DNA from: a virus
Reading direction: 5' to 3' (one strand)
Length of the DNA stretch: 32,780 nucleotides
IMG/VR virus record: IMGVR_UViG_3300008459_000202
Location: 1 to 32,780 of that record
In this document: positions 1 through 32,780 of the stretch, one piece after another
Layout: every line of letters starts with the position of its first letter
Position numbering within the stretch: the first letter of the stretch is position 1
Notes under the pieces: model-generated
What the model was told of the DNA's origin: nothing
Databases searched by the model: none
The model's input: only the letters and a program-made list of their open reading frames with translations
Translations under genes and position numbers: made by a program

Positions 1-169
1 TTCACCAGAAGTAGCGTCTGACCAGCACTTTTGTTATACCAAGAAAAAAAGTTTTAATTTGCTCTTGAAACACGCCGACGCTCTAGACCCCTATATAAGT
101 ATAAGGCGAAGTTCCACTGAGCCTTCTAAGGCGGGCATTTAGCCCGCCCTAAAGAACTTATATGCAATA
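1..169. other. Non-coding leader before the terminase gene, with a GC-rich hairpin
   Basis: No convincing gene lies here. A perfect 7-bp inverted repeat, GGCGGGC (130-136) and GCCCGCC (142-148) with an ATTTA loop, sits just before the terminase start. No T-run follows, so it is either a terminator without a U-tract for genes upstream of the window or a structure in the terminase mRNA leader. An AT-rich stretch at 91-105 carries two adjacent TATAAG hexamers that could be a -10 region, but no well-spaced -35 is visible. A second, weaker repeat (AGCGTC at 13-18, GACGCT at 77-82) could pair over a long range. Confidence 0.5.
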
Positions 170-2113
170 GTGGGGATACTTCTGTCCAGACCCCTGTGGA
201 CCCCTACAGGCACTGGAGGAACGTTGGAAAGACAATTAACACCAGAGGAAGCTCGTAAAGAACTTATCCTCTTGGTGCGCCAAGGGCGCACTATTGCCGA
301 TGCTTTAAAAGTTATTGGTAGATCCAGATCTTGGTATGATACCCAACGCCGAGAAGCCGAGGGCTTCTCTGCTTTAATTGATAATGCTCGGTTTAGAACT
401 GCAGACCTCGCTGGTGAAGCTCGGTCCAATTTGTCCGATTTTGCAGAGTTCTCTCAAAAGTATCTTGGTGTAAAAGTACCACCCCACATGCTCAACGTAG
501 TTGACATGTTAGAAGGCAGAGATCCTTCTTGGTTACATGATTCCATGGTTTATGAAAAGGGATCGGCGGGCTTATCCCGCCTCTTGGTAAACGTACCCCC
601 TAACCATGCTAAGACCATGACCATCACAATTAACTACGTAACTTATCGAGTAGTTAAGAATCCCAACATTAATGTCATGGTTATATCCAAGACACAGGAA
701 CAAGCAAAGAAGTTTTTGTATGCGATCAAGCAACGCTTGACGCATCCTCGGTATGCCGACCTTCAGGTCGCCTTTGGTCCTACCGATGGTTATAAAGCAA
801 CCGCTGACCAGTGGTCGGCTACTAAGGTATACCTTGGTGCTGATGTCCGTGAGTCAGATGCTAAAGACCCAACCATTGAAGCTATTGGTATGGGCGGGCA
901 GGTTTATGGAAACCGTGCCGATCTCATCGTCCTCGATGACGTGGTCACTCTGAGTAATGCTTCAGAGTGGGCTAAACAACAAGAATGGATTCGACAGGAA
1001 GTTGCTTCTCGTCTACCGCCAGGAGGCGGTCAACTCTTGGTAGTTGGTACCAGAGTGTCAGCAGTTGATCTATATAAAGAATTAAGAAATCCAAGCCACT
1101 ACACCGATGGTGTACTCCCTTGGTCATATTTGTCCATGCCTGCAGTCTTAGAATATGCAGACAAGCCAGAGGATTGGAAAACCCTTTGGGAGAAGACCGA
1201 AGAACCTCTTACGGATACTGACGTACCCGACGAGAATGGTTTATTTGATCGATGGACAGGACCGCGTCTAACGGCGGTCCGTAACGAGGCAGGACCATCT
1301 AAGTGGTCACTGGTATACCAGAACCTCGATATTGCGGAGAATGCAATCTTCGACCCGATGTGCGTCAGAGGCGCAGTAAATGGAATGAGAAAATCGGGTG
1401 CGCTGGTTGCAGGCGCAGCAGGACATCCTGAGAACTCTAATAACTTTTTTAGAGTCATTGGTATAGACCCAGCAATGTCTGGGGATACCGCTGCTGTTGC
1501 CTATGCGGTTGATCGCAGAACACAAAAACGCTATGTCATGGATGTTCACATCATGACTGCCCCTACACCTGCAGCAATCCGTTCTCTAATCAAGGAGTGG
1601 ACCGATGCGTATAAACCGCATGTGGTCATTGTGGAATCAAATGCCTTTCAGCTTTTCCTTACACAAGACGAAGAGATTCGTAACTTCCTGTCGACACGAG
1701 GAATCAATTACAGACCTCATTACACAGGAAACAACAAACAGGATCCCGAGTTCGGCGTAGCCTCACTCGCTCCTTTATTCGGCACCATTACCAAGCGGGA
1801 TGGTGTCATGAATAACTTTAAGCATGCTGGCGATAACTTAATTGAATTACCAGACAGCTCAAAGAATGAACACGTAAAGAAGTTAATCGAACAACTTGTA
1901 ACCTGGCAACCAGGAGTACAAGGCAAGAAACTCAAGATGGACGCAGTCATGGCACTGTGGTTCTGTGAGATCGTAGCAAGAGAAACTTTACTTACTTCAG
2001 CAAATGTACCTAACTTTATGAGTAATCAATTTACTAGTAGGGGAGACATCGAGTCTCGGTACATCATCAACTTAGATGATCTAGCTGCATCGCAGCGGAC
2101 TGCGAGATTGTGA
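170..2113 (+). CDS. terL: Terminase large subunit (packaging ATPase/nuclease)
   Basis: This is the DNA-packaging motor: an N-terminal ATPase translocates DNA through the portal and a C-terminal nuclease cuts the concatemer. Visible motifs are a Walker A variant VPPNHAKT (about residues 142-149), Walker B LIVLDD (252-257), and the coupling motif LLVVGT (289-294). The RNase H-like nuclease acids are D433 (GIDPAMSGD), E489 (VIVES) and D591 (KMDAVMAL). At 647 aa it is longer than many terminases. Residues 25-65 look like a helix-turn-helix of the kind found in small terminase subunits, and no separate small subunit gene is seen. The start is GTG with a weak ribosome site. An in-frame TTG at 224 follows GGAGGA by only 3 bases, so the true start is uncertain. 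It overlaps the portal gene by 4 bases (GTGA). Confidence 0.93.
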   Translation: MGILLSRPLWTPTGTGGTLERQLTPEEARKELILLVRQGRTIADALKVIGRSRSWYDTQRREAEGFSALIDNARFRTADLAGEARSNLSDFAEFSQKYLGVKVPPHMLNVVDMLEGRDPSWLHDSMVYEKGSAGLSRLLVNVPPNHAKTMTITINYVTYRVVKNPNINVMVISKTQEQAKKFLYAIKQRLTHPRYADLQVAFGPTDGYKATADQWSATKVYLGADVRESDAKDPTIEAIGMGGQVYGNRADLIVLDDVVTLSNASEWAKQQEWIRQEVASRLPPGGGQLLVVGTRVSAVDLYKELRNPSHYTDGVLPWSYLSMPAVLEYADKPEDWKTLWEKTEEPLTDTDVPDENGLFDRWTGPRLTAVRNEAGPSKWSLVYQNLDIAENAIFDPMCVRGAVNGMRKSGALVAGAAGHPENSNNFFRVIGIDPAMSGDTAAVAYAVDRRTQKRYVMDVHIMTAPTPAAIRSLIKEWTDAYKPHVVIVESNAFQLFLTQDEEIRNFLSTRGINYRPHYTGNNKQDPEFGVASLAPLFGTITKRDGVMNNFKHAGDNLIELPDSSKNEHVKKLIEQLVTWQPGVQGKKLKMDAVMALWFCEIVARETLLTSANVPNFMSNQFTSRGDIESRYIINLDDLAASQRTARL

Positions 2114-3882
2114 CATTAATGATAGAACTACAACAAGCCTTTGAGCAACTAAAAGCTCGTAACTCCGAGCGCGATAAGCGCATGCGCGAGGTTGCATTAG
2201 TTAGAGCTGGACAATCAGATCAAGTCTTTCGAGGATTATTTCCCGAAGGTGTTTGGTCACGTCCTATTATTGCCAACCTTATTGACGTAGTTGCTCGAGA
2301 TGTTTCTGAACAAGTCGGTGTTCTACCTACCATTACTGCTGCTGGTGATTCATCATTAGATGATAACCAGCGTACCAAAGCTGACAAGCGTACAAAGATT
2401 GCTAACTACTATGTAGCATCATCTAGACTTGGTACAGAGTTACTGCGTGGCGCAGATCAACTAGCAACATACGGTTTCGTTCCTATTAGAGTTGAACCAA
2501 ACTTTAAAGACAAGAGACCACACATCCATATTGAAAACTCTATGGGTGCTTATTATGATATGGATCGCTTCGGTGTTGTAAACACCTACGCTCGTTTATA
2601 TCATCGTAAAGCGGGAGATCTAGCAGCTCATTTCCCTGAGCATGCTGATAAAATTTTACAAACCAATACATTTACTCGTGGTGATGGTAACTCATTACTA
2701 CAGGTTGTGCGTTGGACAGATAAGAATAGAACTGTTTTATTCTTGCCAGATCGTGGAGGTTTAGTTCTTGCGACAACACCAAACAAGACAGGTGTGGTAC
2801 CAGTTGCAATTGCTCAACGTCCTTCACTCGATGGCGAAACCAGAGGGCAATTTGATGACGTACTCCCAGTCTATGCAGCGAAAGCAAGACTTGCGCTCCT
2901 TACGATGGAAGCTGTTCAAAAGTCTGTTGAAGCTCCCCTTGCTCTTCCTAATGATGTTACTTCTCTTTCCGTTGGTCCTGATTCGGTCATTCGTTCGAAC
3001 AGCCCTGAGAAAATTCGTAGGATTAATTTAGACGTACCTCAATATGCTTTTGCTGAGAACAATGTTCTAGCAGATGAAATGAAATTAGGAACTCGCTTTC
3101 CTCAAGCTCGTGCAGGACAAGCAGAAGGTTCAGTCGTTACAGGTCAAGGTGTTAAAGCACTTATGGCTGGATACGATTCACAAGTTAAGATTTACCAATC
3201 AATCCTTGGCGAAGCAATAGGTCAAGCAATCTCATTTGCATTTGCAACTGATGAAGCGTACTTTACTGATCTAAGCCGTGAAGTATCTGCAACAGCCAAC
3301 GGAGTTCCATATAAATTAAAATACAAGCCAAGTTCAGATATTAATGGTAACTATGGCGTAACCGTTGAATACGGTTTAATGGCAGGTTTAGATCCTAACC
3401 GAGCATTGGTATGGGGTCTACAAGCTCGAGGAGATAAGTTAATCTCTCGTGGAATGTTGCGTCGCAACCTTCCTATCTCATTAAATGCTGGAGAAGAAGA
3501 GCGAGCAATTGACATCGAAGAGATGCGTGATTCTCTTAAAGCATCTGTATCTCAAATGGCTGCAGCAATTCCACAAATGGTTGCACAAGGTCAAGATCCA
3601 ATGAAGATTGTTGAAAAGATGGCAAGTGTTATTAATGACCGCAAGAAAGGCATTGCCTTAGAAGATGCGGTAGCAAATGCATTTAAACCAGAACCAGCAC
3701 CAAAACAACAACCAGCAGAACCAGGCATGCCAGAAGTACCAGCAGGTCCTGAGCCAATGGCTGGTGGTCCAGCACCACAACTTCCACAAGCACGTCCAGC
3801 AATGCAAGAGTTATTAGCAGGACTTACTGGTGGAGGAAATCCAAATCTATCAGCGAGAGTTACTCGCCAAATACCAGCATAA
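2110..3882 (+). CDS. Portal protein
   Basis: Probable portal, the dodecameric ring at the capsid vertex that docks the terminase and the tail. The 590-aa length, its position directly after terL with a 4-base overlap, and the alpha/beta-rich mid-section (for example AYYDMDRFG near residue 147) fit a portal. No short diagnostic motif exists, so the call rests largely on context and overall character. The last 60 residues or so are rich in Pro, Gln and Ala, as in a flexible tail. Translation may start at GTG 2110 or at ATG 2119. It is followed after 13 bases by a small basic-protein gene with a good ribosome site. Confidence 0.8.
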   Translation: MTLMIELQQAFEQLKARNSERDKRMREVALVRAGQSDQVFRGLFPEGVWSRPIIANLIDVVARDVSEQVGVLPTITAAGDSSLDDNQRTKADKRTKIANYYVASSRLGTELLRGADQLATYGFVPIRVEPNFKDKRPHIHIENSMGAYYDMDRFGVVNTYARLYHRKAGDLAAHFPEHADKILQTNTFTRGDGNSLLQVVRWTDKNRTVLFLPDRGGLVLATTPNKTGVVPVAIAQRPSLDGETRGQFDDVLPVYAAKARLALLTMEAVQKSVEAPLALPNDVTSLSVGPDSVIRSNSPEKIRRINLDVPQYAFAENNVLADEMKLGTRFPQARAGQAEGSVVTGQGVKALMAGYDSQVKIYQSILGEAIGQAISFAFATDEAYFTDLSREVSATANGVPYKLKYKPSSDINGNYGVTVEYGLMAGLDPNRALVWGLQARGDKLISRGMLRRNLPISLNAGEEERAIDIEEMRDSLKASVSQMAAAIPQMVAQGQDPMKIVEKMASVINDRKKGIALEDAVANAFKPEPAPKQQPAEPGMPEVPAGPEPMAGGPAPQLPQARPAMQELLAGLTGGGNPNLSARVTRQIPA

Positions 3883-3895
3883 CAAGGAGAAACAA

Positions 3896-4045
3896 ATGAT
3901 CGGAAAGCAAGGAAAGCCAGCAAAGGCTCCAACTGCAAGCGCAATGATGGGCAAGAAGAATGGCGGAGCAGTTAAGGGTGGCGGAAACGTAAAGCAAGGA
4001 ATCACCCCTAAAGGCATCAAGGGCAACACAAACAAGCTTAAGTAA
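3896..4045 (+). CDS. Small Lys/Gly-rich basic protein, 49 aa
   Basis: Begins at ATG 3896, six bases after AAGGAG, which places it clearly just downstream of the portal stop. The product is 49 aa with about a dozen Lys and many Gly, and contains the segments MMGKKNGG and VKGGGNVK. It has no hydrophobic core and is probably disordered and nucleic-acid binding. A similar small Lys-rich protein lies after the capsid gene (16499-16645), and the next gene is also very Lys-rich. A role in neutralising packaged DNA or as a minor virion component is a guess from composition. I do not recognise a family. Confidence 0.7.
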   Translation: MIGKQGKPAKAPTASAMMGKKNGGAVKGGGNVKQGITPKGIKGNTNKLK

Positions 4046-4071
4046 TTTTATTTTATAAGTAAAGGATAAAC

Positions 4072-5721
4072 ATGGCAGCCAAGACTCCCAAGAAATTTAG
4101 GCAGGCACGTAAGGCTGCCAGAAAAGACGCTAAAAAGGTTTTTAGTGGAAAGAAACAAGCAGGACTAAAAGATAAAAGTCCTCTTGTTAAATATTCTGCT
4201 GATGATCAAAAAGCTCTTAGTGAAGTATCTAAAGAAGCTAAAGGTAAATATATTACCGACGATAAAGGTAATAAAATTAAGACCACTAATATCACACCAA
4301 AAGAAGCAGCAGCAGAATACAAGCGCACTACAGCAGCTTCTAACGAAGCTTTCCGTTCTAAGATGCGAGCTGAGTTTGGTGAGTACATGGGTAAGAAAGC
4401 TACTCAGGCAGATTACGATTCTAATCCTAAGTTTAAAGATAGAGCACCTAAAGCTGCTCCATCTAAACCAGAACCTAAAGTAACCGAGTCTGGCAAAGTT
4501 CGTAGCGCAGTAACTGCTACAGAGCCAAAGCCACAAAGTTATAAGATTGATAAAGACGGTAAGAAGATCAGACCTAAAGGATTTAAAACCGTAAAGACTG
4601 CAGGAGATGTTAAAAAAGCTGCAGCAACAGAAACGCCAAAATATAAATCTGTTATTGGTAAAAATGGTAAACGCACTAAGACAATGGGTGAAGTTAGCAA
4701 GGCAGTAGCCGATAAGACTAAAACACCAGTTGTTAAAAAAGGTTTTGCTGCAGGTAAAGAACTTAATGCAGAAGGTAGAGCAATCTATGACAAGCTTGTC
4801 AAAGAAGGCGTAAAGCCAAAGTCTGCACTTAACAAGGCTTTGTTCCGTCAAGAAAAAGGCGCAAAGGTAGCAGCTAAAGCTGCAGGACCTGTTGCTACAG
4901 CAGCCAAGTCTGCTGCTACGGCGGTTAAGAAGCAAGGTCCAGTTACTGGCAAGCAAATGAAAAAAGTTGCTAAGGTAGTAAATTATGATCCTAAAACTAA
5001 AATGGGAACAACTCGACCAGAAGGTTTAACACCAAAGGTACAAAAAGAAATAAGAGCTAAGGCTGCTGCTACAGTTAAGAAAGCCCCTGTTAAGAAAGCA
5101 TCTACTGCTAGTAAAGTAGGCAAAGTTGCACTAGAAGGTGCAAAGATTGCTGCAACCGTCGCAGGTCCAGGTAAATTCCTTAAAGCAGGATCACTTATTA
5201 AAGGTGCAATTGCTGGAACTAAAACAGCAAAGATTGCTAAAGCAGCATCCGCTGCTAAACCAGGAACCAAAGTTATTGCTGCAAACAAGGCTCGTAAAGC
5301 TGCCAATGCTGATATTAAAGCAATGTCTAAAGGCAAGAGAGCACTTCGTGCTACAGGTATTGGCGCAACCCTTTATGGAATTGGAAGCCTTCCAGTCGGT
5401 GGTGGTGAGAAGAGAACAGTCTCTAGATCAACAACTACTCCACCAGCAACAACAAATAAACAACGTAGCAATCAACCACGCATTACTGGTCAAGGTAGAT
5501 TTATTGGCAAGGGAAATATCCCTACAGTTGGTGCAGGTGGTTCAACTACATCTTATACAATTAAAAAAGGTGACACGCTTTCAGGTGTTGCTAAAACATC
5601 TGGCGTAAAACTATCAGAACTATTAGCTGCTAATCCAAAGATTGCTGACAAAAAGTCTAAGTACAAAGGTGGCAGCATGGTCTGGTCAGGTACAAAGGTA
5701 AAAATTCCAACTAAGAAATAG
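4072..5721 (+). CDS. Lys/Ala-rich virion-region protein with C-terminal LysM domain
   Basis: The protein has 549 aa; ATG 4072 follows the ribosome site AAAGGA. Roughly the first 430 residues are low-complexity and strongly basic, with many KAA/AKK/VKK runs like bacterial histone-like tails. A short Ala/Gly-rich stretch (GAKIAATVAGPGKFLKAG) may be membrane-active. A Thr/Ser/Gln-rich linker follows. The last 50 residues or so are a LysM domain (YTIKKGDTLSGVAKTSG through LLAANP to TKVKIP), a fold that binds N-acetylglucosamine polymers such as peptidoglycan. Its place between portal and capsid genes suggests a virion protein, possibly packaged with or ejected alongside the DNA. Two other proteins in this block share the same LysM variant. 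Function beyond LysM binding is inferred. Confidence 0.8.
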   Translation: MAAKTPKKFRQARKAARKDAKKVFSGKKQAGLKDKSPLVKYSADDQKALSEVSKEAKGKYITDDKGNKIKTTNITPKEAAAEYKRTTAASNEAFRSKMRAEFGEYMGKKATQADYDSNPKFKDRAPKAAPSKPEPKVTESGKVRSAVTATEPKPQSYKIDKDGKKIRPKGFKTVKTAGDVKKAAATETPKYKSVIGKNGKRTKTMGEVSKAVADKTKTPVVKKGFAAGKELNAEGRAIYDKLVKEGVKPKSALNKALFRQEKGAKVAAKAAGPVATAAKSAATAVKKQGPVTGKQMKKVAKVVNYDPKTKMGTTRPEGLTPKVQKEIRAKAAATVKKAPVKKASTASKVGKVALEGAKIAATVAGPGKFLKAGSLIKGAIAGTKTAKIAKAASAAKPGTKVIAANKARKAANADIKAMSKGKRALRATGIGATLYGIGSLPVGGGEKRTVSRSTTTPPATTNKQRSNQPRITGQGRFIGKGNIPTVGAGGSTTSYTIKKGDTLSGVAKTSGVKLSELLAANPKIADKKSKYKGGSMVWSGTKVKIPTKK

Positions 5722-5728
5722 GTGACGC

Positions 5729-6148
5729 ATGTCGATGATTAATCCCGCTGCCGTTCCTATGCCAGGTCCAATGTCAAATAGAAGTGACTTACCTCCATCA
5801 CAAGGGGCAAAACAACTTCCTAATGCAGCCTACGGCGAGCAAAAACAATTCCAGGCAGAGCAGGCAGCAGCACCAATGGCTAAAGCAGCAAACCCTTTAG
5901 ACAGCATAGTTCCGCTAACTGCGGAAACACGTAGACCAAATGAGTTTGTTACTGCAGGTGTTGACGCAGGTCCTGGTCCAGGTAAAGAAATACTTGGGCT
6001 CAACTCTTACGTAGATAATCAAGTAAAAGATTTAACAATGATGGCTAAATATATGCCATTAATGCAAGCGTATGCAGATTCAGATCAATCATCAGGCACC
6101 ATGAAAGCCTTTATCAAATTTATTCGGAGTCAAACAGGGAGTGTATAA
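5729..6148 (+). CDS. Hypothetical virion-region protein, 139 aa
   Basis: Starts at ATG 5729 after AGGTGA, eight bases beyond the LysM gene. The N-terminal half is rich in Pro, Met, Ala and Gln (MINPAAVPMPGPMSN) and looks disordered. The C-terminal 50 residues (VDNQVKDLTMMAKYMPLMQA) look helical and amphipathic. I do not recognise a family. It is packed head-to-tail with the next small gene (stop at 6146-6148, next ATG at 6149), so it belongs to the portal-to-capsid block and is most likely a minor structural or assembly protein. Confidence 0.65.
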   Translation: MSMINPAAVPMPGPMSNRSDLPPSQGAKQLPNAAYGEQKQFQAEQAAAPMAKAANPLDSIVPLTAETRRPNEFVTAGVDAGPGPGKEILGLNSYVDNQVKDLTMMAKYMPLMQAYADSDQSSGTMKAFIKFIRSQTGSV

Positions 6149-6307
6149 ATGAAAATCTTAAAGAAATTTGAGGAGAACCTTGAATATTTAGGATTTGATA
6201 TGGCTCCTGTTGCTTGGGATTTAGCCCGAATTGATTTTGAAAATGATGATGAAAGATTTACTCTCCTTGAAGAGTTAACAACAAAGGGGAAGGCAATAAA
6301 TGAGTAA
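6149..6307 (+). CDS. Hypothetical protein, 52 aa
   Basis: A short gene that starts at the base after the previous stop and overlaps the next start by 8 bases. The 52-aa product (beginning MKILKKFEENLEYLG) is acidic in its middle (FENDDERFTLLEEL) and likely mostly helical. No family is recognised. The end-to-start spacing with both neighbours, and the fact that the frame fills the gap exactly, argue that it is translated. Its role is unknown; a small assembly or chaperone-like partner for the giant protein downstream is only a guess. Confidence 0.6.
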   Translation: MKILKKFEENLEYLGFDMAPVAWDLARIDFENDDERFTLLEELTTKGKAINE

Positions 6308-9300
6308 GTGGTCAGGCTGGGGAGATACCTTTGCAAACGAACCAGAGATTGACACACCTTCTCCTGTAAAGAAATTTGTTAAGGAACAAGCAACCGAAGT
6401 TGTTGATAAGACTAAGGTTGGAAAAGTTGAAGCTAAAGCTGGTGAAGTCCTAACTGATGTTATTCAGAAGGGACAAGAAGGTAATATTTTTACAAGAAAT
6501 CTTACCAACGTTGCACTAAGTGCAATGAACCTTGCATCTAAAGTTATTGTTCCAATAACTCAAGGTGCTGCTACCTTAGCTTTAACACCACAAGCACTTG
6601 CTAGAGGCAAGGGTCTTAACAGTTTTGCTTACGCAAAAGAAAAATCTAAAGAAATTTCTATGGGTCAATCTATTGCTGCACCTATCGGAGCAGCAATCGG
6701 TAAGGCAATTCCAGGTGATCTGGGTCCAACCTTTACAGATGAAGGTTTCAATGTCTTTGATGACCAACAAAGAAACAAAGCATTTAAAGATGAATGGATT
6801 GGTATCTTTGCGTCTGGTTCTACAGACCTAGCCCTTGCTGTTTTAGGAACCAAAGGTGCTAGAAATATAACTAGTGGTGCTAAGAATGCTGTAGTTGGAC
6901 CAACTACTATTCGTAATGGCGATCTAACCGCCTTTAGAGATAACCTTAAAGTTACAACTGACTGGGCTGCTCGTGCCGATGGCACTCCGCCACCAAATGG
7001 TTTAGCAGTCTTGGTTGATGATGCAGTAAAAGAAACAAACTTAACTAAGTTGGCTGCAAACCCACTTGTTACTGAAACAAATAATCCAGTTAGAACAGCA
7101 ACAATCTTATCTCGTCTCGATAATCATGACGATGTTGCAGATTATTTACTGGCAGAGCGTGGTGACGCAACCGCATTTACTAGATTTATGCAACGTAAGC
7201 CTCTAGAGGCAGACCATATTGATAACTTTGGTATTAAAGATTACGCACCGTTAAGTGATTGGGATCAAATTAAGGATGAACATTTAACTCCAGATCTAAC
7301 CAATCGCTATAAAAGAATTGTTGAAGCTAAAAAGGCTAAAGATAAAACCTTTGCTAGCGCATTAGATGATTTTGCATCTATGGTTGGTGAAGGTGAGCGT
7401 GTAGATTTTGTTCCAGGTAAGTTTACTAAGTATGAACAACTACAGTTAGCCAAGAATAAAGTTAAACTTCAAGCCAAGTATGGTGACTTAAAATTATTTG
7501 GTGAAGATGGTGGTCAAGGATGGCGTTCAAAGTTATACCAGAGCAATCAATATGAACGTGGCGTCCGTGTTATTGCATATGTTGGATCAGGTCGTCCTCA
7601 AGGACACATAAATATTTCAAACCCACGTAGGTTTGAAGCTGCAACCGACCTACTATCTGACTTAAACCGTCTACAGTTCCTTCGTGGTACTGAAGGTACC
7701 CAGTTTAAGCGTAAGCAAGTTGAGAGATTCCTTGCTGCACAGACAGATACTCAACGTGCCATTGCTTTAGCCAAGATCGAAGAGAGTGTGTTCATCGAAC
7801 TTGGTAGAAAGTATGGAGTTAATGAGTTACTAGATGTCGCTAACCCTAAACTTGCTAAAGAGAACGCAGCAATCATTGAACAAATTAGCAAATGGGTATC
7901 TGGTAAGACAGGAAGACGTCAAACTTTAAAGAAGTATGCGGTAGATAACGGAATGATTCCTGATGAGCAGGGAACAATCAATATCACTAACAACTTTACC
8001 TCTATCTCTAATGAAGCGCAGACGCTTCCAATGCTTGACTTCCGTAGATTAGAGACTGAAGTCATTCTTCATGTTAATAGAGAGTTAAAAGAAGGACCAA
8101 TCACACCTGGTCAGGTAACAAGTGCTAGATTAGCTCAAACAGGTATGGCTTTAAATCAATTGTTTGATGTAGCCAACATGGTATTTAGCAACTTAAACCT
8201 TTTACGCATTGCATACATCCCAAAGAACTCTATTGTAGATCCTTTGGCTCGTGCATCTATGGCAACAGAAAGTTTAGAGTTATTCCGTAACGCTGTCCCA
8301 GCGGTTAAAAACGCTTTATACAACAACAGCGTTAGACTTACAAACTTATCTAAGTTTGTTCCAAACATGCCTGGCAATAAAGCTTATAAAGCTGAGCAAC
8401 ATGCCTTAGAACAGATCCGTCAAATATCCAGAGATAAGAAGTTCCCTCAATATATTAAAGCATGGGATGAATCTAAGGTAAGTTTTGATAAAGCTAAGAA
8501 AGAATTTGAAAAAGCTTTAGAGGTTCAAAGAAAAGCAGAGGCTGCTTTAGCAAAAGCTTCTAAGGCAAATAAAGGTAAAGCAACTGATGCAAAGCATGCA
8601 GCAGATGATTTAGTAACCGAAGCAGAAGAAAACTTTCTTTCTATTCAGACTGAATTAAACCGCAATGCTCACATTGTTCAAGGTATTTCTTCATTAATTG
8701 AAAAGCAAAGAGCAAAGATTGCTCCAGGTATTATTGCTCGTGGAGACAAGAAGCAGCAAAAACGCTTAGGTCAAGTTGAAGAACAATGGGAAATCGATGG
8801 TAAGACCTACACTATTAAAGGTTTACTAGATCCTAACCAACGTGGATCTCAGGCTTACATGACTGAAATCGATACCTTGGAGAATTTCTACGCAACTGGA
8901 ATGCGCTCTGAGATTAATAATCGTTTACGTGCTGAAGGTCGTAGATTCGTAAGTATTGATCGTGCAGACAGCGAAGCTTACTTTAACGCTTTAGCCCACA
9001 TTGCTAATCGTCAGATTCGTAACGAACTTGAGTTACCTCTTGGCATGATTATGCGTGGCGATAAAGATGTAGATGTCCTTAATTGGATTTACCAATCTGG
9101 AAACGCAGGTCGTGAATGGCGTCGTCGTATGGCTGACAGAGGCTATAAGACTAAAGACGATTACACCACCTGGATCAGTGAAACTAAAGACAAGCTTCTT
9201 ACAATGTATCCAAGTAAAGAAGTAAGAGATATCATTTTAGAGCGTCCGATTTCAATTGATGAAATGACTGCACTGATGAAGAACCGTCCTGATCTTGCTG

Positions 9301-11258
9301 AAACAATTGAAGGACCAAACATTAATCTATCCGATCTTAATAGGGTGGATCGTGTTGGTGCTCGAATAGGTGGCACTACCGATGCAGCATGGAAGATTCT
9401 TGCAGACGCAGAAACTAAAATGGTTCGTGCTCCACTGTTTAAAAAATACTGGAGTGAAGAACTTAGAACATTGATTACCAATGCTCGTAGAACAGGCGCA
9501 GATCCATCAGATTATTTTATTAATAATCAACTTAATGATATTGCTAGACGCAAAGCTTTGGCTAGAGTAGAGCAAACTCTTTATTCATCTCGTCGTCTTA
9601 CAAATGGTATGTATGCTGCTCGTTATGCAATGAGCTTCCCAGTAGCATTCTTTAACTCACAGGCTGTGGCTCTTCGCTTATTAGCGAAGAACCCTATGAA
9701 TGCTTATTGGTATAGCAGTATTACCCAAGCATTGGATGAGTTTGAATCATATGAAGATAGAGAAGGAAATACTTACAAGTCTATTAGAGATGTTCCTAAA
9801 GGAACACCAGTAACTGTTAAGTTCCCTATTTATAACAAGACTCCAGAACAAATGAAATCCATACTAAGACCATTTACTGACGAACGTGGTGGTGGACTAA
9901 GAGTAAACCCTAAGCAATTAGAGTTTATGATTGGAGATCCAAGCGTATCTTGGGTTGGAAGCGGATCACTATCTAGTTTAATAAATAATGGATTTGGTCT
10001 TGGCACGCCATTTGGTATTTATGGCGAGGAAATAGATAAAGGTTTACGTAAATTATTTGGCGATGACTTCTATGAGAACAGCATTCTTTATGGAGGATAC
10101 CCATCAGAAGGTCAAACCTTATTTCATACTTATGCATCAACAATGATGCCAGGCTACATGCAATCACTGTTAAAGGCAATTGGTGTTGATAAAGGTGAGC
10201 GTTGGTTTGATGGCGTTACAGTAAGTTACAAAGCTGCTGTTGCTGAATGGGTTAGAAATGGTGAAGTTGGCGAACCGCCAACTCTTGATCAAGCAGCAAA
10301 GAACGAAGGATGGATGAACTTTATCCGTGCTTCAGTTCAATTCTTTTCACCCATATCAATCACCTTTGATCCTGTAACTAGATCAGCAATTGATTATTAC
10401 GCTAAATTAGTTGAGGGTAATAAAGGCGATTATGATGCAGCAGATGCTCAGTTTAAAAAAGACTGGGGCTATGATGGTTTTGTTCTATTAGGTTCAACAA
10501 GAAAGAATGTTGCTGGTCTTTCATCATCTTATGATGATGTAAAGATTGTTAGAGATAATCCAGATCTATTAACAAAGGTTGCACGTACTAATATGAAGTA
10601 CGCTGGAATGCTTTCAACTGGATATGGAAAAGAATTAACCAGCGAGTATTCATCTGTTGTTGCTTCTATATATAAGTATTTGGATTTTCCTGGCAAGGCT
10701 AAGACTCCAATCAGTAGACAAAAAACCGCAGATGAAATTCAAAAAGAGGTTGAATCAAACCTTGGTTGGATTGAATTTAACAGGTTGGAAGAGTTAAGAA
10801 ACGCAAGAATGTATGAGTTTGGAGTAGGTTCTACCTACGATCCACGATATGAATCAAGTGGAATCCAAGATGATTACAAATCTAGAGTTGAAGAACTTGC
10901 CATTAAATATCCTGGATGGGCAGACACTCGAGACGACAATCGAAAAGATTTTTGGACAGAACTTTTTCCTGTAGTTAAGGTCATAGCAAGTGACATGAAC
11001 TGGAGAAAGCAAGCCGACGTAGAATCAAACAAATGGTCAGACATTGCCATGTGGTTAAAGCAAGCCGAAGAATTTCATAAAAGATATGAAGCTGCTGGTG
11101 CAACCGAAGCCATGAGATATGACATGAGAGCATCGTTCTCGCAATTCCATTTTGATTTCTTGCAGAATGCATCTGATGAATTTAGTGTATTTGCCACAAG
11201 ATACTTAAACAGTATGCCTGAGTTAAACCCAGATCTAGTAATGAGGAGACCTAAGTAA
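6300..11258 (+). CDS. Giant internal virion (DNA ejection-type) protein, 1652 aa
   Basis: The largest gene in the window. Residues about 70-200 alternate hydrophobic and Gly/Ala-rich segments (ALSAMNLASKVIVPIT, AAPIGAAIGKAI, LALAVLGT) that could insert in membranes. Residues about 720-790 form a highly charged Lys/Glu/Ala-rich segment with coiled-coil character. The rest is mixed alpha/beta with no enzymatic motif I can identify. Its size and position between portal and capsid genes resemble the internal core/ejection proteins of podoviruses, which exit the capsid to help DNA cross the envelope. It is too rich in non-helical segments to be an obvious tape measure, though that cannot be excluded. 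ATG 6300 overlaps the preceding gene by 8 bases and follows AAAGGGGAAGG. Confidence 0.7.
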   Translation: MSKWSGWGDTFANEPEIDTPSPVKKFVKEQATEVVDKTKVGKVEAKAGEVLTDVIQKGQEGNIFTRNLTNVALSAMNLASKVIVPITQGAATLALTPQALARGKGLNSFAYAKEKSKEISMGQSIAAPIGAAIGKAIPGDLGPTFTDEGFNVFDDQQRNKAFKDEWIGIFASGSTDLALAVLGTKGARNITSGAKNAVVGPTTIRNGDLTAFRDNLKVTTDWAARADGTPPPNGLAVLVDDAVKETNLTKLAANPLVTETNNPVRTATILSRLDNHDDVADYLLAERGDATAFTRFMQRKPLEADHIDNFGIKDYAPLSDWDQIKDEHLTPDLTNRYKRIVEAKKAKDKTFASALDDFASMVGEGERVDFVPGKFTKYEQLQLAKNKVKLQAKYGDLKLFGEDGGQGWRSKLYQSNQYERGVRVIAYVGSGRPQGHINISNPRRFEAATDLLSDLNRLQFLRGTEGTQFKRKQVERFLAAQTDTQRAIALAKIEESVFIELGRKYGVNELLDVANPKLAKENAAIIEQISKWVSGKTGRRQTLKKYAVDNGMIPDEQGTINITNNFTSISNEAQTLPMLDFRRLETEVILHVNRELKEGPITPGQVTSARLAQTGMALNQLFDVANMVFSNLNLLRIAYIPKNSIVDPLARASMATESLELFRNAVPAVKNALYNNSVRLTNLSKFVPNMPGNKAYKAEQHALEQIRQISRDKKFPQYIKAWDESKVSFDKAKKEFEKALEVQRKAEAALAKASKANKGKATDAKHAADDLVTEAEENFLSIQTELNRNAHIVQGISSLIEKQRAKIAPGIIARGDKKQQKRLGQVEEQWEIDGKTYTIKGLLDPNQRGSQAYMTEIDTLENFYATGMRSEINNRLRAEGRRFVSIDRADSEAYFNALAHIANRQIRNELELPLGMIMRGDKDVDVLNWIYQSGNAGREWRRRMADRGYKTKDDYTTWISETKDKLLTMYPSKEVRDIILERPISIDEMTALMKNRPDLAETIEGPNINLSDLNRVDRVGARIGGTTDAAWKILADAETKMVRAPLFKKYWSEELRTLITNARRTGADPSDYFINNQLNDIARRKALARVEQTLYSSRRLTNGMYAARYAMSFPVAFFNSQAVALRLLAKNPMNAYWYSSITQALDEFESYEDREGNTYKSIRDVPKGTPVTVKFPIYNKTPEQMKSILRPFTDERGGGLRVNPKQLEFMIGDPSVSWVGSGSLSSLINNGFGLGTPFGIYGEEIDKGLRKLFGDDFYENSILYGGYPSEGQTLFHTYASTMMPGYMQSLLKAIGVDKGERWFDGVTVSYKAAVAEWVRNGEVGEPPTLDQAAKNEGWMNFIRASVQFFSPISITFDPVTRSAIDYYAKLVEGNKGDYDAADAQFKKDWGYDGFVLLGSTRKNVAGLSSSYDDVKIVRDNPDLLTKVARTNMKYAGMLSTGYGKELTSEYSSVVASIYKYLDFPGKAKTPISRQKTADEIQKEVESNLGWIEFNRLEELRNARMYEFGVGSTYDPRYESSGIQDDYKSRVEELAIKYPGWADTRDDNRKDFWTELFPVVKVIASDMNWRKQADVESNKWSDIAMWLKQAEEFHKRYEAAGATEAMRYDMRASFSQFHFDFLQNASDEFSVFATRYLNSMPELNPDLVMRRPK

Positions 11259-12001
11259 TGGCTGAAGAAGGCGTTGAATACAATGTAAATAAAATTTACA
11301 TTGAGGGTTTTACTAATCGCCAAGGTGGTCGTGGTGCTTCAGTAGCTGAAGCTAAGAACTTTTTTAAAAACCTACGTGAAACAAACTCAGGTGCATACGA
11401 TGCATTAAAACGTGCAGCAGCTGCAAGGGGTTTACCTACCGACCATAAATCTTTGGTAAAGATTATGGATGCTGCCGTTGACTGGACTCAAACAATCAAT
11501 AATCCATTAAGGGCTCAACCAAATGGTATTGATCCAGGTGCATACTTAGATTATATAAGACCTGGCTCTATAGATTTAGGTGAACCTAAAGGACCAAAGT
11601 ACGGAACATCTAAACAGATTACCGAACAGACTACTCAATACAGTCCATCTTCTGGTGCTCAAACAATCTCCGACACTATGGAAGAAGAGCTTGGTCGTAC
11701 CGCTTCTGCTGCTGAAATAGCAGCAGGAACAACAGGATTAAATGCTGCTGCAATGATGGAACCTTCTCGATATGAAGGATTGACGACTACATCTCCTGGC
11801 GGTAAAGGCGTAACTCTTGGTCAAACAGTTACCAAGGGAACTCAAACAACTGGATTTGATCCAACTATGTTTGCTCGCAACTTTGCTCGTAGTCAACCAG
11901 ACTTTGCAGAATCATTTGCTGCTAAGAACTTTTTAAAATTAGTAAGTGGATTATTGACAGATCCAAATGCTATTGGACAGGTGGTCAGCGATGGCAGATA
12001 A
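11258..12001 (+). CDS. Hypothetical virion-region protein, 247 aa
   Basis: ATG 11258 overlaps the preceding TAA by one base and follows GAGGAG. The product is 247 aa with no signal peptide or membrane segment. Its middle is rich in Thr, Ser and Gln (KQITEQTTQYSPSSGAQT). The C-terminus (residues about 205-240) contains an amphipathic stretch, FARSQPDFAESFAAKNFLKL. I do not recognise a family. It is translationally linked to the 1652-aa protein before it and the LysM protein after it (11-base overlap), so it probably belongs to the same virion sub-assembly. Confidence 0.65.
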   Translation: MAEEGVEYNVNKIYIEGFTNRQGGRGASVAEAKNFFKNLRETNSGAYDALKRAAAARGLPTDHKSLVKIMDAAVDWTQTINNPLRAQPNGIDPGAYLDYIRPGSIDLGEPKGPKYGTSKQITEQTTQYSPSSGAQTISDTMEEELGRTASAAEIAAGTTGLNAAAMMEPSRYEGLTTTSPGGKGVTLGQTVTKGTQTTGFDPTMFARNFARSQPDFAESFAAKNFLKLVSGLLTDPNAIGQVVSDGR

Positions 12002-13253
12002 ATACACGGTTAAATCTGGAGACACCCTTTCTAAGATTGCTGCTGCTAACAAAACAACTGTTGCAAAGATTATTGCTGCTAATCCAGTATTAACTACTAA
12101 TCCTAAATATAATGGTGGCAGCACCATATTTAGTGGAACTAAACTTACTCTTCCAACTACGGTAAAAGATACTAAGCCAGTACAAAATACACCAGGAATA
12201 ACACCAACCCCACCAAGCGGTGGGACAACAACTGGTTATCCTACTGGTAGTAGTACTAGTGTTGTTAACACAGGTATCTCATCTACAGGTGCTACTCAGA
12301 TGGATACCCTGTCTATGGCAACCTTGCAATCAAAGTTTGGTATTGCTGCTGCAGTTATCGGATCAGATCAAAGTTTGAAAGATGCTTTAAATAAAATTCT
12401 TGGTCTTGATGGTAGCGGTACTATGATTACCGATCCAGGATTACAGCAACAGATTATTATGGGAACCACTTGGTATAAAAACCAGACAGATACTCAACGT
12501 AAATACGGATATTTTAAAGAGACAAACCCTGGTCAATATGCTGCAGATCTACAATTAAATGCAAGCAATATTGTTAAACAATTTTATAGCAATGGATTAA
12601 CCATCAGCTCTGCTGATGCTATTAAGTATGCTGATCAAATGATGCAACAAGCTATTATTAAAGATGGCAAGGTTATGAGATATGACCAAGACTTCTTGAA
12701 TAAGTTAATGGCTGATGCAATTAAGTTTGATAAAACTAATACTATTGACGGCAAGGTCATTTATGACCTTGATGGAAAACTTGAAACTATGGCTAATGCT
12801 TTGTATCAGAGGGCTTATGACTATGGTTATCCAGCCACCACATCAAACGCTGGCTTTACAAAATGGTTTGAATCTACCGTAAAGGGTCTAGTTGCTGGAA
12901 CATTAAATCCAGAAGATGTAGATAACGAATTAAAATCTAGAGCCATGTCATTATTCCCAGGCTTGAAAGATCAAGTCATGCGTGGTCAAACATTAAGAGA
13001 CGCAGCCGATCCATACCTAAGTGCAATTGCACAAACATGGGAAGTTGATCCAGATTCACTAGATCTTAATGATGACACAGTGCAACAAGTTCTTAACTAT
13101 ACAGATGAAAAGGGAAACATTGTGCCAATGAATCTTTATGGAGCAAAGAAGACCGCTCGTCGACATTCAAACTTTGACTTTACAGAAACAGCTAAAGAAG
13201 AGAAAACAAAGATTGCATCTACAATCCTTAAAGATCATGGGTTCCTAGCATGA
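11991..13253 (+). CDS. Virion-region protein with N-terminal LysM domain
   Basis: The likely start is ATG 11991, after AGGTGG, giving 420 aa; an in-frame upstream start at 11967 would add 8 residues. Residues about 4-55 form a LysM domain (YTVKSGDTLSKIAAANK, then NPKYNGGSTIFSGTKLTLP), predicted to bind peptidoglycan. A Thr/Pro/Ser/Gly linker follows, then a mostly helical region of about 300 aa with no recognised family. The gene overlaps its predecessor by 11 bases and shares ATGA with its successor. Together with 4072-5721 and 13250-14824 it forms a set of LysM proteins in the portal-to-capsid interval. They may be ejected or tail-tip proteins that touch the host wall during DNA entry, which is inferred. 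Confidence 0.8.
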   Translation: MADKYTVKSGDTLSKIAAANKTTVAKIIAANPVLTTNPKYNGGSTIFSGTKLTLPTTVKDTKPVQNTPGITPTPPSGGTTTGYPTGSSTSVVNTGISSTGATQMDTLSMATLQSKFGIAAAVIGSDQSLKDALNKILGLDGSGTMITDPGLQQQIIMGTTWYKNQTDTQRKYGYFKETNPGQYAADLQLNASNIVKQFYSNGLTISSADAIKYADQMMQQAIIKDGKVMRYDQDFLNKLMADAIKFDKTNTIDGKVIYDLDGKLETMANALYQRAYDYGYPATTSNAGFTKWFESTVKGLVAGTLNPEDVDNELKSRAMSLFPGLKDQVMRGQTLRDAADPYLSAIAQTWEVDPDSLDLNDDTVQQVLNYTDEKGNIVPMNLYGAKKTARRHSNFDFTETAKEEKTKIASTILKDHGFLA

Positions 13254-14824
13254 GCGCACAAGACGCAGCAAATTGGGCAAGAACTGTTGGTGAATTTCAA
13301 CAGGTATATAATGCAGCAACTACACCTGCACCTGTTACTCCAAAGCCAGAGGTAAGTTATCGTGTTAAACCTGGAGATACATTAAGTCAGATTGCTAAAA
13401 GCAATAACACAACTGTAAAAGAATTGCTTAAAATAAATCCAGCGTTAACTACTAATCCTAAGTATGATGGCGGAAGAACTATCTTCTCTAATACTAAGAT
13501 TGTTTTAGAGCCAGCGGTTAAAGGCACTACTCCAACAACTACTACGCCAACAACTACTACTCCCACGACCACTACCCCAACAACTACTACCCCAACAACT
13601 ACTACTCCAACAACTACTACTCCAACAACTACTACTCCAACTACAACAACACCTACGACTACCACCCCCACAACCACTACGCCTACAACGGTTACGCCAG
13701 TAGCAACGGATACAACTTTTGTTAATCCAACGGTTGCAGCAACCAATTCAATTAATGATCAACTTGCTGCATTAACAGCACAGATTGCAGCGATGCAAGC
13801 TGCTGCTGCACAGCCTGCTAAACCAACGGTTGCTGGTCAAAAGACCATTCGTAAAACTGGTGGAGTAGTTGAAGTTTATCAGTTAATGTCTGATGGAACT
13901 CTTGGATCAAGATTAGAAGAATATAAAGATTTTGGTGCTAGAGATTCTGTATTAAAGATGTTTGAAAATACTGGACTAGGTCAAGCATATATTGATTCGC
14001 TCATGGAAAGTATTGATAAAGTTTACGAAGAGAACATCATGCCAACTGATGCTCAAGTTCTCAATAGTATTTATAATAGCCAAGCTTACAAGACACGCTT
14101 TGCTGCTAATGAAGCAATTAAAAAGCGTATGGCTGATGGCAAGGGTCGTCCTGGAGATAGACTTCTTACACCTTATGAATACATTCAAACTGAAAAAGCT
14201 TATGAGGAAATCCTTAGAGAAGCAGGTCTTCCTCCTGGATTCTACGATCAACAAGAAGACTTTACTAACTTTATTGCTTTAGGTGTAAGCACAGCAGAAT
14301 TAACAGATCGTGTTAATATCGCAAAGAATGCTTTAAATAATGCCGATCAAGGTATTAAAACAGCACTTAAAGATTTCTATGGTTTAACTGACCAGGATCT
14401 AACAGCCTATCTATTAGATAAAGATAGAGCAATTAATGTTATTGATTCTAGATTTAAGTATACAACCGAAGAAGCCAAGAAGATGTATACATCTGCAGAA
14501 ATTGGTGGAGCAGCACTACGTGCTGGTCAAATGTCTGATAAGGCTTTTGCAGAAGAAATCTATGGTGCTGGTAAAGCAGGTCAAGCAGAGTCTGCATTCC
14601 AAGCAGCTGCTACTCAACAAAAAGATTACCAACGCTTAATGAGTTTGTATGGTGAAACTGCTGGCACACAAGATCTTGCTCGTGAAGAGTTAGCCCTTGC
14701 TGGTGGAACAGATGTCACCATAAGGAAAAAGAAACTTGCTTCTCAAGAGAGAGCCAAGTTCCAACAAAGATCTGCAATTGACACGTCGTCTCTTGGACGC
14801 CGTGATAAAACAGTAGACATCTAA
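13250..14824 (+). CDS. LysM protein with long Thr-Pro linker, 524 aa
   Basis: ATG 13250 overlaps the previous stop as ATGA. After about 35 residues comes a LysM domain (36-88: YRVKPGDTLSQIAKSNN, NPKYDGGRTIFSNTKIVL). Residues about 96-150 are a linker of ten perfect TTTTP units plus one TTVTP unit, likely extended and rigid. The remaining 350 residues or so are helical with no family I recognise, and the C-terminus is basic (TIRKKKLASQERAK). The layout of LysM, extended linker and helical body suggests a wall-binding module held away from a virion-anchored body. It ends the portal-proximal block, and a 142-base leader separates it from the scaffold and capsid genes. Confidence 0.82.
   Translation: MSAQDAANWARTVGEFQQVYNAATTPAPVTPKPEVSYRVKPGDTLSQIAKSNNTTVKELLKINPALTTNPKYDGGRTIFSNTKIVLEPAVKGTTPTTTTPTTTTPTTTTPTTTTPTTTTPTTTTPTTTTPTTTTPTTTTPTTTTPTTVTPVATDTTFVNPTVAATNSINDQLAALTAQIAAMQAAAAQPAKPTVAGQKTIRKTGGVVEVYQLMSDGTLGSRLEEYKDFGARDSVLKMFENTGLGQAYIDSLMESIDKVYEENIMPTDAQVLNSIYNSQAYKTRFAANEAIKKRMADGKGRPGDRLLTPYEYIQTEKAYEEILREAGLPPGFYDQQEDFTNFIALGVSTAELTDRVNIAKNALNNADQGIKTALKDFYGLTDQDLTAYLLDKDRAINVIDSRFKYTTEEAKKMYTSAEIGGAALRAGQMSDKAFAEEIYGAGKAGQAESAFQAAATQQKDYQRLMSLYGETAGTQDLAREELALAGGTDVTIRKKKLASQERAKFQQRSAIDTSSLGRRDKTVDI
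13535..13699 (+). repeat. 11 x 15-bp tandem repeat encoding Thr-Thr-Thr-Thr-Pro
   Basis: Eleven consecutive 15-base units, each encoding TTTTP (the last TTVTP), lie inside the LysM gene. The protein repeat is perfect in ten units, but the DNA is varied: ACA, ACT, ACC and ACG for Thr and CCA, CCC and CCT for Pro are mixed between units. This suggests selection on the peptide with synonymous drift that would reduce slippage, rather than a very recent expansion, although three central units are identical. Confidence 0.95.
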
Positions 14825-14966
14825 ATAGTTTCCGTTCCTGATCGACCAGCCCAGGTAACGTGTATAAGACTGGTAGTCATCACGTCTACAAATCACTTCC
14901 CCTGGTGAGGAGTACGTGTGGTGCAAACCCGATGAGGGTTCAATCAACTAATAGGGAGAAAACGCA
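14825..14966 (+). ncRNA. Candidate structured RNA leader upstream of scaffold and capsid genes
   Basis: The 142 bases between the LysM gene and the scaffold gene contain no ORF but nested inverted repeats. CCAGG (14851-14855) can pair with CCTGG (14901-14905). Inside it ACGTG (14858-14862) pairs with CACGT (14881-14885), and inside that GACT (14868-14871) pairs with AGTC (14875-14878) around a GGT loop. A further hairpin AACCC/GGGTT (14926-14940) lies just before the ribosome site AGGGAG. A second ACGTG at 14914-14918 could compete for CACGT, giving two exclusive folds. This could be an mRNA leader controlling scaffold/capsid expression, a processing site or an attenuator. I recognise no known riboswitch class. 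TATAAG at 14863-14868 could be a -10 element but has no good -35. Confidence 0.4.
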
Positions 14967-15425
14967 ATGGCAGAATATACAGAGTACGACTTCGAAGACG
15001 ATACCGAGGACTTTGGTACTGATCTAGTGAAGAAACTGCGCAAGCAAGTTGATGTGCTTTCCAAGCAACTTAAGGAAAGAGATCAAGTTATTGAGGAGTT
15101 TCAGACTTACAGTCACGAAGCTTCAGTCGGAGAAATCCTAGAGCAATTCGGACTCAATCCAAAAATCGCTCAGTTCATTCCATCGGAAATTGAAGCCGAT
15201 GAGGATGCAATATCTGAATGGTTAACAGAATACGGCGAAGCTTTTGGCATCACTGCTGTTGACGAGTCAGAGGCTGGTTATGAACCAGACGCTGATGCTC
15301 AATCTTTTGAGCAAATATCAGACTTTGAAGATGGCGATGTCGATCCAAATGTGGGTCGAGATATCTCTTCTTTGATTGCTAACGCAACAAGTGCAGAAGA
15401 GTTAACCAACTTCTTGAAACGCTGA
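14967..15425 (+). CDS. Probable capsid scaffolding protein
   Basis: 152 aa, strongly acidic and Glu/Asp-rich at both ends, with a coiled-coil-like segment at about residues 20-45 (DLVKKLRKQVDVLSKQLKER). Scaffold proteins of HK97-fold phages are typically small, acidic, helical and encoded directly before the major capsid protein, which is exactly this arrangement. The ribosome site AGGGAGA precedes ATG 14967. No protease motif is visible, so removal of the scaffold would need another route. The call rests on composition and context. Confidence 0.7.
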   Translation: MAEYTEYDFEDDTEDFGTDLVKKLRKQVDVLSKQLKERDQVIEEFQTYSHEASVGEILEQFGLNPKIAQFIPSEIEADEDAISEWLTEYGEAFGITAVDESEAGYEPDADAQSFEQISDFEDGDVDPNVGRDISSLIANATSAEELTNFLKR

Positions 15426-15457
15426 TAGTCCACATTAAACCCTAATAGAAGGAAATT

Positions 15458-16432
15458 ATGCCTACTACACCAGCAACGTCAACTACGACATCAACAATGT
15501 CGAACTTGATCCAGACGGCGTATGATAAGTATATCGAGTTTAACCTTCGCTCAGAACCAATGTTCCGCAAGTTTGCGGACAAGCGTCCTGTCGATGTAAC
15601 AAACCCTGGTAACACTGTCGTATTCCAAGTTTACACAGATCTATCTCGTGCTACATCAGCACTAACACAGACCGAAGATCCAGATGCAGTACAGTTGAAC
15701 AACACTAACAGAGTAAACGTTACTGTTGATGAATACGGTAACTCCGTAATTACAACTGAGCGTCTTGCTCTTGAGTCTTTATCTGCAATCGATCCAGCTG
15801 TTGCCGACATGTTGTCTTTCAACATGCGTGATTCTCTTGACAACCTAGTTTGGAGAAAACTAACAGGTCTAGCAACTGGTCGCTTCACAGGAACTACTGC
15901 AGCCAACGAGTCTGTTCTTAACGGACAAGATGTATCTTCATCTACAACAGCAGCAAACATCACAGCAGCACTTGCTCGCCGTGGTGTAGCAAAGCTACGT
16001 GGCGCATCAGTATCACCTCGTGATGGTGGTTTCTACACAGCATTAATTCACCCAGATGTATCTTTTGACATTCGTTCAGAAGCACAATCAAGTGGATCTG
16101 CTGTATGGCAATTGCCTCACACCTATACAGAAGCAGGCGTAGGAAATCTATGGACTGGTGAGATCGGAATCTACGATCAGATCCGTTACATCGAAACTCC
16201 TCGTGCTGAGTCTCTATCTGGTACAGGTGCTAACAAGATCTACAACACAGTTATCCTAGGAAAGCAGGCTCTTATTGAGGCTGTATCTTACGAGCCAAAG
16301 ACTGTTATCGGTCCTGTTACAGATAAGTTAATGCGTTTCCGTCCAGCAGGATGGAAGGCTCTGATTGGTTGGAACATCTTCCGCCCAGAGGCACGTTACG
16401 TAATTACATCCAAGTCAAGCATCGCGTCTTAA
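15458..16432 (+). CDS. Major capsid protein
   Basis: 324 aa. It is predicted to be the main shell protein with an HK97 fold and resembles the N4-gp56-like group of major capsid proteins. Supporting features are a Thr/Ser-rich N-terminus, an early helix (NLIQTAYDKYIEFNLRSEP), the beta-rich NTVVFQVYTDLSRA region, and the conserved-looking C-terminal part PAGWKALIGWNIFRPEARY. It has a strong ribosome site (AGAAGGAAAT) and sits between a probable scaffold gene and a strong hairpin terminator, as expected for the most abundant virion protein. The codons use many C-ending forms compared with neighbouring genes, consistent with high expression. Family assignment is from memory of sequence character. 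Confidence 0.87.
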   Translation: MPTTPATSTTTSTMSNLIQTAYDKYIEFNLRSEPMFRKFADKRPVDVTNPGNTVVFQVYTDLSRATSALTQTEDPDAVQLNNTNRVNVTVDEYGNSVITTERLALESLSAIDPAVADMLSFNMRDSLDNLVWRKLTGLATGRFTGTTAANESVLNGQDVSSSTTAANITAALARRGVAKLRGASVSPRDGGFYTALIHPDVSFDIRSEAQSSGSAVWQLPHTYTEAGVGNLWTGEIGIYDQIRYIETPRAESLSGTGANKIYNTVILGKQALIEAVSYEPKTVIGPVTDKLMRFRPAGWKALIGWNIFRPEARYVITSKSSIAS

Positions 16433-16439
16433 TTTGGTG

Positions 16440-16470
16440 GAGAGGGGCTGGCAACAGCCCCTCTCTATTT
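16440..16470 (+). terminator. Hairpin terminator after the capsid gene
   Basis: Perfect 11-bp stem, GAGAGGGGCTG (16440-16450) with CAGCCCCTCTC (16455-16465), closed by a GCAA tetraloop and followed by a short, poor T stretch (TATTT). The GNRA loop and GC-rich stem make it very stable. It probably ends or attenuates transcription after the capsid gene, or protects the 3' end of the capsid mRNA. Confidence 0.8.
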
Positions 16471-16498
16471 AAAACACTAATAGAAAAGGAATTAAAAA

Positions 16499-16645
16499 AT
16501 GCCAATGGTAGGAAAAAAAGAATTTAGTTATTCTCCAATGGGAATGGCTATGGCAAAGAAAGCAGCTAAGAAGTCAGGTAAGAAAATGGTAGTAAAGCCT
16601 GCTGTAAAAAAAGCAATGGTTAAGAAAATGGGCAAGAAGAAGTAA
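16499..16645 (+). CDS. Small Lys/Met-rich basic protein, 48 aa
   Basis: A gene too short for routine calling. ATG 16499 follows AAAAGGA, and the frame ends at TAA 16643-16645, sharing one base with the next ATG. The product has 17 Lys in 48 residues (AKKAAKKSGKKM, ending MGKKK) and no acidic patch apart from one Glu. It resembles the 49-aa basic protein after the portal gene. Its placement right after the capsid terminator suggests a virion or DNA-associated role, but that is inference from composition only. Confidence 0.65.
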   Translation: MPMVGKKEFSYSPMGMAMAKKAAKKSGKKMVVKPAVKKAMVKKMGKKK

Positions 16646-16794
16646 TGTCTTCTAGTGGCACTTATAAACGCCATGATGGTTTTAACCCAATGCAGATTAA
16701 AAATGGAATGGTAGTTCGTGTAAACAAAGACGGACGCATTAAATCAATACTCGGAAAAGTTGGAGAGTACAAGAAGAATGGACCCAAGGCTTAA
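16645..16794 (+). CDS. Hypothetical protein, 49 aa
   Basis: Starts at the last base of the previous stop (TAATG) and overlaps the next gene by 17 bases. The 49-aa product has a probable small beta structure (GMVVRVNKDGRIKSILGKVG) and is basic. No family is recognised. Tight coupling on both sides supports translation. It could be a small capsid-decorating or head-completion protein, a suggestion based only on position. Confidence 0.55.
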   Translation: MSSSGTYKRHDGFNPMQIKNGMVVRVNKDGRIKSILGKVGEYKKNGPKA

Positions 16795-17053
16795 AAGAGC
16801 AGGTGTATCTGGTTTTAATAAACCAAAGAGAACGCCTACCCATCCTAAAAAATCTCATGTGGTTGTAGCCAAGTCTGGCTCCCAAGTAAAAACAATTAGG
16901 TTTGGTCAACAAGGTGTATCTGGTTCTCCAAAGAAATCTGGTGAGACAAAATCTTACCGACAAAGACGTCAGTCTTTTAAAGCACGTCATGCTAAGAACA
17001 TTAACAAAGGTGTTATGTCGGCAGCATACTGGGCAGATAAGGTGAAATGGTAA
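16778..17053 (+). CDS. Hypothetical basic protein, 91 aa
   Basis: The likely start is ATG 16778; a TTG at 16760 would add six residues. The protein is rich in Lys, Arg, Ser and Gly throughout, with a C-terminal segment YRQRRQSFKARHAKNINKG followed by SAAYWADKVKW. That Arg/Lys-rich block and Trp/Tyr-containing end look like a conserved motif I associate with small proteins of environmental phages, but I cannot name a family safely. A nucleic-acid-binding virion protein is possible. It shares one base with the next start (TAATG). Confidence 0.65.
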   Translation: MDPRLKRAGVSGFNKPKRTPTHPKKSHVVVAKSGSQVKTIRFGQQGVSGSPKKSGETKSYRQRRQSFKARHAKNINKGVMSAAYWADKVKW

Positions 17054-17307
17054 TGTCAAAGATATTCCGTGGACCTACATATCGATACAAGATTGGTCGC
17101 CCGCACGAACTTTGGTTCGTGTCTTACCCAGTAGGTAAGACTGTAATTAAAAATAATGGAACATGGCAGACAGTAATGGTTCCTAAAGATAGCGATTTAA
17201 ATACATACCAACGTGTACTTCGTGGTGGATATGACAATGTTATTACAGACGCTGAAGCTGCTGAGCTAACAGCAGCAGGTTATGGAGATTACATCTGGGA
17301 TGAGTAA
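17053..17307 (+). CDS. Hypothetical protein, 84 aa
   Basis: The chosen start is ATG 17053, which overlaps the preceding stop (TAATG) and lies about 8 bases from AAGGTGA; an in-frame ATG at 17047 is possible. The N-terminal half looks like a small beta fold (YRYKIGRPHELWFVSYPVG), the C-terminal half is acidic (ITDAEAAELTAAGYGDYI). No enzyme motif or membrane segment is seen. Position between capsid and connector genes suggests a head-completion or head-decoration role, unproven. Confidence 0.65.
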   Translation: MSKIFRGPTYRYKIGRPHELWFVSYPVGKTVIKNNGTWQTVMVPKDSDLNTYQRVLRGGYDNVITDAEAAELTAAGYGDYIWDE

Positions 17308-17542
17308 CTGTAGATCTGGTTGTAAGACCCAAGACCATGCTAACTGGGGCGAATGTGCAAGAGCAGCAAATTTTAGTATTACAGATCCATTGGCTAGCGC
17401 AGTATCTAAGCAAGCCAATTCAGAATTAGATGCATACAGAAATGCAAGAAAACAAGGTATTCAACCTAGATCCACAAAGTTGCACGATATTAAGGCTGCT
17501 GTTATGGCATCCGATACATTAGGAAAGGCGGTTCAAGCATAA
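17300..17542 (+). CDS. Small protein with Cys/His metal-binding-like motif, 80 aa
   Basis: Probable start ATG 17300 (80 aa), overlapping the previous gene by 8 bases; an in-frame ATG at 17282 would add six residues. The N-terminus holds C4, C8, H13 and C19 in the pattern C-x3-C-x4-H-x5-C (CRSGCKTQDHANWGEC), which could bind one zinc ion. The rest is helical. I have the impression that similar Cys-Gly-Cys proteins occur in actinophage structural blocks but cannot name the family. Its stop codon shares one base with the next start. Confidence 0.65.
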   Translation: MSNCRSGCKTQDHANWGECARAANFSITDPLASAVSKQANSELDAYRNARKQGIQPRSTKLHDIKAAVMASDTLGKAVQA

Positions 17543-18435
17543 TGGCTACACTCAGTCAGTTAACCGAACAAACAATTGGTGAAGTCAGTTCTTATGTTAG
17601 AAACCAAGAGTCTGTAACTATTACCACAGCATTAACAACAGCATCTGATTTAACTGTAACAGTTGATGATGCTACTGCTTTAAGTAAAGGTATTGTAGAA
17701 ATTAACGATGAACTTCTTTATGTAAAAAAGTCCGTTCAGGCAAGCGGTACGATTCAGATATTAGGTACTGCTGGAAATCCAACAGGTAGAGGATGGCGTG
17801 GTACTACCGCCACTAGCCACATATCTGGTTCTGTTGTTAGAAACAATCCATTGTTCCCACGGACTCAGGTTAAACGAGCAATTCTTGAAACAATTAAAGG
17901 CATGAATTTTCCTGTCATAGCCAATGAAACATTTACATTTAACGGTAGCGATTATTCATACATAATGCCAGACTCACTAATAGATATTACTGGTGTGTCT
18001 ACAGAACTACCAGACTCTACAGGAGTCTGGGCTTTGATAAAACGTTGGAGATTAGATACCAACTATTTAAATGGCAATACAACAGGTCAAGCGTTGATTC
18101 TTAACGAATCTCCACAACCTGGTATGCCAGTTCGTGTTCAATATACAAAGTATCCAACAACAATTACTGATAACCAAGATCTAACAGTTAGTGGATTGCC
18201 TTCATCTTGTGAAGATGTAGTTCGTTTAGGTGCTATGTATCGTCTGTTATCAACAGTTGATCCAGGAAAAGTTACTGCGACATCAGTATCTGCTGATGCT
18301 CTTGACCAACCTGTATCTGCTGGTGCCTCTACAAATGTAGCAAAATATATCTTCCAACTTTATACAGTTCGACTAGCGGAAGAAATATCAAAGCAACAAG
18401 CCAACTTCCTTAACACTATCCAGTACTCGAGGTAA
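17542..18435 (+). CDS. Probable head-tail connector/adaptor protein
   Basis: 297 aa, starting on the last base of the previous TAA. It combines a beta-rich N-terminal domain with a repeated strand-turn pattern (DLTVTVDDATALSKGIVEI), a central helical/aromatic part, and a C-terminal helix-rich end (SCEDVVRLGAMYRLLS). An EDvvrlgA-type helix followed by a C-terminal helix is a pattern I associate with podovirus tubular/adaptor proteins that cap the portal. The position before the tail fibre genes fits. No decisive motif is visible, so adaptor versus another neck protein remains open. Confidence 0.6.
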   Translation: MATLSQLTEQTIGEVSSYVRNQESVTITTALTTASDLTVTVDDATALSKGIVEINDELLYVKKSVQASGTIQILGTAGNPTGRGWRGTTATSHISGSVVRNNPLFPRTQVKRAILETIKGMNFPVIANETFTFNGSDYSYIMPDSLIDITGVSTELPDSTGVWALIKRWRLDTNYLNGNTTGQALILNESPQPGMPVRVQYTKYPTTITDNQDLTVSGLPSSCEDVVRLGAMYRLLSTVDPGKVTATSVSADALDQPVSAGASTNVAKYIFQLYTVRLAEEISKQQANFLNTIQYSR

Positions 18436-18437
18436 TA

Positions 18438-20435
18438 ATGCCATCACCATCACGTTATTATAGTTCCATTGCAGCCAAGACAACCTTGGCTAATTCTATT
18501 TCCAATGTCTCTACAAGTCTTGAACTTGCAGCTGCCGTAAATTTACCAGCCCAATATCCTTATACACTTATCCTTGAAAAGGATACTGCTAACGAGGAAG
18601 TGGTTGAGGTAACTGGTTTAGTTGGTACTGCTTATCAGATAACTAGAAACATTGATAACTCAGGTGCTAAGGCGCACTCAGTTGGTGCTCTTGTAGAGCA
18701 CGGTGTATCAGCAAGAGACTTTACAGATTCTCGTGCTCACGAAGTTGCAACTACAGCACACGGTGTAACTGGAGATGTTGTTGGTACAGGTGGATCACAG
18801 ACACTTACTGGCAAAACACTTACATCACCGATTATTGATGGCACACCAGTTATTACTGGTCTGTCAAGTGTTGGTATGTCAACCTCTTCTGCCACACCTA
18901 AATCTTACGTTGATTCAATTCTTGGATCAGCAACTGCAGCAAGTACATCTGCTGCATCCGCTGCTACCTCGGCATCAAGTGCATTAACATCTCAGACTTC
19001 TGCTGCTACCTCTGCTTCTTCTGCATTAACCTCACAGACTTCGGCTGCAACATCAGCCTCATCTGCGTTGACATCTCAATCATCAGCAGCAACCAGCGCA
19101 AGTTCAGCACTCACATCACAAAGCTCGGCAGCCACTTCAGCAAGTAGTGCAGCAACCTCTGCTACATCTGCTGCTGGTAGCGCAACTGCTGCTGCATCAT
19201 CAGCGACAACTGCTGCTGCATCTGTTGCAACAATTGCTGGTTATGCTACTGCTGCTGCCACGTCAGCAGCCGACGCTTTAACAAGTGCTAACTCCGCAGC
19301 CACATCAGCCAGCACAATGGTTGCAAATGTTTCTGCTGCTGCGACAAGTGCCACCTCTGCTGCTAACAGTGCTACTGCTGCAGCCACAAGCGCAACCAGT
19401 GCTAGTGCATCAGCATCTGCTGCTGCTACATCACAAGCCAGCGCAGCAACATCGGCATCGTCTGCACTTACTTCACAAACCGCTGCTGCAACAAGTGCAG
19501 CAAGCGCATCTACATCTGCATCAAGTGCAGCAACAAGTGCTTCCTCCGCTGCTACATCTTATGATGATTTTGATGATAGGTATTTAGGATCTAAAGCAAA
19601 CGCTCCAACATTAGACAATGATGGCAATACACTTATTGTTGGTGCTATCTATTGGAACTCAACTCTTAACGCAATGTATGTATGGTCAGGTTCCACCTGG
19701 GTACAGATTGCTAACACCACTAGTTATTCAGCACCTACTATTGGTAGCCAAACAATTGCATCTGGTACCACATACTCAACCATTGCTGGCTTAACCCTTA
19801 GCGGTGGTTTAGTTGCAGCTGATCCAACCGCTCCACTTGGTATTGCTAGCAAGCAATACGTTGACCAAGTTGTAGCAGCAATTAATTTTCATGCTCCAGT
19901 AAGAGCAGCATCTACATCTAACTTAGGTGCTACATATAGCAATGGTACATCTGGCGTTGGCGCAACGCTTACGGCAGACACTCTTCGTACTTGGACAGGT
20001 GTTGATGGAATATCAACTGGCTGGGTAGTTGGAGATAGAGTTCTTATCAAAAACCAAACGAATCAAATACATAATGGTATATATTCATTAACAACAGTTG
20101 GTCAAGATGGTGTAACCGCTTGGGTATTAACCAGAGCAACTGATAATGATAATGCCCCATCTGGCGAAATGGCTAATGGAGATATTGTATTTGTTCAATT
20201 TGGAACATTAAATCTTGGTAAGACATATGTTAATTCATCCACCAACCCAGTTTCAATTGGATCAACCAATGTTACTTGGAGTGAATTTTCATCATCACTG
20301 CCAGCGCAAAGTGGAAACGCTGGTAAGTTTTTAGGAACAGATGGAATATCTCCATCTTGGGTAGCAATTCCATCGACAGCTGGATTACAAGAAAAAGTAA
20401 CATTACTTGAACTTGGAATCCATCTCCTCTACTAG
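18438..20435 (+). CDS. Tail fibre with Ala/Ser/Thr repeat stalk
   Basis: 665 aa. Residues 1-160 form a probable anchoring part, with segments EEVVEVTGLVG, AYQITRNIDNSGAKAHSVGA and SQTLTGKTLTSP of a type common in phage fibres. Residues about 165-375 are an Ala/Ser/Thr-rich repeat stalk. After DFDDRYLGSKANAPT comes a beta-rich C-terminal part with typical fibre modules (GAIYWNSTLNAMYVWSGSTW and VGDRVLIKNQT). The protein ends abruptly with a leucine-rich tail (VTLLELGIHLLY), unlike a complete receptor domain, so binding probably resides in downstream proteins. It is followed after 15 bases by a small accessory gene. Confidence 0.85.
   Translation: MPSPSRYYSSIAAKTTLANSISNVSTSLELAAAVNLPAQYPYTLILEKDTANEEVVEVTGLVGTAYQITRNIDNSGAKAHSVGALVEHGVSARDFTDSRAHEVATTAHGVTGDVVGTGGSQTLTGKTLTSPIIDGTPVITGLSSVGMSTSSATPKSYVDSILGSATAASTSAASAATSASSALTSQTSAATSASSALTSQTSAATSASSALTSQSSAATSASSALTSQSSAATSASSAATSATSAAGSATAAASSATTAAASVATIAGYATAAATSAADALTSANSAATSASTMVANVSAAATSATSAANSATAAATSATSASASASAAATSQASAATSASSALTSQTAAATSAASASTSASSAATSASSAATSYDDFDDRYLGSKANAPTLDNDGNTLIVGAIYWNSTLNAMYVWSGSTWVQIANTTSYSAPTIGSQTIASGTTYSTIAGLTLSGGLVAADPTAPLGIASKQYVDQVVAAINFHAPVRAASTSNLGATYSNGTSGVGATLTADTLRTWTGVDGISTGWVVGDRVLIKNQTNQIHNGIYSLTTVGQDGVTAWVLTRATDNDNAPSGEMANGDIVFVQFGTLNLGKTYVNSSTNPVSIGSTNVTWSEFSSSLPAQSGNAGKFLGTDGISPSWVAIPSTAGLQEKVTLLELGIHLLY
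18930..19560 (+). repeat. Ala/Ser/Thr-rich repeat region of the tail fibre
   Basis: Encodes about 210 residues composed almost only of Ala, Ser, Thr and some Gln. The clearest unit is 14 residues, SAATSASSALTSQT or SAATSASSALTSQS, repeated four times in succession (roughly 18960-19130), with a further copy near 19440-19480. The DNA copies differ in synonymous positions and mix nearly all Ser codons. This likely forms a long trimeric helical stalk. Confidence 0.85.
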
Positions 20436-20450
20436 AAAGAAGAAAAACAA

Positions 20451-20762
20451 ATGCCAGATTACTCAAGTCTCAGTACCCAAATTGATGGGTTTAAATCAGA
20501 GTTAACAGCCTACTATTCATCAGGACAACTTTCAGGCGTTGACTTACTTTATGTTGCTAAAGCATTAACCGAAATCGGAGACATGCTTGGTATCAATGAT
20601 ATTGTTGCTGCAACTGCATCAGGAGTTGCAACAATTAATGCAGAAGAAACAAGTGCAATAAATGCAATCAATGCGGAAGAAGCTACATCTATCGCACAGG
20701 TATCATCAATAGCTGACAACCTTAATACAATTGATGTTGTCTTACTTATGGATGCTTACTAA
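20451..20762 (+). CDS. Small fibre-associated protein, 103 aa
   Basis: ATG 20451 follows a GAAAGAAG purine run. The product is acidic and helix-forming, with an imperfect internal repeat TINAEETSAINAINAEEAT and a region DLLYVAKALTEIGDMLG. It lies between the stalk fibre and a small beta protein. It may be a fibre-attached coiled-coil segment, a fibre chaperone or an assembly factor. I do not recognise a named family. Confidence 0.6.
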   Translation: MPDYSSLSTQIDGFKSELTAYYSSGQLSGVDLLYVAKALTEIGDMLGINDIVAATASGVATINAEETSAINAINAEEATSIAQVSSIADNLNTIDVVLLMDAY

Positions 20763-20789
20763 AATGAAAAACACAAAGGAGAATAAATA

Positions 20790-21095
20790 ATGGCAATTAA
20801 CACGCCAAGAAATCTAGCACGAACAGCAGCAGCTACGTCAAGCGTAACGCTTTATACAGTTCCTGCTTCTACAACCGCTGTGCTCACAAGCATATGGGTA
20901 ACCAACACAACGTCAAGCACTCAGACATTTACGATTGCTGTCAATGGGGTTAACTTTCTAGCGGCATCTCCACTTGCTGGTAACTCATCAGTTGCGATTG
21001 ATGTTAAGCAGGTGGTAGCAGCAACTCAGACTATTACTGGGTTCGCATCATCAACTTCAGTCTTCTTTCACTTATCAGGAATGGAGATCGTCTAA
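20790..21095 (+). CDS. Small beta-sandwich-like tail protein, 101 aa
   Basis: Strong ribosome site (AAAGGAGAA) before ATG 20790. The protein is rich in Thr, Ser, Val and Ala with regular alternating strands (VTLYTVPASTTAVLTSIWVT, TFTIAVNGVNFL, SSVAIDVKQVV), typical of a small beta-sandwich in virion decoration or fibre-tip proteins. It shares one base with the next start (TAATG) and is probably made with the receptor-binding protein that follows. Family is not recognised. Confidence 0.65.
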   Translation: MAINTPRNLARTAAATSSVTLYTVPASTTAVLTSIWVTNTTSSTQTFTIAVNGVNFLAASPLAGNSSVAIDVKQVVAATQTITGFASSTSVFFHLSGMEIV

Positions 21096-22627
21096 TGCCG
21101 TTGCAAGTCTATCCACCAACTTCTACAACTCCACAACAGTATGAAGAATTTATTAGTTCTTCAGGAACTTTTACAGTTCCACTTGGAGTAAGAACTATGG
21201 AAGTTTTGGCAATATCAGGAAACAATACAAACTCAGGTGCAGGAGTTGTTAAAGGAATACTTGATGTAAGTAATACACCTACATTGAATATTGTTATTGG
21301 GGGCGCAGGTGGTAACACTACCATTAATACAAGCCAAGTTGTTGCTTACTGCCCTGGTGGCAGTACCCAGTTTAACCTAGGTGGATCGAGCCCTACATTC
21401 CATACGTATGCTGGTTTGGGTTTAATTGGTACGGCTACAAAAAAATTCAATCCTTTAATGCCAACCAGAACAAGATTCTTTGCAAATGGTAGAACAAATT
21501 CAGACAGTATAATGTTTGATTATGGTTCATTCTCAATGGGAAATACTTATGGTGGATACTTTGATCAAACAAGTGCTCTTAGATCGCCAAATAACTATTA
21601 TCAAATTGCGGGTCAAAACTACCAAAACGGATCTATCACAGGTGCTACCTATACTCGAGGTATGGGAACTGGTCAAGGTAATACAAGCAGTGAATTAGGT
21701 GCAGTTGTATATGGAAGAATGTCGGGTACAAATAACGCTACGGCTTATTCTCCAGGATTCTATAGTCTTAACTATGGCTTATGCCGATTTAAATCTGATT
21801 CAACTGGTGGCGCACATGAGTACTTAGCTAGCGGTGTCGCATCAAACGGAACAATAACTGTTGGAGTTCATTCTTCAAATGCAAACGTATACTGGACTTG
21901 TGCTGCTGGAAACGAAGCAAGCACAGGAAACTGGACTGAGCGAGCCAACTTCCCTGAAACATTTCCTGCTGCTGGTATTGCATTTGGAAACAGTACTTTC
22001 GTAGTAGCAAGACAAAGCGGAACTGCTGTTTATTCATCTAGCAATGGAACTTCTTGGAATACAAATACATTTGGAGTTACATCTCGAAGCATAACAAACG
22101 TTCAGTTTATTAATGGATTCTTCTACTTATGTGCAGGTGCATTCTATTACACATCTGCCAATGGTTCTACATGGACTGAAAGAACTTCACCTGCTTCTGG
22201 TATAACAGACATGGCATTAAATACCTTTGATGGTAAAATTTATGCACATGGATCTAATGGTATTTCTTCATCAACGGATGGAATTAACTGGACTACAGAG
22301 TTAACTGGTGTTTCCATAACAGGTAAATCTAAATTAGGTTTTATTCCTGAAGGAGTATTGGTTGCTCGTGGAGCTAGCGGAGTCTGGTTTCTGGCTAACT
22401 ACAATACATTTCCACCGCAAGCTTCTTTAGATGACCTTAATGGAGTAAGCAACACGACTGGGTTTTTTGGTGGAGCTGGAAGCCCTGCCAGATTTTCTGG
22501 ACAACAATCTAGCAGCAATTATTTCATTGCTGGTGATGGCATCGAAGGATTTGGTGCTGGAAATGCCGTAGGAGTATTTGGCGGTAATGGAATGAGTGGA
22601 GGTGTAAGACTAAGATGGACAGCATAA
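21095..22627 (+). CDS. Receptor-binding tail protein with Asp-box propeller-like repeats
   Basis: 510 aa. The N-terminus has the fibre-tip motif SGTFTVPLGVRTMEVLAISG, common in phage Gly-rich proteins. The middle (residues about 250-410) carries at least three Asp-box-like repeats, S-S-N-G-T-S-W (near residue 315), S-A-N-G-S-T-W (near 354) and S-T-D-G-I-N-W (near 393), as in sialidase-type beta-propellers. The C-terminus is Gly-rich (FGAGNAVGVFGGNGMSGG). A role in binding or cleaving a host surface sugar is inferred. No sialidase Arg triad or FRIP motif is obvious, so binding is more likely than hydrolysis. It overlaps the next gene by 13 bases. Confidence 0.75.
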   Translation: MPLQVYPPTSTTPQQYEEFISSSGTFTVPLGVRTMEVLAISGNNTNSGAGVVKGILDVSNTPTLNIVIGGAGGNTTINTSQVVAYCPGGSTQFNLGGSSPTFHTYAGLGLIGTATKKFNPLMPTRTRFFANGRTNSDSIMFDYGSFSMGNTYGGYFDQTSALRSPNNYYQIAGQNYQNGSITGATYTRGMGTGQGNTSSELGAVVYGRMSGTNNATAYSPGFYSLNYGLCRFKSDSTGGAHEYLASGVASNGTITVGVHSSNANVYWTCAAGNEASTGNWTERANFPETFPAAGIAFGNSTFVVARQSGTAVYSSSNGTSWNTNTFGVTSRSITNVQFINGFFYLCAGAFYYTSANGSTWTERTSPASGITDMALNTFDGKIYAHGSNGISSSTDGINWTTELTGVSITGKSKLGFIPEGVLVARGASGVWFLANYNTFPPQASLDDLNGVSNTTGFFGGAGSPARFSGQQSSSNYFIAGDGIEGFGAGNAVGVFGGNGMSGGVRLRWTA

Positions 22628-22854
22628 AGTATGTAGTACTTAATGAAGATGAGAATAAAGTTGCAAACATTATTCTTGCAGGAAGTGTTGAACATGCACA
22701 AGAATTAACTGGTGCCAAGGCAATTGCAGTTGATGGAGATTTAAAAGTTTCTATCGGCGATGATTACGATGGCGAAGTATTTTCTAATGTACGTCGTGAT
22801 GAACGTGAGGCTGCAATTGCAGAAGCAATTGCTGCAGCCGAGGCAACTGAGTAA
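22615..22854 (+). CDS. Small acidic protein after the receptor-binding gene, 79 aa
   Basis: ATG 22615 lies inside the end of the previous gene, ten bases after GGAGGT. The product begins with a likely beta-hairpin (IKYVVLNEDENKVANIILAG) and ends with an acidic, Ala-rich helix. Small acidic genes directly after receptor-binding genes often encode fibre assembly chaperones, but no specific family is recognised here. Its stop codon is the first part of an AT-rich hairpin (22852-22871). Confidence 0.6.
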   Translation: MDSIKYVVLNEDENKVANIILAGSVEHAQELTGAKAIAVDGDLKVSIGDDYDGEVFSNVRRDEREAAIAEAIAAAEATE

Positions 22855-22871
22855 GTAAAACTTTTTACTTA
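22852..22871 (+). terminator. Possible weak AT-rich hairpin at the end of the tail block
   Basis: TAAGTAAA (22852-22859) and TTTACTTA (22864-22871) form an 8-bp stem with an ACTT loop, starting on the stop codon of the preceding gene. The stem is almost all A-T, so termination would be weak. A second short repeat, TTAGC/GCTAA (22882-22896), follows before the holin-like gene. Together they may separate the tail and lysis cassettes. Confidence 0.3.
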
Positions 22872-22928
22872 TTAAACCACCTTAGCATGTGGCTAAACTG
22901 CTCATCTACTATTTTAAAGGAGATATAA

Positions 22929-23117
22929 ATGAACGCAAAGTTTCAATCAGCAGCACTGTCTTGGTTTCGTGCAGCAGCATCTGCTGCTGTCGCACTGTAT
23001 CTAACAGGCGTAACAGATCCAAAGACACTAGGAACTGCAGCATTAGCTGGATTCCTTGGACCAGTTCTTAAGTGGCTAGATCCATCAGCCACAGAGTACG
23101 GACGCGGGGCAGAGTAA
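22929..23117 (+). CDS. Holin-like membrane protein, 62 aa
   Basis: ATG 22929 after AAAGGAGAT. The short protein has an Ala-rich hydrophobic segment (WFRAAASAAVALYLTGV, residues 12-28) and a second moderately hydrophobic one (ALAGFLGPVLKWL, 38-50), ending polar. The sequence style (TDPKTLGTAALAGFLGP) matches holin-like proteins I associate with actinophages. It would form membrane lesions that release or activate the endolysin. It is followed, with a one-base overlap, by a second membrane protein and then by an M15 peptidase, which is a standard lysis cassette. Confidence 0.75.
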   Translation: MNAKFQSAALSWFRAAASAAVALYLTGVTDPKTLGTAALAGFLGPVLKWLDPSATEYGRGAE

Positions 23118-23320
23118 TGACTACCAACGAATGGGCTGGTATCGCTGTAGCGGTTACCACAATAGTTGCCAGCTTTGCTGGCTCAGTTCGTTGGTTGGTA
23201 AAGCATTACCTCGGTGAACTTAAACCAAATTCTGGATCAAGTCTTCGTGACTCCGTCGACAGACTGGAGCGACGCTTGGATGATTTGTTCCTACTAGTCG
23301 CTGGAAAGAAAGATGAATGA
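23117..23320 (+). CDS. Single-span membrane protein of the lysis cassette, 67 aa
   Basis: Chosen start ATG 23117 (TAATG overlap with the holin-like gene). Residues about 6-24 are hydrophobic (AGIAVAVTTIVASFAGSV), followed by a positively charged turn and a C-terminal amphipathic coiled-coil helix (LRDSVDRLERRLDDLF). This architecture is common in second holins, antiholins or holin partners near phage lysins. It overlaps the lysin start by 4 bases (ATGA). Which of the two membrane proteins is the pore former cannot be told from sequence. Confidence 0.7.
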   Translation: MTTNEWAGIAVAVTTIVASFAGSVRWLVKHYLGELKPNSGSSLRDSVDRLERRLDDLFLLVAGKKDE

Positions 23321-23823
23321 AACCTGTAGCCAAGAAAGCCACACCTGCTGCGCTTGCTGTGCTCCGTCAAGCGACGGCACTTCAACCAAAGCGGAAGAAA
23401 GCAAGCGATGGTCTTCTACCATCTGCTGCTCACCTGAAAGCGAGTCCCAATTCGGATCACAATACTGGGCTAGCAGCAGACCTTACCCATGATCCAGACA
23501 ATGGTATTGATTGTGCGGAAATTTTTGAAAAACTTAAAGAAGACAAGCGTGTATCTTACCTTATCTTCAAAGGTCAAATCTGGTCTAAAGAAAAATCCAG
23601 ACTGGGAAACAGACGGTACACTGGGTCTAATCCTCATAATAAGCATTTACATATTTCTATTGTTGCCGATGGTGCTACCGATACTTCTCCTTGGTTTTGG
23701 TGGATGAATCAACCAAAGATTATTAATCAAGTTAAGGCAGCTATTGCTGCCATACCAGTAAAGAAAGCATACCCAGCACAAGATACATCTAAATGCTGTC
23801 AGCACTGTCCATCTAAGAAGTAG
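23317..23823 (+). CDS. Endolysin, M15-type peptidoglycan peptidase
   Basis: 168 aa. The zinc-peptidase motifs of the M15 family are clear: SDHNTGLAADL with H48 and D55, and NKHLHISI with H110 and H112, which would hold the zinc and catalytic base. Such enzymes cleave peptide bonds in peptidoglycan stems (D,D- or L,D-carboxypeptidase or endopeptidase type). No wall-binding domain is attached. The last residues contain C-C-x2-C (KCCQHCPSKK), unusual for the family and possibly a metal or disulfide site. It lies right after the two membrane proteins, so it is the probable lysis enzyme. A separate small wall-binding-like gene occurs at 25749. Confidence 0.88.
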   Translation: MKPVAKKATPAALAVLRQATALQPKRKKASDGLLPSAAHLKASPNSDHNTGLAADLTHDPDNGIDCAEIFEKLKEDKRVSYLIFKGQIWSKEKSRLGNRRYTGSNPHNKHLHISIVADGATDTSPWFWWMNQPKIINQVKAAIAAIPVKKAYPAQDTSKCCQHCPSKK

Positions 23824-23832
23824 GGGTAAATC

Positions 23833-25752
23833 GTGGCAACGACCAACAAATATCTTAAAGGCGATTTGCCTATTGTCATTAGTACCAATATTCCTACAGC
23901 ATTGGTTAGATACCAACGAGATGATTTTGCTGCTAGTTATGCAATAGGTAATACACCATGGCTGTCCGCTGCTTCTGACAATAATCGTATTAGTCGTATT
24001 ACTACGACATACCAGAAGGAACGTATTGACCAGAGCTCAACTACTGGTGAACAATCCCTTACTAACTGGTGGCTACGTTCTGCTACATCATGGCATCATG
24101 GTGCTGGCGAAAGATATTACGACGCTGACACTAGTGATCTATTTAGATTCTATGAATCTAATAACATTGACCCATGGACACTTGGTGAGCTAAAGCTTTT
24201 ATCTGCAACCACAAATGTAAATAACTCTGCTGCTGCATATCAACCAACCACGGTTAATGGTGGAACATTTTTTATTCAAGATGCAACACTTAAATTTTAT
24301 AGTCAATCAACTGGATCGATTACCAGTATAACTATTGCTGCTGGTGTTGTGCCACAGAAGCTAACAACTGATGGAATCTATGCCATTGTTGGAACCAATA
24401 ATGGTATTTATGATGTAACTACCGCTGGTGTTTCTCGCAAACTTTGGGATGCACCAACTCACCCATCTGGTGGCTGGACTGTGCAAGCAATTTCTTATGT
24501 GAAAGAACGTATTATTGTCGGTGCTTTAGAAGGAACTTCCTATGTTGGTGTGTTTGAAGGTTCACGCACATACAGCACTCCAACACCAAAGTTCGATCAA
24601 AACCATAGAATATTTCAAACATTTGATACTCAAGCAGTTATTAATTCAATAACTGAACTTCCTTCATCAGTTGTTGTTGGCTATACACAAGGCTCTATAT
24701 CAAGAGTGCAGATGTATACAATTAATCCAACCAATCCTTTGGCTGCGCTTACAGATCCAACAATCATTGCAGAACTACCTAGAGGTGAAACACTTAACCA
24801 GATAAGAACATACCTTAATGAGTTCGTAATCCTTGCAACAACTAAAGGATTACGTGTTGGAACTATTGGAAATGATGGGCAATCATTTTCATATGGACCA
24901 CTTAATCTTGAAGGCAATGTCTCCGACATTGCATTTGATGAGTCATATGTATACGCAAGTAGATCTGAAATTATATCTGGCTCTGCTGGATTGTGGCGTC
25001 TTAACCTTGGTCAAGTTGTTGAAAACGGTTATGCATATGCAGCTGATTTAGTAACAGATAGTAATCCACCTAACGGTGTTGCCTTTATTGGAAACTCTGG
25101 ATTAAAATTTATAACATCTTCAACTGGCGTGTGGACACAACATGCAACAAATCTTGCTACATCTGGTTATTTAAAATCTGGATGGATTCGATGGGGTACT
25201 ACCGAAAGAAAGCAACCAGTTAATCTTACCATTTCATCTGTTCTTGGTACTGGTGGTGTATTAGGTATGGAAGTGGTTGATCAAACAGATCAATCTATAT
25301 CTATTGGTTCCCTGCCTTTAGGTCAATCAGTTGAGGTTGGGTTATCTGGATCTGTTCAACCAGCTGATCATTTTGAAATTACATTTAACTTTACACGTAA
25401 TACATCAGATGCTACTAAATCACCAATACTTGAGACGTGGCAAATACGTGCATTACCTGCACCGTTAAGATCAAGAACACTTACAATACCACTACTATGT
25501 TACGAAGAAGAAAGAGATCCTAATGGCAATGTTAGAAACTCAAACCCATGGGACAGGGTCTCATACCTTGAACGTATTGAACAAAATGGTGGAGCAGTCT
25601 TATACCAAGACTTTTCAAGTGGAGAAGAAAGAGTCTGTGTTATCCGTGCTATTCAGTTTGAGCAAGCAGCACCTCCCACTTTTGCGAGCGGGTTTGGAGG
25701 AATAGTAACTATTCAGTTGCAAACTATTGACACTGAAATTGCTGTTCAATGA
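23833..25752 (+). CDS. Large tail-associated protein, 639 aa
   Basis: Starts with GTG 23833 after GGGG. The N-terminal third contains aromatic-rich segments (NWWLRSATSWHHGAGERYY and RFYESNNIDPWTLGELKLL) of a kind I associate with minor tail or nozzle proteins of actinophages. The middle consists of repeating short beta strands (VVGYTQGSISRVQMYTI, VILATTKGLRVGTIG), suggesting a beta-propeller. The end is again beta-rich. Its size would fit a tail nozzle (T7 gp12-like role), but homology is not shown here. It lies after the lysis cassette, overlaps the next gene by 4 bases, and belongs to the same late transcript. Confidence 0.65.
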   Translation: MATTNKYLKGDLPIVISTNIPTALVRYQRDDFAASYAIGNTPWLSAASDNNRISRITTTYQKERIDQSSTTGEQSLTNWWLRSATSWHHGAGERYYDADTSDLFRFYESNNIDPWTLGELKLLSATTNVNNSAAAYQPTTVNGGTFFIQDATLKFYSQSTGSITSITIAAGVVPQKLTTDGIYAIVGTNNGIYDVTTAGVSRKLWDAPTHPSGGWTVQAISYVKERIIVGALEGTSYVGVFEGSRTYSTPTPKFDQNHRIFQTFDTQAVINSITELPSSVVVGYTQGSISRVQMYTINPTNPLAALTDPTIIAELPRGETLNQIRTYLNEFVILATTKGLRVGTIGNDGQSFSYGPLNLEGNVSDIAFDESYVYASRSEIISGSAGLWRLNLGQVVENGYAYAADLVTDSNPPNGVAFIGNSGLKFITSSTGVWTQHATNLATSGYLKSGWIRWGTTERKQPVNLTISSVLGTGGVLGMEVVDQTDQSISIGSLPLGQSVEVGLSGSVQPADHFEITFNFTRNTSDATKSPILETWQIRALPAPLRSRTLTIPLLCYEEERDPNGNVRNSNPWDRVSYLERIEQNGGAVLYQDFSSGEERVCVIRAIQFEQAAPPTFASGFGGIVTIQLQTIDTEIAVQ

Positions 25753-25970
25753 TAGACACTAATAAATTATTAACACTTGTTGGACCAGATCAAAGAAGTG
25801 AGCTAGTAACGAAAGTTCGTATAGCTCTTAATGTTGCTGGAGATGACCTGCTTGATGCTCCCCTACAGGAAATATTAAAAGGGTTGCAGCGTCGCTATGA
25901 CATCCCAGCAGTCGGGTGCATCAATATAGCCACGCTGGATGCGCTCGCAGTTGCTCCACCAGAATGGTAG
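25749..25970 (+). CDS. Small peptidoglycan-binding-like protein, 73 aa
   Basis: ATG 25749 shares ATGA with the preceding stop. The whole protein resembles one PG_binding_1-type helical domain: VRIALNVAGDD, then LQEILKGLQRRYDIPAVGCI, then IATLDAL, matching the pattern of two helices, an FQ-like turn, G-x-I and T-x-x-AL. It lacks a catalytic domain. It might assist the M15 lysin encoded 2 kb upstream or act as a virion wall-binding part. It is the last gene before the strong late terminator. Confidence 0.6.
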   Translation: MIDTNKLLTLVGPDQRSELVTKVRIALNVAGDDLLDAPLQEILKGLQRRYDIPAVGCINIATLDALAVAPPEW

Positions 25971-25976
25971 GGCTAG

Positions 25977-26014
25977 AAAAAGAGGGGGATCTTAATTGAT
26001 CCCCCTCTTTTTTT
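25977..26014. terminator. Strong bidirectional intrinsic terminator
   Basis: A perfect 15-bp inverted repeat (25977-25991 and 25998-26012) with a TTAATT loop. The stem core is GAGGGGGATC / GATCCCCCTC, flanked by A5 on the left and a T7 run on the right. It can therefore stop the late transcript on + and the small - strand gene at 26017-26157, whose stop codon lies only 3 bases away. Confidence 0.95.
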
Positions 26015-26016
26015 AT

Positions 26017-26157
26017 TTAATAAGCAGACTTATCTTTTTTTAATATTCTTATTGCCCAATCCAACCCTTGATTAAACCCATCCATCCAGTCTTTGTCCTT
26101 ATGACCTTCGGGAAGATGCGTCTTCGCATCTTCTATTCTTTTAATGAACTCTTCCAT
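26017..26157 (-). CDS. Small protein on the opposite strand, 46 aa
   Basis: The only likely - strand gene. The start is taken as ATG (complement of 26155-26157); a TTG at 26206-26208 would add 17 residues. The product is charged and helical, with the segment KDKDWMDGFNQGLDWAIRIL, whose WMDGFNQG-type motif looks like a conserved small phage protein, although I cannot name it. A GAAAG run (complement of 26161-26165) precedes the start. It faces the late operon and shares the bidirectional terminator. A regulatory role at the early/late boundary is inference. The ORF contains a perfect palindrome (26112-26133), a reason for some doubt. Confidence 0.5.
   Translation of the reverse strand: MEEFIKRIEDAKTHLPEGHKDKDWMDGFNQGLDWAIRILKKDKSAY
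26112..26133. repeat. Perfect 9-bp inverted repeat
   Basis: GAAGATGCG (26112-26120) and CGCATCTTC (26125-26133) around a TCTT loop. It lies inside the - strand ORF and is followed on + by a T-rich stretch (TATTCTTTTAA), so on + it resembles a second intrinsic terminator backing up the one at 25977-26014. Confidence 0.6.
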
Positions 26158-26168
26158 ATATCTTTCAC

Positions 26169-26186
26169 GGCTCGCCTGAGCGAGCC
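26169..26186. repeat. GC-rich 7-bp inverted repeat ahead of the - strand gene
   Basis: GGCTCGC (26169-26175) and GCGAGCC (26180-26186) with a CTGA loop. On + it is followed by TTTCCC, a weak terminator-like tail. On - it lies about 11 bases before the small gene's ATG, where it could affect translation or serve as an operator. It is the third hairpin within about 210 bases. Confidence 0.6.
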
Positions 26187-26284
26187 TTTCCCTCCCACCA
26201 CCCCTCAACCCTATCAGATTATTGGTAAGAATTACATGCGTGTCGTTGCCAGAGAATGTCAGTGGCTTGGTTTATTATCATACA

Positions 26285-26476
26285 ATGAATGAACTTCCTC
26301 CTCATAGATCGTATAGCCAGTTATCTACTTGGCAATCTTGTCCTCAAAAATACTATCTAAGCAAAGTGGCTATGGTTCCAGAGAAGCCTGCGGTATATCT
26401 TGCTGCTGGTTCTGCTGTCCACTCCATGTTGGAGTGGTTAAACCATGAGCTCTACAAGAAGCAACTTGACAATTGA
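26285..26476 (+). CDS. Cas4/RecB-like nuclease, N-terminal fragment gene
   Basis: 63 aa from ATG 26285 (MNELPP). The sequence SYSQLSTWQSCPQKYYLSKV followed by PEKPAVYLAAGSAVH is the typical start of Cas4/RecB-family exonucleases. C19 matches the first Fe-S ligand and H46 in GSAVH matches catalytic motif I. The frame stops at TGA 26474-26476 (after YKKQLDN), where a full-length enzyme would continue. The matching C-terminal part is encoded at 26653-27330. The two parts are separated by a zinc-ribbon gene in a third frame, so this is not a simple frameshift. The fragments may assemble into one nuclease, or this one may be a remnant. Its clean ends and intact motifs favour function. Confidence 0.75.
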   Translation: MNELPPHRSYSQLSTWQSCPQKYYLSKVAMVPEKPAVYLAAGSAVHSMLEWLNHELYKKQLDN

Positions 26477-26672
26477 CCAGCGTGGTATACCAAGTAATGA
26501 GTGTATCAATTGTGGATCAAACATACAGGTTATTCGTGCAATCTTTAGCAACTATGAATTGGTTATGTGGTTTCTTGATTCCTTCTGTGCGAACTGTGGT
26601 TCGCCAATGACAGCACCTACCCCTGTGGATAATCCTGATTACAAGGAAGAAGATGACAATGACCTCTATTGA
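26445..26672 (+). CDS. Zinc-ribbon-like protein between the nuclease fragments
   Basis: 75 aa. ATG 26445 sits within the N-terminal nuclease gene, seven bases after GGAGTGG, and the frame overlaps the C-terminal nuclease gene by 20 bases. Two CxxC knuckles, C20-x2-C23 and C48-x2-C51 (ECINCGSN, FCANCGSPM), 24 residues apart, would form a zinc ribbon. The C-terminus is acidic (DYKEEDDNDLY). The partner or target is unknown. A structural link for the two nuclease chains, or an independent nucleic-acid-binding regulator, are possible. Good ribosome site and tight overlaps support translation. Confidence 0.75.
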   Translation: MSSTRSNLTIDQRGIPSNECINCGSNIQVIRAIFSNYELVMWFLDSFCANCGSPMTAPTPVDNPDYKEEDDNDLY

Positions 26673-27330
26673 TTTGACACAGAAGTGGCTTGAGGTATTT
26701 AATGATGCCGTCAAGGAGACCGAAGAGAAATCTGGTATTCCCTCGACAGAGTGGAAGACCGCTGGGCGCAAGACCACCTCGCGCCCAGACGGAGAAGACC
26801 TATCGTTTTGGCAGAGCGATGGGCTCAAGCAGGTAGAGGCGTATCAGAAATGGTATGAATCTTCTGGTTGGAAAATTGCTACTATGCCTGATGGTCGTCC
26901 TGGAATTGAATGGGCTGCTGATGTTCACTTCGGGGGAACACCAGTTCGCTTTATTGTTGATGCGATCTACCAAGTAGGGGAAGACTTGGTAATCGTTGAT
27001 TACAAGACAGGTTCCAGGACACCATTCGGTATGATTCAGGCAGGCTTATATGCCTCTGGTATTGAAAAAGCTTTAGGTGTACGCCCTAAGTGGGGTGCAT
27101 TCTTTATGACTAGACAAGGTGTGCTTGACGATCTTATAGATCTGTCGCACTTAACAATAGATTATTTTGATTATGTATTTGGTGCAATGAACCATTCGGT
27201 ATTGAACGGATGGTTTCCACCATCTGTAGGTGATTCATGTCGGATGTGTTCCTTTCAAGATAAATGCCCAGCAATGGGCTCCGTAGATTTCCCACTGCAA
27301 ATACCAACAACCAAGGGAAAGAAAGGATGA
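26653..27330 (+). CDS. Cas4/RecB-like nuclease, C-terminal catalytic fragment
   Basis: 225 aa from ATG 26653; ATG 26659 has better spacing from AAGGAAGA. It carries the PD-(D/E)XK core: D103 in FIVDAIY, D116 and K118 in IVDYKTG, and the Q129/Y133 motif (MIQAGLYA). The end holds C196, C199 and C205 (CRMCSFQDKC), matching the three C-terminal Fe-S ligands of Cas4-type enzymes. The N-terminal part with the first Cys and motif-I His is absent here but encoded at 26285-26476. The enzyme would process DNA ends during recombination-dependent replication. It is followed by a 149-aa gene and a RecA/DnaB-fold ATPase. Confidence 0.85.
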   Translation: MTMTSIDLTQKWLEVFNDAVKETEEKSGIPSTEWKTAGRKTTSRPDGEDLSFWQSDGLKQVEAYQKWYESSGWKIATMPDGRPGIEWAADVHFGGTPVRFIVDAIYQVGEDLVIVDYKTGSRTPFGMIQAGLYASGIEKALGVRPKWGAFFMTRQGVLDDLIDLSHLTIDYFDYVFGAMNHSVLNGWFPPSVGDSCRMCSFQDKCPAMGSVDFPLQIPTTKGKKG

Positions 27331-27336
27331 ACATAG

Positions 27337-27786
27337 ATGACTGAATCTAAGTTCTCATATACAGGCAAGCTAAACAGCACAGACCTATTCACTGTCCGAG
27401 GTGATAGTGCTCAAGAGTTTGCTACCAATATGATTGCTGCTATCGAAGCAATCAAGTCAGCAACAGAACTACAGATCGCTTTAGGTGGTCGTGGTGGTAT
27501 GACATCAATGGATAAAACAGTACAAGCATTAACCAATGCTGGATTAAATCCAACAGTGGTTAGCTCTGGACCTACATCTATTGAGGTAGTCAAAGATAAG
27601 TATGGAAATGAATGGACATATGGACATCCAGATGCTCCAGATCTGCCAGATGGTCGTGGCAAGTATGCCAAGAAGAAGGGTACTAGCAAGGCTGGTAAAG
27701 CGTATGTAGGTTGGTTTGATCCTTCTAAGGGACCAAAGCCATTTACAGTAGGCGCAGTCGAAGCCGAAACAATCTGGACTAAGTAA
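27337..27786 (+). CDS. Replication-module protein of unknown function, 149 aa
   Basis: ATG 27337 after AAAGGA. The N-terminal 60 residues (FSYTGKLNSTDLFTVRGDSA, then AATNMIAAIE-like helix) look like a small alpha/beta domain. The C-terminal half is polar and Gly/Lys/Pro-rich with YGNEWTYGHPDAPDLPDGRG and GKAYVGWFDPSKGPKPF, a motif I associate with proteins next to nucleases and helicases in actinophages. A single-stranded DNA binding or recombination accessory role is plausible from position, but no OB-fold signature can be shown by eye. Confidence 0.65.
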   Translation: MTESKFSYTGKLNSTDLFTVRGDSAQEFATNMIAAIEAIKSATELQIALGGRGGMTSMDKTVQALTNAGLNPTVVSSGPTSIEVVKDKYGNEWTYGHPDAPDLPDGRGKYAKKKGTSKAGKAYVGWFDPSKGPKPFTVGAVEAETIWTK

Positions 27787-27789
27787 TAT

Positions 27790-28623
27790 ATGCGTACCTT
27801 ATTGCAGGTAGTAGGTGTCGAATCTCCAGCAGGGCATGCCCTTCCAGAGATTCTTCCTCAACTCACTGGTAACCAAGTTGTATTCCGTCAGGCACAACTA
27901 CACTTGGTAGCAGCACAACCAGGTGGTGGTAAAACCATGCTTGCTTTATGGTACGCAATTACATCCAAGACTCCAGCCCTTTATTTTTCAGCAGACTCTG
28001 ACTCTCGAACGATTGCTCTTCGTGCAGGCGCAATCCTAATGGACAAGTCGGTAACTGATGTTGAAAGAATGATGGACTCGGAGGCATCTGTTCTCCTAGA
28101 AGATGCTCTGGCTGATGGTGCAGCACATGTTCGATTTAGTTTTGATCCATCTCCTTCTTTACAAGATATTGAAGAAGAGATCGAAGCTTGGATTGAATTG
28201 CACGGTGCTCCACCTTCAGCGATTTATATTGATAACTTAATGAATGTCGCTGCAGTCAGCGACAATGAATGGACAGCATTGCGTGATGCAATGTCTGCGT
28301 TCCACTACATGGCTAGAGAATATGAATCAGCATTCATAGTTCTACACCATGTATCTGAGAATGAGAAGATGTCTAAGCCTAACTACCCAGCACCACGCAA
28401 AGCTTTAATGGGTAAGGTTTCAGCCTTACCTGAATTGGTGTTGAGTGTGGCGTTAGATGCTATTGGTAATGTGTATCGAGTTGCAGTTGTAAAGAATCGC
28501 CATGGTAAGGCAGATCCAACTGCAGAAAATTATGTAACTTTATCTGTTGAGCCAAGTCATATGAGTTTATATAACTCACCTGCTGAATTACAAAGAGCAA
28601 GGACTATGCGCCAATGGCAGTAA
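27790..28623 (+). CDS. RecA/DnaB-fold ATPase, probable replicative helicase
   Basis: 277 aa, with Walker A AAQPGGGKT (41-49), an acidic SADSDSR segment after strand 2, Walker B AIYIDN (144-149) and FIVLHHVSEN (182-191), which resembles motif H3/H4 of DnaB-like helicases or RecA-like AAA_25 ATPases. It is shorter than bacterial DnaB and lacks its N-terminal domain, as in many phage helicases. The ribosome site is poor, so translation may be coupled to the gene 4 bases upstream. It overlaps the next gene by 10 bases. A helicase role with the primase parts at 30142 and 31200 is inferred; a RecA-like recombinase is the alternative. Confidence 0.78.
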   Translation: MRTLLQVVGVESPAGHALPEILPQLTGNQVVFRQAQLHLVAAQPGGGKTMLALWYAITSKTPALYFSADSDSRTIALRAGAILMDKSVTDVERMMDSEASVLLEDALADGAAHVRFSFDPSPSLQDIEEEIEAWIELHGAPPSAIYIDNLMNVAAVSDNEWTALRDAMSAFHYMAREYESAFIVLHHVSENEKMSKPNYPAPRKALMGKVSALPELVLSVALDAIGNVYRVAVVKNRHGKADPTAENYVTLSVEPSHMSLYNSPAELQRARTMRQWQ

Positions 28624-29135
28624 TAGAACTAACTGAAGACGAAATCATGGATGCTCTTAGGTTTATCCACAGGGTGAGAGCAAATAAAAAGGAGTTTGAT
28701 GTCACGGATCGCAAGTTTGATAAAAACAATTCGTCTTATTCCGTTAATCTTATGGGTAGGTTGGGTGAGGTGGCGGCTTCTAGGCTCCTTCGGATACCGA
28801 CGGATGAAACGATTACGCCTGGCGGTGATAACGGACATGACCTCATATCAGTATTGGGTAAATCTATACAGGTTAAGACGTCAACATTACCGCAATTAAT
28901 ATTTAATGCACCAGAATTATTTGTTTCAGATGTGGCTGTACTTGTAAAGTTTTCTGGGGATAAACAACTTCCACATGTGGATAGTTTGTTTGATGTTATT
29001 GGTTGGACAACACGAGAAAATTTTCTTGCTAATCATTACTTACATGACTATGGTTACGGCACTCGATTAGTAATGGATGCTAATCAACTACAACCGATAG
29101 AGGTGCTTGTTAATGAAATATCCAGACTTCACTAG
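28614..29135 (+). CDS. PD-(D/E)XK-like nuclease domain protein, 173 aa
   Basis: ATG 28614 overlaps the helicase-like gene. The motif set GRLGE (E52), then GHDLI (D76) and IQVKTS (Q86-x-K88), fits the E...D...(E/Q)xK core of PD-(D/E)XK nucleases, with Gln in place of the second acid as in some restriction-like enzymes. No specificity can be read. It may cut host DNA, process phage DNA or act as a restriction-type factor. It overlaps the WhiB gene by 23 bases. Confidence 0.65.
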   Translation: MAVIELTEDEIMDALRFIHRVRANKKEFDVTDRKFDKNNSSYSVNLMGRLGEVAASRLLRIPTDETITPGGDNGHDLISVLGKSIQVKTSTLPQLIFNAPELFVSDVAVLVKFSGDKQLPHVDSLFDVIGWTTRENFLANHYLHDYGYGTRLVMDANQLQPIEVLVNEISRLH

Positions 29136-29388
29136 TGCAACTTGCAGAGGTATCGGAGTAGATTTTTTTTATCAAGAACACAGCACTGCATCCAGTAGTG
29201 AAGAACGGAAAGCTAAAGCAATCTGTAAGGAGTGTCCAGTAATGCAAGCTTGTTTAGAGTGGGGTATTGCTCACGAATCATTTGGTATATGGGGTGGCAC
29301 TTCACCTAGAGAACGAATGAAAATTAGAAGAAAACTTGGTATAGAAGTTGAACAGATATTAGTGAATCATTATGTCAACACCAAGTAA
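29113..29388 (+). CDS. WhiB-family Fe-S transcription regulator
   Basis: 91 aa from ATG 29113 after GAGGTG (a TTG at 29107 is in frame). C11, C38, C41 and C47 (CKECPVMQAC) form the [4Fe-4S] signature, followed by GIWGG (58-62) and a basic C-terminus (RERMKIRRKLG) for DNA or sigma-factor contact. WhiB proteins are confined to Actinobacteria and their phages, which is the strongest host indicator here. Known phage WhiBs can repress or mimic host WhiB regulators bound to the primary sigma factor. Here it overlaps both neighbours, in the early module. Confidence 0.93.
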   Translation: MKYPDFTSATCRGIGVDFFYQEHSTASSSEERKAKAICKECPVMQACLEWGIAHESFGIWGGTSPRERMKIRRKLGIEVEQILVNHYVNTK

Positions 29389-29725
29389 ACGTAAAGGTTC
29401 TCAATACGAACGCGACGTAGCCAAGTGGCTAGTCGCTAATGGTTTCCCTTGTGCTGAGCGGGCGTATGGTGCTGGTCGGCATGATGATGTTGGTGATATT
29501 GATGGCATAGATGGTGTTGTAGTAGAATGTAAGAATGAAAAAAAGATAGATCTCTCTGGGTATCTGAAAGAGTTAGACAATGAAATGACTCATGCAGATG
29601 CAGAGACTGGCGTGGTGCTAGTAAAAAAGCGTGGCACTACAAATGTCTCAGAGTCGTATGCAGTAATGCCAGCGCAACTCTGGGTCGATCTGCTAAAACA
29701 GGCAGGTTACAATGGACATAGATAA
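29372..29725 (+). CDS. Holliday-junction-resolvase-like nuclease, 117 aa
   Basis: Starts at ATG 29372, 17 bases within the end of the WhiB gene. The pattern KGSQYERDVAKWL (E13), GDIDG (D42) and VVECKN (E52-x-K54) is that of small PD-(D/E)XK Holliday junction resolvases (Hjc-like) common in actinophages. It would resolve branched DNA before packaging. The RAYGAGRHDDVGD segment preceding the active site also fits. A second junction-cutting candidate, endonuclease VII-like, lies at 32162-32449. Confidence 0.82.
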   Translation: MSTPSKRKGSQYERDVAKWLVANGFPCAERAYGAGRHDDVGDIDGIDGVVVECKNEKKIDLSGYLKELDNEMTHADAETGVVLVKKRGTTNVSESYAVMPAQLWVDLLKQAGYNGHR

Positions 29726-29763
29726 CAAGGTGACAGTTAGTTATCAGATGAAAAGAGGTAACT

Positions 29764-30141
29764 ATGCGGTTGAAGATAATGACCGTATTAAGTATGTTGA
29801 TAGTGATATCAACACCAGCGTTAGCCACATCCCCAGTTCTAACAGTGGAGAAAGTTCTCCCGACATTGAACAAGGAAGAAGCTTTAATGTTGGCAATAAG
29901 CACGGTAACAACAGACAAACGAGAGGCTGCTTGTGCGAAGAAGATTGCGTACAAAGAGAGCCGTTACAACATCGACTCGTACAACAAATCGAGTGGTGCT
30001 CGTGGAGTATGGCAGTTACTCTGGGGAAAACCAGGGTGGTCCATACTCAAACAGACATCAGAAGCACACAAGTATGTGCTTCATCGATACGGAACTTGGT
30101 GCAAGGCTTGGGAGTTCCATCAAGAAAGGAATTGGTATTAA
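29764..30141 (+). CDS. Secreted lytic transglycosylase-like protein, 125 aa
   Basis: ATG 29764 after AAAGAGG. A classic signal peptide occupies residues 1-22 (MRLKIMTVLSMLIVIS, then TPALA before the cut). The mature part contains AYKESRYNIDSYN (E65 as candidate catalytic acid) and SSGARGVWQLLWG, the characteristic segments of the SLT/lysozyme-like fold, followed by EAHKYVLHRYGTWCKAWEF. It should cut glycan strands in the wall. It lies in the replication module, 6 kb from the lysis cassette, so a role other than late lysis is possible. It is shorter than typical SLT enzymes, close to a minimal domain. Confidence 0.82.
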   Translation: MRLKIMTVLSMLIVISTPALATSPVLTVEKVLPTLNKEEALMLAISTVTTDKREAACAKKIAYKESRYNIDSYNKSSGARGVWQLLWGKPGWSILKQTSEAHKYVLHRYGTWCKAWEFHQERNWY

Positions 30142-30471
30142 GTGAATCAACCTGAATTTCTAGAAGCAGTTTTTAATCATTATGGTTTAACCTTGCCACA
30201 AGGGGAGAAGTCTATTCTCTGTCCAGTGCATGATGATTCTCGTAAGTCTGCTTCAGTTAATTCAGAGAAGGGTGTCTGGGTATGTTATGCATGTCATGGC
30301 AGTGGCTCTGGTATACAGATAGTCATGGCTCGTGAGAACTTAACATACCCAGAAGCTCGCAAGTGGGCAGAAAAAAATATAGGATCAGAGAAGAGTAAAG
30401 AGTTTGCCACGCCAATGCGTGGCAGACGACGAACTAATGGACGGTGGACACCACCAAGATTGCGTAAGTGA
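30142..30471 (+). CDS. DNA primase zinc-binding (CHC2-like) protein
   Basis: Begins with GTG 30142 directly after the preceding stop, with AAAGGA upstream. The zinc motif C27-x2-H30 ... C48-x2-C51 (CPVHDDSRKSASV and WVCYACHGSG) is that of the CHC2 domain that reads the template in DnaG-type primases. The basic C-terminus (RGRRRTNGRWTPPRLRK) could bind DNA. It has no TOPRIM domain; that is encoded separately at 31200-31844, with two genes between. Together they would rebuild a primase. Confidence 0.87.
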   Translation: MNQPEFLEAVFNHYGLTLPQGEKSILCPVHDDSRKSASVNSEKGVWVCYACHGSGSGIQIVMARENLTYPEARKWAEKNIGSEKSKEFATPMRGRRRTNGRWTPPRLRK

Positions 30472-31004
30472 TGACAACTATAATTGGTATACAAAAAGCG
30501 GATTACTGTGTCATTGCTGCAGACTCACGCACTACTACTGAAAAGGGTAGACCTTATTCTCATCCGATCATTACAAAGATTACTAAGCGTGGTAAGTATT
30601 TAATTGCAGGAGCTGGCACAACTATGCCATGCGATACGATTCAACATATCTGGAAACCACCAGCACTACCACCTTCAATCAAAGATCAATATCATTTTAT
30701 GATTACAGATATAGTTCCAAGTATGCGTGAGTCTTTAAAAGATAATGGTTGGGTGCCAGATGATAAGTCTGAAGATTATGAATTTTTATTTTTAATTGCG
30801 GTTAATGGAATCATCTATGAGATAGATGATACCTTCTCGGTATTTCTTCGTGATGATGGGGTATATGGGATAGGATCTGGATCTTCATATGCGGTTGGAG
30901 CAATCCAACAAGGCGCAACATGGCGCAAGGCGTTGCAAATAGCAGCAAAGAATGATGTGTATACTGCACCTCCATTCATAATGCATAGGCAGGAGAAGAA
31001 GTAA
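30471..31004 (+). CDS. HslV/proteasome-beta-like Ntn hydrolase
   Basis: The start is best placed at ATG 30471 (overlapping TGA as TGATG), so Met removal exposes T1 as in HslV (TTIIGIQKADYCVIAADSR). T1, D17 and K35 match the catalytic Thr1/Asp17/Lys33 of proteasomal peptidases, with a two-residue shift for Lys. FLFLIAVNGIIYEI and YGIGSGSSYAVGA followed by ALQIAAKNDVYTAPPF align well by eye with the C-terminal half of HslV. The length (177 aa with Met) is close to the HslV norm. No HslU-type ATPase is seen in the window. It lies between the primase zinc and TOPRIM genes. Targets are unknown; host or phage proteins could be degraded, or it may hydrolyse a small amide. Confidence 0.85.
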   Translation: MTTIIGIQKADYCVIAADSRTTTEKGRPYSHPIITKITKRGKYLIAGAGTTMPCDTIQHIWKPPALPPSIKDQYHFMITDIVPSMRESLKDNGWVPDDKSEDYEFLFLIAVNGIIYEIDDTFSVFLRDDGVYGIGSGSSYAVGAIQQGATWRKALQIAAKNDVYTAPPFIMHRQEKK

Positions 31005-31210
31005 TGGGAAGACTGAGTATATATACAGGGTTTAATCGCACCTATTGCTGGGGATTGGGATTTGAATACCATACTATGGTGTCAGCCTATGAAGACTTAG
31101 ATTCTCTTGACATCATTGAGTATGTAGATGCTCGTGTATTAAGGGTAGACCTAATAATATTTTATATTAACTTTACTTTGTGGGCGAAGCAGGAGTGGGA
31201 TGAGAACTAA
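31004..31210 (+). CDS. Orphan protein, 68 aa
   Basis: Shares one base with the HslV-like stop (TAATG) and overlaps the primase TOPRIM gene by 11 bases. The product has Tyr/Trp-rich N-terminal strands (SIYTGFNRTYCWGLGFEYH), an acidic centre (YEDLDSLDIIEYVD) and a hydrophobic patch (LIIFYINFTLW) that is more likely a beta-sheet edge than a membrane span. No family is recognised. Tight coupling to the HslV-like gene suggests they may act together, which is inference. Confidence 0.55.
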   Translation: MGRLSIYTGFNRTYCWGLGFEYHTMVSAYEDLDSLDIIEYVDARVLRVDLIIFYINFTLWAKQEWDEN

Positions 31211-31844
31211 TCCAAAGCTAATTGAACTCTGGACTAGAGCAGCAAAGCAATACCACGAGAGCCTTGCTGGTTCACCAGCAGAGGCTTATCTAAAAGAGCG
31301 TGGGATTCTTGATGGTGCTAGTAAGTTCATGCTTGGATATGTAGCAGAGGTGGCTCCTGGTCATGAGGATAGATTAAAGAATCATCTGTCTATTCCATAC
31401 ATAACTGAGGCTGGTGTAGTTGGGTTCAAGTTCCGTCGTATAGATGGTGGCGATCCTAAGTACATGATACCTACTGGTCAGAAGCACCACCTATACAATG
31501 TTGATGCAATACTTAATGCAATCAATAAGGTTTTAATAGTAGAGGGGGAGATAGATGCGATCAGTGCAACACTTATTGGTCATCCTGCTGTGGCTGTTGC
31601 AGGAGTTAACGCTTGGAAGCCCCACTTTGCCCGATGTTTTGATGGGATAGGAACTGTAGTAATCTGCACCGACAATGATGCTAAAGAAGATGGCTCAAAC
31701 CCTGGGCAAGAATTAGCTAGAAGATTACAAGATGCAATACCACAGGCTGTCCGTGTGTCGCTACCACCAGACAGCGATGTTAACAGTATAATTAATACTC
31801 AAGGAGCACAAGCATTGACTGACCTAGTCAATGCAATTAACTAA
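31200..31844 (+). CDS. DNA primase TOPRIM-domain protein
   Basis: 214 aa, ATG 31200 after AGGAG. The N-terminal part (AEAYLKERGI, FKFRRIDGGDPKYM) is that of DnaG-type catalytic cores. TOPRIM motifs are VLIVEGEIDAISA (E115) and VVICTDNDAKEDGSN (D158, D160), the metal-binding acids for nucleotidyl transfer. The protein lacks the zinc domain, which is encoded at 30142, and lacks a helicase domain, supplied by the ATPase at 27790. It could also be a TOPRIM helper of topoisomerase or nuclease type, but the surrounding core supports primase. Confidence 0.87.
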   Translation: MRTNPKLIELWTRAAKQYHESLAGSPAEAYLKERGILDGASKFMLGYVAEVAPGHEDRLKNHLSIPYITEAGVVGFKFRRIDGGDPKYMIPTGQKHHLYNVDAILNAINKVLIVEGEIDAISATLIGHPAVAVAGVNAWKPHFARCFDGIGTVVICTDNDAKEDGSNPGQELARRLQDAIPQAVRVSLPPDSDVNSIINTQGAQALTDLVNAIN

Positions 31845-31857
31845 GAAAGGTGCTCCG

Positions 31858-32181
31858 TTGGCGACTGAAAAATCTGACCAGCTAATCCTCGAGTTCGAAG
31901 AGGATGCTCAAAAAATATATGATGAGTTGCTGGCAATTCTCGTAAAGAAACAAATAGATTATGGTCCATTCAATATCTGGAATGCACCTGGTGGTGCAAC
32001 CAATGGGTTAATGGTTCGTATGTCAGACAAGTTGGAGCGATTAAAGAATCTGATATACAAGAATGTTAAACCTAATAATGAATCTTTAGAAGATTCATTT
32101 GTTGATATTGCAAACTACGCAATCATTTCATTGATGGTGCAGCGTGGAGTATGGGCTAAGTATGCCAAGAAATCGGAATAA
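31858..32181 (+). CDS. DUF1599-like (nucleotide modification-associated) protein, 107 aa
   Basis: TTG 31858 is preceded by AGAAAGGTG at optimal spacing and gives 107 aa; an in-frame ATG at 31831 has no ribosome site and would add 9 residues. The pattern KKQIDYGPFNIWNAPGG, VRMSDKLERLKNL, and EDSFVDIANYAII resembles the DUF1599/nucleotide modification-associated domain family, related in style to MazG-like helical enzymes. Such genes occur with modified-base pathways, but no modifying enzyme is seen here. Function is inferred from family resemblance. Confidence 0.72.
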   Translation: MATEKSDQLILEFEEDAQKIYDELLAILVKKQIDYGPFNIWNAPGGATNGLMVRMSDKLERLKNLIYKNVKPNNESLEDSFVDIANYAIISLMVQRGVWAKYAKKSE

Positions 32182-32449
32182 GACTTACGAAGAACAACGG
32201 ATCTCACGCATCCGAATGTATGGGATAAGCGTTGATGATTATAATCGTATGCTTGAAGAACAAAACCACGGATGTTATATCTGTGGAAAGTCAACTGCGA
32301 ATCGTGCTCTTGATATTGATCATGATCACAAGACTGGCAAGGTGCGGGGTCTCTTGTGTTCGGTTCACAATAGAGTATTAGGTTTATTCGATGACGATCC
32401 TGAATTGCTACTAGCAGCCCATGCATATCTTACTAAAGACCATGTCTGA
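32162..32449 (+). CDS. Endonuclease VII-like HNH nuclease, 95 aa
   Basis: Start chosen at ATG 32162, overlapping the previous gene; a GTG at 32144 would add six residues. C38-x2-C41 (CYICGK) and C66-x2-H69 (LLCSVHN) would bind structural zinc, and DIDHDHKTGKVRG contains the catalytic His/Asp region (D53, H54, D55, H56). This is the recombination endonuclease VII/HNH type found as phage junction resolvases or as mobile nickases. No intron or intein hallmarks surround it, so a resolvase or packaging nickase role is more likely. Confidence 0.87.
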   Translation: MPRNRNKTYEEQRISRIRMYGISVDDYNRMLEEQNHGCYICGKSTANRALDIDHDHKTGKVRGLLCSVHNRVLGLFDDDPELLLAAHAYLTKDHV

Positions 32450-32780
32450 TTTAGATAGAAGTCACCCTATATGGAGTGAGGTTAATGAGATAACAACATC
32501 CTTAGCTTGGAGTTTATCCAAGCGTTACCATAGATTTGTTGAACTAGATGACATACGCCAAGCTATGAACGAGTATGCATGGAAGCGTAAAGATAAAGTG
32601 GCAGAGTATTTAATCCGTGAAGATCCAATTGAAATCAAACAGGGATACAAAGCATTCTCTACTTTCATGCGTAGAGCAGGCGAGCGATACGCTCGCAAAG
32701 AGAAAGCTCGCACACTTGGCTATGAACTTGGTGATGAATACTTCTATCGCTTAGAGTTAATCGAGAACCTTATTAAGGTC
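32442..32780 (+). CDS. Sigma-factor-like protein, cut by the window end
   Basis: ATG 32442 overlaps the HNH gene by 8 bases and the frame is open for 113 codons to the window edge. The segment LAWSLSKRYHRFVELDDIRQ, then AMNEYAWKRK, resembles region 2 of sigma-70-type factors (helical -10 recognition and core binding). Later ERYARKEKARTLGYELGDEYFY looks conserved in actinophage genes of this kind. A phage sigma factor would redirect host RNA polymerase to late promoters. The C-terminal part (region 4) lies outside the window, so the call is tentative. Confidence 0.5.
   Translation, partial: MSDLDRSHPIWSEVNEITTSLAWSLSKRYHRFVELDDIRQAMNEYAWKRKDKVAEYLIREDPIEIKQGYKAFSTFMRRAGERYARKEKARTLGYELGDEYFYRLELIENLIKV

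Follow-up and report, generated by a model that had tools for sequence, protein, structure and literature searches.

The question raised by this locus is whether the two genes that flank a small zinc-ribbon gene at positions 26285-27330 of the window (the whole stretch of DNA analysed, a linear virus record of 32.8 kb) encode a working nuclease in two parts or are the remains of a broken one. An earlier sequence-only reading had offered both possibilities, a natural split enzyme with a zinc-ribbon partner or an inactivated gene, and the coordinates, lengths, residues, differing frames, overlaps and GGAGTGG ribosome site on which it was based were all borne out by the sequence (Table 1). The N-terminal half (N-half), the zinc-ribbon gene (Z) and the C-terminal half (C-half) lie in three different frames, with overlaps of 32 nt between N-half and Z and of 20 nt between Z and C-half.

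Table 1. Features of the split nuclease locus, in window coordinates.
Feature	Position	Strand	Content
N-half of split nuclease, 63 aa	26285..26476	+	Carries C19 (Fe-S ligand candidate) and motif-I H46
Z ribosome-binding site GGAGTGG	26431..26437	+	Inside N-half reading frame; precedes ATG 26445
Zinc-ribbon gene (Z), 75 aa	26445..26672	+	C20xxC23 / C48xxC51; overlaps both halves
C-half ribosome-binding site AAGGA	26643..26647	+	Inside Z
C-half, 225 aa	26653..27330	+	D103, D116-x-K118, Q129/Y133, C196, C199, C205

Each half was found to match the PF12705 family separately, with 31.9 and 31.5 bits against a curated cut-off of 22; the N-half aligns with profile positions 3-53 (E 1.7e-7) and the C-half with positions 87-247 (E 2.2e-7). 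With PHROG_1870, an exonuclease profile of 313 positions, the N-half covers positions 11-67 (E 1.2e-5) and the C-half positions 75-292 (E 5e-58), and the N-half also matches the exonucleases PHROG_69 and PHROG_1218. Given that the two together cover the profile without a gap, they represent one complete enzyme cut in two from which nothing has been lost; the outer genes are the two halves of one PF12705 (PD-(D/E)XK)/Cas4-like nuclease. The active-site motif set (H, D, D/E-x-K, Q) is complete only across the pair, with H46 contributed by the N-half and D103, D116, K118 and Q129 by the C-half, and the motifs of both halves align with those of fused homologues. The four cysteines, one N-terminal in the N-half and three C-terminal in the C-half, are arranged as in the CRISPR Cas4 and AddB "iron staple" nucleases (PMC3466216), which are single chains. 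The split nuclease is nevertheless not a CRISPR Cas4 by score, the TIGR00372 profile giving 16.5 and 23.1 bits, far below its equivalog cut-off of 65; a defence-system library returned weak Cas4-family matches only, and no cas gene (cas1 and cas2 included) was present among the neighbours tested, namely a DnaB-like helicase, WhiB, a resolvase-like nuclease and a primase. Z lies outside the nuclease family, and Pfam gives only weak zinc-ribbon matches to it.

The best 80 relatives recovered by scanning IMG/VR with the C-half share 80-100% identity with it, and the order N-Z-C and the relative frames are the same in all of them where the contig extends far enough; as with each of the collection scans, the count covers the best 80 loci, which are close relatives, and less common arrangements may be present elsewhere. 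When the viral scan was repeated with a profile of the C-half, mostly the same loci came back, and scanning with Z placed it between N and C, in the same order and frames, in all 78 of the Z-bearing loci listed. Complete N, Z and C were found in at least 105 related loci, with the order kept in every one. C19 and H46 are invariant in 14 N-half representatives, while D103, D116, K118, Q129, Y133, C196, C199 and C205 are invariant across both split clades (see below) and, save for one cysteine conserved at >90%, in 63 sequences that include fused homologues. Outside the overlaps, dN/dS was 0.024 for the N-half, 0.065 for Z and 0.107 for the C-half, so that the test proposed for both fragments returned purifying selection. 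Decay of an inactivated nuclease, or an assembly or sequencing error, would agree with the presence of a whole gene in many other actinophages, but the split, rather than being confined to this isolate, is found in two cultured phages and hundreds of independent contigs, the catalytic and cysteine residues are invariant, and the conserved order in all 105 loci together with dN/dS values of 0.02-0.11 argues that this is not a pseudogene. Both versions, pseudogene and assembly error, were rejected on conservation and dN/dS and are considered extremely improbable; the suggestion of an inactivated gene does not hold. This is a real, conserved and naturally split Cas4-like nuclease, a stable and old arrangement. 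Scanning the genome contigs of bacteria and archaea turned up no relative and hence no prophage or host link.

A second clade carries the nuclease split at the same residue. The best phage-database match to the window nuclease is "Caudovirales sp. ct2KA10" at 33% identity, and the clade as a whole stands at about this identity to the window's. It includes the Planktophila phages LanE43AprF5 (F5) and LanE43AprE7 (E7), cultured lytic phages isolated on a "Ca. Nanopelagicales" host (PMC10202952), in which the N- and C-halves overlap by 17 nt with nothing between them; the words "exonuclease" and "split" do not occur in the paper describing them. Use of the F5 C-half as query brought in 80 more loci, again the best 80. 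Counting F5 itself, both halves are on the contig in 80 F5-type loci; in 75 of these they overlap directly, and in five they are separated by inserts of 308-955 nt. The inserts are other genes, described as coiled-coil-like, which encode 109-114 aa or 107 plus 218 aa, and the contigs differ in the frame of C relative to N. The N-half cysteine and histidine are present in 74/74 complete N-halves of this clade. Close relatives of the window thus keep the split with the zinc-ribbon gene in the junction, and the sister clade keeps the split without a ribbon there. The insert-bearing junctions lie at positions 2045-3017 of contigs L192, L193 and L195, 2682-3011 of L220 and 2661-3005 of L226, and the 218-aa insert protein weakly resembles DUF7574.

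These junctions bear on two further explanations. Programmed recoding, in which a frameshift or bypass would carry ribosomes from N through Z to C to yield one long chain, is suggested by the overlapping reading frames and by the constant relative frames (+1, +1) of the window's clade, but constant frames follow from the overlaps themselves. Moreover, the N-to-C offset differs among the second-clade contigs, five of which have 308-955 nt of other genes in between; a stop directly precedes the Z start in most loci; Z and the C-half each come with a start and a ribosome site; and no conserved slippery site was found in the junctions inspected. Instead of a fixed frame and a conserved recoding site, there are a variable offset and unrelated inserts, on which grounds frameshifting and bypass were rejected as very improbable. 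Group I introns and inteins often split phage genes, and a remnant of one could be imagined between the halves. Nonetheless, no Rfam intron match was found in 26000-27400, nothing in Z matches an intein or a homing endonuclease, and 75 relatives have overlapping halves with no intervening DNA; an intron was rejected on the Rfam result, and an intron or intein origin is given next to no credence. The inserts and the variable frame offset of the F5-type clade indicate instead that the halves are independent cistrons.

The translation signals in the window's clade are in keeping with separate cistrons. Z and C-half starts are conserved, with conserved ribosome sites stronger than those at internal ATGs: anti-SD pairing at the Z site of the window amounts to -6.0 kcal/mol, among 36 distinct relatives 94% of the Z starts reach -4 kcal/mol or below compared to 26% of internal ATGs, and the C-half site is at -4 kcal/mol or below in all 42 distinct relatives. 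The N-half ATG has no recognizable ribosome site in the window sequence. In the F5-type clade, the ribosome site at the C-half start is no better than at internal ATGs, and translational coupling there is consequently an assumption. Independent translation of the halves would be the simplest reading. Two minor observations concern the starts. Z has ACG in place of its usual ATG in contigs L021 and L025, where a TTG located 11 nt before the N-half end, near the onset of homology to the F5 gene, could start Z. Within 26225-26284, about 40-45 nt 5' of the N-half start, a motif of the form GTGTCG-TTACC was observed in most distinct upstream sequences of the clade; together with the lack of an N-half ribosome site, it possibly reflects an early-phage promoter whose transcript has a short leader or none. 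A promoter scan of the region gave a number of sites not above that of shuffled sequences.

The probable ancestral form of the enzyme is seen in more distant relatives. The sequence-only reading had asked whether homologues are fused: the distant ones are, as single chains, and the closer ones are split. A one-gene nuclease is present in cultured actinophages of Mycobacterium, Gordonia, Rhodococcus, Streptomyces and Cutibacterium; a scan with a fused query found a single ORF in 80/80 best loci, and all other actinophages examined keep the fused gene. Those of Mycobacterium phage HelDan (gp71) and Streptomyces phage Ponzi (gp36) are PF12705/PHROG_1870 exonucleases of the same family, with the same motifs (C19, H46, D, D-x-K, Q and three Cys) and a like position upstream of a DnaB-like helicase, and differ in being one chain of ~260-315 aa rather than two chains with or without an intervening gene. 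A PF12705 clade of mycobacteriophages and propionibacteriophages has been described (PMC5704561). In alignments, both split clades break at the position of residues 56/57 of the fused homologue L352. An AlphaFold2 model of L352 (pLDDT 95.2, pTM 0.90) places this point in a loop (residues 55-60) between helices 3 and 4 (37-54 and 61-82), with the H46 position within helix 37-54. The model has the RecB/AddB nuclease-domain fold, matching AdnA (Z 18.0), ACE1, an Argonaute-associated Cas4 protein (Z 17.1), and AddB (Z 15.3), as well as the Dna2 nuclease domain. Modeled alone, the C-half has a confident core (pLDDT 84.7) and matches ACE1 and Cas4 with low TM-scores of ~0.4. Its three-cysteine end is less certain, with blocks at 55-69 compared to 81-93 in the fused model, although the alignments of the two differ; this would weakly fit a missing partner. 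In a tree of joined N and C sequences, the two split clades group with support of 100/99, which suggests that one fission event likely gave rise to both; since the grouping depends on two long-branched clades, and the program warns of the long branches, a single fission is likely but not proven.

Taken together with the conserved motifs, these data point to a Cas4-like nuclease that very probably underwent gene fission and is now made as separate cistrons whose products are expected to assemble into one enzyme, with association and activity predicted from sequence. A RecB/Cas4-like (PF12705) gene would have been split in the loop after helix 3, in a virus from which a large group of aquatic actinophages descends, leaving overlapping cistrons that are probably translationally coupled. 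Ribosomes would make the N-half, and then Z and the C-half from their own starts. The N- and C-halves would associate in trans to bring H46 beside D103/D116/K118 and C19 beside C196/C199/C205, such that both the active site and the predicted four-cysteine (Fe-S) site span the chain boundary. The assembled nuclease probably resects phage DNA in replication or recombination, a role proposed from its family and from its DnaB-like helicase, resolvase-like nuclease and primase neighbours.

Where Z belongs in this scheme was addressed by comparing the two clades. A tblastn match of Z in F5 (E = 1) might have been dismissed as chance, a notion rejected by profile comparison: a homologue of Z, a 59-aa zinc ribbon, is conserved among the F5-type phages (hhalign probability 94.5, score 39.8, compared to at most 19.5 in 60 shuffles with the cysteines fixed). 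In F5, the ribbon gene (26778-26939, plus strand) follows WhiB and a lysozyme-like gene, ~5 kb from the nuclease, which occupies the minus strand together with the replication genes. The window's WhiB and lysozyme-like genes are within the plus-strand replication operon, and its Z is inside the nuclease junction. The F5 genes thus form a small separate cassette (OX376641.1 26134-26939), the window counterparts of which are dispersed (29107-29388, 29764-30141 and 26445-26672, in the order WhiB, lysozyme-like gene and ribbon). Homology to the F5 ribbon begins at Z residue 9, and the stretch before it (residues 1-8), where Z overlaps the end of the N-half, thus appears to have been added when the gene relocated. 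Most likely, then, Z is a single-copy gene that moved into the nuclease junction in the window's lineage, a direction of movement that sequence comparison suggests. The split is older than the present place of Z.

These results also bear on a three-subunit enzyme in which the zinc ribbon would be a structural or DNA-binding subunit bridging the halves. Z is under strong selection and in the window's clade is found solely between the halves. Its profile detects one copy in each of the 12 split-nuclease records examined, and the window's Z is recovered with the F5-ribbon profile; the family is therefore present once in 13/13 split-nuclease records and, by profile search, in none of 19 fused-nuclease records, a co-occurrence confounded by common descent, as all split phages form one clade. 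On the other hand, the F5-type ribbon gene lies ~5 kb off on the opposite strand beside a lysozyme-like gene, and some F5-type relatives have other genes in the junction. A bridging subunit is thus judged unlikely. Of the earlier proposal of a natural split enzyme with a zinc-ribbon partner, the split stands, on its conservation, invariant motifs and low dN/dS; the ribbon is no more than a candidate partner, given that the sister-clade homologue is distant and the halves are conserved with no ribbon between them. Also unlikely is a more elaborate form, in which an Fe-S cluster would act as an inter-chain staple, with one Cys from the 63-aa and three from the 225-aa subunit, and the zinc ribbon as third component; if true, cluster loading (iron or redox state) would decide whether the phage nuclease exists at all.

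Gene fission in phage enzymes has been described previously. The split ribonucleotide reductase NrdA of phage Aeh1 is fully functional, and the halves of the split gp43 polymerase of Aeromonas phage 25 co-purify (PMC2988022); by analogy, these can serve as direct precedent for the trans-assembly of split phage enzymes. As with Aeh1 NrdA, both halves of the nuclease are intact and relatives have one gene. The earlier cases are associated with homing endonucleases, whereas the junction here holds a zinc ribbon, coiled-coil-like genes or nothing, and what makes it notable among split phage enzymes is that the break runs through both the active site and the predicted metal-cluster site and that the junction is free of homing endonucleases: Z is a zinc ribbon, and the two insert genes tested have no nuclease match. 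A homing endonuclease may have been present ancestrally and since been lost. Small genes have settled in the junction between the gene halves with no such endonuclease there. In the OM43 phages MEP401 and MEP402, which are aquatic too, an enzyme is likewise encoded by two ORFs that flank a small ORF of unknown function; that enzyme is a DNA polymerase, and the authors suggest an intron origin (PMC10580990). No report of a split Cas4-like nuclease was found in the openly accessible literature.

Many viruses of abundant freshwater bacteria accordingly encode this nuclease as two proteins. In the single-chain Cas4 Sso0001, changing any one of the cysteines to alanine left the protein insoluble (PMC3466216), and hence a lineage that divides both the ligands and the catalytic His provides a natural test of how the family assembles. 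Phages of a highly abundant freshwater bacterial order offer a ready-made split nuclease, evolved and not engineered, and two of them are in culture and available for testing it. The locus also presents an annotation pitfall: the 63-aa half is readily overlooked, while its 225-aa counterpart resembles a nuclease without motif I.

Two other features of the window may be recorded. A small minus-strand ORF at 26017-26208 (63 aa if started at a TTG, 46 aa if at an internal ATG) diverges from the nuclease operon and adjoins a strong hairpin with a T-run at ~25979-26013. Farther away, positions 13250-14824 encode a 524-aa protein in which a LysM-like motif is followed by a long run of PTTTT repeats.
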